In this document: positions 1 through 64,000 of the stretch, piece after piece
How positions within the stretch are numbered: the stretch's first letter is position 1
Layout of the letters: every line of letters starts with the position of its first letter
Assembly (NCBI RefSeq): GCF_030814475.1
Contig: NZ_JAUSVF010000002.1
Span: 248,001-312,000, forward strand
Direction of reading: 5' to 3'
DNA length: 64,000 bases
Origin: Pararhizobium capsulatum DSM 1112
GTDB taxonomy: Bacteria; Pseudomonadota; Alphaproteobacteria; Rhizobiales; Rhizobiaceae
Made by a program: the position numbers and the translations under genes
The notes under the pieces: model-generated
What the model saw: the letters and a program-made list of their open reading frames with translations, nothing else
What the model was told of the DNA's origin: nothing
The model's database searches: none

Positions 1-982
1 GTTGCCATTGGATCCTCTGAATCAATTCGCCGCTTCGATTTCGCGTATGCGTACGAGGTTTCTTTTCGTTTGAAACAGTAGGACCTATGTTTTTCTACGC
101 GGGAGGTTGGCCTGTCATCTCCTGCCAACTTAATTGCGAAGACACGCAGCGCAAGTCGTTTTTTTGCTCCAGATGAACATGGTTTGCCTTTGTCTGGAAA
201 ACAACAATGCGTACCCATAGAAAAGGTTCCATGCGATCGTCACTTCAGTCGTGCGACCAGGCAACTGCATCGCTCGCGCATCGATTGCAGAGAAAAAATT
301 CGCTGGCAGGTGATGTCGAACGTTGGAAGATCGCGCCGCAGTGAACGCATACGAGTTCCGTGGGGGGCGCCGAGCGACGTGGCTCCTCCGATTGATCTGC
401 CAGCGCGCCCTTTTTGACCTTGCTCAACGGCTTTAGACTGACATCTCTTGGTTGATGGCTGCTGCATCCGGTCGCGGTGGGGGTGCCGATCCTATTGTCC
501 GGCGTCTCAATCATCGGCAAGGGCTGGCGGTTTCCTTGTTCGTCGATCATTCCGGCAGAGCAAAGTTAAAACGCTCGACATCACGTGCGAGCGATATGGT
601 TTGGCTGGACGTTCCGGATTGAAAAAGGGCCTCTTTCCCGGATCCGGAACAAACACGGATGCAAATCGTTTCTCAAGAACTTGGCAGAGGTAGAGACACG
701 GCTCCAGACCCGGTAAATCTTGCTGATTAGACCCGCTGAATCGACCGTCAAGCAACCGTCCTATAACGTACCAAAAACGGCCTGCGGATATCGCTTGTTT
801 ATCCAACATTCCTCCCTTCGGGTTTAACCAGATTTCGGCTGGAAAAAACAAGAGAATTCTTAATACGATAGTGTACGATGGTTTCGCTATTTTCACGTGT
901 GCATATGGCAAGATGAAAAATGCAGGCACGCCTTTCGTCGTGAAGGCCGAGTGCCTTCCCGTCCACTTGGTACAGGACCGCA
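1..982. other. Left-edge region, mostly non-coding
   Basis: Apart from one weak minus-strand small ORF described separately (245-550), I find no gene I can support here. Several overlapping ORFs exist on both strands but none has a good ribosome binding site, a recognisable motif or a consistent composition. The stretch is less GC-rich than the coding regions and has several poly-T and poly-A runs. No tRNA or structured RNA was recognised. Confidence 0.4.
245..550 (-). CDS. Small putative zinc-ribbon protein (hypothetical)
   Basis: A 101-residue ORF whose C-terminal third carries two CxxC knuckles, VCVHCG at about residues 68-73 and LCNRCA at about 87-92, spaced as in a small zinc ribbon. 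The N-terminal two thirds is basic and looks disordered. No strong Shine-Dalgarno sequence precedes the start and there is no operon context, so the exact start is uncertain. The paired CxxC motifs are seen directly; zinc binding is inferred. It could also be a spurious ORF, since other frames are open here too. Confidence 0.35.
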   Translation of the reverse strand: MIDEQGNRQPLPMIETPDNRIGTPTATGCSSHQPRDVSLKPLSKVKKGALADQSEEPRRSAPPTELVCVHCGAIFQRSTSPASEFFLCNRCASDAVAWSHD

Positions 983-1186
983 ATGACGTCACCGGATTCA
1001 CCCGCAGCAAGATTTGAAATTCAGCGCTACGACAAAGTATGGGTCGTGACGGTTTACCAGTTCGACCATAGTGAGCATCGCTCCTTCCAGAGCCGCGACC
1101 AGGCGGCGGAATTTGGCAACGCACGCGTCAAGATTGCAGCACAAAGCCGACGTGGGCCGACGAGTCCTCCGGACAAGGAAGGCTGA
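983..1186 (+). CDS. Small hypothetical protein, 67 aa
   Basis: A short ORF starting ATG with AGGAC about six bases upstream. The first 50 residues are balanced and look like a folded small domain (ARFEIQRYDKVWVVTVYQFD, then SFQSRDQAAEFGNARVKIAA), the rest is a basic, proline-rich tail. It has no signal peptide or membrane segment. I do not recognise the family and infer no function. It stands alone, 50 bases before a RIME-like repeat. The composition argues for a real gene, but the evidence is only moderate. Confidence 0.45.
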   Translation: MTSPDSPAARFEIQRYDKVWVVTVYQFDHSEHRSFQSRDQAAEFGNARVKIAAQSRRGPTSPPDKEG

Positions 1187-1235
1187 TCTGAAGACGGCCG
1201 GTCTCAAGAAAAATGCGATTTTGGCTTTCTTCCTG

Positions 1236-1317
1236 GAGTTTGTCAGGGAAAAGTGGGAACCGGTTTGTCCCTGACAATCGAAAACTAGCGAATGTCTGGT
1301 TCAATCTGAACATTCGC
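1236..1317. repeat. RIME-like dispersed repeat, copy A (diverged)
   Basis: Shares the blocks GAGTTTGTCAGGGAAAAGTG, GGAACCGG and AATGTCTGGTTCAATC with copies at 17135-17236 and 60084-60180. Here it consists of two hairpins: TTGTCAGGGA pairs with TCCCTGACAA, and GCGAATGT pairs with ACATTCGC. The middle AAAAGACAAACG segment of the other copies is missing, so this is a shorter or rearranged copy. Confidence 0.75.
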
Positions 1318-1510
1318 AAAGGGTCGTTTGCTATTTCTGCCCGAAGGCGCATAGTGGCTACATCTCGACAAGGGCGCCAGGCCCTTCTCCAGCAAAACAA
1401 TCAGACATCGCAGCTATCCACTTGGTCGAAAACGTACATTCGCCCGTGTGATATGGCGCACCGACCTGCTTTGTCCCATAACCTGTCATGAATGAGTTGG
1501 CGTTTGGTCC

Positions 1511-1617
1511 TGCTGTGTAATTCCTTAAGCCGGAATCGGTCTAAGGATAAAATTGTGCAGAAGGCATAAAGTGCTACGGCAACCTGAGTGCGTCATAGAT
1601 GACGCACGGCGCTGCAG
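1511..1617. repeat. Dispersed rhizobial-type repeat 'TAATTCC..GGAATCGG', copy 1
   Basis: Holds TAATTCCTTAAGCCGGAATC followed by GGATAAAATTGTGCAG and ends with a perfect hairpin GTGCGTCAT-AG-ATGACGCAC and GCGCTGCAG. A related copy is at 12090-12180. It lies just upstream of the Crp/Fnr gene and may form part of its leader. Confidence 0.65.
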
Positions 1618-1646
1618 CCCGAACTCCGACGGGATTGGAGAATGGA

Positions 1647-2381
1647 ATGTCACAACCAACGCAGCGCGCGGTTCAGAATATACTTCTGAAAGCGCTGCGA
1701 CCGGAAGACTTCGACGCACTCTCTGCGCACATGGAGTGGGTAAAACTGTCTTTGAGGGAGGTTGTTGTCGAGGCAGATGAACCGAACCCATTCGTGTATT
1801 TCATAGAAGATGGACTGGCATCGGTCGTCGCCCGATCGTCGGATGGTGAAACATGCGAAGTCGGTCACGTGGGGCGCGAAGGCATGACCGGTTACCACGT
1901 GCTTCTCCTGACGCGCACCACCACGCATCGAACGTTCATGCAGGCAACCGGAGCCGGCTTCAGGGTCGCCGTCCAGCCGTTTCTCGGCGTCGTGAACAAC
2001 CATTCACAGATGCACAGCCTGTTTCTTCGCTACATTCATTCCTGCGAAGTTCAGCTCGGACATTCGGCTCTGGCGAACGCCCGCTACAGCATGTATGCGC
2101 GGCTGGCGAGATGGCTGCTGATGTGCCATGACCGAATTGACGGTGACAACCTGCCGCTGACGCATGAGTTCCTGTCTCTGATGCTAGGCGTCCGGCGATC
2201 GGGCGTAACCGATCAGCTCCATATTCTGGAAGGCCTGCATGCGATAAAGGCCACGCGGGGAAATGTCCGGATCATCGACCGACGCAAGCTTGAGGAGGTC
2301 GCCGGCGGCTGCTATGGCGCCGCCGAGGCGGAGTATAGGCGCCTGATCGAGGAGCCGGTGGAAGATTTCGATCTTTCGTGA
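1647..2381 (+). CDS. Crp/Fnr-family transcriptional regulator
   Basis: A 244-residue DNA-binding regulator. Residues about 20-130 form a cyclic-nucleotide-binding-like beta barrel (YFIEDGLASVVARSSDGE, then VGHVGREGMTGYHVLL), and residues about 160-225 form the winged helix (LTHEFLSLMLGVRRSGVTDQ, then LHILEGL). The ATG at 1647 is preceded by GGAG at 1637-1640, which decides this start over an upstream in-frame GTG. It has no N-terminal cysteine cluster, so it is not an FNR-type oxygen sensor. It is monocistronic, with no neighbour that points to a regulon. Family call is firm; effector and targets unknown. Confidence 0.9.
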   Translation: MSQPTQRAVQNILLKALRPEDFDALSAHMEWVKLSLREVVVEADEPNPFVYFIEDGLASVVARSSDGETCEVGHVGREGMTGYHVLLLTRTTTHRTFMQATGAGFRVAVQPFLGVVNNHSQMHSLFLRYIHSCEVQLGHSALANARYSMYARLARWLLMCHDRIDGDNLPLTHEFLSLMLGVRRSGVTDQLHILEGLHAIKATRGNVRIIDRRKLEEVAGGCYGAAEAEYRRLIEEPVEDFDLS

Positions 2382-2440
2382 ACTCAATCCGAAGCCGTCA
2401 CGGCTTCGGAAAAGGCGATTTTCATCAATACATTTCCGGT

Positions 2441-2623
2441 TTAGTCGCAAATTTCGATGCTTCTTCCAAAGATCGTGCGCCCTTCGCGCATCGCCGTGCT
2501 CATCAAGGCTCGTGCATCCGCGATGGCCTCGATCCTCGCCTGGCCGAGATCGTCCAGTTCGGTTCCCTCGGGGTCATCGATGGGTCCGTTGGCGGTCATG
2601 ATGTTGAAAAAGTACCTGGGCAC
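2441..2623 (-). CDS. Small DUF6894-like protein
   Basis: A 60-residue protein read from a GTG start with GAGGAG about eight bases upstream; an in-frame ATG further out lacks such a site. It begins PRYFFNI and continues with DDPEGTELDDLGQARIEA, a pattern I associate with the small DUF6894 proteins common in rhizobia (PRYFFNI, D-x-EG-x-EL, then an alanine-rich helix). Function is unknown. It is convergent with the Crp/Fnr gene, which ends 60 bases away. The family name is from memory of the pattern and should be treated as likely, not certain. Confidence 0.6.
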   Translation of the reverse strand: MPRYFFNIMTANGPIDDPEGTELDDLGQARIEAIADARALMSTAMREGRTIFGRSIEICD

Positions 2624-2780
2624 GCAGCGCCGCTCCTCGCGTCGGCTCTCCAAACCTAGCCAAAACTTGGGATGCGGCGCAAGCACGGGGCAGCGGTAAA
2701 GGCGCGCAATTCACGCCTCCGTTCCAAACCGCTTGCCAGGGGACAGCAGGAGCAGAAAAAGCAGTTACGTCTCCGAGATT

Positions 2781-3587
2781 TCAGGAACGGTCGTGACAGC
2801 GCGCCGCTACCGTTTCGTAAATCTGTTCCGCCGGTTGGGTCAGTGGCAAAAAGCGCCCCATGGCCAGCCGCAGAAGGGCTTTCAGATGGAGGCGGCCACC
2901 GTATCCGACTGTTGCAGCGAGAGGCAGCATCTTCCCGACATCGGAATACAAGCGAGCAAATTCCGCAAAATTGCTGAAATCCTCGTGGTTGCCGGCCCTC
3001 ATTAAAAAGGTTTCCGTTGCCGCACCGTTCGCAAGCACGGCCTCGTGGGTATCAAGCACGATATGGAAATATTCGAGAACGTCGGTTTTTGCCGGAAGAG
3101 CGGGGACAACCGAACTGCCGTTGACCAGGTCCCGGGCCTGGATAAGCACGCCTTCGAGCAACAGACCGTGTCCGGGCGACAGATAGAGGTCGGCATACGG
3201 CGTATTTTTTCCCAGGGCATTCTTCGCAATACGGATCGGCATGACGTTTGACGGCCACCGTGCGCCGCGACGCTGGTAGCGGTTGAAACCGATCCATTTC
3301 ACCGGCTTGGCGGTTCCGTTCGCGGTCTTGACGAGATCGCCGATCCGGAGGCTCTCGACGGGAACCTCGCCGGCTGTCGTCAGGATGGAGGTGCCCCGCA
3401 CAAAGCATCGCGAGCCATCCCCTTTGTCCTTGTCCTTGTCTTTGTCTTTATCCGACTTGGCGTAGCCTATCGTTGGAACTGTCATGGCCAGGATTGCCGC
3501 AGCCTTCGCTCCTGCTGCCGCCGTAAGGCCAAGGAAATGTCGTCTTGTGCGTCCGAGCACCGTATGGCTGTCGCGTTCAACTGGCAT
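2781..3587 (-). CDS. Tat-exported Hint-domain (Hint_2-like) protein
   Basis: A 268-residue protein with a twin-arginine signal (TRRHFLGL, arginines 15-16, then a long Ala-rich hydrophobic stretch to about 43), a lysine-aspartate repeat linker (about residues 46-55) and one Hint domain. The domain opens with Cys61 in CFVRGTSILTTAGEVPVESL and continues with GDLVKTANG, PVKWIGF and YLSPGHGLLLEG (His140), closing with LDTHEAVLANGA. These are hallmarks of the hedgehog/intein fold as found in bacterial Hint_2 proteins. The ATG at 3587 has GGAGG five bases upstream. There is no obvious cargo domain after the Hint region, only about 75 helical residues. Role unknown; it may self-process or be cross-linked after export. 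Confidence 0.85.
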   Translation of the reverse strand: MPVERDSHTVLGRTRRHFLGLTAAAGAKAAAILAMTVPTIGYAKSDKDKDKDKDKGDGSRCFVRGTSILTTAGEVPVESLRIGDLVKTANGTAKPVKWIGFNRYQRRGARWPSNVMPIRIAKNALGKNTPYADLYLSPGHGLLLEGVLIQARDLVNGSSVVPALPAKTDVLEYFHIVLDTHEAVLANGAATETFLMRAGNHEDFSNFAEFARLYSDVGKMLPLAATVGYGGRLHLKALLRLAMGRFLPLTQPAEQIYETVAARCHDRS

Positions 3588-3811
3588 GTTGGCCTCCAAT
3601 GGTCGGTAGGACTGATGTTGGCCCAGTCTACCTTGGTTTTGGAAGCACGCAGATTACTCAAAAAGGACAGCTGAGGGCATTTTTGTCGGAATATTGAAGC
3701 ATTCGAGGGAGAAGCTACGCCAAATGATGTAGGTGACGTACCCTCGCGTGATTGCCGCATATACTCACGGAGAGGGCTAAAAACGCTTGCCCTACCGCTT
3801 TCGCCACCCTG

Positions 3812-3841
3812 CCTGCGAACGCCTGTTTTGACGTTCGCAGG
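3812..3841. terminator. Perfect 10-bp hairpin downstream of the SDR gene
   Basis: CCTGCGAACG pairs with CGTTCGCAGG around a 10-base loop. It lies just past the stop codon of the minus-strand SDR gene. There is no clear T tract on either strand, so intrinsic termination is plausible but not certain. Confidence 0.5.
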
Positions 3842-3864
3842 GGCCGCAGCTTAAAGCGATGGAA

Positions 3865-4626
3865 TTAGACCACCGTCTCGCCGCCGTCGACGACAAGGAT
3901 CTGGCCGGTCATGTAGGACGAGCGGTCGGAGACGAGGAAGAGGATCGGTTCGGCGATTTCGGAAACATCCGCCCAGCGACCGAGGGGCACCTTGTCGGCG
4001 ATATAGGCTTCGATTGCCTGTCTACCGCCCATCTGCGCGATGAAGGGTTCGTTGAAGGGGGTATCGACCCAGCCGGGGCAGAGTGCGTTCACGCGGATGC
4101 CGAATTTTGCATAGTCGCCGGCCATCTGCCGGGTCATGGCGATGACGGCGTGTTTCGTCGTCGTATAGGCGATCATCTCGCGGTCGTAGAGCACGCCGGA
4201 TGAGGACGCCGTATTGAGGATCACGCCCTTGCCCGCCTGCTTCATGATCGGCATGACAAAGCGCGCCGCCATAAAATGCGCTCGCACGTTCAGCGACCAG
4301 GATTTGTCGAAACCTTCAATCGCCACCTGCTCGAGATCGCCGGCCACCTGCGCGCCGGCATGGTTGTGCAGGATATCGATACGGCCATGATGCTCCACGA
4401 CGGAGGCGATGCCGGCCTCCAGCGCATCGTCGTCGGTGACATCGAGAACGAGGCTTTCTGCTGTTCCGCCGGCCTCGTGGATCAATTCCACGGTCTCGCC
4501 GGCATTCATGAAATCCACATCGACGACGACGACGTGAGCGCCTTCTCGCGCCATGGCCAGTGTGCCGGCACGGCCGATACCTGAGCCGGAGCCGGTGACA
4601 ATGGCGACGCGGTTCTTGAGGATCAT
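3865..4626 (-). CDS. SDR-family NAD(P)-dependent oxidoreductase
   Basis: A classical short-chain dehydrogenase of 253 residues: TGSGSGIG nucleotide-binding motif at 11-18, an acidic end of the second strand (VVVVDVD) suggesting NAD(H), serine cluster at 140-143, and the catalytic pair Tyr154/Lys158 in YTTTK. The usual NNAG motif reads NHAG (88-91). The C-terminus GQILVVDGGETVV is typical. It is the last gene of the polyamine-type ABC operon, starting 14 bases after the preceding permease, so it probably oxidises the imported substrate or a derivative. The substrate cannot be told from sequence. Confidence 0.88.
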   Translation of the reverse strand: MILKNRVAIVTGSGSGIGRAGTLAMAREGAHVVVVDVDFMNAGETVELIHEAGGTAESLVLDVTDDDALEAGIASVVEHHGRIDILHNHAGAQVAGDLEQVAIEGFDKSWSLNVRAHFMAARFVMPIMKQAGKGVILNTASSSGVLYDREMIAYTTTKHAVIAMTRQMAGDYAKFGIRVNALCPGWVDTPFNEPFIAQMGGRQAIEAYIADKVPLGRWADVSEIAEPILFLVSDRSSYMTGQILVVDGGETVV

Positions 4627-4639
4627 GGCGGCCTCCCGT

Positions 4640-5452
4640 TCAGTTCGTTGTTTTCTTTTCGCGCATCAGGAAACGCGCGATGAGGATCATGCAGAGCGAC
4701 GCCACCAGCACCATCGTCGCGATGGCGTTGATCTCGGGCGTGACGCCGCGGCGGATGGAGGCGAAGACATAGATGGGCAGCGTCGTGTTGGAGCCGGCGA
4801 CGAAGAAGGCGATGATGAAATCGTCGAAGGAGAAGGTGAAGGCGAGCAGGAAGCCGGCAAGGACCGACGGCATGATTTGTGGCAGCACGATCTGGCGGAA
4901 GGTCGTGAAGGGCGTTGCATAGAGATCGTTGGACGCCTCGACGATATCGCGGCCGAGGCTGGCGATGCGGGCTTTGACGATCATCGTCACCAGCGCCATT
5001 GTGAACAACCCGTGGGCTGCGATGATCGAGCCGAAGCCGAGGGAGAGTTTCGGTGGCTGCTCGCCCGGCCATGCGGCTGCCAGCAGTGGATTGATGAAGC
5101 CGAAGACCTGTACCAGCGCCACCAGCGTCGCAATGCCGATGACGACGCCCGGCACGACGATGGCGGCGGCGAAGAGACCATCGAACACGGCCCGCATCCG
5201 GCCACCCAGTCGCTCCATGCCGAGCGCCGCCATGGTTCCGAAGACGGCTGCGAGCACGGCGCTGATGAAGGCGATCACGAGGCTGTTCTGCAGCGCGTCC
5301 GTCAGGAAGGTGTTGGAGAGCGCCTTGGCATACCACTGGGTCGAGAAGCCGACGAACTCGCTGGCGCTGCGGCCGGAGTTGAACGAGAACAAAACGACCA
5401 GCGCAATCGGCGCATAGAGAAAGACATAAACGGCAGAAATGAAGCCACGCAT
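4640..5452 (-). CDS. ABC transporter permease, PotC-like
   Basis: Inner-membrane permease of 270 residues with about six hydrophobic segments and the EAA-type cytoplasmic loop (DIVEASNDLYATPFTTFRQI). The sequence order and length match PotC/PotI permeases of spermidine/putrescine-type importers. The start is taken as the ATG that overlaps the TGA stop of the upstream permease by one base, implying translational coupling. It works with the neighbouring PotB-like permease, binding protein and ATPase. The substrate is probably a polyamine or another small cationic or zwitterionic amine, by family only. Confidence 0.88.
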   Translation of the reverse strand: MRGFISAVYVFLYAPIALVVLFSFNSGRSASEFVGFSTQWYAKALSNTFLTDALQNSLVIAFISAVLAAVFGTMAALGMERLGGRMRAVFDGLFAAAIVVPGVVIGIATLVALVQVFGFINPLLAAAWPGEQPPKLSLGFGSIIAAHGLFTMALVTMIVKARIASLGRDIVEASNDLYATPFTTFRQIVLPQIMPSVLAGFLLAFTFSFDDFIIAFFVAGSNTTLPIYVFASIRRGVTPEINAIATMVLVASLCMILIARFLMREKKTTN

Positions 5453-6318
5453 CAGACGAGATCCACCTGTCGTGTGCCGGCCACGCGCCACGCGATGCGC
5501 ATGGCAACAAGCAGGATGATGACGACGACCACGACGAGCGTCACGGCAATCGCCGAACCGAACGGCCAGTTGCGCGATTGCAGGAAGAGATCGACCAGCG
5601 CATTGCCGATGAAGAACACCTTGCCGCCGCCGAGAAGCTGCGGAATGAGGTATTCGCCGAGCAGCAGGATGGTAACGAGCGCAACCCCGGTCATGACGCC
5701 GGGCAGCGACAGGGGCAGGGTGATGCCGAAGAAGGTCGAGATCGGTTTGGCCCCGAGATCGGCGGAGGCTTCCAGCAGGCGGCGGTCGAGCTTCTCGAGG
5801 CTCACATAGATCGGCATGATCATCAGTGGCAGGTAGCTGTAGACGATGCCGAGCAGCACGGCGCCCGGCGTATTGAGGAGCCGGACATTCTCGATGCCGA
5901 CCATCTCAAGGAGATGCGGCAGGCCACGGGCGCCCAGAATGTACATCCAGGCATAGACGCGCACGAGCAGGCTCGTCCAGAACGGCACGACGACCAGCGA
6001 AACCAATACCAGCCGGTATTTCGGGCTTGCCTTGACGGCCAGATAGTAGGCGACGGGATACGCGACCAGCAGGCAGAGGAAGGCGCCGACCGGGGCGAGC
6101 ATCAGCGTGTTCTTGAAGGCTGCCGCGCGGGCTCCGAGATTGGCGAATTGCGCAAAGGTGAAGGACGCCTGATAGCCGCCTTCCGGCGCGCGCTCGCCGA
6201 AGGAGAAGACGACGATGGCGATGAACGGCAGCACCAGAAACACGAACAGCCACAGGCTTGCCGGCGTGAGCAACGCGGCAGTGACCAGGCGTTTCTTGGT
6301 TTCGGGTGTGATGGCCAT
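5452..6318 (-). CDS. ABC transporter permease, PotB-like
   Basis: A 288-residue permease with a short cytoplasmic N-terminus, a first membrane segment at about 15-38 (LWLFVFLVLPFIAIVVFSFG), and the EAA loop LLEASADLGAKPISTFFGIT. It resembles PotB/PotH subunits. It lies between the binding-protein gene and the PotC-like gene; the 114-base gap upstream contains a CCTCTTCTTCCC hairpin that could reduce read-through from the abundant binding-protein message. The two permease genes overlap at TGATG. Confidence 0.88.
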   Translation of the reverse strand: MAITPETKKRLVTAALLTPASLWLFVFLVLPFIAIVVFSFGERAPEGGYQASFTFAQFANLGARAAAFKNTLMLAPVGAFLCLLVAYPVAYYLAVKASPKYRLVLVSLVVVPFWTSLLVRVYAWMYILGARGLPHLLEMVGIENVRLLNTPGAVLLGIVYSYLPLMIMPIYVSLEKLDRRLLEASADLGAKPISTFFGITLPLSLPGVMTGVALVTILLLGEYLIPQLLGGGKVFFIGNALVDLFLQSRNWPFGSAIAVTLVVVVVIILLVAMRIAWRVAGTRQVDLV

Positions 6319-6396
6319 CGGATGTTTTCTGTTTGAGGAGTGGAGGCGGCCACGCCCGGGGGCGTGACTGCGGTGTTTGAAATCCTTGCGCTGGAA

Positions 6397-6425
6397 CCCT
6401 CTTCTTCCCGTTGGGGAGAAGAGGG
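6397..6425. repeat. Hairpin repeat CCTCTTCT.CCC / GGG.AGAAGAGG, copy 1
   Basis: CCCTCTTCTTCCC pairs with GGGGAGAAGAGGG around a three-base loop GTT. It lies between the binding-protein gene and the permease genes of the first ABC operon. Near-identical hairpins occur at 27654-27680 and 45230-45262. It may act as a processing or stability element for the binding-protein mRNA. Confidence 0.75.
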
Positions 6426-6432
6426 AGCCAGA

Positions 6433-7596
6433 TTAAGCAGACTTGAAGCGCGCCATCAGCTCCGCGCGGCCCGGATCGGTCAGCGTCACGGCGGCGCCGA
6501 ATTCCAGGGGCGTCAGCGATGCCTCGTCCGGATAGACGATCTTGTTGGAGGTGATCTCCTTCGGTAGCAGTGCGATGATGCGGCTGTCGGTGGCGGGCGC
6601 GCCGTTGGCGATATGCTCCTTTACCGCGTTGGCCGGGTCCATCAGATAGTTGAGCAGGGCGTAACCGGCCGCCTTGTTCGGTGCGCTCTTGGGGATGGCG
6701 TAGTAGTCGGTCCAGATTTCGCCGCCGTCGGTGCCGAGGATATAGGCGATCTCAGGCATGTCGCGGTTGAGCTGGGCGCCGTCATTGGTCCAGCACATGG
6801 TCATCCAGGCGTCGGTCGAGCGCATGGAGGGCTGGTAGTCGGAGTTGATGGCGAAGAGATGCGGCTTGACCTTGATCAGCAGCTCTTCGGCCTTGGCGAG
6901 TTCTTCGGCCTTGATCGAGTTGAAGCCGTAGCCGAGCGAGACCAGCGCGCTGCCGATCGTCGTCAGCTGGTAGTCGTGCACCATGGCGCGGCCGTCGGCT
7001 TCCGTCTGGGCGATCTCGAAGAAGTCCTTCCAGGTGGTCAGCTTGCTTTTGATCTTCGAGGTGTTGACGGAGAAGCCGGTCGTACCCCAGTTCTTCGGCA
7101 CCGCGTAGGTCTTGCCGTCGATCTTGCCTTCCGAGGTGAAGCGCGGGTTCTGCGTCGTCTGGCTGAAGTTCGGCACCTTGGCGAGATCGAGCTCCTCGAT
7201 CAGGTCGAGCTTCTGGTAGGTGGAGATCGTGTAGTTCGTCGGCACGAACAGCGACCAGCCGGAAGCGCCCGCCTGCAGCTTTGCCAGCATTTCCTCGTTC
7301 GAGCCGAAGACGTTGACCTCCACCGCGACGCCGGTCGCGGCGGTGAAGTTCTCGAAGGTTGCGGGGTCATGGTAGTTCGGCCAGGTGGCAATCGACATCT
7401 GCGTGCCGAGGTCTTCCGCCGCAAAGGCCGGGCTCGAAAGCGCGCCGGGGAAGCGGGTCATGACCGCGGTCGCCAGACCAAGGCCGGTGATACCGAGGAA
7501 ATGCCGGCGAGAGACGGAGCCGCGCTTCAGGCGCATGAACTCGTCCATGAAGCCCGATGCGGAGATGGGAAGATTATCCTTGTAGTCCTTGCTCAT
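6433..7596 (-). CDS. ABC transporter substrate-binding protein, PotD-like, Tat-exported
   Basis: A 387-residue periplasmic binding protein of the spermidine/putrescine (PotD/PotF) type. It has a long N-region and a twin-arginine signal (SRRHFLGITGLG, arginines 30-31) ending near AFAA at 57-60. The mature part opens with MSIATWPNYHDPATFENFTA and has family-typical stretches such as TYAVPKNWGTTGF and the MCWTNDGAQ segment. First gene after the ATPase in a minus-strand operon. The binding-site residues of polyamine binders could not be verified by eye, so the ligand is open. Confidence 0.88.
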   Translation of the reverse strand: MSKDYKDNLPISASGFMDEFMRLKRGSVSRRHFLGITGLGLATAVMTRFPGALSSPAFAAEDLGTQMSIATWPNYHDPATFENFTAATGVAVEVNVFGSNEEMLAKLQAGASGWSLFVPTNYTISTYQKLDLIEELDLAKVPNFSQTTQNPRFTSEGKIDGKTYAVPKNWGTTGFSVNTSKIKSKLTTWKDFFEIAQTEADGRAMVHDYQLTTIGSALVSLGYGFNSIKAEELAKAEELLIKVKPHLFAINSDYQPSMRSTDAWMTMCWTNDGAQLNRDMPEIAYILGTDGGEIWTDYYAIPKSAPNKAAGYALLNYLMDPANAVKEHIANGAPATDSRIIALLPKEITSNKIVYPDEASLTPLEFGAAVTLTDPGRAELMARFKSA

Positions 7597-7649
7597 GATG
7601 CTGTTCCCTTTGTTTTGATTTTAGGCTGCACGTGATGCTGAAAAGACAG

Positions 7650-8735
7650 TTATGCTGAAAAGATGTGGGCGGCTCTCGGATCGAAGCCGAGGAAGACCGC
7701 TTCGCCGGGCTCGACCAGTTCGCTGTCCTGAATGCCGCGCCGGTCGGCGGTCACGAGAAAATCGCCAAGCCCCGGAACGCTGACGGCATATTCCGCCGAC
7801 GAGCCGAGGAAAATGCGGTGGGTCACCGTTCCTTCAAACGAGGCGAGATCGGTCGCGGCTGCCCGGGTGAGCCGGATGGCCTCCGGGCGGATCGCGACGA
7901 TTGCATCGCCGGGCGCGAGCGACGCAACGCCTGCTGATATCGCCGAGCCATCCTTCAGTCTAAGCGTGCTGCCGTCCGCCTCAAGCTTCGCATCGATACG
8001 GTTGGTCTTGCCGACGAAATCCGCGACAAAGAGATCGGCGGGTCGATCATAGACCTCCTGCGGCGATCCGAGCTGGCGGATGCGCCCCGCGCTCATGACG
8101 CAGACGATATCTGCCATTGAGAGCGCCTCTTCTTGATCGTGGGTCACGAGCACGAAGGTGATGCCAAGCTCGCGCTGCAGCGTCTGCAGTTCGATCTGCA
8201 TGGCCGAGCGCAGCTTCTTGTCGAGCGCGGCGAGCGGCTCGTCGAGAAGCAGCACCGACGGACGATTGACGAGCGCGCGTGCCAACGCAACACGCTGTTG
8301 CTGGCCGCCGGACATTTCATGGATGCGGCGCTTGGCGAAGCCATCGAGCCGCACCATCTCCAGCGCTTCCGCCACCCGGTGGTTGATTTCGGCAGAGGTG
8401 AGCTTCGGCCGCATCTGCTTCAGGCCATAGGCGACATTCTGCTCGACGTTGAAATGGGGAAACAGCGCATAGTGCTGGAACACCATGTTGACCGGGCGGC
8501 GATAGGCGGGGATGCCGTTCATCTCGCGCCCGTCGATCAGCACGGTGCCTTCGCTCGGCTGCTCGAAGCCGCCGATCATGCGCAGGCAGGTGGTCTTGCC
8601 ACAGCCGGACGGGCCGAGCAGCGCCAGGAAGGCGCCCTTCGGCACGGTAAGGTTGATGTCCGTCACGGCGGTCACGGCGCCATAGTTTTTCGTGACCGAA
8701 CGGAACTCGATGTCGTTCGTCGAAGCGGATGTCAA
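7650..8735 (-). CDS. ABC transporter ATP-binding protein, PotA-like
   Basis: ATPase of the polyamine-type importer, about 361 residues. Walker A GPSGCGKTT at 41-49, signature MSGGQQQRVALARAL, Walker B VLLLDEPLAALD, switch LVTHDQEEAL, and a C-terminal TOBE-like domain (DAIVAIRPEAIRL). No ATG fits the family's N-terminus; a TTG at 8735 preceded by GGGGA gives LTSASTNDIEFRSV, the expected beginning. The open frame runs further upstream, but that part would cross the regulator's promoter region. First gene of the operon, divergent from the LuxR-type gene. Confidence 0.87.
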   Translation of the reverse strand: MTSASTNDIEFRSVTKNYGAVTAVTDINLTVPKGAFLALLGPSGCGKTTCLRMIGGFEQPSEGTVLIDGREMNGIPAYRRPVNMVFQHYALFPHFNVEQNVAYGLKQMRPKLTSAEINHRVAEALEMVRLDGFAKRRIHEMSGGQQQRVALARALVNRPSVLLLDEPLAALDKKLRSAMQIELQTLQRELGITFVLVTHDQEEALSMADIVCVMSAGRIRQLGSPQEVYDRPADLFVADFVGKTNRIDAKLEADGSTLRLKDGSAISAGVASLAPGDAIVAIRPEAIRLTRAAATDLASFEGTVTHRIFLGSSAEYAVSVPGLGDFLVTADRRGIQDSELVEPGEAVFLGFDPRAAHIFSA

Positions 8736-8826
8736 ATCTGTTCCCCGCGGTTGGTTTGGAGAGGACAGTCTATCGCTGCCTTTTGCCACCGTCGTTAGGA
8801 AAAGACTAAGCCCGCCCCTCCCGGAC

Positions 8827-8883
8827 GGTATATACCCCGAAAGAGGTATTTTAGCTCGAAAAGCTTCGTGGAAGGTATATACC
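8827..8883. promoter_or_regulatory. Two GGTATATACC palindromes, candidate operator pair
   Basis: Perfect 10-bp palindromes at 8827-8836 and 8874-8883, centres 47 bp apart, in the 190-bp gap between the divergent ATPase and LuxR-type genes. A half-site AGGTATT lies between them near 8844. The position and symmetry fit a dimeric HTH regulator controlling both directions; the LuxR-type protein encoded next door is the obvious candidate. Confidence 0.6.
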
Positions 8884-8925
8884 GGCAGCCGCGATACGTG
8901 GCGGCGAATGGAGGGAGGCAGTCGG

Positions 8926-9738
8926 ATGAGCACAAATCTCGAAGCGCTGTTCCAGGCGTTCAGTGCCACCATCGGCAAGCCGGCCATGGACGATGCTACC
9001 TTCGGCGAAACCTTCCGGCAGATGATGTCGTCGCTGGTGCGGTTCGACTATCTCGTGGTCTTTGCCTATCGCGGCAAGGAGCGGCCGGTCGATCTCTACA
9101 GCACCTTCAATGCGAAGGAGCACATCATCTTCGTCACACTCTATCAGGCCGGTCCCTATCTGCTCGACCCTTTCTACCAGACGGCCCAGGATCGCCGCGC
9201 CGGCGTCTTCCGCATGCGGGAACTGGCGCCAGACCGATTCTTCTCCAGCGAATATTACCGTACCTATTATGTGCAGACCGGTCTTGCCGAGGAAATCGGC
9301 TTCTTCGTCACAACAGACGATGACATCACCATCGCCCTGTCGCTGATGCGGCGCGAGGAGACCGGCGTTTTCCCGGCTGCGGAGTTCGCGGTGTTGAAGC
9401 AGGCGGAGCCGCTGGTGACGGCCATGGTGCGGCATTACTGGTCAGGCCTTGGAAGCCGTTTCGATACGCAACGCAGGTCCGGTCCTCGCGGGCGCAAGCG
9501 TGGTGCGGGCGAAAAGGCGCTGCAACCGGCCGATGCCGTCTGGCGTGGTCTGAACCTCACCAGTCGCGAAACGGCGATCGTCGATCTCGTGCTTCAGGGG
9601 CATTCGTCGGAATCGATCGGCCTGAAGCTCAATATCTCCACCGGTACGGTCAAGGTTCATCGCCGGAACGTCTATCGGAAGCTCGGCATCTCCTCCCAGA
9701 CCCAGCTTCTGTCGCTCTATCTCCAGAACCTGACGTGA
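8926..9738 (+). CDS. LuxR-type HTH transcriptional regulator (LuxR solo without AHL domain)
   Basis: A 270-residue regulator. The last 65 residues are a LuxR/GerE helix-turn-helix (LTSRETAIVDLVLQGHSSES, then STGTVKVHRRNVYRKLGI). The first 185 residues form a different sensory domain (FDYLVVFAYRG, FVTLYQAGPYLLDPFYQTA) that does not look like an acyl-homoserine-lactone pocket. The ATG at 8926 is preceded by GGAGGGAGG and is preferred over the ATG at 8908. It is divergent from the ABC operon and probably senses the transported compound or a metabolite of it. Confidence 0.88.
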   Translation: MSTNLEALFQAFSATIGKPAMDDATFGETFRQMMSSLVRFDYLVVFAYRGKERPVDLYSTFNAKEHIIFVTLYQAGPYLLDPFYQTAQDRRAGVFRMRELAPDRFFSSEYYRTYYVQTGLAEEIGFFVTTDDDITIALSLMRREETGVFPAAEFAVLKQAEPLVTAMVRHYWSGLGSRFDTQRRSGPRGRKRGAGEKALQPADAVWRGLNLTSRETAIVDLVLQGHSSESIGLKLNISTGTVKVHRRNVYRKLGISSQTQLLSLYLQNLT

Positions 9739-9750
9739 CGCGGATACAGC

Positions 9751-9966
9751 CTACCAGTTGCCGGGGTCGGCGGTGTGATCGATCAGGGCAAATTCGTCGG
9801 CCGTCGCGCGGTCCAGCTTCTGATCCGTCGCCACATTTGCCTCATCCGTCACCGCATAGCGGACAGGTGGCGGCCCCTTGGCCAGCTGCTGATACATGAG
9901 CAGGGCGGCCTCTTCGGCCGTGTCGGCCTGGATCTGCTGCGTGGTGGTGACCGTGAATGTCTGCAT
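9751..9966 (-). CDS. Small conserved-looking hypothetical protein, 71 aa
   Basis: A 71-residue soluble protein beginning MQTFTVTTTQQIQADTAEEA and ending FALIDHTADPGNW. It has an alpha-beta pattern with an N-terminal strand and an Ala-rich helix (AEEAALLMYQQLAKG). A GAGGAGATCAGG stretch precedes the ATG, a good ribosome binding site. It lies between the convergent LuxR-type gene and the start of the PLP-enzyme gene's 3' side. I recall no function for the family and infer none. Confidence 0.6.
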   Translation of the reverse strand: MQTFTVTTTQQIQADTAEEAALLMYQQLAKGPPPVRYAVTDEANVATDQKLDRATADEFALIDHTADPGNW

Positions 9967-10007
9967 GGCCTGATCTCCTCTGTTGTTTTTCCAGCGCCGT
10001 CGAAAAT

Positions 10008-11297
10008 CTAGCTCCGGCTTGCCTCCAGCGCGATTTCCAGGTCCGCGATCAGATCGTCGGGATGTTCTATGCCGATCGACAGGCGGATGGTGGATTCCAG
10101 CACGCCGATCCTCTGGCGGACATCCAGGGGCACGCCGGAATGCGTCATTGTTGCGGGGTGGCTAGCAAGCGATTCCGTACCGCCGAGACTGACGGCAAGC
10201 TTGAAGATCTGAAGGGCGTTCAGGAACTTGAACGAAGCTTCCTGACCGCCCTTGATGTCGAACGAAAATGTCGACCCCGCCCCGGTGCACTGCGCTTCGA
10301 AAGTCTTGCCGAGCGGGGAGGCCGGGTCGTGATAGGGAAGATAGTGGATGCCTTCGACCAGCGGATGATCGCGCAGTAAATCGGCGACCTCCTTTGCGTT
10401 GCTGTTTGCCTTTTCCATCCGGATCGACAGGGTTTCGAGCGAGCGGCCGAGCATCCAGCAGGAATGCGGATCGAGCTGCGTGCCGATGGCACCGCGCAGC
10501 GCCTTGACCTGTTTCATCACCGCCTTTGGACCCAATGCCGCGCCAGCGATCAGGTCGGAATGTCCTCCGACATATTTGGTCAGCGAGTAGAGTGAGATAT
10601 CTGCGCCGTGCTCGATCGGGCGCTGGAAGACAGGCCCCAGCAGCGTGTTGTCGCAGGCGATGATGGGTGTGTGTCCCTGCATCCTGCCGATTGCGTCGGC
10701 GATCCTGCGGATCATCGCGATATCGACGAGGCTGTTGGTCGGGTTGGCCGGTGTTTCGATGAGGATCATCGAGACCCGTCCCTTCGCCGCGGCCTGATCG
10801 GCTGCCGCCTGTACGGACTGCTCGTTGACGCCATCGGAAAAGCCGACGGCCGCGACGCCCATGTTGAGGAAGGTCTTTGCCAGCAGCGTCTCTGTGCCGC
10901 CGTAGAGCGGCTGCGAATGGAGAATGGCATCGCCCGGCCGCACGAAGGCGAGCAGCGTCGTGGCGATGGCTGACATGCCGGAGGAAAACAGCGCGCAGCT
11001 CTCCGTCCGCTCATAGACAGCCAGGCGGTCTTCGACGATCTCGCTGTTGGGATGGTTGAAGCGGGAGTAGACGAGGCCGGCTCCGGTGCCTGCCGGCGGC
11101 TCGCGGCGGCCAGATACGAAATCGAAGAAGTCGCGCCCTTCCTCCGCTGATCGGAAGACGAAGGTCGATGTCAGAAACACCGGCGGCTTCACCGCCCCTT
11201 CCGAGAGTTCCGGGTCGTAGCCGTAATTCAGCATCTGCGTTTCAGGATGCAGCGCATGATTACCGATGTGGGTCTTGGAGGGGTGTGGAGCGGTCAT
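10008..11297 (-). CDS. Cys/Met metabolism PLP-dependent enzyme (cystathionine gamma-synthase / methionine gamma-lyase family)
   Basis: A 429-residue fold-type I PLP enzyme. The lysine that binds the cofactor is in [14 protein letters not shown]; other family landmarks are [32 protein letters not shown] (phosphate loop) and the C-terminal [19 protein letters not shown]. Members cut or form C-S bonds in cystathionine, homocysteine or methionine. The N-terminal stretch with [19 protein letters not shown] is an insertion of the subgroup often labelled methionine gamma-lyase-like in rhizobia. Monocistronic; the intergenic region upstream shows no SAM riboswitch that I could recognise. The exact reaction is not resolved. 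Confidence 0.88.
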
Positions 11298-11466
11298 GGC
11301 AATCTCCTCTGCGGGGGTGCAAGCAGCTTACACCAACGATCGATGAAGTATCGACGTATGTCTCCGATCAGGGATTTGCCAGAAGCAGGCTGGATTTTCC
11401 TGCCCGCAATCGTTGCTTCCTATTTCGCTGAAGGAGAACCCCGCAGGAGCAGCCTCCTGCGACCAC

Positions 11467-12057
11467 CTATTGCTTTCGACAGGTGCAGGCGTCGTAACCG
11501 CCAGCAAACAGGCGGCCGGCTTTCATGCCGATCATCGACGGTATCTCGCGGACATGCGAAACGCGCAAGGAACGCGCGATCGCGATCGCCGCCTCGGCGC
11601 AGATCGCGGCGTCTTCGGCGGCATTGTGATGCTTGAAGCTCAGGCCGAGATGGCCGGCCAGAATGTTGAGCTTGTGGGAGCCGAGATGCGGCCAGACCCT
11701 CTGCGCCATCTTCACCGAGCAGAGATAGGAGAGCTCTGGATAGCTTTGCCGGTAGAGATCGAGGCACGAGCGCCAGACGCTGAAATCGAAGGCGGCATTG
11801 TGGGCGATCATCGTCGCACCGCGAAAATCGTCCGTGAACTCGTCCATCACCTCGGGAAACTCGCATGCGTCCTCGACATGTTCAGGACGGATGCCGTGGA
11901 TGGCAATGTTGAAGGAGGAAAACCGCATGCCCTTCGGACGGATCAGCCGCTCTTCGACCCGCACGACCCTGCCATCCTCTATCCAGGCAAGCCCCACGGA
12001 GCAGGCGCTTCCACGTTGCTCATTGGCGGTTTCGAAATCGATGGCGATGGTCTTCAA
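11467..12057 (-). CDS. DEDDh-family 3'-5' exonuclease
   Basis: A 196-residue nuclease with the RNase T/DnaQ epsilon pattern: Asp7 and Glu9 in AIDFETAN (motif I), Asp91 in HNAAFDFSVW (motif II), and His144/Asp149 in HHNAAEDA (motif III, the DEDDh type). It would degrade DNA or RNA from the 3' end with two metal ions. The length fits stand-alone proofreading-type or repair exonucleases, not full PolC. The C-terminus carries a CxC pair (191, 193). A dispersed repeat lies directly upstream in the promoter region. No operon partners. Confidence 0.87.
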   Translation of the reverse strand: MKTIAIDFETANEQRGSACSVGLAWIEDGRVVRVEERLIRPKGMRFSSFNIAIHGIRPEHVEDACEFPEVMDEFTDDFRGATMIAHNAAFDFSVWRSCLDLYRQSYPELSYLCSVKMAQRVWPHLGSHKLNILAGHLGLSFKHHNAAEDAAICAEAAIAIARSLRVSHVREIPSMIGMKAGRLFAGGYDACTCRKQ

Positions 12058-12089
12058 GATGGTATCCCGGCTGCTCGTGCGCCGCTTCT

Positions 12090-12180
12090 ACTGCATAATT
12101 CCCCAAACCGGAATCGGCTTGCGGATAAATTATGCCGCAGGCATGAAGGCGAGAGTCAACCCTGGTGTGTCACAGAGAAC
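12090..12180. repeat. Dispersed rhizobial-type repeat 'TAATTCC..GGAATCGG', copy 2
   Basis: CATAATTCCCCAAACCGGAA and GGATAAATTATGC match the core of the element at 1511-1617; the 3' half has diverged and lacks the GTGCGTCAT hairpin. It lies between the exonuclease and RTX genes. Confidence 0.6.
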
Positions 12181-12184
12181 GCAA

Positions 12185-12216
12185 GGCCCGCACTTGCGAA
12201 AGGGCAAGTCCGGGCC
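12185..12216 (-). terminator. Hairpin just downstream of the RTX gene
   Basis: GGCCCGCACTTGC pairs with GCAAGTCCGGGCC, twelve of thirteen positions, around a six-base loop, 11 bases past the RTX stop codon. There is no long T tract, so the call is by position and stem strength. Confidence 0.5.
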
Positions 12217-12226
12217 GAGGCGATGT

Positions 12227-15200
12227 TCAGACCAGAATGAAATCGCTGGCGCTCAAGGTAGATACATTGTCGAAGGTTGCCAGCAGGACCGCTTCCTTGT
12301 CGCCGCCCTTGCCGTCGCCATCGAACCAGAGCCGGTGCGTATCCTTCTCGTAGAGGAAGGTTGCGCCGGTTGTCGTGAAGTTGGCTTCGTCGGCAAGCAC
12401 AAGCTTGATGGCGGTTCCCTTGCTCAGGCCAAAGCTGATGTCATCGATGGCGATCTTGTCCTCGCCGCGCTTGAAGTCGGTGATCTGGTCACCGCCATCG
12501 GCGAGGTAGCTGAACTGGAAGGTGTCCTTGCCGGATCCGCCGGTCAGATGATCTCCACCGGAGCCGCCGATCAGCGTGTCGTCGCCACCCCGGCCCTGGA
12601 GGATATCGTCCTTGCTGCCGCCCGAAATCCATTCGCTGGCATTCGAGCCCCGGATGTCGTCGTCCTGGCTCGTGCCCCAGATGCGCTCGAAATTCTTGGC
12701 GGTCAGGCCGCGTGCGAGGCCGTCGTTCTTGGAATTGTCAAGCAGGTCGAGTTTCACCGAGGAATCATAACCGTAATAGTTGAAATCCAGCGTATCGATG
12801 CCGGAGCCGCCATCGAAGGTATCCTTGCCGGTGAATTCGTTGCGGGTGAACCAGTCGTCTCCCGAACCGCCGAGCAGCGTGTCATTGCCCGCATCGTCGT
12901 AAAGGAAGTCCTTGCCCGCACCGCCATTGAGCGTGTCGTTGCCGGCATTGCCGCGCAACACGTCGTCGCCGGTACTCCCGGCGACGGTGTCGTTGCCCTT
13001 GGTGCCGACAAAATCGAGCGATTCCATACCGGAGAAGGAAGTGGTGGAATTGACCTTCACCGTGCCGGTGCTGAAAGAGAACTTGACGCCGGTCGCGAGC
13101 GCCGAGACATCGACATAGACCTTGTCCGTGCCGCTGCCGCCGATGGCGGTATCACCACTGTTGATATGGATGTAGTCGTTGCCGGCGCCGCCATCGATGC
13201 TGTCGGCGTCCGTATCGCCGTTGGTTCCGGCGGCCCAGATCGTATCCGAACCATCGCCGCCCTTCAGGGTGTCGCGGCCGTTGCCGCCATAGATCCAGTC
13301 GTCGCCACCAAGGCCCGAAAGCGTGTCGTTGCCATCATTGCCATCGAACGTGTCGGAAAGATTGCCGCCGGTGAACGTGTCGCCGCCCGAGCCGCCGGTG
13401 ATATGGACGCGCTCGAAATACTTGAGCGTGGCGTCACCATTGACGAGGGTGGCATTGGCGCTCAGCGTGAAGGTGAGCGCCTTGGTGCTTTCATTCCGGT
13501 CGATTTGCGCAAGATCGGTGCCGCTGCCGCCTTCGGCCACGAGTTTGCCGAAGGTGTAGCCGATGCCGGCATTGAACTCCACGACGTCGTTGCCGGCACC
13601 GAGATCAAGCGTCGTCGTGTCGCCGCCGCTATGGGCCTCGAAAATCGAGAGATGGACCTCGTCGTCCCCATCGCCGGCAGACAGGTTGTTGTTGCCGCCG
13701 AGATCATAGAGGACGTCGTCGCCCTTGCCTGCAATGATCTTGTCGTTGCCAAGCCCGCTGTCGAGCAGGTCGTCGCCTACGCTGCCATAGAGCTGGTCAT
13801 TGCCGCTATAGGACTGGAACCAGACGCGCTGGGCATTACCGGCCTTGAGGACGTCGTTGCCATAGGCGGTGAAGACGTTGAAGATCTCAGTATCCTGCGC
13901 AAACGTGCCGTTCGATAGCGTGCCCTTGCCGTTGACGACATCAAATGTGTAATTGGTCGTCTGGTAGCCATAGACATCGATGTAGGCGGTGTCCGTGCCG
14001 GAACCGCCATAGATTTTGCCCTTGCCAGACCCGGCGAAGATCGTGTCGTTGCCCGCTTCACCGGAGAGTGTGTCGTCACCCGCCCCACCATCGATATAGT
14101 CGTCGCCGGCCCCGGCCTTGACGGTATCGTTTCCGTTATAGGTGACGATATGATCCTTGCCGCCGAGCGTTACGATCGTATCCTTGTTGTTCGAACCGTA
14201 GAGTTCGTAGTTCTCGATGTTGAAGATGGTCGAACCATCGGCGAGCGTGTTGACGACAGTGGAGGCCTTGGCGGTGAAACTGCCGTCGATATTGCGGATT
14301 TCGAGTTTGTCATCACCGCTCCCGCCGTCGATCTTGTCCTTGCCGTTGAACATGGTCATCAGGATCTGATCATCGTCTGCGCCGGCGTTGACGGTGTCGG
14401 TGCCGGAACCTGTGATGATGTAATCCTCACCGCTGCCGCCGTTCAGCGTATCGTTGCCATCGCCACCCCAGAGGTAGTCGTCACCACTACCGGCATCGAG
14501 CGTATCATTGCCGTCCTCGCCGTAGAGGGCATCATCGCCATTGCCGCCGGTGATTGCGTCATTGCCAGCACCACCCTGCAGATTGTCGTCGCCGTAGCTG
14601 CCGCTGATCGTGTCGTCACCTTCGCCACCGTAGATGTGGTCGTCGCCCTGGCCGCCATAAAGCGTATCCTTGCCGACGCCCCCGTCGAGGTAGTCATCGC
14701 CGCCAAGCCCGTAAAGCTTGTCATTGCCGTTCTGTCCGCTGAAGCGGTCGTTCCAGCGGCCGCCGGTCAGCGTGTCGGCAAAGCTGGTTGCCGAGACCGT
14801 GTATTGCTCGATGCCGCTGACGGTGAAGCCGAACAGGTTGACGGTCTTGGTCGGATCCTGCGCGGTAAAGGTGACGCCGGCCGTGTTGTATTGCAGGTTG
14901 ATATCGACAGTGTCCGTTCCGAGCCCGCCATCGACGACATCGCTCTTCCAGTCGCTGATATTGTAATCGCTGAAACGATCGTCGCCCAGCCCGCCCGACA
15001 TGGTGTCGGCGCCGGTGCCGCCGGTGATGATGTCGTCGCCCTGGCCGCCGGAGATCGTGTCATTGCCGAGATCCCCGGAGATGGTGTCGCCCTGGAAGCC
15101 GCCGCTGATCGTATCGTTGCCTTCGCCGCCCATCAGGTTATCGGCGCCGAACAGGCCGTAGATCTTGTCGTTGCCGCCCTGGCCGTAGATGTAGTCGTAG

Positions 15201-15253
15201 GCATTTTCGCCCGTCAGTGTTTCCGATGCCTCGGTTCCGTATTTGGTCGCCAT
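12227..15253 (-). CDS. RTX calcium-binding repeat protein
   Basis: A 1008-residue acidic protein built almost wholly from RTX nonapeptides (GGxGxDxLx, such as GGDGNDTLNGGSGEDYI), in several blocks separated by beta-rich spacers. It has no N-terminal signal peptide. The C-terminal 80 residues (FKRGEDKIAIDDISF, then LWFDGDGKGGDKEAVLLATF, ending DFILV) are of the kind that carry the type I secretion signal. The ATG at 15253 follows GGTGAG; the open frame upstream of it is not protein-like. I see no protease, lipase or adhesin catalytic domain. No HlyB/TolC genes are near. It is probably a secreted surface or biofilm protein. Confidence 0.92.
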   Translation of the reverse strand: MATKYGTEASETLTGENAYDYIYGQGGNDKIYGLFGADNLMGGEGNDTISGGFQGDTISGDLGNDTISGGQGDDIITGGTGADTMSGGLGDDRFSDYNISDWKSDVVDGGLGTDTVDINLQYNTAGVTFTAQDPTKTVNLFGFTVSGIEQYTVSATSFADTLTGGRWNDRFSGQNGNDKLYGLGGDDYLDGGVGKDTLYGGQGDDHIYGGEGDDTISGSYGDDNLQGGAGNDAITGGNGDDALYGEDGNDTLDAGSGDDYLWGGDGNDTLNGGSGEDYIITGSGTDTVNAGADDDQILMTMFNGKDKIDGGSGDDKLEIRNIDGSFTAKASTVVNTLADGSTIFNIENYELYGSNNKDTIVTLGGKDHIVTYNGNDTVKAGAGDDYIDGGAGDDTLSGEAGNDTIFAGSGKGKIYGGSGTDTAYIDVYGYQTTNYTFDVVNGKGTLSNGTFAQDTEIFNVFTAYGNDVLKAGNAQRVWFQSYSGNDQLYGSVGDDLLDSGLGNDKIIAGKGDDVLYDLGGNNNLSAGDGDDEVHLSIFEAHSGGDTTTLDLGAGNDVVEFNAGIGYTFGKLVAEGGSGTDLAQIDRNESTKALTFTLSANATLVNGDATLKYFERVHITGGSGGDTFTGGNLSDTFDGNDGNDTLSGLGGDDWIYGGNGRDTLKGGDGSDTIWAAGTNGDTDADSIDGGAGNDYIHINSGDTAIGGSGTDKVYVDVSALATGVKFSFSTGTVKVNSTTSFSGMESLDFVGTKGNDTVAGSTGDDVLRGNAGNDTLNGGAGKDFLYDDAGNDTLLGGSGDDWFTRNEFTGKDTFDGGSGIDTLDFNYYGYDSSVKLDLLDNSKNDGLARGLTAKNFERIWGTSQDDDIRGSNASEWISGGSKDDILQGRGGDDTLIGGSGGDHLTGGSGKDTFQFSYLADGGDQITDFKRGEDKIAIDDISFGLSKGTAIKLVLADEANFTTTGATFLYEKDTHRLWFDGDGKGGDKEAVLLATFDNVSTLSASDFILV

Positions 15254-15634
15254 TTTGCTCACCCATAGTCTGTGTTTCTGACAGCAGCAGCCATTCGCCA
15301 ACCGCATTGCGGAGGACGTCAAGACGCTGTTCATGAACGTTGGAGGTCAGGCCGCCGCAGTTCCGCGACAGGACGTGTTCCTGTCGTGCCGGTATCTGCT
15401 CACAGTGCGGGATTCAGTCCTGTTTCTGCGGGAACAAGCCCGCAGCGCGTCCTTGCCTCGTGAGATTGGATCGACGGGGGGATTGTAACGTCAATTGCAT
15501 GAATCATCCGGCACCCGTCTGAAGCGGGTCATCGGATTGGCGGGCGGATATGTTCAGCCGCGTCCAGAGGGGGAACAACTGCGCCGCGAGCGGGTTTCAG
15601 ATGGTCTCGACAGAACACGGCGGAGGAACAGGCG
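15254..15634. other. Intergenic leader of the RTX gene with two hairpins
   Basis: Divergent region between the RTX gene and the small membrane protein gene. On the RTX side it can form two hairpins: CGACAGGA/TCCTGTCG at 15366-15386 and CTGCGGG/CCCGCAG at 15426-15445. These could be leader structures or sites for a dimeric regulator. No gene is supported here. Confidence 0.4.
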
Positions 15635-16003
15635 ATGACCAATATCAAGGCCCGAGGATTTGAGAGCGTTGCGCAGCTGCGGGAGCACATGGCGGAGGTG
15701 GACGATGAAAATCCGCGCAAGATATCCGTTGCCGAACACAATGAGCACATGAAGCAACGCGAAATCGCCTTGCTGCGTGCTGAGGTGGCCGACCTGCACG
15801 AACGGATTTCACTCATTCGCGAGCAGACTGACGCCGTAGACGAGCCTGTTTTTAAACAGGAGACTCACCCTTGGTTGAGGATAATCGCTACCGTGGCAAC
15901 GACCTTCGTTCTCGGGCGTCTGGTTCAACGTCTTCGCCTGGGAACGCCCGGTGCAGCGGCAGTTCCGATGATCGCCGCGCAGCTGGATCGGAGGTTCTGG
16001 TAG
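15635..16003 (+). CDS. Small membrane protein with coiled-coil region, hypothetical
   Basis: A 122-residue protein. Residues about 10-75 are strongly charged and helical (REHMAEVDDENPRKISVAEH, then KQREIALLRAEVADLHERIS), likely a coiled coil. Residues about 80-98 (WLRIIATVATTFVLGRLVQRL) form one weak membrane segment, followed by a short basic tail. The ATG has GGAGGAACAGG upstream, a strong ribosome binding site. I do not recognise the family. It precedes the outer-membrane channel gene by 133 bases and could share a transcript with it. Confidence 0.65.
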   Translation: MTNIKARGFESVAQLREHMAEVDDENPRKISVAEHNEHMKQREIALLRAEVADLHERISLIREQTDAVDEPVFKQETHPWLRIIATVATTFVLGRLVQRLRLGTPGAAAVPMIAAQLDRRFW

Positions 16004-16136
16004 GACCGAAAACTGGCGATGGGGGTGTCCAGGGGCCCAGTTCGATACCCCGGGAGGTGGCGGATCCCCCGCCGGTGAGGCAATGTCCAGGCGCAGATGT
16101 TCAGGTAACAATTGATTCGCAGGTATTCGGGAGAGC

Positions 16137-17126
16137 ATGATGGGGCTGCAGATGGCGAAGATAACGGCGATGGCGCTGGGGGGAGCGGCCTTCTGCCTGT
16201 CTGGCCAGTCCTTTGCGGCAGAAGGCGGGGCGGGGTTCTACCTGCTCGGCTCAAAGGGTCCTGCCGCCGCGATCCTGCCGCCGGCGGGGGTCTTCTTCCA
16301 GAATGATTTCTACATCTACTCCGGCGACCTTGGCGGCGGCGCAGCACTTCCGACCGGCGGCAAGCTTGCCGTTGGCGTCGAGGGCAAGGCGGCGATCGAA
16401 ATCCCGACCGTCATCTGGGTTCTTCCCGAAGAGGTCATGGGCGGCCACGTCGGGCTCTCGGCAACCCTGCCGGTCGGCTGGAAGGACACGTCCGCGGACG
16501 GCACGTTGACCGGGCCGCTGGGCGGTATCGCGACCGGGTCGACGACGGATACCGTCCTTACGGTCGGCGATCCCCTGGTCAGCGCCTTCCTCGGCTGGGA
16601 AAGCGGCAACTTCCATTATCAGGTCGGAACCATGGTGAACGTGCCGATCGGCGACTACCAGGACGGCGAAATCTCCAACATCGCCTTCCATCACTGGGGA
16701 GCCGACGTGTTTGCGGCTGCGACCTGGCTTGACCCGAACATCGGTTTCGATCTGTCGGGCGTGGTCGGCATGACGTTCAACGCGGAAAATCCGGCGACCG
16801 ACTACAAGACGGGCAACGAGTTCCATTTCGAATGGGCGGGCGTTCAGCATTTCAACGAACAGTTCGATGCCGGTCTGGTCGGCTACTATTACAATCAGGT
16901 CACCGGTGACAGCGGCGAGGGCGCAAAACGCCCCTTCAAAGGCGAGGTTGCGGCCATCGGCGCGACCATCGGCTGGAACTTCAAGGCTGGCGAAATCCCG
17001 ATCTCGACCCGTCTCAAATACTTCCATGAATTCGACGCCACGAACCGGGCGCAGGGCGATGCGGTGTTCCTGACCCTGTCGATGCCTCTGGCGATCACCC
17101 CGCCCACGAACGTCGCTGCACAATAG
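16137..17126 (+). CDS. Outer-membrane MetA-pathway/SphA-like channel protein
   Basis: A 329-residue exported beta-rich protein. The N-terminus (MAKITAMALGGAAFCLSGQSFAA) is a signal peptide, with start codons at 16137 and 16140 after GGGAGAG. The mature part begins EGGAGFYLLGSKGPAAAILPP and has the alternating strands and HHWGADVFAAATWLDPNIG, KTGNEFHFEWAG and PISTRLKYFHEF motifs of the Phenol_MetA_deg/SphA family, putative outer-membrane channels for hydrophobic compounds. No phenol catabolic genes are near, so the family name should not be read as a substrate. It is followed by a RIME-like repeat and a terminator. Confidence 0.8.
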   Translation: MMGLQMAKITAMALGGAAFCLSGQSFAAEGGAGFYLLGSKGPAAAILPPAGVFFQNDFYIYSGDLGGGAALPTGGKLAVGVEGKAAIEIPTVIWVLPEEVMGGHVGLSATLPVGWKDTSADGTLTGPLGGIATGSTTDTVLTVGDPLVSAFLGWESGNFHYQVGTMVNVPIGDYQDGEISNIAFHHWGADVFAAATWLDPNIGFDLSGVVGMTFNAENPATDYKTGNEFHFEWAGVQHFNEQFDAGLVGYYYNQVTGDSGEGAKRPFKGEVAAIGATIGWNFKAGEIPISTRLKYFHEFDATNRAQGDAVFLTLSMPLAITPPTNVAAQ

Positions 17127-17134
17127 GGAATATT

Positions 17135-17236
17135 AGAGTTTGTCAGGGAAAGTGGAAACCGGTTTTCCCGAAAAGACAAACGAAAACAAAAGAACCGAGA
17201 GGATGTCTGGTTCAATCTGAACCAGACATCCTCTAG
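17135..17236. repeat. RIME-like dispersed repeat, copy B (full length)
   Basis: About 102 bp: AGAGTTTGTCAGGGAAAGTG, then GGTTTTCCCGAAAAGACAAA, then a long hairpin in which AGAGGATGTCTGGTTC pairs perfectly with GAACCAGACATCCTCT. This two-part layout matches the mosaic of two palindromic modules described for Rhizobium-specific intergenic mosaic elements; naming is from memory. Confidence 0.75.
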
Positions 17237-17241
17237 AATGA

Positions 17242-17271
17242 GAAGACGCGCCCCTGGTCGGGCGCGTCTTC
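17242..17271. terminator. Bidirectional terminator hairpin
   Basis: GAAGACGCGCCC pairs perfectly with GGGCGCGTCTTC, loop CTGGTC, between the convergent channel and sulfatase genes. ACTTTTTACTTTT follows on the plus strand, supporting termination of the channel gene. Confidence 0.75.
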
Positions 17272-17280
17272 GCGTACTTT

Positions 17281-18897
17281 TTACTTTTCGATGCCGCGTT
17301 CCTTGAAGGACTGGTCGATTGCCTTGTTCACCTGTTCGCGTACGCCCTCGATGTTGAAGCTCGCGACACGCTGGCTTGGCGGGTATTTTATGAAGGTCTC
17401 CAGGAACGTTGCAGCCTTCAGCTGTCCCTTCACGAGCAGGTAGTCGTTGCGGACCAGCCAGTCATTGTACTGGTCGGAAACGAGGTCGGCCCGCTCGAAG
17501 GGGTCCATGCGCAGGTTGAAGAGCTTCGGCAGACGCAACGTCACCAGAGGCTCCTGCCAGACCTGGAAACCGCCGGGCACACGCTGCTCGTGGAAGACGA
17601 CTTTCCAATCGTCGTAGCGGATGGACACGAGATTTCCGTCATCATCGAAATAGTAGAACTCGCTGCGCGCGCTCTTGTCCGATTTACCGGTGATGTAGTC
17701 GAGCTGGTTGTAGCCATCCAGATGGTTTTTGTAGGTCGTCCTGCTTCCATCCGGCTTCCATCCGTTCAGGAGACGATCCTTCACGCCCGCATCGCCCGCA
17801 GCAGCAAGCAGTGTCGGAAACCAGTCGAGACCGGAAACCATGCCGTTGGAGACCTGTCCCGGCTTTATGTGGCCCGGCCAGCGAACTAGGGCAGGCACGC
17901 GGAATGCACCTTCCCAGTTGGTGTCCTTTTCGCTGCGGAACGGTGTCGTTGCAGCGTCCGGCCAGGAAAACTGGTTCGGTCCGTTGTCGGTGGCGTAGAC
18001 GACGATGGTGTTGTCGGCGATGCCGAGTTCATCGAGCTTGTCGAGCAGTTTGCCGACGTCGCCGTCATGCTCGATCATGCCGTCGCCATATTCATTGCCT
18101 TGCATGCCGCTCTGGCCGCGCATGGATTCGCGCACATGGGTGAACACATGCATGCGTGTCGTGTTCATCCAGGTGAAGAATGGTTTCTTCGCCTTGACCT
18201 GTCGGTCGATGAAGTCGATGGCGGCAGCCGTCGTTTCGTCGTCGATGGTCTCCATCCGCTTCTTGTTGAGCGCGCCGGTATCCTCGATCTTGCCGTCGGC
18301 CGAGGCCTTGATGACGCCGCGGGGGTTGTAGGCTTTCAGGAATTCCGGGTCGTCCTTCGGCCAATAGGGCGCCTCCGGCTCTTCCTCGGCATTGAGGTGG
18401 TAGAGATTGCCGAAGAACTCGTCGAAGCCGTGCTTGGTCGGCAGATATTCGTCGCGGTCGCCAAGATGGTTCTTGCCGAACTGACCGGTGGCATAGCCCA
18501 GCGGCTTCAGCGCCTGGGCAATCGTGATGTCGCCATCCTGTAGTCCCACTGCAACACCCGGTGCACCAACCTTGCACAAACCGGTGCGCAGGCAGACCTG
18601 TCCCGTGATGAATGTGGAGCGGCCTGCCGTGCAGCTGTTCTCGGCATAATAGTCCGTGAACATCATGCCTTCCTTGGCGATCCGGTCGATGTTCGGCGTC
18701 TTGTAGCCGATCACGCCGAAGGAATAGGCGCTGATATTGGTCTGGCCGATGTCGTCACCGAAGATGACGAGGATGTTGGGTTTTGCCGCAGCGGCATCCT
18801 GCGCATGGGCGGTGGTTTCAGCCAGCGGCAGTACTGTCAATGACAGGGCGATTGCGGCTGTGGCGCTCAGCAGTCTGCTGGAAAAGGTGTTTGTCAT
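17281..18897 (-). CDS. Periplasmic arylsulfatase (alkaline phosphatase superfamily)
   Basis: A 538-residue sulfatase with a Sec signal peptide (LLSATAAIALSLTVLPLAETTAHA) and mature start near residue 33. Metal ligands are the aspartates of IFGDDIGQ (48-49), and the formylglycine site reads CTAGRSTFITG, that is Cys89-x-Ala91-x-Arg93. The common site is C-x-P-x-R, so maturation may need a generating enzyme that tolerates alanine at the third position; none is in the window. The C-terminal half has GMVSGLDWFPTLLAAAGD typical of the family. The ATG at 18897 follows AGGAAG. It would hydrolyse organic sulfate esters to supply sulfate or carbon. Confidence 0.9.
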   Translation of the reverse strand: MTNTFSSRLLSATAAIALSLTVLPLAETTAHAQDAAAAKPNILVIFGDDIGQTNISAYSFGVIGYKTPNIDRIAKEGMMFTDYYAENSCTAGRSTFITGQVCLRTGLCKVGAPGVAVGLQDGDITIAQALKPLGYATGQFGKNHLGDRDEYLPTKHGFDEFFGNLYHLNAEEEPEAPYWPKDDPEFLKAYNPRGVIKASADGKIEDTGALNKKRMETIDDETTAAAIDFIDRQVKAKKPFFTWMNTTRMHVFTHVRESMRGQSGMQGNEYGDGMIEHDGDVGKLLDKLDELGIADNTIVVYATDNGPNQFSWPDAATTPFRSEKDTNWEGAFRVPALVRWPGHIKPGQVSNGMVSGLDWFPTLLAAAGDAGVKDRLLNGWKPDGSRTTYKNHLDGYNQLDYITGKSDKSARSEFYYFDDDGNLVSIRYDDWKVVFHEQRVPGGFQVWQEPLVTLRLPKLFNLRMDPFERADLVSDQYNDWLVRNDYLLVKGQLKAATFLETFIKYPPSQRVASFNIEGVREQVNKAIDQSFKERGIEK

Positions 18898-19308
18898 GAT
18901 GGTCTTCCTGTTCCTTGGACGTCTCTGGACATTACGATCTCCTTTTGAAGGGTAGGCCGGCTTCCACTTTGGCCGTTGATGGTGACGGCATGGTTGCAAA
19001 ATCGTGGAATGGAAATACGGTATGGTAACAAGCCGGAAATGGAGGTTAATCAAGGCTTTACTAAACCAGAGCCTCCATTCGCCGGGATGCTGCGATAGAA
19101 AGGATGGGAGGTCAAGGGATCGTCGGAGTGAGGCGGAACAAGAGATATGAAATATATTTCAATATATGAATTATATTGACATCCATTCTTTCTTGTCCTT
19201 TATTGCCCCCATCGAACTTCGAGGAGGAAGTTCGATTTCAACGCGATCAGCGGCGTCAATGTGACGCCCTCGGGCTTTTGGGAGGGGCTTCGGCCTCGAG
19301 GAGGAATC
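18898..19308. promoter_or_regulatory. Divergent promoter region of sulfatase and polyol operon, with palindrome TGAAATATATTTCA
   Basis: The gap holds no gene. At 19148-19161 lies the perfect 14-bp palindrome TGAAATATATTTCA in an AT-rich patch unlike its surroundings, about 150 bases before the binding-protein gene; TTGACA at 19174-19179 just after it could be a -35 box. This is the natural place for the SorC-family regulator of the operon to bind. Confidence 0.5.
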
Positions 19309-20337
19309 TTGCGCAAATTTATCAGCTCGACCGCCATGGCGGTCCTTGCAACTACGCTTTTTGCCGGCACGGCCGCTGCGGAAACGGACAATCCGTTCCG
19401 CTGCAAGCCGGGCGAAAAATACGTCATGAACGTCATGGTCTCTGGCGTCGAATACTGGTTCCCGGTCTATGAAATGTTCAAGCAGGCCGGCCAGCAGCTT
19501 GGCTGCGAGACGGAATATACCGGCACACCGGAATATGACGTCAACAAGCAGATCGCCACCTTCGATCAGGCGCTGGCCCAGAACCCGGCCGGCATCCTCG
19601 TGCATCCGATGAACTCCGATCCGTTTATCGAGCCGATCAACCGGGCGATCGACCAAGGCACGGCGGTCGTCACCTTCGCGGCAGACTCGCCGCTCTCCAA
19701 GCGCGTCTCCTTCATCACCTCGGACAACAATCGCGAAGGCGTCTATGCCGCCGATGCGATCGCCGAGAAGATGGGCGGCAAGGGCGAATATGCGGTTCTG
19801 GAAAATCCGGGTCAGGACAACCACGACAAGCGCATCACCGCCTTCATCGGCCGCATGACGGAGAAGTGGCCGGACATGAAGCTCGTCGGCCGCGCCGCCT
19901 CCAACCAAGACCCGACCAAGGCCTATCAGGGTCTGTCCAGCTTGATCCAGGCCAATCCGAACCTCGGCGCTGTCTTCATGCCGGAAGCCAACTCGGCAAT
20001 TGGCGCGTCGCAGGCCGCCAAGGAAAACGGCGGCAAGGTTCTCGTCATGTGCGCCGACGTCAACGCCAACATCCTCGACATGATCAAGGCCGGCGAAGTC
20101 TTCGGCTCGATCAACCCGAACCAGGGAATGCAGGGTTACATGGGCTTCATGCTGCTATGGCTCGCCAAGCATCCTGAACTGATCGACCCGATGAACGACG
20201 CCAAGCGCTCGGGCTTCAACCCGATGAGCATCCCGGTCGTCGACAACGGCCTGTCGATCGTCACCGCCGAAAATGCCGACGACTTCTATTGGGACAAGTA
20301 CCTGAAGCGCCGTGGCACCAAGGGCATCGAGGAATAA
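19309..20337 (+). CDS. Sugar/polyol ABC transporter substrate-binding protein
   Basis: A 342-residue periplasmic binding protein of the ribose/galactose class (Peripla_BP_4). The start is a TTG at 19309 directly after GAGGAGGAA, giving the signal peptide [20 protein letters not shown] with cleavage after TAAA. The mature chain shows family stretches [47 protein letters not shown] and [18 protein letters not shown]. First gene of a nine-gene operon. A 12-bp hairpin follows, probably protecting this message. The ligand is not visible from sequence; the enzymes downstream suggest a polyol or an aldose. Confidence 0.9.
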
Positions 20338-20348
20338 GCTCGTTAAAA

Positions 20349-20381
20349 ATGCCATCCGCGTCCCTGCGGCGCGGATGGCAT
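20349..20381 (+). promoter_or_regulatory. Intercistronic hairpin between binding-protein and ATPase genes
   Basis: ATGCCATCCGCG pairs perfectly with CGCGGATGGCAT around a nine-base loop, 12 bases after the binding-protein stop. With no T tract it is more likely an mRNA-stabilising or partial-termination structure that raises binding protein over the membrane subunits. Confidence 0.6.
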
Positions 20382-20402
20382 GACGGCAGAGGGAGGAAGA
20401 CG

Positions 20403-21929
<1,527 letters not shown>

Positions 21930-21945
21930 GGAGGGAGAGACGGGA

Positions 21946-22935
21946 ATGGCAATCGATACGATGGCGGCGGACATGCCGAAGACGGGGCACTGGAAGCGCA
22001 TCGGCACCATGCGCGAAGCCGGGTTGATCGCGATCATCCTTGCGCTCTGCGTGATGATGAGCTTCGCCTCGCCGCACTTCCTGACGCTCGGCAATTTCCG
22101 CGCCATGCTGATGAGCTTTTCGGTGGAAGGCATCGTCGTCGTCGGCATGACGATCCTGCTGATCGTCGGCGGCATCGATCTCGCGGTCGGCTCGGTCGTC
22201 TGCTTTGCCATGGTGTTGTCGGGGTCGCTGTTTCTCGCCGGGCTCGATCCGTGGACGGCCTCGCTGATCGGCATTTTCGCCAGCGGCGTCATCGGCGCGA
22301 TCATGGGCTTCTTCGTGACGGTGGTGGGCCTGAACCATTTCATCACCTCGCTTGCGGGCATGGTGATCGTGCGCGGCATCTGCCTGATCATCACCAAGGG
22401 CACGCCGCTGTCGCTCTTCACGCTGCCGCCGAGTTTCAAGGCGGTGGGGCAGGGCACATTCTATGGCGTTCCCTATGTCATCCTGATCTTCGTCGCCGTC
22501 GTCGCGCTGTTCGATTTCCTGCTGCGCCGGGCAACGGCCTTCCGCAAGGTGTTCTATACCGGCAGCAACGAGAAGGCGGCGCTCTATTCCGGCATCCGCA
22601 CCAATCAGGTGAAATTCTGGGTGACGGTGCTGTGCTCGACCCTCGCCGGTGTCGCAGGCGTAATCTATATGTCCCGCTTCGGTGCTGCGACCCCGACCTT
22701 CGGCGTCGGCATGGAACTGAACATCATTGCGGCGGCCGTCATCGGCGGTGCTTCGCTCAATGGCGGCTCGGGCACCATCTTCGGCGCAATCCTCGGCATG
22801 GCGCTCCTCTCGGTCGTCACCTCGTCGCTGATCCTGCTTGATGTCTCCGTCTATTGGCAGGACATGATCAAAGGGTGCATTCTGCTCGCCGCCGTTTCCA
22901 TCGACCATTTTCTGCACAAGCGGAAGGCCGTCTGA
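21946..22935 (+). CDS. Sugar ABC transporter permease (RbsC type)
   Basis: A 329-residue membrane protein with eight or more hydrophobic segments and family stretches IVVVGMTILLIVGGIDLAVG, VVGLNHFITSLAGMVIVRGI and AAVIGGASLNGGSGTIFGAI. The ATG at 21946 is preceded by GGAGGG; an upstream ATG at 21919 overlaps the ATPase stop and is an alternative. It forms a homodimeric channel with the double ATPase. Confidence 0.9.
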   Translation: MAIDTMAADMPKTGHWKRIGTMREAGLIAIILALCVMMSFASPHFLTLGNFRAMLMSFSVEGIVVVGMTILLIVGGIDLAVGSVVCFAMVLSGSLFLAGLDPWTASLIGIFASGVIGAIMGFFVTVVGLNHFITSLAGMVIVRGICLIITKGTPLSLFTLPPSFKAVGQGTFYGVPYVILIFVAVVALFDFLLRRATAFRKVFYTGSNEKAALYSGIRTNQVKFWVTVLCSTLAGVAGVIYMSRFGAATPTFGVGMELNIIAAAVIGGASLNGGSGTIFGAILGMALLSVVTSSLILLDVSVYWQDMIKGCILLAAVSIDHFLHKRKAV

Positions 22936-22936
22936 C

Positions 22937-23944
22937 ATGCCGATCCTCAAGCCGAAACCCAAGACGACAGCGCCGCGCGAAGAGACCGTCATCGCCCGCC
23001 AGATGCACCAGGCGCTCGTGCTGCACTTTCTCGAGGGCCTGACGCAGGCGCAGATCGCCGACCAGCTCGGCCTGTCGCACGCCACCATCAACCGGCTGAT
23101 CAAGCGCGGCCGCCAGCTCGGCCTCGTCGAGATCAAGATCAAGTCGCCGGTGGAGCCGCTGGTGGATATGGAAGAACGCCTGCTGGCGCTCGGCGGCATC
23201 AGCCGCGCCGTCGTGGTGCCGACCGTCTCCGACAACCCGCAGACCGCGCTTCAAGCGGTCGGCGAGGCCGCGGCCCGCCTGCTGCTCGAAGAGATCGCCG
23301 ATGGCGACACGATCTGCATCACCGGCGGCAAGGGCGTCAGCGCCGTGGTTGCCGGCCTGCAACCGGCCCGCCGCTTCGATGTCGAGGTGATCCCTGGGAC
23401 CGGCTGCGTACAGGGCAAGCACTATACCGACGTCAACCACGTCTCGACGCTGATGGCCGACCGGCTCGGTGGCCGCTCCTACCAGATCCATGCCCCGCTG
23501 TTTGCCGACGATGCCGAACAGCGGGGCATGCTGATCAACATGCGTTCCGTCGCCGATGTCTTCAAAAGGGCACGCGAGGCCAAGGTCGCGATCGTCGGCA
23601 TTGGCTCTATCCTCACGGACGATTCGAGCTATTACGACCTGCACCCGTCCTCCAGCACTGACCGTGCCGCGATCGAGCGCTCCGGCGCCAGCTGCGAACT
23701 GCTGGCCCATCTGCTCGATGAACACGGCCGGGTCTGCGACTACAGCCTGAACCGTTCGCTGGTCTCGCTCACCTTGGCCGAATTCGCCTCGATCCCGATG
23801 AAGATCGGCGTCGCCAGCGGTCCGAACAAGGCAGGCCCGATCCTCAGCGTGCTCCGCGGCAACCATCTCGATACGCTGGTCACCGACGAGGCGACCGGGG
23901 CACGCATTCTCGAAATAGCATCCGAAGAAGGGTTTTCAGCATGA
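22937..23944 (+). CDS. SorC/DeoR-family sugar-binding transcriptional regulator
   Basis: A 335-residue regulator. Residues about 20-60 form the helix-turn-helix (LTQAQIADQLGLSHATINRL), followed by a large SorC-type effector domain (GGKGVSAVVAGL, EVIPGTGCVQGKHYTDVNHV, ALVSLTLAEF class stretches) that in this family binds a phosphorylated sugar. It lies inside the operon, one base after the permease stop, and overlaps the aldo/keto reductase gene by ATGA, so it is co-expressed. Autoregulation through the palindrome at 19148-19161 is the likely circuit, with a sugar phosphate made by the operon's kinase as inducer. Confidence 0.9.
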   Translation: MPILKPKPKTTAPREETVIARQMHQALVLHFLEGLTQAQIADQLGLSHATINRLIKRGRQLGLVEIKIKSPVEPLVDMEERLLALGGISRAVVVPTVSDNPQTALQAVGEAAARLLLEEIADGDTICITGGKGVSAVVAGLQPARRFDVEVIPGTGCVQGKHYTDVNHVSTLMADRLGGRSYQIHAPLFADDAEQRGMLINMRSVADVFKRAREAKVAIVGIGSILTDDSSYYDLHPSSSTDRAAIERSGASCELLAHLLDEHGRVCDYSLNRSLVSLTLAEFASIPMKIGVASGPNKAGPILSVLRGNHLDTLVTDEATGARILEIASEEGFSA

Positions 23945-24936
23945 GCGGCGAACAGTTGATCCGCGAGATCGGACGCTCCGGCGTCAAGGCGTCCGCCGTC
24001 GGGCTCGGCACCTGGGCGATCGGCGGCTGGATGTGGGGCGGAACAGATGAGGCGCAATCCGTCGCCGCTATCCAGGCCTCGCTTGATGCGGGCGTTACCC
24101 TTATAGACACCGCCCCCGCCTATGGCCTCGGCCGCTCGGAAGAGATCGTCGGCAAGGCGCTCGCCGGCCGTCGCGACAAGGCCGTAATCGCCACCAAATG
24201 CGGCCTTGTGTGGCACACGCAGAAGGGCAAGCACTTCTTCGATCAGGACGGCAAGCCGGTTCACCGCTATCTCGGCCGCGATGGGATCATCCACGAGGTC
24301 GATGAAAACCTGCGCCGGCTCGGTACGGATTATATCGACCTCTACATCACCCACTGGCAGGACCCGACGACGCCGGTCGAGGAGACCGTCAGGGCGCTGG
24401 AAGAACTGAAACAGGCGGGCAAGATCCGCGCCATCGGCGCCAGTAACGTCAACCCGTCAGAGCTTCAGCAATACATATCAACTGGTTCGCTCGATGCGAT
24501 CCAGGAGCGGTTCAGCATGATCGATCGTCAGATCGAGGCGGACCTGCTGCCGCTCACCGTTGCAAACGGCGTGTCCACGCTCAGCTATTCCTCGCTGGCG
24601 CTCGGCCTTTTGTCCGGCGCGATCGGGCCGGAACGCATCTTCTCCGGTGACGATCAGCGCAAGGACAATCCGCGCTTTTCCGTCGCCAACCGGCAGAAAG
24701 CGAAGGATTTTGCAGAGGAGATCCGACCCGTTGCGGAGCGGCATGGCGCCAGCATCGCCCAGGTGGTGATCGCCTGGACGCTGGCTCAGCCGGGTGTGAC
24801 CTTTGCGCTCTGCGGCGCGCGCAACCCGGAACAGGCGCTCGACAATGCCCGGGCCGGAACGCTCAGGCTTTCTGCGGACGATCTTGTCGCCATTGACGCG
24901 GCGCTCGCCGCGAAGCTTGCCAACATGGACGGATAA
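23941..24936 (+). CDS. Aldo/keto reductase
   Basis: A 331-residue TIM-barrel NADPH-dependent oxidoreductase. The catalytic set is visible: Asp and Tyr in LIDTAPAYGLGRSEE, Lys in VIATKCGL, His in YITHWQDP; the C-terminal cofactor site includes LCGARNPEQALDNA. In this operon it could reduce an imported aldose to a polyol, or the aldehyde that the aldolase releases. It is coupled by a four-base overlap to the regulator gene and sits 12 bases before the GlpD-like gene. Substrate is inferred only from context. Confidence 0.9.
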   Translation: MSGEQLIREIGRSGVKASAVGLGTWAIGGWMWGGTDEAQSVAAIQASLDAGVTLIDTAPAYGLGRSEEIVGKALAGRRDKAVIATKCGLVWHTQKGKHFFDQDGKPVHRYLGRDGIIHEVDENLRRLGTDYIDLYITHWQDPTTPVEETVRALEELKQAGKIRAIGASNVNPSELQQYISTGSLDAIQERFSMIDRQIEADLLPLTVANGVSTLSYSSLALGLLSGAIGPERIFSGDDQRKDNPRFSVANRQKAKDFAEEIRPVAERHGASIAQVVIAWTLAQPGVTFALCGARNPEQALDNARAGTLRLSADDLVAIDAALAAKLANMDG

Positions 24937-24948
24937 CAGGCTGTCATC

Positions 24949-26691
24949 ATGAACCGTGAAGAGACATTGGCCGGGCTTCGCAAAAGCCCGAAGGTGGACG
25001 TGTGCGTCCTCGGCGGCGGCATCAACGGGCTCAGCGTCTTTCGCGAGCTGGCGCTGCAAGGCGTCAACGTGCTCGTCGTCGACAAGGGCGATTATTGCTC
25101 CGGCGCCAGTGCGGCGCTGTCGCGCATGGTGCATGGCGGCCTGCGCTATCTCGAAAACGGTGAATTCAGCCTGGTGCAGGAATCGCTCGTCGAGCGCGAC
25201 CGGCTGCTGCGCAACGCCCCGCATTATGTCGCGCCGCTGCCGACCACCGTTCCGATCTTCGATGTCTTCTCCGGGCTCGGCAACGGTATCGTTCGTTTCC
25301 TCGGCCTCACCCGCCGCCCGAGCCGCCGCGGCGCCGTCGCCATCAAGACGGGTCTCGCCATCTACGATTTCCTGACGCGCAAGCGGGCGCTGATGCCGAA
25401 ACACCAGTTTCGCGGGCGCCGCAGCACGCTTGCCAAATGGCCGGCGCTCAACCCGGCGATCCGCAACTCCGCCACCTATTACGACGCCTGGGTCAGCCAC
25501 CCCGAGCGCATCGGCATCGAGTTGTTGCGCGACGGCCTCTCGGCCGGCCCGAACGCCGCCGCCCTGAACTATACAACGATCGAACAGGCACCAGCCGGCG
25601 GCTTCCTGCTGCGCGACGGCGTTTCGGGCGAGACGCAGACGATCGAACCGACGCTGATCATCAACGCCACGGGCGGCTGGATCGACATCGCCAATGGTTC
25701 GCTCTTCCCCGAAGGCACACGCCCCGCACCGCTGATGGGTGGCACCAAGGGCTCGCACCTGATCATCGATCATCCGGGCCTGCGCGACATGCTTGACGGC
25801 CACATGATCTATTACGAGAACGAGGACGGCCGCATCTGCATCCTCTTCCCCTATCTCGGCAAGGTTCTGGTCGGCTCGACGGATATAAGGGTAGACGACC
25901 CCGGCACGGTGCGCTGCGAGGCAGAAGAGCGCGATTATATCCTGCAATCGCTCGCCTTCGTTCTGCCGGGCATCGTCATCCGGCGGCAAGAGATCGTATT
26001 CCAGTTTTCCGGCGTGCGGCCGCTGCCTGCGAGCAACGACAGCTTCACCGGCCGCATTCCGCGCGACCATTTCTGCACCATGCTCGAAGGCAGCGGGCCG
26101 CCCGTGCTCTGCATGATCGGCGGCAAGTGGACGACCTTTCGTTCCTTCGGCGAACTGGCCGCCGACATGGCGCTGGAACGGCTCGGCCGCCCGCGCCAGC
26201 TGGATACCGCCGAGCGTACGTTCGGGGGCGGACGAGCCTTTCCGGCCAATCCTGACCTCTGGATCCGGGAGCTTGCCGAGGCGACGGGGATTTCCATAGA
26301 TCGCGCCGCCAAACTCTTTGCCCGCTACGGCACGGATGCGCAGGATGTCGCCCGCTTCATCGCGCTCGAACCGGACCATGCCTTGCTGCATGCCGGCTAC
26401 AGCGCCCGCGAACTCATCCACCTCATCCGCCAGGAGGCGGTCGAGCATCTGGACGACCTGCTGTTGCGGCGCACGACGCTTGCCATCACCGGCGAGCTTT
26501 CAGCTGCCATGACCAACGCCGCCCTCGACATCCTCGCCGCCGAAAAAAGCTGGCCGCCGCCGCGCGTGGCCGAGGAGCGAACCCGTTTTCTCACCCTCCT
26601 GAACGATCGTCACGGCGTCACGGAGGAAACCCTTTCCGCAAGGAACGAACAAAGGAGTGAACTATGCGAGACATCAGCAAAGTCCGGATGA
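24949..26691 (+). CDS. GlpD-like FAD-dependent polyol-phosphate dehydrogenase
   Basis: A 580-residue flavoprotein of the glycerol-3-phosphate dehydrogenase family: FAD-binding VCVLGGGINGLSVFRELALQ at 17-36, SRMVHGGLRYLENGEF at about 60-75, LIINATGGWIDIANG, and IGGKWTTFRSFGELAADM. The C-terminal GlpD cap is present. The length exceeds E. coli GlpD (about 500). Since GlpD oxidises the hydroxyl next to the phosphorylated carbon, the expected reaction is polyol 1-phosphate to 2-keto-1-phosphate, passing electrons to quinone. EryB of erythritol catabolism is a relative, but no eryC/rpiB/tpiB genes accompany it here. It overlaps the aldolase gene by 28 bases. Confidence 0.88.
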   Translation: MNREETLAGLRKSPKVDVCVLGGGINGLSVFRELALQGVNVLVVDKGDYCSGASAALSRMVHGGLRYLENGEFSLVQESLVERDRLLRNAPHYVAPLPTTVPIFDVFSGLGNGIVRFLGLTRRPSRRGAVAIKTGLAIYDFLTRKRALMPKHQFRGRRSTLAKWPALNPAIRNSATYYDAWVSHPERIGIELLRDGLSAGPNAAALNYTTIEQAPAGGFLLRDGVSGETQTIEPTLIINATGGWIDIANGSLFPEGTRPAPLMGGTKGSHLIIDHPGLRDMLDGHMIYYENEDGRICILFPYLGKVLVGSTDIRVDDPGTVRCEAEERDYILQSLAFVLPGIVIRRQEIVFQFSGVRPLPASNDSFTGRIPRDHFCTMLEGSGPPVLCMIGGKWTTFRSFGELAADMALERLGRPRQLDTAERTFGGGRAFPANPDLWIRELAEATGISIDRAAKLFARYGTDAQDVARFIALEPDHALLHAGYSARELIHLIRQEAVEHLDDLLLRRTTLAITGELSAAMTNAALDILAAEKSWPPPRVAEERTRFLTLLNDRHGVTEETLSARNEQRSELCETSAKSG

Positions 26692-27506
26692 ACCGGCTGT
26701 TCGGCAACGGCCGTTGCCTGGATGTGGCGATCGATCATGGCGTCTGCAACGAGCCGTCCTTCCTCGACGGGCTGGAGAATGTTCCTGCCGTCGTGAAGGC
26801 GTTGGTCGATGCGAAACCCGATGCGATCCAGATGAACTATGGCCAGGCCGACCTGCTGCAGGACCTGCCCGGCAAGGAAAAGCCGGCGCTGGTCATCCGC
26901 ATCGACATGGGCAACCCCTATAACCGCATCCGCCACCGCGACATGTGGGCCGTGCTGCAGAACGAGGCCGAGCCACTGATCGGCGCGCTGCAGATGGATG
27001 CCGCCTGCGTCGTCGTCAACCTGTTCATGCTGCCGGACGAGCCGGATCTCTTCCGCCAGTGCGTCCAGAACATTGCCCGCGTTCGCGCCGACTGCGAAAA
27101 ATACGGCATGCCGCTGATGATCGAACCGCTGGTCATGCAGCCGGTGACGGAGCGCGGTGGCTACATGGTCGATGGCGATGCCGACAAGATCGTGACGCTG
27201 ACGCGGCTTGCTCGCGAGATGGGCGCCGATATCGTCAAGGCCGATCCGACGACCAACCCGGAGGATTTCCATCGCGTGGTCGAGGCGGCGCGCTGCCCGG
27301 TGCTGGTGCGCGGCGGCGGCAAGGAAGACCTGTCCGCCGTGTTTGCCAAGTCCGCCGCCCTGATGCGGCAGGGCGCTGTTGGCATGGTCTACGGCCGCAA
27401 CATCTACCAGCACGCCAACCCGAACGCCGTCGTGCGCGGCCTGATGGCGATCATCCACGAGGACGCGAGCGGTGATGAGGCGTTCGCTAGATATCAGCAG
27501 GGTTGA
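26664..27506 (+). CDS. Class I aldolase of the DhnA/LsrF (DeoC/LacD) family
   Basis: A 280-residue TIM-barrel aldolase. The Schiff-base lysine is probably in GADIVKADPTTNPEDF; the phosphate-binding end is VLVRGGGKEDL and GAVGMVYGRNIYQHANP, as in LsrF and archaeal-type FBP aldolases; the N-terminus has LDVAIDHGVCNEPSFLDGLE. ATG at 26664 with AGGAG upstream, inside the end of the GlpD-like gene. The inferred job is to split a ketose 1-phosphate into DHAP and a shorter aldehyde. It is not proof of AI-2 metabolism: no lsrG-like gene is present. Confidence 0.88.
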   Translation: MRDISKVRMNRLFGNGRCLDVAIDHGVCNEPSFLDGLENVPAVVKALVDAKPDAIQMNYGQADLLQDLPGKEKPALVIRIDMGNPYNRIRHRDMWAVLQNEAEPLIGALQMDAACVVVNLFMLPDEPDLFRQCVQNIARVRADCEKYGMPLMIEPLVMQPVTERGGYMVDGDADKIVTLTRLAREMGADIVKADPTTNPEDFHRVVEAARCPVLVRGGGKEDLSAVFAKSAALMRQGAVGMVYGRNIYQHANPNAVVRGLMAIIHEDASGDEAFARYQQG

Positions 27507-27516
27507 TTGGGCATTC

Positions 27517-27600
27517 GGAAACATCCCCCTCTGTCAGCTACGCTGACATCTCCCCCTCAAGGGGCAGATTGGCTGGGGCTGGGCAGAGGGGGGATCGCAG
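27517..27600. repeat. Rhizobial-type intergenic repeat rich in CCCCCTCTGTC / ATCTCCCCCTCAAGGGG
   Basis: ACATCCCCCTCTGTCAGC-TAC-GCTGACATCTCC contains the hairpin TGTCAGC/GCTGACA, followed by CCCCTCAAGGGG. Together with the hairpin at 27654-27680 it fills the 238-bp gap between the aldolase and kinase genes. Confidence 0.6.
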
Positions 27601-27653
27601 CGCTGCCGCGTATCATGTCCTTGGACCTGAAAATGAGGTACTGCCGCGAATTA

Positions 27654-27680
27654 CCTCTTCTCCCCACTGGGGAGAAGAGG
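27654..27680. repeat. Hairpin repeat CCTCTTCTCCCC / GGGGAGAAGAGG, copy 2
   Basis: A perfect 12-bp inverted repeat with the loop ACT, in the gap between the aldolase and kinase genes. Same family as 6397-6425 and 45230-45262. Confidence 0.75.
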
Positions 27681-27744
27681 GAGCAAGGACTGGGCTTTCG
27701 GCTCGAACCGCGCAAAACTGTCAGAACCTTGGGAGGGGTTCGAA

Positions 27745-29274
27745 ATGGAAAAATACCTGTTGGGCCTCGATGCCGGAAACACCGTCATCAAGGCTGTGAT
27801 CTTCGATCTCAAGGGCCGGGAAGTCGCCTATGCCGGGGAGGAGGGCCATAGCCGCATGCCAAGCCCCGGCCATGTCGAGCGTGATCTCGGCGAACTCTGG
27901 GCCAATGCCAAGCGTGTCATCCGCGCCTGCCTCGACAAGGCCGGTATTGCAGCCACAGATATCGCCGCAATCGGCTGCGCCGGCCATGGCAACGGGCTTT
28001 ATGCACTCGACCGCGACGGTGCGCCGCTCATCGGCATCCAGTCGCTCGACACGAGGGCAACGGGGCTTGTCGAGGAATGGGCGGCGGCAGGCGTCGGTGA
28101 TCGCACCGCGCCCATTGCCCGCCAGCGCCCCTGGCCCTCCCAGACGCCGACGCTGCTCGCCTGGCTGAAACGCCACCGGCCCGAACTCTTCCAGCGCATC
28201 GGCACGGTGTTCTTTTCCAAGGATTTTGTCGTCAACCGGTTGACCGGCCAGCGCGTCAGCGAAGTCTCAGATATGTCCGGCGCCGGCCTGCTCGATCTTG
28301 CCGCCCGCCGCTACGACAAAACGCTGATGGCGGCTTACGGGCTTGCGGATTGCATGCACATGCTGCCGCCGCTGATCGAAAGCGCCGATATCGCCGGCCA
28401 CGTGACGGCCGAGGTCGCGGCTGAAACCGGGCTTGCCGCCGGTACGCCTGTTATTGGCGGGCTGTTCGACGTCGTTGCCTCGGCGCTCGGCTCGGGTGTG
28501 TCGCGCACCGGCAACGCCTCTGTTATCGCCGGTACCTGGAGTATCAATCAGGTGATCATCGACGGTCCCGCGCTCGACGGTCCGGTCTTCATGTCGTCCA
28601 CCTTCGACCGCAGCCGCTACATGGCGATGGAAAACAGCGCGACGTCAGCCGCCAATCTCGAATGGCTGGTGCGGGAATTCTTCGAGGGCGAGCATCAGGA
28701 AGGCGCCTCGCCTTTCGATACGGCTTGCGCGCTCGCAGCCGCCGTCACACCGGCGGCGGACGATCCGCTTTATCACCCCTATCTCTACGGCGCCCAACAG
28801 GATGGCCACGCGCGGGCAGGCTTTTATGGCATGGCCGGCTGGCACACCAAGGGGCACCTGATCCGGGCGCTGCTGGAAGGCGTCGCCTTCGGCCACCGCC
28901 AGCATATCGAGACAATCCGTAAGGCTGGGGCTACCTTCGATGAGGCGGTGTTGTCCGGCGGCGGCTCGCGCAGCATGCTCTGGCCGCAGATTTTCGCTGA
29001 TGTGCTGGGTGTTCCCGTCACCGTCGCCGTTTCCCGGGAAACGGGGGCGTTGGGCGCTGCGATCGCGGCCGGGACGGGCGTCGGTCTGTTTGCAGATTTT
29101 ACCGAGGGCGCTACCGCCATGGTGCGCACCGATCGGCACTACAAACCGAACGCCGCACTCGCCGCCCATTACATCAGACGCTACAGCCTCTATACCGATA
29201 TCGCCGAAGCGATGACGCCGCTGTGGCGGCGGCTTTCCGAGGCGCAAAGCCTTGCAACAGGAGTTGCAGCGTGA
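27745..29274 (+). CDS. FGGY-family carbohydrate/polyol kinase
   Basis: A 509-residue kinase of the sugar-kinase/HSP70 fold: phosphate-1 motif [18 protein letters not shown] at about 5-22, [15 protein letters not shown] in the N-terminal substrate domain, [13 protein letters not shown], and the C-terminal adenosine motif [20 protein letters not shown] with [13 protein letters not shown]. It resembles xylulokinase/EryA-type enzymes. Within the operon it should phosphorylate the imported polyol, feeding the GlpD-like dehydrogenase. It is separated from the upstream genes by repeats but overlaps the GMC gene (GTGA), so it still appears part of the unit. Confidence 0.9.
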
Positions 29275-30893
29275 AATTGCAGACGAATGAAACGCCGATT
29301 GACGAAGGCCGCTACGATTTCATCATCGTCGGCGCGGGCTCGGCCGGTTGCGTGCTGGCAAACCGGCTCTCGGCCGATCCGAAAAACCGCGTGCTGCTGC
29401 TCGAGGCCGGCGGCTCGGATCGCTATCACTGGGTGCATGTGCCGATCGGCTATCTCTATTGCATGGGCAATCCGCGCACCGACTGGATGATGAAAACGGC
29501 GGCGGAAGCCGGCCTCAACGGCCGCGCGCTCAACTATCCGCGTGGCAAACTGCTCGGCGGCTGCTCGTCGATCAATGGCATGATCTACATGCGCGGCCAG
29601 GCGGCCGATTATGACGGCTGGCGCCAAGCGGGCAATATGGGTTGGGGCTGGGACGATGTGCTGCCGTATTTCCTGAAATCGGAAGACAATTATCGCGGCA
29701 AATCGGCCATGCATGGCGCGGGCGGCGAATGGCGGGTCGAGCGCCAGCGCCTGTCCTGGCCGATCCTCGATGCCTTCCGCGATGCGGCGGAAGAGCTTGG
29801 CATCCGCAAGACCGAGGATTTCAACGACGGCGACAACGAAGGTTCCGGCTATTTCGAGGTCAACCAGAAGGGCGGCCTGCGCTGGAACACGACGAAAGCC
29901 TTCCTGCGGCCGGCGATGAAGCGCAGGAACCTGCGCGTGCTGACCGGCGCCGAAACCGAGCGGCTGGAATTTACCGGCAAGGCCGTGTCCGGCGTGCGCT
30001 TCCGGTTGAATGGCCGGCTCTGCGTGGCGCATGCGACGCGCGAGGTCGTCCTGTCGGCAGGCGCCATCAATTCGCCGAAGATTCTGGAGCTTTCCGGCAT
30101 TGGTCGGCCGGATGTGCTCTCCGAGCTTGGCATCGACGTGCATCATGCGCTGCAAGGGGTGGGCGAAAACCTGCAGGATCACCTGCAGATCCGCACGGTG
30201 TTCAAGATCGAGGGTGCGCGCACACTGAACCAGCTTTACCACAACCTCTTCAGCCGCGCCGGCATGGGCCTGCAATATGCGATCCGCCGTTCGGGCCCAC
30301 TCTCGATGGCGCCAAGCCAGCTCGGCATCTTCGCCAAAAGCGATCCGGCTGTCGCGACCGCCGATCTCGAATACCACGTCCAGCCGTTGAGCACGGACCG
30401 GCTCGGCGAGCCGTTGCATCGCTATCCGGCCGTGACCGTCTCCGTCTGCAATCTGCGGCCGGAAAGCCGCGGCACGGTGCATATGACGACATCAGATGTT
30501 TCGACGGCCCCGGAAATCCGTCCCAACTACCTCTCGACAGCGGGTGACCGGCTGCTTGCGGTGAAATCCATCCGCCATGCCCGCAGTCTTATGGAGGCCA
30601 AGGCGATCGCCGGTTTCCGGCCGCAGGAAATGCTTCCGGGCAAGGAATATCAGAGCGAAGAAGAGCTGATCCGACGCGCCGGGGATATCGCGACGACGAT
30701 CTTCCACCCGGTCGGCACCTGCAGGATGGGAGACGATCCCATGGCAGTGGTGGATGCGAAGCTGCGGCTGCACGGGCTCGCCAACCTGCGCGTGGTCGAT
30801 GCCTCGATCATGCCGACTATTGTTTCCGGCAACACCAATTCCCCTGTCATCATGATCGCGGAAAAGGCGGCGGAGGCCATGCTGAGCGCGTGA
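29271..30893 (+). CDS. GMC-family FAD oxidoreductase (choline-dehydrogenase-like)
   Basis: A 540-residue flavoprotein with the N-terminal FAD motif [20 protein letters not shown], the GMC signatures [20 protein letters not shown] and [15 protein letters not shown], and the C-terminal active-site region [17 protein letters not shown] and [17 protein letters not shown]. The start is a GTG overlapping the kinase stop (GTGA). Members oxidise primary alcohols to aldehydes. Here it could oxidise the substrate or handle a side product; its step is not clear. Ends the operon, followed by a strong terminator. Confidence 0.9.
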
Positions 30894-30926
30894 CGCCCGG
30901 CAACCGGTTCGTCGCAAAAGCGAGAC

Positions 30927-30962
30927 ACCTTCGATGCGACCGTTCCCGGTCGCATCGAAGGT
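30927..30962. terminator. Strong bidirectional hairpin terminator
   Basis: ACCTTCGATGCGACC pairs perfectly with GGTCGCATCGAAGGT (15 bp) around a six-base loop, between the convergent GMC and isochorismatase-family genes. Confidence 0.8.
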
Positions 30963-30983
30963 CGGTTCTCTGGCTTTGGCGGA

Positions 30984-31670
30984 TCAGACGGCGGGGTTCG
31001 GGCCGATGCGCTCGCCATGGCCGACGCGCTCCTGCGCATTGTGGACCATCGTGTAGGCGTAATCGATCCCCATGCCATAGGCGCCGGAATGTTCCTTGGC
31101 GATACCGACCGTGCCGTCATAGGTTTCCTTGCGGGCCCAGTCGCGCTGCCATTCCAGCATGACCTGCTGCCATGTTACCGGGATGATGCCGGCCTGAACC
31201 ATACGGTCCATCGCATATTTATGCGCATCGGCGCTCGTGCCGCCGGAAGCATCGGCAACCATGTAGATCTCGTAGTCGGTGTCGTTGAGGCAGGAGAGTG
31301 CGAAGGTTACGTTGCAGACTTCCGTCCAGAGGCCGGAGACGACGATCTTCTTGCGGCCGGCGGCGGCGTTGACGGCGAGTGCGTCGCGGACATTCTGGTC
31401 GTCCCAGGAGTTCATGGAGGTGCGCTCGAGGATCTTGTTATCAGGGAAAACCTGCAGGAGCTCGGGATAGGTATGACCGGAGAAGCTCAGGGTCTCGACC
31501 GTGGTGATGGTTGTCGGAATGCGGAAGAGGCGGGCAGCCTTTGCCAGGCCGACGACATTGTTCTTCAGCGTCTGGCGGTCGATCGACTGAACGCCGAAAG
31601 CCATCTGCGGCTGCTGGTCGATGAAGATCATCTGGCTGTTCTGGGGGGTGAGAACTTCAAGCTTGGACAT
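30984..31670 (-). CDS. Isochorismatase-family cysteine hydrolase (YcaC-like)
   Basis: A 228-residue hydrolase of the isochorismatase fold. The catalytic aspartate is Asp18 in MIFIDQQPQMAFG and the nucleophilic cysteine Cys119 in VSGLWTEVCNVTFAL, with DASGGTSADAHKYAMDRMVQ after it as in YcaC-type proteins. The ATG at 31670 has AGAGGAAAGG upstream; the frame is open further but that part has no protein character. Substrate unknown for this subfamily. It is divergent from a LysR gene that probably controls it. Confidence 0.87.
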   Translation of the reverse strand: MSKLEVLTPQNSQMIFIDQQPQMAFGVQSIDRQTLKNNVVGLAKAARLFRIPTTITTVETLSFSGHTYPELLQVFPDNKILERTSMNSWDDQNVRDALAVNAAAGRKKIVVSGLWTEVCNVTFALSCLNDTDYEIYMVADASGGTSADAHKYAMDRMVQAGIIPVTWQQVMLEWQRDWARKETYDGTVGIAKEHSGAYGMGIDYAYTMVHNAQERVGHGERIGPNPAV

Positions 31671-31742
31671 CGGTGTCGCCTTTCCTCTTAGGTGGTTGCT
31701 GTCTGACAAGGGAAAATCTAGCGGAGTTGTTTTGTCTCGAAA

Positions 31743-31772
31743 ATTGCAATAATAATTGCGAATGAATTGCGA
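31743..31772. promoter_or_regulatory. Three phased ATTGC motifs, candidate LysR operator
   Basis: ATTGC occurs at 31743-31747, 31755-31759 and 31766-31770, spaced 12 and 11 bp, so all lie on one DNA face. The first forms an inverted repeat (GCAAT-N4-ATTGC) with the second. The site is 17 bases before the LysR start and about 75 before the divergent hydrolase gene. Confidence 0.5.
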
Positions 31773-31788
31773 TTTTTGAAATAATGCC

Positions 31789-32688
31789 ATGAACGACTAC
31801 AAAGCTCTGCGAACCTTTCTCCTTGCGGCCGAAAAGCGAAATTTCGCCCAGGTTGCGCGTGAACTCGATATGACGCCGGCCGCGGTCACCCGCGCCATCG
31901 CGGCGCTGGAAGACGATCTCGGCGTGCAGCTTTTCGTGCGCACGACACGGCAGGTATCGCTGACGACCGACGGCGCGATCTTTGCCGCACAGATACAGCC
32001 GGCGATCTCCGCGCTCGAAAACGCGCGAAAGGATGTGATCAACGCCAACAAGGCAGATCAAGGTCGCCTCAGGATCAGCGTTCCGACATGGTTCGGCAAG
32101 ACAATTCTGCCGCCGATCCTTTCGCGCTTCCGGGAACAGTATCCGAAAATCAGCTTCGAGATCTCGCTGGCCGACGGTCTGGTGAACATCGTCGATGACG
32201 ACTACGACCTTGCCATCCGCATTTCCGCGGCGCCATCGGACAAGTTTACCATCTGGCGAAAGATCTGCGTGATCCGCCGCGTACTCGTTGCCGCCCCGGA
32301 AAGTCGCTTTGCAGGCTTGCAGCATCCCGGCGAACTGGCACCCGACGAATGCCTGGCCTACAGCGGGGAGAGCCGGCGCGAGATGTGGACCTTGTCGGAT
32401 GGGAGCGCGAGCGTCGTGCTTTCGGCGGGCTGTGCCTTCAGCGCCAACAGCGGCGATGTGCTGGCTGACATGGCAGCCGGCGGGGCCGGTGTCGCGCTCT
32501 TGCCGCGGTTTCACGTTGCCGAACATCTGCGGAATGGCCGGCTCGTCCATATTCTGGAAAGCTGGGCGCCACCGGATCTGTGGCTGACGCTCTACTACCC
32601 GCCCTATCAGACCCTGCCGCCGCCCATCGCCTCCTTCTCCAGGTTCTTCGAACAGCAGCTTCCCGCCCTGGTCGGCGCGTTGGAGTAG
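31789..32688 (+). CDS. LysR-family transcriptional regulator
   Basis: A 299-residue LysR regulator. N-terminal winged helix (FLLAAEKRNFAQVARELDMT, then PAAVTRAIAALEDDLGVQLF) and a C-terminal periplasmic-binding-protein-like effector domain (GRLRISVPTWFGKTILPPIL). It is divergent from the isochorismatase-family gene across a 118-bp AT-rich gap with phased ATTGC motifs, which suggests direct control of that gene and autoregulation. The effector is unknown. Confidence 0.92.
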   Translation: MNDYKALRTFLLAAEKRNFAQVARELDMTPAAVTRAIAALEDDLGVQLFVRTTRQVSLTTDGAIFAAQIQPAISALENARKDVINANKADQGRLRISVPTWFGKTILPPILSRFREQYPKISFEISLADGLVNIVDDDYDLAIRISAAPSDKFTIWRKICVIRRVLVAAPESRFAGLQHPGELAPDECLAYSGESRREMWTLSDGSASVVLSAGCAFSANSGDVLADMAAGGAGVALLPRFHVAEHLRNGRLVHILESWAPPDLWLTLYYPPYQTLPPPIASFSRFFEQQLPALVGALE

Positions 32689-32903
32689 CGTTTTTCCGCC
32701 TGTCGTCGGCATCGAATATCGCGCTGCGGGCGACAGGTCTTGCAGCGAGCGCAATAGTTGAGATTTTGCGCTGGACGTCAGGCGATTGCGGTGGTGAGAT
32801 TGCTGCACTGGGCGATTCTTGGGGGTAGACGTGATCGATCCGGCGTGTTGGCAGCGCGTGTCACCCGGCCCGGCCTGATCATGCAGATGGAAGAGGTGGG
32901 ATC

Positions 32904-34619
32904 ATGATTCCGTTGCCGCATGCCGATCAGTCAAGCGGGGCGCCTCATTCAGGCGGGGAGCCGGGCGGGCCGCTGCGGCTGGATATTGTTGCAGGCCTGA
33001 CGGCGGCTGCGGTGGTTCTGCCGAAGGCGATGGCCTATGCGACCGTCGCCGGTCTTCCCGTCAGCGTCGGCCTCTACACGGCCTTCGTGCCGATGATTGT
33101 CTATGCGCTGCTGGGTAGCTCCCGGGTGCTGAGTGTCAGCTCGACAACCACCCTTGCGATCCTGACAGCAAGCGAGCTTGCACTCGTCGTGCCGGATGGA
33201 GATCCCGTTCGGCTTCTGACGGCGACGGCGACATTGACGGCGCTGACAGGGCTGCTTCTGATTGCGGCCGCGGCCCTGAGGCTGGGCTTCGTGGCGAACT
33301 TCATATCCTCGCCGGTGCTGACGGGGTTCAAGGCGGGGATCGGACTGGTGATCGTTCTCGATCAGCTGCCGAAACTCTTCGGACTGCATATCGAAAAGCA
33401 GGGCTTTTTCCGGGATGTGCTGACCCTCTTCCAGCATCTGCCCGAGACATCGATCATCACGTTTGCGATCGGTGCAACCGCGCTCGTGCTGCTTTTGCTC
33501 CTCGAGCGGATCTGGCCTCACTCTCCCGCACCGCTTGCCATCGTGGGCGCGGGCATCGCCCTGTCGTGGCTGGCCGGGCTCGGTGCGGCTGGCGTTTCCA
33601 TTGTCGGTCACATTCCCCAGGCGTTGCCATCGCTGACACTGCCGGATGTCGATATGATCCTGCGGTTGTTGCCGGGGGCATGCGGCATCGCCCTGATGAG
33701 CTTTACGGAGACGATTGCCGCCGGCCGCGCCTTCTCCGTGGCCGGGGAACCGGCGATCCGGCCAAACCGCGAGCTGGTTGCCACCGGACTTGCCAACTTC
33801 TCGGGCGGGTTCTTCGGTGCGATGCCGGCCGGTGGGGGCACATCGCAGACAGCTGTGGTGCGCGCCGTCGGGGGGCACTCGCAAAAAGCGTCGCTGGTGA
33901 CCGCGGCGGCTTCGGCAGCGACGATGCTGGTTCTTGCGCCGCTGCTCGGATTGCTGCCACAGGCGGTGCTGGCCGCCATCGTGATCGTCTATTCCGTCGG
34001 CCTGATCGACCCCGTGGAATTCAAGTCGATCCGCAGGGTTCGCCGCATGGAATTCCGCTGGGCGCTTGCCGCCTTTCTGGGCGTGCTTTTCTTCGGCACG
34101 CTCCAGGGCATCATTATTGCGATCATCCTGTCGCTCGTCGGCCTTGCAAGCCAGACGGCAAAGCCACGCATCCATATTGTCGGCCGCAAACGGGGAGGGG
34201 ACGTTCTGCGGCCGGTTTCTGCCGAGCATCCGGACGACGAGACCTTCGAGGGACTGTTGATCCTGCGGCCGGAAGGGAGGCTGTTTTTCGTGAACGCGCA
34301 GCAGGTGGGCGACCGCATCCGTGAACTGGTCAATCAGGAAAAGCCGCGCGTCGTGATGCTGGATCTCAGCCGCGTCGTCGATATCGAGTATTCCGCGCTT
34401 CAGATGATCATCGAGGGCGAACGCAGTCTCGCGCGACAGGGTATCGTTCTCTGGCTCGCCGGTCTCAATCCGGATGTGTTCGACTATGTCCGGGCATCGG
34501 GGTTCGCAGAGCAGCTCGGCATGGACCGGATGTTGCTCAACACGCGGGTCGGTATACGTCGTCATCAGGAGGGCACCTCTGCGGAGCCGCAGCCAGTGGC
34601 CGAAGGAGGCTCCGCCTGA
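32904..34619 (+). CDS. SulP-family anion transporter with STAS domain
   Basis: A 571-residue inner-membrane transporter. The membrane part (about residues 20-420) has ten or more hydrophobic segments with SulP stretches LPKAMAYATVAGLPVSVGLY, GSSRVLSVSSTTTLAILTA and FGAMPAGGGTSQTAVVRAVG. Residues about 445-545 form a STAS domain (EGLLILRPEGRLFFVNAQQV, then VMLDLSRVVDIEYSALQMI). SulP members carry sulfate, bicarbonate or dicarboxylates; the substrate is not predictable. GAGGTGGG precedes the ATG. No carbonic anhydrase gene adjoins. The 215 bases upstream contain no gene. Confidence 0.9.
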   Translation: MIPLPHADQSSGAPHSGGEPGGPLRLDIVAGLTAAAVVLPKAMAYATVAGLPVSVGLYTAFVPMIVYALLGSSRVLSVSSTTTLAILTASELALVVPDGDPVRLLTATATLTALTGLLLIAAAALRLGFVANFISSPVLTGFKAGIGLVIVLDQLPKLFGLHIEKQGFFRDVLTLFQHLPETSIITFAIGATALVLLLLLERIWPHSPAPLAIVGAGIALSWLAGLGAAGVSIVGHIPQALPSLTLPDVDMILRLLPGACGIALMSFTETIAAGRAFSVAGEPAIRPNRELVATGLANFSGGFFGAMPAGGGTSQTAVVRAVGGHSQKASLVTAAASAATMLVLAPLLGLLPQAVLAAIVIVYSVGLIDPVEFKSIRRVRRMEFRWALAAFLGVLFFGTLQGIIIAIILSLVGLASQTAKPRIHIVGRKRGGDVLRPVSAEHPDDETFEGLLILRPEGRLFFVNAQQVGDRIRELVNQEKPRVVMLDLSRVVDIEYSALQMIIEGERSLARQGIVLWLAGLNPDVFDYVRASGFAEQLGMDRMLLNTRVGIRRHQEGTSAEPQPVAEGGSA

Positions 34620-34721
34620 GCGGACTGCGACGGTTTTCTGTCCGCTTTTTCAGGGCTTTGCCATGGCGTGAGAATTTTAACCCGCAACGGTTATAAGTCT
34701 TCCACGACGATGGAGGCTTTG

Positions 34722-36014
34722 ATGTTTGCGCGGCTACGGAACGATCGATCTGGAAATTTCGGCATCATGGCCGCCATTCTTATTGTGCCCGTCTTTGGCG
34801 CAATCGGCCTTGCCGTGGATTTCAGCTCCGCGCTGATGGCCAAGACGAGATTGCAGGATGCTGCCGATGCGGCAGCGCTGGCAGCCATATCGGAACGTTC
34901 TCCCGGCGTGCAGAAGGCACTTGAAATGACCGGCGACGGCGAGATTGCCGTCGGCACCCAATATGCGCGGCAGTTCTTTGCTGCGCAGTCCGCCGATTTT
35001 GGCGGCGTCACGCTCGATTCGCTGGATGCAAAAGTCGTCAAGAAGGACAATATCGTCAGCTCTGTCGTAAACCTCGAGGCAACAATTTCGACCAGTTTCG
35101 CGCGCATACTGGGGCAGGAAAAGATCAAGGTCGCGGTTCGCTCGACCGCCGAATACCAGACGCAGACCTTCAGCGATTTTTACCTACTTCTCGACAACAC
35201 CCCTTCCATGGGTGTCGGCGCGACGCCCACGGATGTCGCAAAGATGGTAGCGAGCACGTCCGACCAGTGCGCCTTTGCCTGCCACATCGTGAAGAACGGC
35301 GTCATCGACAAGAACAGCTATTACAATCTTGCCAAGAAGCTCGGCGTGCAGACGCGTATCAACGTCGTTGCCAAGGCCACTGCAAGCCTGATGGATACCG
35401 CCAAGGATTATCGCAGAAGCAGCAACCAGTACCGGATGTCCGTCTATACCTTCGGCGAGAAGGCGGAAGACACCAAGCTGCTTGAAGTCGTGGGGCTGAC
35501 GACGGACCTGGATGCGGCGAAAAAGAGCGCGGCCAAGATCGACCTGATGTCGATCCCGGCCCAGGGCTACAACAACGACCAGCAGACCGATTTCGACCGC
35601 GCCCTCACGCAGATCTCCGCCAAGATGGGGACGGCCGGAAACGGCCTGAGCGTTGGCTCGCCGGAGAAGGTTCTGTTTTTTGTCTCTGATGGGGTCGGCG
35701 ACAGCTACAAGCCTTCAAGTTGCACCAAGAAGACGACAAGCGGGCGCTGCCAGGAGCCGATTGATATCAAGTTCTGCGAAACGCTGAAGACGGGCGGCTA
35801 CAAGATCGCCGTTCTTTATACGACCTACCTGCCGCTGCCGACCAACAGCTGGTACAACACATGGATCAAGCCGTTCCAGGCGGAGATCAGCCCGCGCATG
35901 CAGGCGTGCGCCTCGCCCGGCCTGTTCTTCGAGGTGAGCCCGACGGAGGGCATCGCCGAGGCCATGGCGGCACTCTTCAAGAAAATCATCACCTCGCCCC
36001 GTCTGACGAGCTGA
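34722..36014 (+). CDS. TadG-like pilus-assembly protein with VWA-type domain
   Basis: A 430-residue protein. The N-terminus has the prepilin-like TadE/TadG signature FARLRNDRSGNFGIMAAILI followed by one membrane helix, then DFSSALMAKTRLQDAADAAA as in Tad pseudopilins. Residues about 160 onward resemble a von Willebrand A region beginning YLLLDNTPSMGVGATPTD (a MIDAS-like D-x-T-x-S variant), with four paired cysteines. TadG is a surface/assembly protein of Flp pili, yet no other tad/cpa gene is in the window, so this is an orphan copy. The ATG at 34722 has GGAGG upstream and is preferred over earlier starts. Confidence 0.8.
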   Translation: MFARLRNDRSGNFGIMAAILIVPVFGAIGLAVDFSSALMAKTRLQDAADAAALAAISERSPGVQKALEMTGDGEIAVGTQYARQFFAAQSADFGGVTLDSLDAKVVKKDNIVSSVVNLEATISTSFARILGQEKIKVAVRSTAEYQTQTFSDFYLLLDNTPSMGVGATPTDVAKMVASTSDQCAFACHIVKNGVIDKNSYYNLAKKLGVQTRINVVAKATASLMDTAKDYRRSSNQYRMSVYTFGEKAEDTKLLEVVGLTTDLDAAKKSAAKIDLMSIPAQGYNNDQQTDFDRALTQISAKMGTAGNGLSVGSPEKVLFFVSDGVGDSYKPSSCTKKTTSGRCQEPIDIKFCETLKTGGYKIAVLYTTYLPLPTNSWYNTWIKPFQAEISPRMQACASPGLFFEVSPTEGIAEAMAALFKKIITSPRLTS

Positions 36015-36156
36015 TTGCGGACCCGTAACTGATGCTTCGGGGAAGTTGCCCCGAAGCCTGTGTTTTACGCCTCTCCCCGTCGCAAAATTGCTGCACAGGT
36101 TCCGTCGCATGGTGTAAGCCTTCGCCAACCGAAGCGCAGAGAGACTGGACGACGCC

Positions 36157-37053
36157 GTGTCGCAGACCGAACTTGCCGTCACGGCACCCGCCGCCCGTAG
36201 CCGTCTGGCGCTTATTGCGCTGCTTGCGGGCGCCGTCGCCATAGGCGCTTCGCCGATTTTCGTCCGACTGTCGGAGGTCGGCCCGATGGCGACCGCTTTC
36301 TGGCGGGTTGCTCTGGCCGTGGTGCCGCTGTTTTTCCTGTTCCGTGCGGCAGAAAGGGGAGACGCGGCCAAGCCCCAGGGATTGCGCGAGATGATGGTGC
36401 TCGCTTTGCCGGGCGTATTTCTCGCCGGCGATCTCATAAGCTGGCATGCCTCGATCCACGTGACGACGGTCGCCAATGCGACATTGCTCGCCAATCTGGC
36501 GCCTGTCTTCGTCACGGCGATCGGCTGGGTGTTCTTCGGCGCATCCATCACACGCGCCTTCCTGATCGGTCTCTTCGTTGCAATCGTGGGTATCGTCGTG
36601 TTGAAGGGTGGGCTAAGCGGGCTTGCCGAGGGCAACAGGGCGGGCGATTTGCTGGCCATCCTGGCGGCCGTGTTCTACGCTGGCTACATGCTTAGCATCG
36701 CCCGGCTGCGCGGTCGTTTCGACACGATGCGCGTCATGCTGTGGAGCACGCTCTCGGCTGCGGTTTGCCTGTTGCCGGTCGTGCTTTTGACCGAGAGCCA
36801 GCTTTTTCCCGTCACGATTTTCGGCTGGGCCATGCTTATCGGGCTGGCGCTGATCTGCCATGTTGGCGGGCAGGTGGCAATCGCCTATGCGCTTGCCTAT
36901 CTGCCGACGGCATTTTCCTCGCTCACCCTTTTGCTGCAGCCCGTGGTCGCGGCTCTTCTTGGCGTGGTCGTGCTTGGCGAAGGCGTCAGTGTCACGCAGG
37001 CGATCGGCGGGGCCATTGTTCTGTGTGGAATTCTTTACGCGCGTCGCAAATAG
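36157..37053 (+). CDS. EamA/DMT-superfamily transporter
   Basis: A 298-residue membrane protein with about ten hydrophobic segments arranged as two EamA repeats (ALIALLAGAVAIGASPIFVR starts the first; GDLLAILAAVFYAGYMLSIA starts the second) and the conserved LQPVVAALLGVVVLGEGVS motif near the end. Probably exports a small metabolite. The start is a GTG with a weak upstream GAGAG; no ATG fits the first membrane helix. Monocistronic. Confidence 0.85.
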   Translation: MSQTELAVTAPAARSRLALIALLAGAVAIGASPIFVRLSEVGPMATAFWRVALAVVPLFFLFRAAERGDAAKPQGLREMMVLALPGVFLAGDLISWHASIHVTTVANATLLANLAPVFVTAIGWVFFGASITRAFLIGLFVAIVGIVVLKGGLSGLAEGNRAGDLLAILAAVFYAGYMLSIARLRGRFDTMRVMLWSTLSAAVCLLPVVLLTESQLFPVTIFGWAMLIGLALICHVGGQVAIAYALAYLPTAFSSLTLLLQPVVAALLGVVVLGEGVSVTQAIGGAIVLCGILYARRK

Positions 37054-37667
37054 GCCTGACAGAAAGGGTGGCAAGGCCCGACCGTGGCGTCGGAACCTTG
37101 CCGGTGCTAAGAGTTTCCGCCCATTAGCAAGACCACTCTACGTAACCTGTTGGCCCGTGGATCACCGTCATCCGGGGTGGACACGCAAAAATTCATGAGG
37201 CCAAATTGGCCATGCCGCCGCGACGGTCGTTCCCCCTTATTCCACCCCGCCGAACGCATGTTTCGACCGGCTGTGCTGGAGACCAGATGCGGGAATTTCC
37301 TGAAAAGGTGAGGACCGCTCCGAGGCGGAACGGAGCGGTCCCTGGCGTTTCGGAAGGTCCATGGGGGCTTCGGCGTTGGGGAAGGCCGAAGAACTATCTG
37401 GCGGGGGGGTAAAGCCAGTTTCCATGCGGGACACCTCAGAACGCCATACCACTCTAGTTCGGCATCTTTCATGACGAAACCATACAATGGTATGGGTTCT
37501 ATTTTCAGATGGCCAAATAAATGCACTCGCGATCCCCAATACAGACCCATAAGCGGATATTATCGTCACCGGCGATGACGCGGATGGGGGCGCATTGGCG
37601 GGCATCCGCGATAGATGATAGAATTGTAGCCACAAGAAACGGGTTGCGTTTGAATGGAGTTTTGAGA
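37054..37667. other. Intergenic region upstream of the GreA paralogue, with two inverted repeats
   Basis: No gene is supported in these 600 bases. GGACCGCTCCG (37312-37322) pairs perfectly with CGGAGCGGTCC (37331-37341) around an eight-base loop, with no T tract. AACCATAC (37478-37485) and GTATGGGTT (37490-37498) form an imperfect palindrome 170 bases before the GreA-like start and may be an operator. Minus-strand ORFs here lack ribosome binding sites and motifs. Confidence 0.4.
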
Positions 37668-38150
37668 GTGAGTGTCGCCTTCGTCAAAGAGGAAAGTGCA
37701 GAAACCGCTGCCGAAACCCTGCTGCCCGACCGCCCGATCTCGGTCCACCCGAACCTGGTGACGCAGGCGGGCCTGAAGGCCCTGGAACTGCAGCTGCAGG
37801 AGGCTCGCGAGGCCTACAATGCCACAAGCTCGATCGAAGACGTGAACGAAAGACGGCGGCAGGCCTCAGGCCCGATGCGCGATTTGCGTTATCTCACGGA
37901 ACGGGTTCGCACCGCTCAGCTTGTCGCGGATCCGACATCGACGGATACGGTCGCGTTCGGAAGCACCGTCACCTTCAGCCGCGACGATGGCCGCGTGCAG
38001 ACCTACCGTATCGTCGGCGAGGACGAGGCCGACCCGAAGGCCGGGTCGATTTCCTTCGTCTCCCCGGTTGCGCGGTTGCTGCAGGGCAAGACTGTCGGCG
38101 ATGTCGTGACCGTCGGTGGGCAGGAGCTCGAGATCATCACGATCGCGTAA
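37668..38150 (+). CDS. GreA/GreB-family transcription elongation factor (paralogue)
   Basis: A 160-residue protein with the two Gre domains: an N-terminal coiled coil (residues about 28-80, ALELQLQEAREAYNATSSIE, then RRQASGPMRDLRYLTERVR) and a C-terminal FKBP-like domain (FGSTVTFSRDDGRVQTYRIV, GEDEADPKAG, SFVSPVARLLQGKTVGDVV). Gre factors bind the RNA polymerase secondary channel and trigger transcript cleavage. The start is a GTG after TGGAG. The coiled-coil tip has an unusual sequence compared with housekeeping GreA, and it stands alone, so this is probably a second, specialised Gre factor. Confidence 0.85.
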   Translation: MSVAFVKEESAETAAETLLPDRPISVHPNLVTQAGLKALELQLQEAREAYNATSSIEDVNERRRQASGPMRDLRYLTERVRTAQLVADPTSTDTVAFGSTVTFSRDDGRVQTYRIVGEDEADPKAGSISFVSPVARLLQGKTVGDVVTVGGQELEIITIA

Positions 38151-38180
38151 ACCATTCGTCTCGCCTTCGCGACCACGGGG

Positions 38181-38987
38181 CTAGGCGCTGGCGGGCGCCG
38201 ATCTTCTGTCGGCGTGCCTGCGGCGCAACTCGACCAGCAAGGCGCCGAGAAGGGTGACAGTGATCAGGATGACGGCAAGGGCGTTGATGGTCGGCGTTAT
38301 GCCGCTGCGCACCTTGGAAAACACATAGACCGTCATCGTGTCATAGGGGCCGCGCGTGAACAGCGTGATGTTGAAGTTCTCGATCGATTGGAAGAAGGCG
38401 ATGACAGCGCCGGCGCCAAGCGCCGGGTAGAGATGCGGCAGCAGGATGCGGCGCAGCACCATGGCGTGGCTGGCGCCGAGGTCAAGGGCGGCCTCCTCCA
38501 GCGCCCGGTCGAAGCTTTGCAAGCGAGCAAGCACCAATAGCATCACGAAGGCGGCGATGTAGGAGACCTGGCCGAGCACGGCGAGGTGCAGGCCGGGCGG
38601 CACCGCGAGCGTGTTCCAGAACAGAAGCGTCGAAATGCCGATCACCGCGCCGGGTGTCAGGATCGGCGCCACCATCAGGCCGTAAAGTGCGGAGCGCATC
38701 GCGCCGCCGAGGCTGTTGATCAGGATCGCTGCAGCCGTGCCGATCGGCACCGAGAGCGCGACCACGGCGAGCGCGACCAGCACGGTGTTCTTGAAGGAGT
38801 TCAACAGGCGCGTGTCATTCCAGAGGTCCACGAACCACTGTAGCGTGAAGCCGACCCAGGGGAAGACCGAGGGAAAGCGCGAGGCGTTGAAGGCGGCGCC
38901 GCCCATGACGATCAGCGGCAGCAGCAGATAGGCGAGGAAGACGTAGAGATAGAGGCGAAACAACCAGTCCGATTTCTTCGTGGTCAT
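38181..38987 (-). CDS. ABC transporter permease, PotC-like (second system)
   Basis: A 268-residue permease with about six membrane segments (LYLYVFLAYLLLPLIVMGGA the first) and EAA loop ALEEAALDLGASHAMVLRRI. Family features match PotC/PotI. The ATG at 38987 has GAGG about eight bases upstream and lies eight bases after the preceding permease's stop. Last gene of a five-gene minus-strand run with the ureohydrolase at its head. Confidence 0.88.
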   Translation of the reverse strand: MTTKKSDWLFRLYLYVFLAYLLLPLIVMGGAAFNASRFPSVFPWVGFTLQWFVDLWNDTRLLNSFKNTVLVALAVVALSVPIGTAAAILINSLGGAMRSALYGLMVAPILTPGAVIGISTLLFWNTLAVPPGLHLAVLGQVSYIAAFVMLLVLARLQSFDRALEEAALDLGASHAMVLRRILLPHLYPALGAGAVIAFFQSIENFNITLFTRGPYDTMTVYVFSKVRSGITPTINALAVILITVTLLGALLVELRRRHADRRSAPASA

Positions 38988-38994
38988 GGCTGCC

Positions 38995-39879
38995 TCACTT
39001 CGCAATATCGGAAAGCTTGACGCGGAATATCCGCATCACCAGCGTTACGAACACCGTGCACAGGATCAGGAGCAGGAAGGCGTAGGCCGCACCCGTGTTC
39101 CAGTCGAGCGATTCAAACATCCATTGCTGGATGATTTCGGTAAACCAGCGGGAATTGGTGGACGCAAGCAACGTCGGCACGAGGATCGAGCCGGCCGACA
39201 GCATGAACACCATAACCGATCCCGAGGCGATGCCGGGTTTCGCATGGGGCAGGATCACCCGCCAGTGAATGCGCCACCACGGCGCACCGAGATCGTCCGC
39301 CGCCTCGATCTGGCTCGTATCCAGCGACTGGATGGCGTTGTAGATCGGGAACAGCATGAACAGCACATAGGTATAGACAAGGCCGATCATGACGCTGCGA
39401 AAGCCGGTCATCCAGCGGATCGGCTTGTCGATCAGGTGGATATTGATCAGGAAATAATTGAGCGGCCCCTTGAGCGACAGGATGATGAACCACGCGAAGG
39501 AGCGCATGATCTCGCTGACCCAGAGCGGAATGGTCAACAGCAGGAAGATTGTCGGCAGGCTCTTTGCCGAGGCTTTTTTCGAGAGGTAATAGGCCAGCGG
39601 GTAGGCCATGAAGAAGCACAGGGTTGTCACGATGGACGAATAGAGCACGGTCCAGAAGAACACGGAGATGTGGATCGGGCTCTGGAAGAAGGTCAGGTAG
39701 TTCTTCAGCGTATAGACGTCCTTCGGGCCGCCCATCTCGGTAACGGGAAGATAGGGCCGGAAGGAATTCTCGAAGAGATAGAGATTGGGAACGATCACCA
39801 GCACCAGCAGCCAGAAGGCGACCAGCAGGACCATCAGCGCGGTCAGCGAAACGCCGTAACGGTTGAGAAGATCCTTCAT
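38995..39879 (-). CDS. ABC transporter permease, PotB-like (second system)
   Basis: A 294-residue permease. First membrane helix at about 10-32 (VSLTALMVLLVAFWLLVLVI), then a periplasmic stretch with ENSFRPYLPVTEMGGPKDVY, and EAA loop QIEAADDLGAPWWRIHWRVI. It overlaps the ATPase gene stop by ATGA, so the two are translationally coupled. Pairs with the PotC-like subunit to form the channel. Confidence 0.88.
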   Translation of the reverse strand: MKDLLNRYGVSLTALMVLLVAFWLLVLVIVPNLYLFENSFRPYLPVTEMGGPKDVYTLKNYLTFFQSPIHISVFFWTVLYSSIVTTLCFFMAYPLAYYLSKKASAKSLPTIFLLLTIPLWVSEIMRSFAWFIILSLKGPLNYFLINIHLIDKPIRWMTGFRSVMIGLVYTYVLFMLFPIYNAIQSLDTSQIEAADDLGAPWWRIHWRVILPHAKPGIASGSVMVFMLSAGSILVPTLLASTNSRWFTEIIQQWMFESLDWNTGAAYAFLLLILCTVFVTLVMRIFRVKLSDIAK

Positions 39880-40970
39880 TCCGCCGCCACCCTGGCTGCG
39901 GTCACCTCATCCGCGAGGATGAAGGCCTTGTCGATATCGAAGGTGGCAAACAGTTTTGCGCCACGGTCCGGCACGGTGCCTATACCATCATTGCGGGTTT
40001 CGGAGACGATGGTGCGTCCCGCATGGTCCACGGTCTGGATCGAGATGAAATTGCCCTCGAAGGCGATATCGGTGACTTCGACGGGGATGGAGTTGCTCTG
40101 GCTCGTCGCAGCCTCGAGCGTCACATGCTCGGGGCGCACATAGAGCTTGGCGCTGGCATCGACATCGCGGCCGAGCCGGCCCCGGAAGACGCCGGTTGCC
40201 GTCTGGAAATCGCCGAACCCGTCGGAGCGTCCGGCGAGCGTGCCGGTGAAGATATTGCTCTCGCCGACAAAGGCCGCCACGAAACCGTTGGCGGGCGTGT
40301 TGTAGATTTCGCGCGGTGGTGCCACCTGCTGCAGCTTGCCATGGGACATGACGCCGACGCGGTCCGACATCGCCAAGGCCTCACCCTGGTCATGGGTGAT
40401 GTAGATGAAGGTGACGTTGGTGCGCTTCTGGATGGCGCGGAGTTCAGCGCGCATATGCTGGCGCAGCTTGAGATCAAGCGCGGAGAGCGGTTCGTCGAGC
40501 AGCATGACGGAGGGTTCGACCGCGAGCGCGCGGGCAATCGCCACGCGCTGCTTCTGGCCACCGGAAAGCTGGCTCACCGCCTTGTCGGCAGCATCGGGCA
40601 GATCGACGAGCGCCAAAAGTTCTTCGGCGCGCTTGCGGCGGGCCTTCTTGTCGACGCCGCGCGCCTCAAGCCCGAAGGCGATGTTTTCCCAGACCGGCAT
40701 CAGCGGAAAGAGGGCGAGGTTCTGGAATATGAGGGCAGTCGGCCGCTGGTTGGGGCGCTGGTCGCGCATATCCCTGCCGCCGATGCTGATCGTGCCTGAT
40801 GTCGGCGAAACGAAGCCGGAAACCATGCGCAGGATGGTCGTCTTGCCGCAGCCGGAAGGCCCGAGAAACGAGAAGAATTCACCGGCCTCTATCGACAGCG
40901 AGACATCGTCCACCGCACGGAACGATCCGAAATCCGCACACACATTCTGAAGTTCGACACTGGCACTCAT
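39876..40970 (-). CDS. ABC transporter ATP-binding protein, PotA-like (second system)
   Basis: A 364-residue ATPase: Walker A GPSGCGKTT at about 37-45, signature LSGGQKQRVAIARAL, Walker B VMLLDEPLSALD, switch YITHDQGEALAMSD, then a TOBE regulatory domain with LYVRPEHVTLEA. Belongs to the same operon as the polyamine-type binding protein and two permeases. Clearly distinct in sequence from the first system's ATPase at 7650-8735, so the two transporters are not a recent duplication. Confidence 0.9.
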   Translation of the reverse strand: MSASVELQNVCADFGSFRAVDDVSLSIEAGEFFSFLGPSGCGKTTILRMVSGFVSPTSGTISIGGRDMRDQRPNQRPTALIFQNLALFPLMPVWENIAFGLEARGVDKKARRKRAEELLALVDLPDAADKAVSQLSGGQKQRVAIARALAVEPSVMLLDEPLSALDLKLRQHMRAELRAIQKRTNVTFIYITHDQGEALAMSDRVGVMSHGKLQQVAPPREIYNTPANGFVAAFVGESNIFTGTLAGRSDGFGDFQTATGVFRGRLGRDVDASAKLYVRPEHVTLEAATSQSNSIPVEVTDIAFEGNFISIQTVDHAGRTIVSETRNDGIGTVPDRGAKLFATFDIDKAFILADEVTAARVAAE

Positions 40971-41024
40971 TGTCTGGAATTCGTTCCCTTATCGCCTTCG
41001 ATGGCCGTTTTTCTATCTGTGAGA

Positions 41025-41048
41025 TGCCGGCCGCTTGCGCGGCCGGCA
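41025..41048 (-). promoter_or_regulatory. GC-rich intercistronic hairpin after the binding-protein gene
   Basis: TGCCGGCCGC pairs perfectly with GCGGCCGGCA around TTGC, between the binding-protein stop and the ATPase start. No T tract. As in the polyol operon it probably favours the binding protein over downstream subunits. Confidence 0.55.
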
Positions 41049-41064
41049 AAAGGGTCAGGCGGCT

Positions 41065-42198
41065 TTAAGCGGCCTTGTACTTGTCGGCATATTCGCCGCG
41101 CTTGGAGAGGAACCATGCGGCCTGGCTCGGCCACCAGTACATCTTGCTGACCGCGTCGCCCGGGAAGCTTGCCTTGTAGAACTCCGACACGGTCGGATCC
41201 ATCAGGTCGATGCCGCCCTTGCCGACCGGGTTTGCGGAGAAGGCGGTCGCCCAGAGAGCGGAGCCTTCCGCAGTCGAAACCCACTTGGCGAATTCATGGG
41301 CCTGCTCGATGTTCTTGGCGCTCTTCAGGAGCACGAGGCCCTGGTTCCAGGCAAAGGCGCCTTCCTTCGGCGCGAGGTAGGCATAGCCGCCTTCCTTCTT
41401 CATGTTGAAGCCGGTCGAATCCCAGCACAGGCCAAGCACAGCGCCATTGGTGCGGAACGCCGCCTGCGCGTCGTTTTCGCCGCTCCAGAACTGGACGATG
41501 TTGCCCTTGGCCTTGATGGCTTCGGCAAGGGCGATGTCCCACAGCTCGACCATGGTGGCTTCGTCCTTGTAGCCGTCGATCCACGGCTTCGGCAGCTTGC
41601 CCTCGGCATCGAGCCAGCGGCCCATGGCCGCAAGCGCGGAGTGGCCGCGCACGGTCACCTGGTTTGCCGGATTGAAGAGGTCGGCGAGGCTGGCCTTGCC
41701 ATATTCCGTCGGGAAACCTTCGGTGGAATAGACCAGCGCTTCGGTGCCCCAGACGGAGGGCACGATCAGCTTCTGGCCGTCGATCGTCGCCAGCGTATCG
41801 GCGGAACCATCGGCGAGACCCGGCGCATAGTTGTCCACCGTCAGCTTCTTGAGGTCCCAACCCTGAAGCAGGCCGTTGGAATTCCAGGCTGAAACGCGGT
41901 CAAGCGTCGGCTCGACAACGTCGGAGGTGCCGGTTGCCAGCGAGATCTTCGCCTGGGCAAACATGGTGTCCTGGTCGGGCTGCTCGGTAAAGTTCACCTT
42001 GATGCCGGTTGCCTTTTCGAAGGCCGGGAAGACCTTTTCGGCCATGCCGGGATAGCCGGCCCAGCCGGTGAAGTTCACTTCGCCGGAAGACGCAAGTGCC
42101 CCCGACGAAATGATGGCGGGGGCAGCCAGAACGCCGGCGCCAATGGCGGTAGATTTCAGAACAGTGCGCCGTGTCAGCGGCGTTTTCAGAATGCTCAT
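41065..42198 (-). CDS. ABC transporter substrate-binding protein, PotD-like, Tat-exported (second system)
   Basis: A 377-residue periplasmic binding protein with a twin-arginine signal (TRRTVLKSTAIGAGVLAAPA, arginines 10-11) ending near ASS at 36-38. The mature part has GEVNFTGWAGYPGMAEKVFP and PSVWGTEALVYSTEGFPTEY, as in PotD/PotF-class proteins. ATG with GGGAG upstream. Gene order binding protein, ATPase, two permeases, with the ureohydrolase gene 74 bases upstream, suggests the ligand is a guanidino or amino compound that the ureohydrolase acts on. Confidence 0.88.
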   Translation of the reverse strand: MSILKTPLTRRTVLKSTAIGAGVLAAPAIISSGALASSGEVNFTGWAGYPGMAEKVFPAFEKATGIKVNFTEQPDQDTMFAQAKISLATGTSDVVEPTLDRVSAWNSNGLLQGWDLKKLTVDNYAPGLADGSADTLATIDGQKLIVPSVWGTEALVYSTEGFPTEYGKASLADLFNPANQVTVRGHSALAAMGRWLDAEGKLPKPWIDGYKDEATMVELWDIALAEAIKAKGNIVQFWSGENDAQAAFRTNGAVLGLCWDSTGFNMKKEGGYAYLAPKEGAFAWNQGLVLLKSAKNIEQAHEFAKWVSTAEGSALWATAFSANPVGKGGIDLMDPTVSEFYKASFPGDAVSKMYWWPSQAAWFLSKRGEYADKYKAA

Positions 42199-42272
42199 CG
42201 GTAAGCTCCCAGTTTGTATGTTGCGTTAAAGTTATCCGCCGGTTCCCGGTCTTGCTGTTGTCGGTAGAAGTT

Positions 42273-43247
42273 TTACGCCGCTAGCTTGAGCGCCTTGCTT
42301 TCGGCAATCACGCAGAGCAGTTCGAACAGGATGGTCGCGCCCAGAAATGCGGTGCCGCCGCTCGGATCGACCGGCGGCGAAACCTCCACGAGATCGGCGC
42401 CGATGATGTTCAATCCCTGTAATGCGCGAACGACCTGAAGCGCCTGAAAACTGTTGGGACCGCCGATCTCGGGTGTCCCTGTGCCGGGTGCAAAGGTCGG
42501 GTCGACAAAATCGATGTCGTAGCTGACATAGGTCTCGGCCGATCCGACAATCTCGCGGGCTTCGGCCATAACGTCATCGACCCCGCGAGCGTGAAACTCT
42601 TCGATCGGAATGACCCGGATGCCGACGGCATCGGCAAAGTCGCGATCCTCGAAATCATAGGCTGAGCCGCGAATGCCGATCATGCAGACCCGCTTGGGAT
42701 CGAGCAGTTCTTCCTCGACCGCGCGGCGGAAAGGCGTGCCGTGGGTGTATTTGAAGCCGCCGAAATAGGAGTGGAAGAGATCGGTGTGGCTGTCGAAATG
42801 CACCATGCCGAGTGGCCGGTCCTTCGCCAGCGCCCGGAGGATCGGAAGAGTACATAGATGATCGCCGCCAGCGCTGAGCGGTATGATCCCGGCGTCGCGC
42901 ACCTTGTCGTAGAAGGCGGTGATCCGCGCAAGGGAATCGGCGACATCGGCGGGATTGGGGCCGACATCGCCCAGATCTGCGCAGCGCGCCAGATCATAGG
43001 GGCGAACCTTCGTTGCGCCATTCTGGAAGCGGACCATCGTCGAACAGTCGCGCAACTGGCGCGGTGCGTGACGCGGACCCGGCCGGTTGGTGGTGCCGCC
43101 GTCCCAGGGAACGCCGATCAGGCCGATCTCCACCTCGGACAGGCGCGGATCGTCAAAGGTAATGTGCGGCAATCGCATGAAGGTTGCGATGCCGGCAAAA
43201 CGTGGAAGATCGACCCCGGAAACCGGGTGAAAACCGCCAAAAGCCAT
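42273..43247 (-). CDS. Ureohydrolase (agmatinase/guanidino-acid hydrolase family)
   Basis: A 324-residue binuclear metallohydrolase of the arginase/agmatinase superfamily. All six metal ligands are visible: His130 in SAGGDHLC, Asp152/His154/Asp156 in HFDSHTDLFH, and Asp244/Asp246 in SYDIDFVDPTFAPGTGTPE. Members cut guanidino compounds to urea and an amine (agmatine, guanidinobutyrate, guanidinopropionate; some nickel enzymes cut free guanidine). The substrate cannot be read from sequence. The ATG at 43247 follows AGGGGA. It heads the operon of the second polyamine-type transporter and is divergent from the TSUP/SDR pair, linking urea release to those genes. Confidence 0.9.
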   Translation of the reverse strand: MAFGGFHPVSGVDLPRFAGIATFMRLPHITFDDPRLSEVEIGLIGVPWDGGTTNRPGPRHAPRQLRDCSTMVRFQNGATKVRPYDLARCADLGDVGPNPADVADSLARITAFYDKVRDAGIIPLSAGGDHLCTLPILRALAKDRPLGMVHFDSHTDLFHSYFGGFKYTHGTPFRRAVEEELLDPKRVCMIGIRGSAYDFEDRDFADAVGIRVIPIEEFHARGVDDVMAEAREIVGSAETYVSYDIDFVDPTFAPGTGTPEIGGPNSFQALQVVRALQGLNIIGADLVEVSPPVDPSGGTAFLGATILFELLCVIAESKALKLAA

Positions 43248-43688
43248 CAATTCCCCTCGCGGCTTTGCCGCTGTTATTGGCGACAAGCTAACACGATGAT
43301 AATGGCTGGCAATGATATATTTACGGAAGCTTCAACGTTGCTACAACTATAGCGATATTTTTCGATATCAAAGTCATGGAAGCCCAAATATACGTCAACA
43401 ATAGCAAAAAAATTCATCAATATGATTGAATATTAGACAGAATGTTTACGGGCCGCGGGGTCGTCTCCGAGCGGAATTCCGCGTTTTCTCTGAGAAAACA
43501 GCATTGTTGCGTCATTTCAGGGCGCCGTGGATGGAAATGCGCAAGCACAGGCTCTGGCTCCATGTTCGCAAGGGGCTGGCCCTGTCTGATGACGGTGGCG
43601 GCAGCTATGAACTCCTCAAGCTGTCCCTGATCGGCTATCGCTATGACAGCCGTACGGCCAGTGTGCATAACCCGACAGGAGATCAGGA
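43248..43688. promoter_or_regulatory. Divergent control region of ureohydrolase operon and TSUP/SDR operon
   Basis: About 440 bases. The part next to the ureohydrolase (43290-43440) is AT-rich, with GATATTTTTCGATATC at about 43352-43367, a palindromic patch. I looked for guanidine riboswitches and saw none. The 43440-43688 part is GC-rich and open in both strands; a possible 60-residue product from 43531 would overlap the TSUP start, but it has no recognisable family and I do not call it. Confidence 0.4.
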
Positions 43689-44429
43689 ATGGATGCGCTC
43701 GTCATCGGGGCCGTCACCATCGGCGCCGCGGCCTTTCGCGGTGTCACCGGCTTTGGTTACGCGCTGGTCGCGGCGCTAGGCTTTGCCGGCATCTTTTCGC
43801 CGACCGGCATGGTGCCGTTCATCCTGATCAACGATCTCATGCTCACCGGCTTTACCGTCGTCGATCGCGGCCGCAGCCCCATCGATTGGCCGGTGACGCG
43901 GATTCTGATCGCTGCCGGCCTGCTTGGCGCGCTCTGCGGCAGCCTGCTCGTTCCTTACCTGGAAGGTGATCTTGCCCGCATCCTCGTCTCTGCGACCATC
44001 GTGGTTGCGGCCTGCACCGCGCTGATCCGCCAACCGCCGGTCTGGCTGGCACACAAGGCGTTCGGCATCGTCATCGGCTTTGTTACCGGCATTCTTCTGT
44101 CAGCCTTTGCCGTCGGCGGTCCGCTGATCGCCGCATGGCTGCTGGCCGGCGGTGTGAAGCGCGACTATGTGCGCGGCACATTGGCGGTGTTCTTCGGCCT
44201 GATCGACCTGTTCACGCTGGCAAGCCGCGCCTACATGGGCGCTGTTGATGCCGAGTTGCTGCGCCTCCTGATGATCTATTGCCCGCTGACGCTGGCGGGC
44301 TTTGCCGCCGGTTACTTCCTTTCCCATCGCCTGCCGGCCTCAGTCTGGGATCGCGTATCGGGCGTCGGTCTTATCTTTATCGCCATTGTCGGTTTAGCGC
44401 AGACGGTTTACGCGATCGCCTTTGCCTGA
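43689..44429 (+). CDS. TSUP (TauE/SafE) family membrane exporter, IsfE-like candidate
   Basis: A 246-residue membrane protein with about eight hydrophobic segments. The two-repeat TauE/SafE pattern is seen in GAAAFRGVTGFGYALVAALG near the start and GFVTGILLSAFAVGGPLIAA at about 135-155. Family members export sulfite, sulfoacetate, isethionate or other organosulfonates. GGAGATCAGG precedes the ATG. Forty bases downstream starts a YdfG/IsfD-like reductase, and a taurine-type aminotransferase follows, so an isethionate exporter (IsfE-like) is the best guess; this role is inference. Confidence 0.82.
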   Translation: MDALVIGAVTIGAAAFRGVTGFGYALVAALGFAGIFSPTGMVPFILINDLMLTGFTVVDRGRSPIDWPVTRILIAAGLLGALCGSLLVPYLEGDLARILVSATIVVAACTALIRQPPVWLAHKAFGIVIGFVTGILLSAFAVGGPLIAAWLLAGGVKRDYVRGTLAVFFGLIDLFTLASRAYMGAVDAELLRLLMIYCPLTLAGFAAGYFLSHRLPASVWDRVSGVGLIFIAIVGLAQTVYAIAFA

Positions 44430-44468
44430 ATACACTGACCAGATCATTTGACGTGAAAGGATCGACCC

Positions 44469-45221
44469 ATGGCCAAGACGGCTCTCATCACCGGCGCCAC
44501 CTCCGGCTTCGGCAAGGCGGTTGCGCAGCGTTTCGCAAGGGAAGGCTGGAACGTGGTGCTGACTGGCCGCCGTCAGGATCGGCTCGATGCGCTGGTTGCC
44601 GAACTGGGCGGGCCGGAACGCGCCCTGGCGCTCTGCTTCGACATCCGCGACGAGACTGCCACGAGGGCCGCGCTGGCCGGGCTGCCGGCGGGCTTTGCCG
44701 ATATCAACGCTCTCGTCAACAATGCCGGTCTCGCGCTGGGCTATAACCCGGCCCAAACCGCCGATCTCGATCAATGGAAGACGATGATCGACACCAACAT
44801 TACCGGGCTGGTGACGATCACCCGGCTGCTGCTCGATACGCTGATCGCGCAACGGGGTGTGGTGATCAATCTGGCCTCGATTGCCTCCAGCTGGCCCTAT
44901 CCCGGCGGCAATGTCTATGGCGGCACCAAGGCCTTCGTGCGTCAGTTTTCGCTGGGGCTGCGCAGCGACCTGTCAGCTAAGGGCGTGCGGGTGACGTCGA
45001 TCGAACCCGGCCTTTCGGAAAGCGAATTCACGCTTGTCCGCAACGGCGGCGATCAGGCGGCTTACGATAAATTCTACGCCGGCACCAATCCGCTGCAGCC
45101 GGAAGATATTGCTGAAAGCATCTACTGGGTCGCGTCGCTGCCTGATCATGTCAACATCAACAGCCTCGAGATCATGCCGGTCAGCCAGTCCTGGGCACCG
45201 TTCCAGATTCATCGGGAGTAG
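44469..45221 (+). CDS. SDR reductase of the YdfG/IsfD type (sulfoacetaldehyde or malonic-semialdehyde reductase candidate)
   Basis: A 250-residue short-chain dehydrogenase: TGATSGFG at 8-15, basic GRRQDR at 33-38 (points to NADPH), NNAG at 84-87, catalytic Ser137, Tyr150 and Lys154 (YGGTK). The ending NINSLEIMPVSQSWAPFQIH is characteristic of YdfG-type hydroxyacid dehydrogenases, the group that includes IsfD, the sulfoacetaldehyde reductase making isethionate during taurine-nitrogen assimilation, and YdfG, which reduces malonic semialdehyde. The neighbouring TSUP exporter and aminotransferase favour an IsfD-like role. Substrate is inferred, family is firm. Confidence 0.88.
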   Translation: MAKTALITGATSGFGKAVAQRFAREGWNVVLTGRRQDRLDALVAELGGPERALALCFDIRDETATRAALAGLPAGFADINALVNNAGLALGYNPAQTADLDQWKTMIDTNITGLVTITRLLLDTLIAQRGVVINLASIASSWPYPGGNVYGGTKAFVRQFSLGLRSDLSAKGVRVTSIEPGLSESEFTLVRNGGDQAAYDKFYAGTNPLQPEDIAESIYWVASLPDHVNINSLEIMPVSQSWAPFQIHRE

Positions 45222-45229
45222 GTGGCGTG

Positions 45230-45262
45230 CTCCCTTTTCTTCCAGTTCGGGAGAAAAGGGAG
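45230..45262. terminator. Hairpin repeat, copy 3, between convergent SDR and aminotransferase genes
   Basis: CTCCCTTTTCTTCC pairs with GGGAGAAAAGGGAG (one G-T pair) around AGTTC. It is a variant of the hairpins at 6397-6425 and 27654-27680 and here occupies a terminator position for both genes. Confidence 0.7.
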
Positions 45263-45281
45263 TTGCCGCTTTTGACAGCTG

Positions 45282-46664
45282 TCAACCAAACACCTTGGTC
45301 AGGGCGTTGCCGATCGCGTCGGTGATGCCGTCGATATCGTTTTCGGTAGCGATCAGGGCCGGGGCGAGGCAGAGCGTGTTGTTGAGGCCCGGCAGCGAAC
45401 GGTTGGTGGCGCCGATGATCACGCCCTGGGCGGCGCAATCGGCAACGACGGCCTGCACCATCTTTTCCGGTGCAGGCTCCTTCGTCTGCCTGTCGGAAAC
45501 CAGTTCCGCGCCGCAGAACAGGCCGGCGCCGCGCACATCGCCGATCACGGCATGGCGTTCCATCAGCGCATTGAGATTTCCGACCAGCCGCTCGCCCATC
45601 CTGAGCGTATTGTCGAGCAAGCCTTCGTCCTCGATGATGCGCATGTTTTCAAGTGCTGCCGCAGGTCCCGCCACACAGCCGCCGAAGGTCGAGATGTCGC
45701 GGAAATAGGACAACGGATCGTCCGCATCGTCCTTGAACATCGCGAAGATCTTTTCCGTGGTGACCGTGCAGGAAATGGCGGCGTAGCCGGAGGCCACACC
45801 CTTGGCCATGGTGACGAAATCGGGCTCGATGCCGTAGTTCTGGTAGCCGAACCATTTGCCGGTACGGCCGACGCCGCAGACGACTTCGTCGATGTGAAGA
45901 AGGATGTCGTATTTCCTGCAGATCTCCTGCACCTTCTCCCAGTAGCCCCGGGGCGGTACGATGACGCCGCCGCCAGCGGTGACAGGTTCAAGGCAGAGAA
46001 GGCCGATCGTATCCGGCCCCTCGCGCAGGATCACCTCTTCGATAGCCTCGGCGGCGCGCTCGCCGTAGTTTTCGATCGCGCCGTACTGGCTGCGATATTC
46101 CAGGCAATGCGGCACCTCGACGAAGCCGGGAGGCATCGGGCCATATTGCTCGCGGCGCTGCGGCTGGCCGGCGGCGGCCAGCGTGCCGATGGTGGTGCCG
46201 TGATAGTCGCGATCGCGGTAGAGGATCTTGTACTTGCGGCCTCCATGGTGGCGGTGCGACATCTGCCGCACCATCTTGAAGACTTTCTCGTTGGCCTCCG
46301 AACCGGAATTTGAATAATAGACGCGGGTGAGGCCCGGCATCTTGGAAATCAGCTGCTGGGCGAATTTCGCGCCGGCGATCGAGCCGGCGGAATTGGCGAA
46401 ATAGTTGAGCTTGACGAGCTGGTCGCGCACAGCGTCGGCGATGCTGGTGCGCCCGAAGCCGACATTGACCGTCCAGACGCCGCCGGAAAGCGCGTCGAGA
46501 TATTCCTTGCCCGTCGCATCCCAGACCCGCATGCCCTTGCCTTCGACGAAGATACGCGGATCAACGGTTTCATAAGGCTTGTGCTGGCTGAGATGATGCC
46601 AGACATGGGCGCGATCCGCCTCGATGACATCTCGGATATCGTTGGGCTGCGAGGCTATGTTCAT
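45282..46664 (-). CDS. Class III aminotransferase, taurine/beta-alanine aminotransferase-like
   Basis: A 460-residue fold-type I PLP aminotransferase. Landmarks: LDALSGGVWTVNVGFGRTSI, the phosphate-loop YYSNSGSEANEKVFKM, LLHIDEVVCGVGRTGKWFG (cofactor aspartate), and the Schiff-base lysine in FVTMAKGVASGYAAI. The long N-terminal part HVWHHLSQHKPYETVDPRIF resembles taurine-pyruvate aminotransferases. These enzymes transfer the amino group from omega-amino acids or taurine to pyruvate or 2-oxoglutarate. Upstream in the same direction lies a MocR regulator like TauR. Taurine as substrate is a likely but unproven reading; beta-alanine or GABA are alternatives. Confidence 0.87.
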   Translation of the reverse strand: MNIASQPNDIRDVIEADRAHVWHHLSQHKPYETVDPRIFVEGKGMRVWDATGKEYLDALSGGVWTVNVGFGRTSIADAVRDQLVKLNYFANSAGSIAGAKFAQQLISKMPGLTRVYYSNSGSEANEKVFKMVRQMSHRHHGGRKYKILYRDRDYHGTTIGTLAAAGQPQRREQYGPMPPGFVEVPHCLEYRSQYGAIENYGERAAEAIEEVILREGPDTIGLLCLEPVTAGGGVIVPPRGYWEKVQEICRKYDILLHIDEVVCGVGRTGKWFGYQNYGIEPDFVTMAKGVASGYAAISCTVTTEKIFAMFKDDADDPLSYFRDISTFGGCVAGPAAALENMRIIEDEGLLDNTLRMGERLVGNLNALMERHAVIGDVRGAGLFCGAELVSDRQTKEPAPEKMVQAVVADCAAQGVIIGATNRSLPGLNNTLCLAPALIATENDIDGITDAIGNALTKVFG

Positions 46665-46820
46665 GCGGCATCTCCCTGTCGCTCATGGATGTCGCCAAAC
46701 GCGTGCAACGGCCTGACGACATCAGAAAGAATCTTGGACTGCAGAGCTTGTAACACGCGGTTGTCTTTGCACGAGGCTTTTTGCCGCTGGCTCCAGGAAA
46801 ACGCTGCTCTGGCCCCTGGT

Positions 46821-48332
46821 TCAGGCCGTATGGCACAATGCTCGCCTGCCGCAGTCTTCCACGATTGCGCCGAGCTTGACGAGACCGCTCTCGATACGAT
46901 GTGTGGCAATGGAGCTGAAGCCGATACGGAAGAAATTCCGCCCCTGGGCTGGAACGGAAAAGAAGATGTCGCCGGCCTCGACAAGGATGCCCTGCGCTCG
47001 CGCTATCTCGGCCATTGCCCTTGCATCAAGCTCCGGCGGGCCTTCGATCCAGAAGCTCGTTGCTCCGTCGCCGCGCCTCAAGCGGCAGGACGGCATGGTT
47101 TCCGGCAATAATCTCTCGATCAGTCGCGCCCGTTCGAGGATCGCGGCGCCTGCCCGGGAAAGATGTTGCCGGTAATGGCCGAGCCCGATGAAGGTTGCGA
47201 GCGAACGCTGGTTGTTGGTTGGTGGATGCCGGAGCATCAACCGGCGCAACACGCGTAATTCATCGATCACCGGCTTCGGCGCGACCACGTAGCCGATGCG
47301 CAGGCCGGGCGCGAGCACCTTGGAGAAGCTGCCGATATAGATGACACGCTCGGCCCTATCGAGGCTCTTCAGCGAGGGAATATCACTATCGGCCTCGACG
47401 GAAAGATCGGCGTCGTAGTCGTCCTCGATCAGCAGTACGTCGCTACGGGCGGCCGCATCGAGCAGGGCATTGCGCCGCGCCAGCGGCATCACTGATGTCG
47501 TGGGACATTGGTGGCCGGCGGTCACGAACGCGATGTCGCAGCGCCCGAAGGCATCATCCGGTATCAGGCCATGGTCGTCGCTGGTGAGGAAGACGGGCTT
47601 CATCGTCGCCAGCCGCATCATGTTGCGAAGGTCGGGATAGCCGGGATCTTCCAGCCCCACCGGCGTATCGCGAGCGACAAACAACTGCACGAGCATGGAG
47701 AGCGCCTGTTGCGAGCCGAGCGTGACCATGACCTCGCCCGGCTGCGCAGAAATCCCGCGCCGCGGCAGCACCTGGACTCTCAGCTGCTCGATGAGATCGG
47801 GATCGTCATCGTCGATCATGTCCGCCGCCCAGACCTGTATCTCCTGAACGCTCGACGTGGCGCGCACGGCCTCGCGCCAGTTGTTGGTTGGAAACAGGCC
47901 GGGATCGTACTGGCCGGAGAGGAAAGGGTAGGGATAGGAGCGCCAGTCGCGCGGCTTGCTGATCTGCGGCAGGCGCGACGGCTTCATGGCAAAGCGCGTC
48001 GCCCAGTCTGAAGGGCGTCGTGTGGCCTCTGTAATAACAGCCGGTTTCACGACCGCGCAGACAAAGATGCCGCTCCTCTGGCGCGAGGCGAGAAAACCTT
48101 CGTCGATGAGCTGCTGGTAAGCCGCCGTCACCGTGTTGCGGCCGATGCCGAGACGCGCGGCAAGTTCCCGCGACGAGGGCAGCCGCGCATCGGTCGGCAG
48201 CAGACCGGTTTCCACCGCATGGACGATCATCCGGCGGATCTGGATGTTCAGCGGCTGGCCGTCGCGATCCAGAACGCCGAAAACCTGATGCCAGGTCTTC
48301 TCGGTCTGAAGGTTAAGCTGGGAGATTTTCAT
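46821..48332 (-). CDS. MocR-family PLP-dependent transcriptional regulator, TauR-like
   Basis: A 503-residue fusion of a GntR-type winged helix (residues about 28-90: LPSSRELAARLGIGRNTVTA, then AYQQLIDEGFLASRQRSGIF) to an aminotransferase-fold domain with the PLP lysine in YIGSFSKVLAPGLRIGYV. MocR proteins use PLP as sensor for an amine; TauR of Rhodobacter activates taurine transaminase genes and GabR controls GABA use. Gene lies 156 bases upstream of the aminotransferase, same strand, consistent with control of the cluster. I did not find a confident TauR direct repeat in the gap. Confidence 0.9.
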   Translation of the reverse strand: MKISQLNLQTEKTWHQVFGVLDRDGQPLNIQIRRMIVHAVETGLLPTDARLPSSRELAARLGIGRNTVTAAYQQLIDEGFLASRQRSGIFVCAVVKPAVITEATRRPSDWATRFAMKPSRLPQISKPRDWRSYPYPFLSGQYDPGLFPTNNWREAVRATSSVQEIQVWAADMIDDDDPDLIEQLRVQVLPRRGISAQPGEVMVTLGSQQALSMLVQLFVARDTPVGLEDPGYPDLRNMMRLATMKPVFLTSDDHGLIPDDAFGRCDIAFVTAGHQCPTTSVMPLARRNALLDAAARSDVLLIEDDYDADLSVEADSDIPSLKSLDRAERVIYIGSFSKVLAPGLRIGYVVAPKPVIDELRVLRRLMLRHPPTNNQRSLATFIGLGHYRQHLSRAGAAILERARLIERLLPETMPSCRLRRGDGATSFWIEGPPELDARAMAEIARAQGILVEAGDIFFSVPAQGRNFFRIGFSSIATHRIESGLVKLGAIVEDCGRRALCHTA

Positions 48333-48420
48333 TCAAGCCTCAACGCAAGAACCGGGCCACGTGTGCATCCCTCGGCCACCCAGCGCGGAAGCATCAGTCG
48401 ATGTCTCGGCGAGGCCTTTC

Positions 48421-48855
48421 CTAGGAATCATCCGTTGTTGCCTGACCGAACCACAGGACGGCGGAAACCTTGAACAGGAAGGCTGTCGTCCAGCCGAACA
48501 GCAGGATGCCGTTCACCCCTTCCAGCGCGCTTGCAAGCCGCCATTTTCCCACCAGCGTCACATCGCCATAGCCGATCGTTGCGAAGGTGATCGCTGAAAA
48601 ATAGATGGCTTCTTCAAGGTCCTGCAACTCGCCGGTCAGCCTGTAGGCAAGAGCCCAGATCATGATCTCGATGAGATGCGCGACGACGAAACCGAGGACG
48701 AAAAAATAGCTCCAGCCGAGGCGCGACAGCGGCGAGAGATTGCCCGCGTTACCGAGCGGGCGTGCGCCGCAGTTGTAAAGCAGCATAACCGCAGCGCCAT
48801 GGACGACGATCGTGGCGAGCAGGAGAGCTGTGGCAATGACGATCACCAGGAGCAT
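48421..48855 (-). CDS. Small two-helix potassium channel protein
   Basis: A 144-residue membrane protein with a first helix (LVIVIATALLLATIVVHGAA), a second at about 48-70, a pore helix and the selectivity filter TIGYGD at 93-98, then a final helix. This is the ion_trans_2 type of voltage-independent K+ channel, without a cytosolic RCK domain, so gating is not evident. The ATG at 48855 has GGAGG upstream; the open frame begins ten codons earlier. Next to PPK2, it starts a block of ion and stress genes. Confidence 0.88.
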   Translation of the reverse strand: MLLVIVIATALLLATIVVHGAAVMLLYNCGARPLGNAGNLSPLSRLGWSYFFVLGFVVAHLIEIMIWALAYRLTGELQDLEEAIYFSAITFATIGYGDVTLVGKWRLASALEGVNGILLFGWTTAFLFKVSAVLWFGQATTDDS

Positions 48856-48977
48856 AGGTTTCCTCCATGAATGTTGCGTGTGCATAAAATTGCAGCGAAG
48901 CAGCTCGGTTGCGGCCTGCCGGGCGTCGGCGGATCCAACCGTTTGTAAAGCCGCTGCACGCTTTTGCGCGACTTGCC

Positions 48978-49916
48978 TTAATCGACCTCGGCGAGAAGCT
49001 GGGCCTTCACCCGTTGCAGTTCCGCCCGTCGTGCGTCATCGACGACGGGCATGGCCAGCTCGAGCTTTTCGAAGACCGCAGTGATGACTTCGGATACGGC
49101 AAGGCGGGCGAACCATTTGTTGTCGGCGGGTATGACGAACCACGGCGCAGCTTGGGTGCTGGTGTTGGACAGCATCTCCTCGAATGCCTTCTGGTAGTCG
49201 TCCCAGTGCTGGCGCTCGGCAAAGTCGGCCGGCGAGAATTTCCAGTTCTTCTCGGCCTCATCAATTCGCGAGAGAAAGCGCCGCTTCTGCTCCTTCTTCG
49301 AGACGTTCAGGAAGAACTTCACGATGATCGTGCCGTTTCTGCGCAGATATTTCTCGAAGTTGTTGATGTCCTTGAAGCGCTTTTCCCAGATGTCTTTTCC
49401 GCGCGTCTCGACCGGCAGTTTCTGCTTGATCAGCAACTCGGGATGCACCCGAACGACGACCACCTCTTCGTAATAGGAACGGTTGAAAATGCCGATCATT
49501 CCGCGCCCCGGCAGCGCGACCGAGGCGCGGCGAAGATAGTCATGATCCAGGTCATCCGAGGTCGGAGCCTTGAAGCTCGTCACCTGACAGCCCTGCGGAT
49601 TGATGCCGGACATGACGTGGCGGATCGCCCCATCCTTGCCGGCCGCGTCCATGGCCTGGAAAATGATCAGGACGGAATAGACGTCCTGCGCATAGAGCAT
49701 TTCCTGCATGTCCGAGAGGCGTTGGACATTTTTGGCCACATGCTGCAACGCGCCGGCCTTGTCATCGTAACCGCCGGTAAAATCGGTATCGAAATCCTTC
49801 TTCAGATTTACCTTTTTGCCGGGCTTGACAGCGATGTCGCGCAATCTGAATTTGACCCGTCCCCCATCCCCGATTTCAATTTCACGTTTCTCGTCCAGGT
49901 CCACGTCGATTTTCAT
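48978..49916 (-). CDS. Polyphosphate kinase 2 (PPK2)
   Basis: A 312-residue cytosolic kinase with Walker A-like FQAMDAAGKDGAIRHVMSG at about 87-105 and the Walker B/lid region IGIFNRSYYEEVVVVRVHPE, plus WKFSPADFAERQHWDDYQKA, all diagnostic for PPK2. It uses polyphosphate to phosphorylate NDP or AMP; the class cannot be assigned by eye, though the single domain excludes the fused class II form with two domains. The ATG at 49916 is preceded by GGAG. Monocistronic; the gene may serve nucleotide regeneration under stress. Confidence 0.9.
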   Translation of the reverse strand: MKIDVDLDEKREIEIGDGGRVKFRLRDIAVKPGKKVNLKKDFDTDFTGGYDDKAGALQHVAKNVQRLSDMQEMLYAQDVYSVLIIFQAMDAAGKDGAIRHVMSGINPQGCQVTSFKAPTSDDLDHDYLRRASVALPGRGMIGIFNRSYYEEVVVVRVHPELLIKQKLPVETRGKDIWEKRFKDINNFEKYLRRNGTIIVKFFLNVSKKEQKRRFLSRIDEAEKNWKFSPADFAERQHWDDYQKAFEEMLSNTSTQAAPWFVIPADNKWFARLAVSEVITAVFEKLELAMPVVDDARRAELQRVKAQLLAEVD

Positions 49917-50098
49917 CTGACACTCCGTTGAAGCGCTTATGCGGCATGCGGGATCGGCGTAAATCATAGTTGTCAGGCACGTTCGGAATGCTATCATTCG
50001 TGGCTATAAAAGTGATTTCGTCAATATCGAAGTTCGGTGAACGCAAGCAGTTGGATCTTACTCGTTTAAAGGCCCCAGAGGCCGGATCGGAGACAAGG

Positions 50099-50587
50099 AT
50101 GTCTGCACAGAATGGGCAACAGGGCACGGGTCCGAACGATGGTGTTTTCATGTCTGCGGAGGATCTGCGCGGGTATGCCGACAAGATCGACATGGCTCGG
50201 GCGTCCAAGGCCTCTCAGGGGATGAAAACCGCGGAAGATGCGCGCTCCGAGCTGATGTCGCGCCTTTCCAAGCCTATGCCGGTGACCGATGAGATCAGGA
50301 ACAGGGTTCTGTCCCAGCTGAAGCAGGCCGCCGTAGATGGCCGGTCGGAACTCATGGTTCTCCAGTTTCCCGTCGAGCTTTGCACCGACAACGGACGGGC
50401 GATCAACAACAACGATTCCGATTGGCCGGAGACATTGACCGGCGTTCCGCGGCAGGCCTACGAGATCTGGCGCGACAAGCTGAAGGCGGCGGGTTACCGC
50501 CTGTCGGCCATGATCGTGGAATGGCCGCACGGCATGCCCGGCGATGTCGGCTTCTTCTTGAGCTGGGGCGAGGAGCGCAAGTACTGA
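50099..50587 (+). CDS. Hypothetical protein, 162 aa
   Basis: A 162-residue soluble protein. The N-terminal half is polar and helical (MSAEDLRGYADKIDMARASK, then AEDARSELMSRLSKPMPVTD), the C-terminal half looks like a compact alpha-beta domain (LMVLQFPVELCTDNGRAINN, then YRLSAMIVEWPHGMPGDVG). The ATG at 50099 follows CGGAGACAAGG. It is divergent from PPK2. I do not recognise the family; no signal peptide or membrane segment is present. Confidence 0.65.
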   Translation: MSAQNGQQGTGPNDGVFMSAEDLRGYADKIDMARASKASQGMKTAEDARSELMSRLSKPMPVTDEIRNRVLSQLKQAAVDGRSELMVLQFPVELCTDNGRAINNNDSDWPETLTGVPRQAYEIWRDKLKAAGYRLSAMIVEWPHGMPGDVGFFLSWGEERKY

Positions 50588-50641
50588 GGCGTTCCATTCC
50601 GACTTATCCCGGTACCGGCAGATGCGCTCTGGCCGATACGA

Positions 50642-51796
50642 TCAGCTCGCTAACCCCGTCCGGACCCGCTCATAGGCACTGACCTTTGCCGGCGGGTCGG
50701 ATGGGAGTTGAGGCGGCAGCAGATAGAGGGTCATGGCCAGGATCAGGTAGACCATCAGCAGCAACACGCCGACGAACCACGTCGAATGACCGCCGGATGT
50801 CACCAGAACGACGGTCATGGCTGCAAGGAACATCATGATCACGGCGCCGGGCCAGAATTGCAGGTCCATGGGCGCCGGGCCTATCACATAGCTCAGAAGC
50901 ACCAGGACTGGCGCCACGAAAAGCGCGATCTGCGCGGCGCTTCCAAGCGCGATCCCGACGCTGAGATCCAGGCGGTTCTTGCGGGCGCCGGAGAAAGCCG
51001 AGGCCATCTCGGCAGCGCCCCCGACCAGCGCCACGATGATGAAGCCGATGAAGGCAGGCGTCATGCCGAAGGAGGTTGCGGCCTGCTGCACGGATCCGAC
51101 GAAGATTTCACCGACCAGCGCAACCAGCAGCGTCGTCACCGCGAGCGTCGCAAGGGCAACGCTCATCGGCGGGGTGGGGCCATGCTCGCCGGCTTCCTGG
51201 CTGCTGAAGAGTTCGCGATGGGTCTTTTGCGAAAACAGCAAGCCCAGCCCGTAGACCACGATCAGCAGCAGGGAGAGGCCGACGCTCAGCTTATGGGTAA
51301 AATCCGACATGCCGATGGAATCGGCGGCAGTGACCGCGGACGGGATCAGGATCGCGACAGTCGCGACGAAGAGCAGGCTCGACTGGAAGCGCGCATTGAT
51401 GCGGTTGAATTCCTGCATCCGATACTTCAATCCGCCGACCAGGAAGGACGCTCCCAGCAGGAACAGGGTGTTGGTGACGATCGCGCCTGCAATGGACGCC
51501 TTGACCAGATCGTGCTGGCCGGCCTGCAGCGCGGCAAGAGCGATGACGAGTTCCGTCAGATTGCCGAGCGTGGCATTGAGAAGGCCGCCGGTCGCATCGC
51601 CCATTTTGGCCGCAACACCTTCCGTCGCGTAGCTGAGCAGCACGGCGAGCGGAAAAATCGCAAGGATCGACAGGAGGAAAAGCATGGTATGGGCGGTGGG
51701 TGCCGTATGTTCTGCGACAAGCACGACAGGCACGAATATCAGCAACCAGAGTGCCCGGTTGTGGCGGATTTCTTCCAGTAAGCTGCCCATGTTCAA
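50642..51796 (-). CDS. Calcium/proton exchanger (CaCA/CAX family)
   Basis: A 384-residue membrane antiporter with about eleven hydrophobic segments and the two inverted alpha repeats of the family: GGLLNATLGNLTELVIALAA in the first half and GGAAEMASAFSGARKNRLDL with GIALGSAAQIALFVAPVLVL in the second. The acidic residues in these repeats bind Ca2+. An acidic/histidine-poor loop near residue 195 separates the halves. It would pump Ca2+ out in exchange for H+, fitting the neighbouring ion genes. Confidence 0.92.
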   Translation of the reverse strand: MNMGSLLEEIRHNRALWLLIFVPVVLVAEHTAPTAHTMLFLLSILAIFPLAVLLSYATEGVAAKMGDATGGLLNATLGNLTELVIALAALQAGQHDLVKASIAGAIVTNTLFLLGASFLVGGLKYRMQEFNRINARFQSSLLFVATVAILIPSAVTAADSIGMSDFTHKLSVGLSLLLIVVYGLGLLFSQKTHRELFSSQEAGEHGPTPPMSVALATLAVTTLLVALVGEIFVGSVQQAATSFGMTPAFIGFIIVALVGGAAEMASAFSGARKNRLDLSVGIALGSAAQIALFVAPVLVLLSYVIGPAPMDLQFWPGAVIMMFLAAMTVVLVTSGGHSTWFVGVLLLMVYLILAMTLYLLPPQLPSDPPAKVSAYERVRTGLAS

Positions 51797-51861
51797 ATCC
51801 AGTCAGGTTCGATGCGACGGGGGAAAATACAGTCAGGTTCGAAAACTACTCGGCGGGTCGG

Positions 51862-52515
51862 CTATCCTCCAAGCGCAATGGTGACCGCCACCATAACGGC
51901 CCCGATCGATGTCATCGCGAACGCCATTGGCCAGGGACTGCGACCGGCATGGGTGCCAAGCTGAGCACCGATGATGAACAGCATGACGAGCGCTATGCCG
52001 TTGGAGATGCGCATCGCCCGATGAAGATCATCGACAAACAGAAACGGCAGGCTCGGCGGCAAGGTCGACAGGACGACAAGGGCGAAAATGAAACAGGCGG
52101 CCTTGAGATCGCCTGTGCCGATCATGCGCTGCGCGGGCCGTGCCGACTGTTCCCTCACACGCACCAGAAAGCTGTCGACCTCCTGGTCCGCCATGACCCG
52201 CCGCGCCTCCGGTGGCAGGTTTTCGCGAAACACCTGCTGCGCGTCTTCCATCGGCAATGTGTGGATGGCGGCAACGAAGCTGTTGTGCCGCGCGCGCTCG
52301 ACCACTGTCGCCAGCACGAACATCACGGCATCGACGATACCCCAGGCGATGTTACATCCAAGCGCGGCCATCAGGACACTTGCCACCCTTTCTCCACCGG
52401 CCACCGAAGCACTCATCGTTCCCGTGAACGTGAGCGCCATCAAAAGACCGAAGATGACTTCGGACATCCGGTCGATCGGATCGAGGACCGGCCGGGTCTG
52501 CTCCCCTTCCTTCAT
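51862..52515 (-). CDS. VIT1/CCC1-like membrane protein
   Basis: A 217-residue protein with about five hydrophobic segments. It begins with a short cytosolic stretch and DRMSEVIFGLLMALTFTGTM, a motif I associate with bacterial VIT/CCC1-like proteins, followed by NIAWGIVDAVMFVLATVVER and a soluble charged loop (about 85-130) that might bind metal, then three helices. VIT/CCC1 members move Fe2+ or Mn2+. The assignment is by resemblance; the true transported ion is not known. It lies 66 bases after the CAX start, same strand. Confidence 0.6.
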   Translation of the reverse strand: MKEGEQTRPVLDPIDRMSEVIFGLLMALTFTGTMSASVAGGERVASVLMAALGCNIAWGIVDAVMFVLATVVERARHNSFVAAIHTLPMEDAQQVFRENLPPEARRVMADQEVDSFLVRVREQSARPAQRMIGTGDLKAACFIFALVVLSTLPPSLPFLFVDDLHRAMRISNGIALVMLFIIGAQLGTHAGRSPWPMAFAMTSIGAVMVAVTIALGG

Positions 52516-52635
52516 TCAGGGCATTCCCCCACTGACAACTGCGAAAGCCAGACCGTCGATGTGACCGCCGCCATTTCCGGGGCGACGGTTTCGGGCAGCC
52601 GGCGCCGCACGGTGCGTGCCGGCGGTCACCATGTT

Positions 52636-53862
52636 TCAGTGGCCGCCCAGGACCAGGGTCTGGACCGGGAGCAACATCGCCTGCATGCGCAGGATCATCG
52701 CATGCACGAGGCCGACGGTATCGACGACGTGCAAGTACACCCATTTCAGCGTGCCGATATTGGGGTCGGCAAGTGCATCATGATTGTTGGTGTAGGCATT
52801 GGCGATGCAGCTGCTGCCCGGCGGGACACCGTCCAGAGCGCCGGGATAAAGCGGTTGCAGGAAGACGGTCAGCGTTCCCGGCTGGGCCATCTGCTGCACG
52901 TCCACCAGCAGGTCCGTCGGTCGCAGCTGCCCCGCGGCGATCACGTCCTGAACTTCGGTCACGACGAGTGGTATGATGGTGAACGGCTTGCCGATGCAGG
53001 TTGCTTCGGCGATCATGCCGGTCTTCATCACCTGCGCCTCGATCTGTCCGAAGCCGGCGATCAGCGTGCCGCGCCCTGCCTGTTCGGGCACAAGAATGCC
53101 GGCCGGACGTATCATCGTGTTGACGACATCGCCGACACGCAGCGTGAACTGCTGGACGGTCCCGGCAACACCGGCGCGAACCGTCGTCTTGTCGAGATCG
53201 ACCTGCGCTTGCGCGAGAGCCGCTTCGGCGCTTGCCCTTTGCGCTGGCAGGAGGGTCGCGATCTTGGTTTCCAGCGTTGCCTTGGTGGCGCTGGTCGCGG
53301 CCAGGGCGCTTTTGCGACCTTCGACGGTGGTTGCGAGACGCTCGACCTCGCGTCTGGCAACTGCGTCGGTTTTGAGAAGCTGGGCCTTCATCTCATATTC
53401 GTCGATGGCGGTCTGCAAGTCGCTTTGAGCTCCACTGATCTGAGCATCGGCTGTTATGAGTTCGGTCTTGGTGACCGTCATCTCGGCATCAAGCTCCGAA
53501 ATCTGGCGACGAGCGGTTTCGATCGCAGCCTCCTGTTGAGCGCCGTCGAGCCGGAAGAGTGCGTCGCCGGCGGCCACCTTCTGGTTCAGCCCGACATAGA
53601 CTTCGTCAACCCGGCCTACCGTTTCCGGCAATATCGTCACCGTGCGGAACAGCGCTGTGACGCTCTTGGTGGACGGGTGGAAGTAGAAGATCAGGGTAAT
53701 CAGCGAAATCGTCAGCAAGAGGCAGGCGCTGATGCCCCATCGGAGTTCGTACCACATCGTGTAGAGCGTGATATCGACGCCAATTCGTTTCCCTTGGCCG
53801 TACCGGCGGAAGAGGTAATCCGGGAAAATCGTCAGCATGGAGCAAAGAATGAGTTCAAACAT
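52636..53862 (-). CDS. HlyD-family membrane fusion protein (YiaV/EmrA-like)
   Basis: A 408-residue periplasmic adaptor anchored by a membrane helix at about 45-62 (ISACLLLTISLITLIFYF). It has a lipoyl half (GRVDEVYVGLNQKVAAGDAL), a coiled-coil hairpin of about 110 residues (AIETARRQISELDAEMTVTK, then RREVERLATTVEGRKSALAA), and the second lipoyl half (TTVRAGVAGTVQQFTLRVGD). No transporter gene adjoins, only the small DUF3302-like membrane gene whose stop is two bases upstream. This pairing resembles the E. coli YiaV-YiaW and YibH-YibI pairs. Confidence 0.85.
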   Translation of the reverse strand: MFELILCSMLTIFPDYLFRRYGQGKRIGVDITLYTMWYELRWGISACLLLTISLITLIFYFHPSTKSVTALFRTVTILPETVGRVDEVYVGLNQKVAAGDALFRLDGAQQEAAIETARRQISELDAEMTVTKTELITADAQISGAQSDLQTAIDEYEMKAQLLKTDAVARREVERLATTVEGRKSALAATSATKATLETKIATLLPAQRASAEAALAQAQVDLDKTTVRAGVAGTVQQFTLRVGDVVNTMIRPAGILVPEQAGRGTLIAGFGQIEAQVMKTGMIAEATCIGKPFTIIPLVVTEVQDVIAAGQLRPTDLLVDVQQMAQPGTLTVFLQPLYPGALDGVPPGSSCIANAYTNNHDALADPNIGTLKWVYLHVVDTVGLVHAMILRMQAMLLPVQTLVLGGH

Positions 53863-53864
53863 CT

Positions 53865-54314
53865 TCAGATACCCCCGCCATGTACGTCCGTACGAACTTC
53901 GGGCTCCGGCTGAGGCTCCGGCTCCCTATGCGCAATGGGTCCGGGGTTATCGATCTCCTCATCGACCGTGGGTCTGCCCGAGAGCTTCGCGAGCGAATCC
54001 GCGATCGAGTAAAGCGGGGTGGAAAAATCTGGAATATGCACGAAGGCGAGCAGCAGGCCGGCAATCCAGAAGAGGTGATTGTGGGTAAAGAGAGAAATCA
54101 GCGCCAGAACGGCGACAATCTCCATCTGCACCTTGCTGGTGCGATGCGCCATACGTTCGGGAACAGCATGCAACTGGAAATACAGGTTGCCGATCACCAG
54201 TACGACGACGATCAGGAAAATTAGGACCCCGTTGAAAAGGTAATCCGTTTGCCCCGGCGCCGTGATGAACGGAGGTAAATGTTCAATCGCTACCGGATGT
54301 ATTGTGTCGTCCAT
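53865..54314 (-). CDS. DUF3302-like small inner-membrane protein
   Basis: A 149-residue protein with two membrane segments (FNGVLIFLIVVVLVIGNLYF and EIVAVLALISLFTHNHLFWI) followed by a third weak one and a polar proline-glutamate-rich tail (PEPQPEPEVRT). The arrangement GVLIF, a dipeptide-rich loop HAVPERMAHR, then SLFTHN is similar to E. coli YiaW (DUF3302), always paired with a HlyD-type protein, as here. This is recall-based. Probably an inner-membrane partner of the adaptor; transported substrate unknown. Confidence 0.6.
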   Translation of the reverse strand: MDDTIHPVAIEHLPPFITAPGQTDYLFNGVLIFLIVVVLVIGNLYFQLHAVPERMAHRTSKVQMEIVAVLALISLFTHNHLFWIAGLLLAFVHIPDFSTPLYSIADSLAKLSGRPTVDEEIDNPGPIAHREPEPQPEPEVRTDVHGGGI

Positions 54315-54389
54315 CCAAACTTCCCCTTTAGTCTATTGACTGCGTAATTCCAAATTTTCCGCGACACGCCGCGGCTGATCTTTGCCTTG

Positions 54390-55526
54390 CTAGAGCCGGC
54401 GCGAAGGGAGTGGTGTGGCGTCCATCGTCTCCCCGGCGGGCTCCTGCGAAAATTCCGGCTGCGGGCCTTCTTCCATCCACGCATTCAGCAGGGTGTAGGC
54501 CGTTGCCAGGATTACGGGGCCTAAGAATATTCCGAGAACGCCGAATGCAATCAGTCCGCCGATAACGCCCGCAAGGATCAGAAGTAGCGGCAGATCGGCT
54601 CCCTTTCGGATGAGGACCGGTCGCAAAAAACCGTCCAGCGTCACCGCAACGACGGTAAAAAGCAGAAGTACGGTCGCCCACAAACTGTCCCCGGTATAGT
54701 ACAACCATATCACCGCGGGAAAAAGCACCAGTCCCGGTCCGATCTGAATAAGGCAGAGAACGAACATCAGGGCGGTCAGGAGGGGCGCAAAGGGCATGCC
54801 GGCCACGGCAAGCCCGATGCCGCCGAGCGCGCTCTGGGCAACGGCCGTGACCATGACACCAAGGGCGACGCCACGAATGGCCTTGCCGGCGAGGCGAACT
54901 GCCATTTCGCCGCGCTCGCCGCCCAGCCGCCGTCCGAAACGAATGGCTGCCGCGGCTCCGGTTTCTCCACCGGAATACATCACGGCGGCAATCGCCGTCG
55001 TCAGGACAAACTGCAGGAACATACCGCCGAGGCTGCCAGCCGCCGAAGCGAACCACTGCACGGAGGCGCCGGCATAGGGCAGGAGTTTGGGTGCGATCAC
55101 ATTGATGCCGGAGGTGGCAAGCCGGGTCCAGGCGTCGGCGAGCTTACTGCCGAAAAGCGGAATCTTCGCCACCCAGTCCGGGGGCAGCGGAATCTCCATC
55201 GTCAGTGCGTTGTGCACGAGCTGGGTAATGCCATCCAGGTTGGAAAGGATGGTGCTGACGGCAAGCCAGAAGGGGACGATCAGGACAAGAAGCAGTGTCA
55301 GGGTCATGGCCAGCACGCCAATGATCCGGCGATTTCCCGTGTGTCGCTGAATCCAGATCATCAGCGGCCAGGTTGCGATCACCAGCGTCATTGCCCAGAG
55401 GATGGCGGGCAGGAACGGCTGCATCACCCAGAAACTGGCGGCAATCAATCCACTGACGAACATCACGTTCAACGTGATCTGGGTGAGGTCTCTACGCAAC
55501 GCATGCTCCCCTGCTTCATCAGCCAT
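54390..55526 (-). CDS. AI-2E family transporter (PerM/YdiK-like permease)
   Basis: A 378-residue membrane protein with about eight hydrophobic segments, including the family's paired stretches FLPAILWAMTLVIATWPLMI and LLLFTVVAVTLDGFLRPVLI, then LILAGVIGGLIAFGVLGIFL at the end. Some members are Na+(Li+)/H+ antiporters; the AI-2 name is historical and no quorum-sensing role should be assumed. The start ATG is preceded by a poor site. It lies between the DUF3302-like and AspT genes on the same strand, but with separate spacing. Confidence 0.88.
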   Translation of the reverse strand: MADEAGEHALRRDLTQITLNVMFVSGLIAASFWVMQPFLPAILWAMTLVIATWPLMIWIQRHTGNRRIIGVLAMTLTLLLVLIVPFWLAVSTILSNLDGITQLVHNALTMEIPLPPDWVAKIPLFGSKLADAWTRLATSGINVIAPKLLPYAGASVQWFASAAGSLGGMFLQFVLTTAIAAVMYSGGETGAAAAIRFGRRLGGERGEMAVRLAGKAIRGVALGVMVTAVAQSALGGIGLAVAGMPFAPLLTALMFVLCLIQIGPGLVLFPAVIWLYYTGDSLWATVLLLFTVVAVTLDGFLRPVLIRKGADLPLLLILAGVIGGLIAFGVLGIFLGPVILATAYTLLNAWMEEGPQPEFSQEPAGETMDATPLPSRRL

Positions 55527-55599
55527 ATCGGGCTTATCGATGTGGACACGTTCCCCGGCGCCCTGCTTCGATAAGTGGTTCTGCTGTTCCCCGTCGCGA

Positions 55600-55618
55600 C
55601 AGGCCGTTTTGCGGCCTG
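55600..55618 (-). terminator. Hairpin downstream of the AspT gene
   Basis: CAGGCCG pairs with CGGCCTG around TTTTG, 28 bases past the AspT stop codon and before the AI-2E gene. A short stem with no T tract; weak terminator evidence. Confidence 0.4.
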
Positions 55619-55645
55619 CCGGTCATCAATTGTCTTCGTCTCACG

Positions 55646-57337
55646 CTACGCCAACAAAAGCACCAGCACCATGCCCCAGATCGTCAGAAGCGTGTTTCCG
55701 ACGGCATAGGTTACGGTGTAGCCAAGGCCCGGTATCTGGCTCTTGGCGCGGTCGTTGATCATGCCGAGCGAGGCTGTGGTCGTTCGTGCACCGGAGCAGC
55801 ATCCCAGAAGGATGGCAGGGTGGAAGCGGAAGACATATTTGCCGACATACATGGCCAGCACCAGCGGCACGGTCGTCACCGCGATTCCCCAGAGGAACAG
55901 GCTGATGCCGAGCTGCTGGAGCCCCGCGACGAAGCCCGGTCCGGACGAGATGCCGACGACGGCGATGAATACGTTGAGGCCCACCGAATTCATGAACCAG
56001 ACGGTCGGTGACGGAATGCGGCCGAAGGTCGGGCGAACGGATCGCAGCCAGCCAAAGAAGAGCCCGGAAATCAGCGCGCCGCCGGATGTCGAAAGTGTCA
56101 GGGGGACACTTCCGATCTTGAACGTCAGGGCGCCGACGAGCGCGCCGATGGTGATGGCCGCGCCGATGAAGGCGACATCCGCAACGTCAGTCTGCTGGTC
56201 CGGGCGGCCCAATGCCTTCGTGGCAGCAGCTGTATCCTGCGTTCTGCCGACGATCGTCAGGATATCCCCGCGATGCACTTTCGTATTTGGCAGGATCGGG
56301 ATCTCGGTCGCCGTTGCGCCCCGAACGATCTTGCGCAGGAAGACCCCGCGTGCAGACGGCATCGTGGCAAGTTCAGCGAGTGTCTTGCCATCCGTCGCCT
56401 TGTCGGTGACGAACACATCGACGCCCTCGGTCGGAACTGCAAGAAGCTCGCGGTCGTCCACTTCCTCGGCAACCGGGCCGATCAGGCTGACCAGCACCTC
56501 GCGGCGCCCGGCCACGGCAACGACGTCGCCGGCCGCAAAGACGGTGTCGACGGTTGCATCCGTGATCTGGCCGCCTCGACGGACGCGCTCGATGAACACA
56601 CGTTCGTTGGGCACGAGTTTTTCAGCCTCGAGGGCCGTTTTGCCAATGATCTGGCCACCTTCCTTGATGCGATAGGCGCGTAGTTCGTAGTTGTGCCAAG
56701 CCGTGCCGGCACCCCCAAGGACTTTCTTGCCGCCGTACTCTTCCTCGTAGCGCTTGCACTCCGCCTCAAGGTCGATACCGAGGAGCGCCGGACCGAAAAG
56801 CGCCAGGACGATGGCGGAACCCACGGTGCCGAAAATATAGGTAACGGCATAGGCGACCGGCATGGCATCCAGCATCGCCTTGCTCTGTTCCGGTGGAAGC
56901 CCCAGCCTGTTGATCGCATCCGTGGCAAGGCCCATGGAGGCAGAGATCGTCTGCGAGCCCGCATAGAGTCCAACCGCCGAGCCGATGTCATAGCCGGCGA
57001 TGAGCGCTCCCACATAGGCCGCCCCAAGGCAGAAGAAGCAGACCACAACCGCGAACAGGGCCTGCGGGATGCCGTCCTTGGCGATGCCCCGCACGAATTG
57101 CGGCCCGACGCCATAACCGATCGCAAAGAGGAACATCAGGAAGAAGGTCGGCTTCAGGGGCGGGGAAATCGTGATGCCCAGCTGGCCGATGAGAACGGCG
57201 GCGATCAGGGTTGCCGTGACTGCGCCCAGGCCAAGCCCCTTGTAGGTGAACGACCCGAAATAGTAACCAAGTCCGAGGGACAGGAAGATCGCAATTTCGG
57301 GATAGGTGCGAAGTGTGTTTACGAACCAGTCGATCAT
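55646..57337 (-). CDS. aspT: Aspartate:alanine exchanger (AspT/AAE family)
   Basis: A 563-residue membrane antiporter with two membrane halves flanking a cytosolic loop that carries two TrkA-C-like domains ([20 protein letters not shown] in the first, [20 protein letters not shown] in the second). The end motif [20 protein letters not shown] is typical for AspT/YidE/YbjL duplication-type exchangers. The ATG at 57337 gives the expected N-terminus [20 protein letters not shown]. It is divergent from an aspartate 4-decarboxylase gene: aspartate enters, is decarboxylated using a cytosolic proton, and alanine leaves, generating a proton-motive force. The partner makes the substrate assignment strong. 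Confidence 0.88.
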
Positions 57338-58253
57338 AGCAGGAGGCCCTCGAACATGTGGATGAAAGGCGACAAGCACAGGCAATTTGTAGCTAGAAGT
57401 ATGCACGAAGATGGTTTTACTGAGCGCCGGATTATGTCGAAAATGTTACGGGTCAGTTGAATAAGTCGTTGGAAACATACACCCTTGCGCGTCCGTTGCA
57501 AGCTGGTAATATGGCCTTGTCGGGCGTTGAATTCGCTTTTGAAGTAAAAAATCCCTCAATTTGAGAGGGTGGCGAAAAAATCTGCACGTACTATTACGAT
57601 TTCGATAGACGGGAGGTCGAAATGATTGGTAATAGCAGGAGGATAGATCGATAATAAATGCTGCTGTGCAGTATGTTTATTGATTTATACTTATATACGG
57701 CCATGAAGATATTCAGAGACGCGAATTCGTTCGGGGAGGGATTTCCGCGGGTGTCGGCTGCGATCATCGGCTCCGACCGCCGGACAGATACTGTTCGCAG
57801 ATACTGTTCTTTGAGTCGATCTGTTGTACGTTGTTACACCCCTGTCTGAGCCGACACGCCTCGCAAATACGCAGATGGCCCGGCGCGCGAGACCGCCTTC
57901 GACCATGTTCGCTTTCCCGTGCAGAGGGCCTTGCGGCGTGACGTTGCCGCTCGGTGAAAACAGGTCCTCTGCGAAGACATGACGCGACATCCTGGCCCGC
58001 TCATCAAGGGCCAGGATCCGGCCGTACAGAGCGGACGGGATGACACGACCTCGAAGGGTGGTGCGAAGAGACAGGCTGACGCTGGATTGCGAAGCCGCAG
58101 TCGGCGGCGACCGGCCCTATGGGCGGCGATATCGTCTGTCGACACGTGCCTATCGCGGCGAGGGCCGGCCAAGATGTATGCGCCACCGGCGCGATCAGGC
58201 GCCGGTCGAATTGGTTTGCCACGCACTGCTGGATTCACAGGAGAACTGAACCA
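57338..58253. promoter_or_regulatory. Long divergent control region of aspT and aspartate decarboxylase, with direct repeat CAGATACTGTTC
   Basis: About 900 bases without a supported gene. CAGATACTGTTC occurs at 57785-57796 and 57798-57809, a tandem 12-bp repeat with a 13-bp period. The 57550-57720 part is AT-rich and probably holds the promoters. Minus-strand ORFs across 57834-59405 are shadows of the decarboxylase gene. Confidence 0.45.
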
Positions 58254-59861
58254 ATGACTGAGATCGACTATAAGAAATTCGAGCATATGAGCCCGTTCGA
58301 GATCAAGGACGGCCTGATGAAGCTCGCCAAGCGCAGCTCGGAAAAATCTACCCTTGCGCTCCTCAATGCCGGCCGCGGCAATCCGAACTGGATTGCGACG
58401 GCGCCGCGTGAAGCCTTTTTCCTGTTCGGGATGTTCGCCCTGTCCGAATCCCGTCGCTCGATGGATAATCCCGTGGCGGGCCTGGCTGGAATGCCGCAGA
58501 AGAACGGCATTGCCGCCCGGCTGGAGGCGTGGCTTGCCAAGCGTGCGGAAGATCCGGGGGCCGACTTCCTGACGAGAATGGTCGATCACGGCGTCAAGAT
58601 GTTCGGCTTTAATGCCGATGCTTTCGTCTTCGAGCTGACGGATTCGATCATCGGCGATAACTATCCGGTTCCCGATCGCATGCTGGTGCATGCCGAGCAG
58701 GTGGCGCACCGCTATCTGATGTGGGCGATGGGCGCCGATACGGCCCTTTCCGGAAAGTTCGACCTTTATGCCGTCGAGGGCGGCACGGCAGCGATGTGCT
58801 ATATCTTCAAGTCGCTGATGGCCAATCGCATCCTGAAGAAGGGCGACACCATCGCGATGGGCACGCCGATCTTCACACCCTATATCGAGATCGCCGAACT
58901 CGAGGACTATGCCTTCGAGGCGGTCCATATCAGGGCGACGCAGGAGCACCGCTTCCAGTATTCCGACGAGGAGATCGCCAAGCTCGAAGACCCGAAGATC
59001 AAGGCCTTCTTCGTCGTCAATCCTGGCAACCCGACTTCGATGGCCATCGATGCGGCAACGCTGAAGAAGCTGGTCAACCTGGTCAAGACCAAGCGCCCTG
59101 ACCTCATTCTGTTGACCGACGATGTGTATGGTACGTTCGTTCCCGGTTTCCGCTCGCTGATGTGCGAACTGCCCTACAACACCATCGGCGTCTATTCCTA
59201 TTCGAAATACTTCGGCTGCACCGGTTGGCGCCTCGGCGTCATCGGTATCCACGAGAACAATATTCTCGACGATCTGCTGGCCAAGCTTCCGGCCAAGGAA
59301 CTGGAGGCGCTCGACAAGCGCTATATCTCGATCACGCTGGAGCCGCGCAAGCTCAAGATGATCGACCGCATCGTGGCCGACAGCCGCGACGTCGCCCTTA
59401 ACCACACGGCCGGCCTATCCTTGCCGCAGCAGGTCATGATGACGATGTTCTCGATCAGCGAGCTGATGGACACCGAAAAGGTCTACCAGAAAGCCTGCAT
59501 GGAGATTTGCCACAACCGGGTCAACACGCTGCTCGAGGGCCTGCCTCTCGATCTGCAGCCGAATGCGAATTTCGCCGCCTACTACGGCACCATCGATTTC
59601 GAATTCTGGCTGCGGAAATATGTCGGCGAGGAGATGGTGACATGGCTGAAGGCGAACGTGCATCCGCTCGACCTCGTCGCTCGACTTGCAGAAGATCACG
59701 CCATCGTGCTTCTGAACGGCGGCGGGTTCGACGCACCTAACTGGAGCGTCCGAGTGTCCTTCGCCAATCTGCCAGACGACGCTTATGACGACATTGGCCG
59801 CGCCGTCCGTGCCGTCGGGCGAGGATATGTGGACCGGTTCGAAGCAGCGAAAAAAAGCTGA
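58254..59861 (+). CDS. Aspartate 4-decarboxylase (bifunctional aspartate aminotransferase)
   Basis: A 535-residue fold-type I PLP enzyme, longer than ordinary aspartate aminotransferase and matching L-aspartate beta-decarboxylases. Landmarks: ALLNAGRGNPNWIATAPREA near the start, VNPGNPTSMAIDAATLKKL, LILLTDDVYGTFVPGFRSLM and the Schiff-base lysine in GVYSYSKYFGCTGWRLGVIG. It converts aspartate to alanine and CO2. CAGGAGAACTG precedes the ATG at 58254. Divergent from aspT, forming the known AspT/AsdA cycle. It is followed by a strong hairpin and an intrinsic terminator. Confidence 0.9.
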   Translation: MTEIDYKKFEHMSPFEIKDGLMKLAKRSSEKSTLALLNAGRGNPNWIATAPREAFFLFGMFALSESRRSMDNPVAGLAGMPQKNGIAARLEAWLAKRAEDPGADFLTRMVDHGVKMFGFNADAFVFELTDSIIGDNYPVPDRMLVHAEQVAHRYLMWAMGADTALSGKFDLYAVEGGTAAMCYIFKSLMANRILKKGDTIAMGTPIFTPYIEIAELEDYAFEAVHIRATQEHRFQYSDEEIAKLEDPKIKAFFVVNPGNPTSMAIDAATLKKLVNLVKTKRPDLILLTDDVYGTFVPGFRSLMCELPYNTIGVYSYSKYFGCTGWRLGVIGIHENNILDDLLAKLPAKELEALDKRYISITLEPRKLKMIDRIVADSRDVALNHTAGLSLPQQVMMTMFSISELMDTEKVYQKACMEICHNRVNTLLEGLPLDLQPNANFAAYYGTIDFEFWLRKYVGEEMVTWLKANVHPLDLVARLAEDHAIVLLNGGGFDAPNWSVRVSFANLPDDAYDDIGRAVRAVGRGYVDRFEAAKKS

Positions 59862-59874
59862 CACAACCGGCCCC

Positions 59875-59921
59875 GGCCGCCAGGGAACAGTCGCTGACCG
59901 ACAGGTGAGCGACTGGCGGCC
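59875..59921 (+). promoter_or_regulatory. Long-stem hairpin just after the decarboxylase gene
   Basis: GGCCGCC with AGTCGCT on one arm pairs with AGCGACT and GGCGGCC on the other, with an eight-base bulge and a 12-base loop. It sits 14 bases past the stop codon, ahead of the terminator at 60022. It may protect the mRNA's 3' end. Confidence 0.5.
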
Positions 59922-60021
59922 CTGGCTGCAGAATATCTTGCATGAGCCGGTGCCTGCAGGCCCCGGGGCATAAATTGATGGCGACCTGCCAACAAATTTC
60001 CACATCCGCTTTTTTCAATCA

Positions 60022-60052
60022 AACGCTCGCAACCTTGTTGCGAGCGTTTTTT
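60022..60052 (+). terminator. Intrinsic terminator of the decarboxylase gene
   Basis: AACGCTCGCAA pairs perfectly with TTGCGAGCGTT around CCTTG, followed by further T's (six in total). A textbook rho-independent terminator. Confidence 0.88.
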
Positions 60053-60083
60053 CGCGCAGGAACCAACTTGCCACTTTCCAGTT

Positions 60084-60180
60084 AGAGTTTGTCAGGGAAA
60101 AGTGGGAACCGGTCTTCCCGAAAAGACAAACGCAAACAAAAGAATCTAGAGAATGTCTGGTTCAATCAGACATTCTCTAA
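60084..60180. repeat. RIME-like dispersed repeat, copy C
   Basis: About 97 bp: AGAGTTTGTCAGGGAAAAGT, GGTCTTCCCGAAAAGACAAA, then hairpin AGAGAATGTCTG/CAGACATTCTCT. Closely matches copy B at 17135-17236; the second palindrome is shorter here. Confidence 0.75.
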
Positions 60181-60327
60181 TACGCGGGGGACATCCGTGG
60201 CGCAGGCGCTTGCTCCGGTGACGGGTGCAGGTTCGGCATCCCTGAGCGCAAGGATTTGTCGGCTTCTGCCCGGCAGGGGCGGAACTTTCGCGCCGGATTC
60301 CAGTTGTTTCGGAAAAGGAGTGCCCCC

Positions 60328-60531
60328 ATGGAAAATGACTGGAACAAGTGGCTGCATGAACGTGCCTATGCACTGTGGGAAGATGATGGCCGCCCGGACG
60401 GCAAGAATACGGAACACTGGTCCCGCGCCGAACAGGAGATAAAGCAGAATTCGGCTCCTGCTGGTGATGTCTCCAAGGACGATATTCCCGGGACCGATAT
60501 CCGCGATGGCGACGGCATGGTTGCCAACTAG
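60328..60531 (+). CDS. DUF2934-family small protein
   Basis: A 67-residue protein. The first 40 residues carry WLHERAYALWEDDGRPDGKN and EHWSRAEQEI, the hallmark of the DUF2934 family common in rhizobia. The tail is acidic and disordered. ATG with AGGAG upstream. Function unknown; DUF2934 genes are often near glycogen-metabolism genes, as with glgX here. It starts 148 bases after a RIME-like repeat. Confidence 0.85.
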   Translation: MENDWNKWLHERAYALWEDDGRPDGKNTEHWSRAEQEIKQNSAPAGDVSKDDIPGTDIRDGDGMVAN

Positions 60532-60676
60532 CATCCCCGCGGAACGCTGCTGCCGGCATGAGTGAAAGATGTCTTCCTCCCTGAAGGCCGATGGCCCGGC
60601 GATATCCTCGCCCTGTCGGCCCGAAGCCCTTTCCTTTCTTTTTTTCTCCGTTTCTCTTGAACCCATAGGACGGATC

Positions 60677-62764
60677 ATGGACCTGAGATTTTCTCAACTT
60701 GACTATATCAAGCCCGAACTCGGTGCGGAATTTACCGGCGAGGGCGTTCATTTCGCGGTGTTTTCGGCTCATGCCGAGCAAATGGATCTCTGCATTTTTT
60801 CTGATGACGGTGCTGAGGAGGTGGCGCGGCTGCCGCTTCCCAAGCGCGAAGGCGATATCTGGTCCGGCTACATTGCCGGGCTGAAACCGGGAACACTTTA
60901 CGGTTACCGCGCTCACGGCCCCTATGAGCCGGCAAACGGCCATCGGTTCAATCCCAACAAGCTGCTTCTCGACCCCTACGCCAAGCAGGTGTTCGGGGAG
61001 CTCATCTGGGACGACGTGCTCTACGGCTACGGTGTCGGGTCGCCCGAGGAGGACCTGTCCTTCGATGAGCGCGACAGCGCGCCGTTCATGGTGAAGGGTG
61101 TGGTGCAGGACACCAGTTTCGACTGGGACGGCGATCAGACGATCCGGCGCAACTGGACCGATACGATCATCTATGAAGCCCATGTGCGCGGCCTGACGAT
61201 GCAGCATCCGAAAGTGCCGGAGAAGCTTCGCGGTACGTTCCTCGGCATGTGCAGCGAGCCGATCGTGGATCACCTCGTCAAGCTCGGCATCACCGCCGTC
61301 GAGGTCCTGCCAATCCATTATTTCCCCGACGATCGTTATCTGACGGAGAAAGGCCTTCGCAACTACTGGGGCTACCAGTCGCTCGGGTTCTTTGCACCCC
61401 AGCCGCGCTATCTGGCGGAAGCCCGCATCCTCGAATTCAAGACCATGGTGAAGCGCTTCCATGCAGCCGGCATCGAGGTGATCATGGACGTGGTCTATAA
61501 CCACACCGCCGAAGGCTCCGAGCGGGGGCCGACGCTCAGTTTCCGTGGTCTCGACAATCTGAGCTACTATCGTCTGTCGCCCGACGATCCCCGTCACTCC
61601 TACGATACGACGGGGACCGGCAACACGCTCAACGTCTCCAATCCCATGGTCACGCGCATGGTGCTCGACAGCCTGCGCTACTGGGTTGGCGTCATGCATG
61701 TGGATGGTTTCCGCTTCGATCTCGCAAGCACGCTGGGGCGCACCCGCCATGTCGAGTTCGACCGCGACGGCGCGTTTTTCCACGCGATCCGCCAGGATCC
61801 GGTTCTTGCCGGGGTCAAGCTGATCGCCGAGCCCTGGGATGTCGGCGATGGGGGTTATCAGGTTGGCGGCTTTCCCTTTCCGTTTCGGGAGTGGAATGAC
61901 AAGTATCGCGACGATGTCCGCAGCTTCTGGAAGGGTGACGAGGGCATGGCGCCGCGGCTCGCCGAGCGTCTCAGCGCCTCCTCCCGCCAGTTCAACCATT
62001 CCGACCGCGGCGCCACCGCCTCGATCAATTTCCTCAGTGCCCATGACGGCTTCACGCTGGCCGATACGGTTTCGTATCGCGACAAGCACAATGAGGCCAA
62101 TGGCGAGGAAAATCGCGATGGCCACTCCAACAACCATTCCGACAACATGGGTGCCGAGGGCGAGACGGACGATGCCGGCATCGTCGATGCCCGCATGCAT
62201 CGCCGGCTGAACATGATGGCGACGCTGCTCCTGAGTCAGGGCGTGCCGATGATCCTTGCGGGGGACGAAATCGGAAACAGCCAGGCCGGCAACAACAACG
62301 CCTATTGCCAGGACAATGACATCAGCTGGATCGACTGGGACGGTCACGAGGACGATTTCCTGGCACTTTGCCGCAAGCTGGTGGCCTTGAGAAAGGCCCA
62401 TCCGTGTCTCAGCCCCGAGCGGTTCTCGAACGGCGTCGAGGGTCCGAATCACATCGAATGGTATGGCAGCGATGGCACTGCCATGGATCAGGCGGCATGG
62501 GACGATCCGCAGCGCCGGGCGCTGGGTGTCTACGTTGTCGCCAGGGACGTGGATGCCGATCCGCCAGATGTCACCGACAGGTTGTTCATGATCTTCAACG
62601 CGGGCGGGGAAGTCGAATTCACTTTGCCATCATCGGAAGAGGGGACTGTCTGGCATCGTCTGCTCGATACACGCGAGAGCGAGAAATTTCTCGACGCGCC
62701 GGCGGAGGAGAAAATCGTGGTCCATGCGGAAAGCATCGTCGTGTTCGAAGGGCGCGGGGAATGA
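60677..62764 (+). CDS. glgX: Glycogen debranching enzyme GlgX
   Basis: A 695-residue GH13 isoamylase-type enzyme. An N-terminal CBM48-like domain (GVHFAVFSAHAEQMDLCIFS) is followed by the barrel with conserved regions MDVVYNHTAEG, GFRFDLAS (nucleophile Asp), KLIAEPWDVG (acid Glu) and FLSAHDGFTLAD. It trims alpha-1,6 branches from phosphorylase-treated glycogen. The ATG at 60677 with AGGA upstream gives the family N-terminus; an in-frame ATG at 60569 would add 36 residues. No glgP, glgA or glgC is adjacent. Confidence 0.92.
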   Translation: MDLRFSQLDYIKPELGAEFTGEGVHFAVFSAHAEQMDLCIFSDDGAEEVARLPLPKREGDIWSGYIAGLKPGTLYGYRAHGPYEPANGHRFNPNKLLLDPYAKQVFGELIWDDVLYGYGVGSPEEDLSFDERDSAPFMVKGVVQDTSFDWDGDQTIRRNWTDTIIYEAHVRGLTMQHPKVPEKLRGTFLGMCSEPIVDHLVKLGITAVEVLPIHYFPDDRYLTEKGLRNYWGYQSLGFFAPQPRYLAEARILEFKTMVKRFHAAGIEVIMDVVYNHTAEGSERGPTLSFRGLDNLSYYRLSPDDPRHSYDTTGTGNTLNVSNPMVTRMVLDSLRYWVGVMHVDGFRFDLASTLGRTRHVEFDRDGAFFHAIRQDPVLAGVKLIAEPWDVGDGGYQVGGFPFPFREWNDKYRDDVRSFWKGDEGMAPRLAERLSASSRQFNHSDRGATASINFLSAHDGFTLADTVSYRDKHNEANGEENRDGHSNNHSDNMGAEGETDDAGIVDARMHRRLNMMATLLLSQGVPMILAGDEIGNSQAGNNNAYCQDNDISWIDWDGHEDDFLALCRKLVALRKAHPCLSPERFSNGVEGPNHIEWYGSDGTAMDQAAWDDPQRRALGVYVVARDVDADPPDVTDRLFMIFNAGGEVEFTLPSSEEGTVWHRLLDTRESEKFLDAPAEEKIVVHAESIVVFEGRGE

Positions 62765-62805
62765 TCAAACCTGCCGGTTAGGCAGCAGATTCGCTTGTAA
62801 ATGTC

Positions 62806-62833
62806 ATGCCCTGCCGATTGCTCGGCAGGGCAT
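62806..62833. terminator. Bidirectional terminator hairpin between glgX and MFS gene
   Basis: ATGCCCTGCCGA pairs perfectly with TCGGCAGGGCAT (12 bp) around TTGC, between the convergent genes. Confidence 0.75.
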
Positions 62834-62846
62834 AGCTTTCTGGGCA

Positions 62847-64000
62847 TCAGCTCGCCTGGAGCGTCATCTTGCGCGAGACCGCGACGAGTGAGGCTCCGAG
62901 AAGGGCGGCGAAGGACGAGAAGAGGAAGACACCGGCCGGTCCCTGAAACTCGACGATCAGACCGCCGAGGATTGCGCCGGTCGAGATGGCGATTTGGAAT
63001 GTCGTCAGCGTTGCCGCACCGGCGCCTTCCGCCTCGTCGCCGGCAGCGCGGCTGATGAAGGACTGGACGCTGACCGGCAACGCGCCGAAGGCGAAGCCCC
63101 AGGCTGCGGTGGCGGCAGCGGCAACGCCGGGCAGGGCGCCGGCGGTGGCGAGCGTCAGGGCCGTTATGGCAATCCCGCTTGCCGCCAGGGTGATGGCCAT
63201 GCGGGTGCTGCGTTCCGCCAGGAAGCCGCCGGCGATATTGCCGAAGAAGCCGCCGATGCCGAAGGCGAGCAGGATCGCGGTGATCATCTCGACGTCAAAT
63301 CGCGGTACCAGTTCCAGATAGGGGCGGATATAGGTGAAGCCCGCAAAGTGACCGGTGACGACTAGCAGGATCGTTGCGAGACCGAGCCGGATTGCGGGCC
63401 GCTTGAGCACCCGGACGATCGTATCGAGACCGGTCCTGCCGACCGGCGGCAGCGGCGGAACCGTCAATGCCTGCACGGCGAAGGTGACGACGCCGACGGC
63501 GGCGGCGAGCAGGAAGGCGTAGCGCCAGCCCAGCGTCGCGCCGATCCAGGCGCCAAGGGGTGCAGCGCAAACCGTCGCGATCGAGACGCCCGACATCACG
63601 ATCGCCATGGCGCGTGGCATCAGCCGGCCGGGAACCAGCCGCATGGCCAGCGCCAGCGACATGGCCCAGAAACCGCCAAGCGCGATGCCGAGCAGCACAC
63701 GCGCGGCAAGCAAGGTGGCGAGGTTCGATGCGAAACCGGCCATCAGGCTGGAGATCACCAGAAGGCCCGTCAGCGCAAGAAGAACGAGCTTTCTGTCGAA
63801 CCGTCCGGTGCCGACGACGACGGCAGGCCCGGCGATGGCCGCGACGATCGCGGTGGCGGTGACTGATTGTCCCGCAGTCCCGATGCTGACGCCGAGGTCG
63901 GCGGACATCGGGGTCAGCAGACTAGCGGGCAGAAATTCGGCCGTGACCAGGCCGAAGACGCCGAGTGACAAGGAGACGACGGCGCCCCATCGGGCGGCGT
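62847..64000 (-). CDS. Major facilitator superfamily transporter, 5' end cut by window edge
   Basis: At least 380 residues of a 12-helix MFS drug/sugar-type exporter of the DHA1 group. The frame stays open to the right edge (WGAVVSLSLGVFGLVTAEFL), so the true start lies outside; in the window the best-looking N-terminal helix is already complete. Seen are EFLPASLLTPMSADLGVSIG, GRFDRKLVLLALTG (motif A) and SGVSIATVCAAPLGAWIGAT. Substrate unknown. Convergent with glgX. Confidence 0.88.
   Translation of the reverse strand, partial: AARWGAVVSLSLGVFGLVTAEFLPASLLTPMSADLGVSIGTAGQSVTATAIVAAIAGPAVVVGTGRFDRKLVLLALTGLLVISSLMAGFASNLATLLAARVLLGIALGGFWAMSLALAMRLVPGRLMPRAMAIVMSGVSIATVCAAPLGAWIGATLGWRYAFLLAAAVGVVTFAVQALTVPPLPPVGRTGLDTIVRVLKRPAIRLGLATILLVVTGHFAGFTYIRPYLELVPRFDVEMITAILLAFGIGGFFGNIAGGFLAERSTRMAITLAASGIAITALTLATAGALPGVAAAATAAWGFAFGALPVSVQSFISRAAGDEAEGAGAATLTTFQIAISTGAILGGLIVEFQGPAGVFLFSSFAALLGASLVAVSRKMTLQAS

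Follow-up and report, generated by a model that had tools for sequence, protein, structure and literature searches.

The window, by which we mean the whole stretch of DNA that was analysed (64,000 nucleotides), contains a block of nine genes, two copies of a direct repeat and a sigma-54-like element. The nine open reading frames described in the initial annotation were all found in place (9/9), and each belongs to the family it had been given. The features are as follows.

38181..39005, minus strand: ABC importer permease 2, PotC-type (family profile matches)
38995..39879, minus strand: ABC importer permease 1, PotB-type (family profile matches, synteny)
39876..40970, minus strand: ABC importer ATPase, PotA/PhnT-type (family profile matches, synteny)
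41065..42198, minus strand: the importer's periplasmic binding protein, distantly related to putrescine/spermidine-binding proteins
42273..43286, minus strand: ureohydrolase, a proposed amidinohydrolase of taurocyamine (guanidinoethanesulfonate), probably starting near 43247
43554..43581, minus strand: period-22 direct repeat (RNCCAG-N16-RNCCAG) between the divergent genes, closer to TSUP, a putative operator for MocR
43689..44429, plus strand: TSUP (TauE/SafE family) permease by Pfam, proposed isethionate exporter (IsfE role)
44469..45221, plus strand: SDR, proposed IsfD-like sulfoacetaldehyde reductase (sequence comparison, genomic partners)
45282..46664, minus strand: class-III aminotransferase, Tpa orthologue, predicted to pass the amino group of taurine or hypotaurine to pyruvate (orthology)
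46787..46814, minus strand: the other period-22 repeat, in front of the aminotransferase gene
46821..48332, minus strand: MocR-family PLP-dependent regulator (GntR/MocR family matches)
48345..48359, minus strand: sigma-54-like -24/-12 element TGGCCCGGTTCTTGC, 12 nt before the ATG of the regulator

The importer proteins (two permeases, an ATPase and a binding protein) are of the spermidine/putrescine type by profile matches. There is no TauABC importer at the locus, where this Pot-type importer takes its place; elsewhere in the genome, beside an alkanesulfonate monooxygenase, lies a gene that passes the TauA cut-off, with TauB- and TauC-like genes that fall short of their own. No known RNA, guanidine riboswitches included, reached its Rfam gathering score between positions 37500 and 49000. 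The ureohydrolase belongs to the Arginase family (Pfam PF00491, 286 bits) and has all six of the metal ligands first recognised from its sequence (H143, D165, H167, D169, D257 and D259), within the motifs GGDH at 140, DSHTD at 165 and DID at 257; the capping arginine (R72 of GbuA) is also kept. It scores below the cut-offs of the agmatinase SpeB models (TIGR01230, 169.6 of 174.3 bits; PRK02190, 254.2 of 302). Four relatives have an in-frame stop at alignment residues 11–18, so the annotated TTG start at 43286 probably lies some 13 codons upstream of the true one.

The initial annotation had linked the ureohydrolase/ABC block to the aminotransferase/TSUP/SDR block, and the two do occur together, so synteny does not count against that link. 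Among 80 related named loci, four (L006, L008, L009 and L011) carry all nine genes in the same order, and the permease 2 of their operons is 84–89% identical to that of the window. Eight of the nine genes are found in L007, which lacks TSUP, and seven in L010, which lacks both TSUP and MocR, while L012–L016 retain only the aminotransferase and ureohydrolase of the set. When the ureohydrolase, TSUP, SDR and aminotransferase proteins were searched, these four were also found together in G211 and G271, giving seven distinct genomes with the window and the four complete loci (G133 is the genome of L011). In 67 of the 80 loci the sequence covered, which includes some short stretches, holds no orthologue of the aminotransferase, SDR, TSUP, importer, tauABC or xsc; five of these carry parts of another NitT/TauT-type importer.

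A sister version of the locus is found in Rhizobium bangladeshense, where tauCBA stands in the position of the ureohydrolase and importer and the rest, TSUP-SDR, aminotransferase and MocR, has the same layout. The two versions are related by a cassette swap, tauABC for ureohydrolase plus importer. Azospirillum ramasamyi and A. oryzae have the order tauABC-TSUP-SDR-aminotransferase, and G110 has MocR-Tpa-SDR-TSUP; in G110 one protein passes the TauA cut-off, and no ureohydrolase appears at E 1e-120. An ‘agmatinase’-ABC operon next to the tau module of A. oryzae was left uncounted because its enzyme is only 45% identical and is nearer to another paralogue of the window genome (68%).

The MocR regulator and its counterpart in the TauABC locus of R. 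bangladeshense are 65% identical. The window protein passes the NCBI PdxR model (330 of 320 bits), a match that does not discriminate because the TauR-type protein of L021 passes it too. The period-22 repeat occupies both gaps in all six MocR-linked genomes (6/6) and none of six loci without that MocR, and it is also present in R. bangladeshense. Across the 64-kb window the pattern matches twice, both times in these gaps, against 0.47 expected. The exact repeat is absent in A. ramasamyi, and G110 has it in one gap with a one-mismatch form, read by eye, in the other. Control of the ureohydrolase through the repeat is putative, since the nearest copy lies at least 268 nt from its start. The sigma-54-like element matches once in the window (0.36 expected) and is not significant alone, because 30 of 100 shuffles also give one; it lies 12 nt from the regulator ATG in seven of nine loci tried, the exceptions being A. 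ramasamyi and L117, and it is missing in G110.

Relatives of the cassette also occur beside genes for taurine breakdown. In L021 and L023 the ureohydrolase and importer (74–85% identical) precede ackA, a TauR-type gene and xsc; in G035 and G231 a ureohydrolase is the first gene of a tauABC operon that lies opposite tauR-xsc; in G162 it lies between tauR and tauA, and in G029 beside tauR-xsc. The importer without ureohydrolase adjoins xsc in G111 and G129, where the binding-protein relatives are 66–69%. In a class sample of 385 genomes, 51 have the ureohydrolase, 45 have xsc and 15 have both, an enrichment (Fisher p 1.6e-4) that ignores kinship. Class-wide physical linkage was rejected: none of the 15 genomes with both has the two within 50 kb on one contig, ten of the pairs being on different draft contigs. 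No gene in the window genome reaches the xsc cut-off (best 293 of 676.4 bits), and the same is true of the 15 rows with a Tpa-linked ureohydrolase or the G110 module, which represent 14 distinct genomes since G133 and G682 are one.

The aminotransferase is by orthology a Tpa, for which taurine:pyruvate activity is predicted. Orthologues about 80% identical adjoin tauR and xsc in seven of the ten relatives’ loci read; among 31 matched plasmid records at NCBI, five name the orthologue ‘hypotaurine--pyruvate aminotransferase Tpa’ and most of the others name it by fold class only. The SDR is nearest to the YdfG model yet falls below its cut-off (305.7 of 411 bits). Against solved structures its top match is 2nwq (348.1 bits), labelled only as a probable dehydrogenase; it is nearer to IsfD (6ixj, 304.7 bits) than to the YdfG-like 3asu (265.0), and it adjoins Tpa in several loci. 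The permease (PF01925, 60.7 bits) is encoded beside this IsfD-like SDR, and we take the exporter IsfE to be a TSUP family member.

On gene content, orthology, synteny, the shared repeat, the cassette swap and the lack of an xsc over cut-off, all of them observed directly, we consider it about three-to-one on (a probability near 0.76) that the nine genes form one regulated module that scavenges nitrogen from taurocyamine. The Pot-type importer would take up taurocyamine, which the ureohydrolase would split into urea and taurine. The Tpa orthologue is predicted to form alanine and sulfoacetaldehyde by passing the amino group of taurine to pyruvate, the IsfD-like SDR to reduce the sulfoacetaldehyde to isethionate and the TSUP permease to export the isethionate. 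Expression of the regulator probably depends on a sigma-54 promoter under nitrogen control, and the protein may use the paired 22-bp-spaced boxes to act on the aminotransferase as well as on the divergent region between TSUP-SDR and the ureohydrolase. The genomic evidence (synteny, shared repeat, TauABC swap and linkage of the cassette to xsc) thus favours the route from taurocyamine through taurine and sulfoacetaldehyde to isethionate that had been proposed for this block. The initial annotation had also considered a 3-guanidinopropionate route and a pair of unrelated modules.

The locus is best read as a variant of the known taurine-nitrogen/isethionate module. Both appear to unite in a single cluster an aminotransferase, an IsfD-like SDR and a putative exporter and to use the nitrogen while discarding the C2 sulfonate. 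The window, however, has a ureohydrolase and Pot-type importer instead of TauABC, an aminotransferase of Tpa rather than Toa type, and a MocR regulator with a sigma-54-like element. With taurine dissimilation by TauABC, Tpa, TauR and Xsc, as set out in PMC5320631, it shares the Tpa orthologue and a MocR-type regulator, and relatives of its ureohydrolase sit in operons of that type, whereas the window genome has no xsc over cut-off and is predicted to export the sulfonate without cleaving it.

The module may also make mixed use of guanidino acids. It is unlikely that the substrate is 3-guanidinopropionate, from which the ureohydrolase would give urea and beta-alanine, the aminotransferase malonic semialdehyde and the SDR 3-hydroxypropionate. 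This route would fit the match of the SDR to the YdfG model and the AptA-type omega-aminotransferase, of a group that uses beta-alanine, adjoining the ureohydrolase in G029. GpuA (3-guanidinopropionase, 3nip) is moreover the top-scoring solved enzyme for the ureohydrolase (408.6 bits), which has in common with it, with the guanidinobutyrase GbuA (3nio) and with human GDAH the superfamily and the metal ligands. Lee in 2011 is said to have described an active-site role for GpuA Tyr157; its equivalent is conserved in the window enzyme but discriminates weakly, being Tyr in 141 of 150 rows. At position 170, on the other hand, all 20 window-type and tau-linked rows have Leu, and all 16 rows in the GpuA subclade have Thr. 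A tree made by a quick method, with a warning of long branches, unites the window and tau-linked ureohydrolases in a 107-row clade (SH-aLRT 96) and places GpuA outside it, within another clade of 19 rows (support 94). The genomic partners of the window enzyme are also taurine genes: the TSUP-SDR-aminotransferase-MocR set occurs with tauABC as well, and the SDR is nearer to IsfD. The substrate of Xsc is sulfoacetaldehyde, and the xsc linkage in L021, L023, G035 and G231 speaks for the sulfonate because the beta-alanine route leaves a sulfoacetaldehyde step unexplained.

Taurocyamine remains a likelier substrate than 3-guanidinopropionate, and we regard it as very improbable that the main substrate is instead the sulfinate hypotaurocyamine, yielding hypotaurine for deamination by a hypotaurine-pyruvate aminotransferase. 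A sulfinate aldehyde sheds its sulfur group spontaneously and would therefore need neither Xsc nor IsfD, which require the sulfonate aldehyde, and the sister version has TauABC in place of the cassette. The Tpa name in the five plasmid records would suit hypotaurine, and human GDAH hydrolyses hypotaurocyamine too, according to PMC9772407. In favour of taurocyamine, the same source reports that the R105 variant of GDAH, a member of the same family, hydrolyses it about three times as fast as its next substrate, with a KM above 50 mM. Finally, that a guanidino-compound importer and hydrolase merely neighbours an unrelated taurine/isethionate unit is highly doubtful: each half is found without the other, but ureohydrolase, TSUP, SDR and aminotransferase stay together in seven distinct genomes, and the shared repeat, the cassette swap at one site and the second coupling, to xsc, also speak against it.

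In some lower animals taurocyamine acts as an acceptor of phosphate, as noted in PMC9772407. The initial annotation knew of no described gene cluster for this chemistry, and among the matches listed from the open-access literature we likewise found no bacterial gene set for taurocyamine breakdown. We think it likely that the portable import and hydrolysis cassette constitutes a dedicated bacterial guanidinosulfonate pathway, feeding two or more taurine back ends, among them isethionate export and Xsc desulfonation, and exchanging places with TauABC at one and the same operator. If so, a group of genes now annotated ‘agmatinase’, as the related ureohydrolase genes are, would encode guanidinosulfonate hydrolases, a substrate could be assigned to one importer family, and laboratory rhizobia could be used to test whether guanidine and sulfonate cycling are linked.

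The nine open reading frames of the cluster lie where the initial annotation had placed them, and Pfam and NCBIfam profiles bear out the families it proposed. The importer genes encode PotB/C/A/D-type ABC components, the ureohydrolase is an arginase-family hydrolase with all six of the metal ligands claimed for it, the exporter candidate is a TauE/SafE (TSUP) permease, the reductase is an SDR of the YdfG group, and the remaining two genes specify an aminotransferase of class III and a regulator of the MocR type. The ureohydrolase scores below the NCBI agmatinase cut-offs, its closest solved structures being the 3-guanidinopropionase GpuA (408.6 bits) and the guanidinobutyrase GbuA (307.9 bits). 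Against solved structures the SDR reached 348.1 bits for 2nwq, which is described as a probable dehydrogenase, 304.7 bits for the Klebsiella sulfoacetaldehyde reductase IsfD (6ixj) and 265.0 bits for 3asu.

To compare gene order, the nine window proteins were mapped onto 80 loci, the best of at least 596 stretches obtained by scanning the GTDB species collection. The full nine-gene set occurs in the same order in 4/80 loci (L006, L008, L009 and L011); L007 lacks TSUP, and L010 lacks TSUP and MocR. L012–L016 retain the aminotransferase and ureohydrolase, adjacent to each other, and probably lost the SDR and importer from around this pair, because their flanking genes are shared with L010. TSUP and SDR are dispensable in some relatives. 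L021 and L023 retain the ureohydrolase and importer, with MocR at 44–45%. In the other 67 loci, some of them short, orthologues of the other eight window proteins were not found in the stretch compared. Five of these (L051, L060, L062, L075 and L083, from marine groups) have NitT/TauT-type importer parts (26–51%) beside the ureohydrolase orthologue, which makes a third type of importer linked to this ureohydrolase. Among 247 family genomes, at the cut-offs used, orthologues of the ureohydrolase were found in 28, of the aminotransferase in 47, of the SDR in 18 and of TSUP in 6. All four lie close together in genomes G000, G133, G211 and G271, where G133 coincides with the L011 genome (same places) and G211 and G271 were counted for four genes, not nine. 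Close linkage of the ureohydrolase to xsc was not seen in a class-level sample.

Outside the four full sets, 43 genomes bear the aminotransferase, and 11 of these were fetched, with G110 counted apart. In 7/10 of the other loci an aminotransferase of approximately 80% identity adjoins a TauR-type regulator and xsc, whose product acts on sulfoacetaldehyde, and tauABC-type genes are also present in six of the seven; the TauR-type/xsc partner was not found in L124, L125 or L127. Orthologues in 5/31 plasmid records carry the NCBI name “hypotaurine--pyruvate aminotransferase Tpa”, and by orthology the window enzyme is a Tpa of predicted activity.

R. bangladeshense p1 has the window layout, but with TauABC where the window has the ureohydrolase and importer: TSUP-SDR (56% and 77% identical to the window) are divergent from tauCBA, with the aminotransferase (84%) and MocR (65%) next on the other strand, and no ureohydrolase was found in this 18.7-kb stretch. 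A. ramasamyi and A. oryzae have tauABC-TSUP-SDR-aminotransferase with a divergent MocR. G110 has MocR-Tpa-SDR-TSUP with a TauA at 316.9 bits (cut-off 304.25), and no ureohydrolase was found there at E 1e-120. This TauABC version is adjoined (L117:3007-5966) by the D-cysteate sulfo-lyase CuyA, which passes its cut-off, and by an aminotransferase-like gene that falls short of all cut-offs; the two may serve a further route for sulfonates. In Azospirillum oryzae a second ureohydrolase-ABC operon, only 45% identical, lies directly beside the tau module (L187:7041-12035); the window's genome holds a further paralogue that is related to it at 68%. Elsewhere in that genome, L191:4312-13568 holds TauA (over cut-off), TauB-/TauC-like, SsuA-type and alkanesulfonate monooxygenase genes, which probably serve sulfur supply.

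Reference sequences for xsc, tauR, tauABC and other importers were also run against the 80 loci, and L021 and L023 alone gave an xsc match. Both carry the window's ureohydrolase-importer cassette (importer 74–85% identical), after which come ackA, a gene for a TauR-type regulator and xsc, 7.2–7.4 kb downstream. A chemoreceptor gene (sCache_2 and MCP signalling domains; L021:7676-9544, L023:7768-9672) is divergent to the operon and possibly senses the compound that the operon handles. In G035 and G231 a tauABC operon headed by the ureohydrolase stands opposite tauR-xsc; in G029 tauR-xsc is faced by an AptA-type aminotransferase and ureohydrolase; in G162 tauR and tauA flank the ureohydrolase and xsc is on a different contig. 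In total xsc lies within 10 kb of the ureohydrolase in at least 5/28 family genomes (G029, G035, G231, and G262 and G201, the contigs of L021 and L023), a minimum, as several of the 28 were covered only to 1.5 kb. Under a simple uniform model the chance of this is approximately 5e-7, a figure that kinship reduces to a rough guide (G035 and G231 belong to one genus, G201 and G262 to another). Of 21 chosen rows, six have xsc over cut-off; the 15 rows (14 distinct genomes) with a Tpa-linked ureohydrolase or the G110 module have none at that level, nor has the window's genome.

The importer on its own appears tied to C2 sulfonates, because in G111 and G129 (binding protein 69% and 66%) it is divergent from xsc without a ureohydrolase. 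L196:6295-12651 and L197:6192-12466 hold this ureohydrolase-less importer family, divergent from xsc. The binding protein was found at E 1e-90 or better in 12/139 genomes, seven of them at 43–48% identity; among the more similar ones, whose neighbourhoods were compared, G122 (52%) showed no xsc nearby.

The window, L006–L009 and L011 each have two CCAG-N18-CCAG boxes, one between the MocR and aminotransferase genes and the other in the divergent gap; none was found in L010 or L012–L016. The fuller form RNCCAG-N16-RNCCAG has two matches within the 64-kb window against 0.47 expected, both of them in these gaps; two were reached in 5/100 shuffles. Both repeats are present in R. bangladeshense, and the exact form was not found in A. 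ramasamyi. In several studied cases MocR proteins are described as binding direct repeats that are separated by two or three turns of the helix (PMC5320631). A putative sigma-54-like GG-N10-GC element (window 48345-48359) lies exactly 12 nt before the MocR ATG, a spacing kept in 7/9 loci tried as a conserved island amid diverged sequence. This suggests a transcript that, if the element is used, would be nearly leaderless and nitrogen-controlled, which fits because isethionate is a taurine product in nitrogen-limited Klebsiella, according to a title cited in PMC6616044.

As for the substrate, the EC 3.5.3.17 enzyme acts slowly on taurocyamine. In a quick-method tree of 150 ureohydrolase rows (fourteen with an X, and carrying a long-branch warning) the window and tau-linked enzymes fall in one 107-row clade with GpuA outside. 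Residue L170 of the window enzyme is Leu in 20/20 compared window-type and tau-linked rows, the position being Thr in 16/16 GpuA-subclade rows. The Arg equivalent to GbuA R72 is kept in 145/150 rows; its counterpart in human GDAH, of the same family, has been modelled near the sulfonate of taurocyamine. PMC9772407 gives taurocyamine as the best substrate of GDAH R105 and guanidinobutyrate as the next, with hypotaurocyamine and guanidinopropionate also hydrolysed, and lower activity on taurocyamine for the G105 variant. Overlap of specificity among guanidino substrates is real. In L137:8982-10963 (Ruegeria pomeroyi DSS-3) and L140, ureohydrolase relatives stand with another protein of the arginase family and an ABC importer of the glycine-betaine type; L140 also has an amidinotransferase and a Zn hydrolase. 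These sets may belong to a separate guanidino pathway.

Among the open-access papers listed on taurocyamine and its synonyms, on ureohydrolase with taurine and on agmatinase with xsc, titles and abstract openings named no bacterial taurocyamine gene cluster. The 67/80 loci that showed no taurine neighbour, the class-level sample and the dispensable TSUP and SDR lower confidence in taurocyamine hydrolysis across the clade more than in the claim for the window cluster. For that cluster the conserved arrangement favours a single module, in which taurocyamine would yield urea and taurine, and the taurine would leave the cell as isethionate by way of sulfoacetaldehyde.
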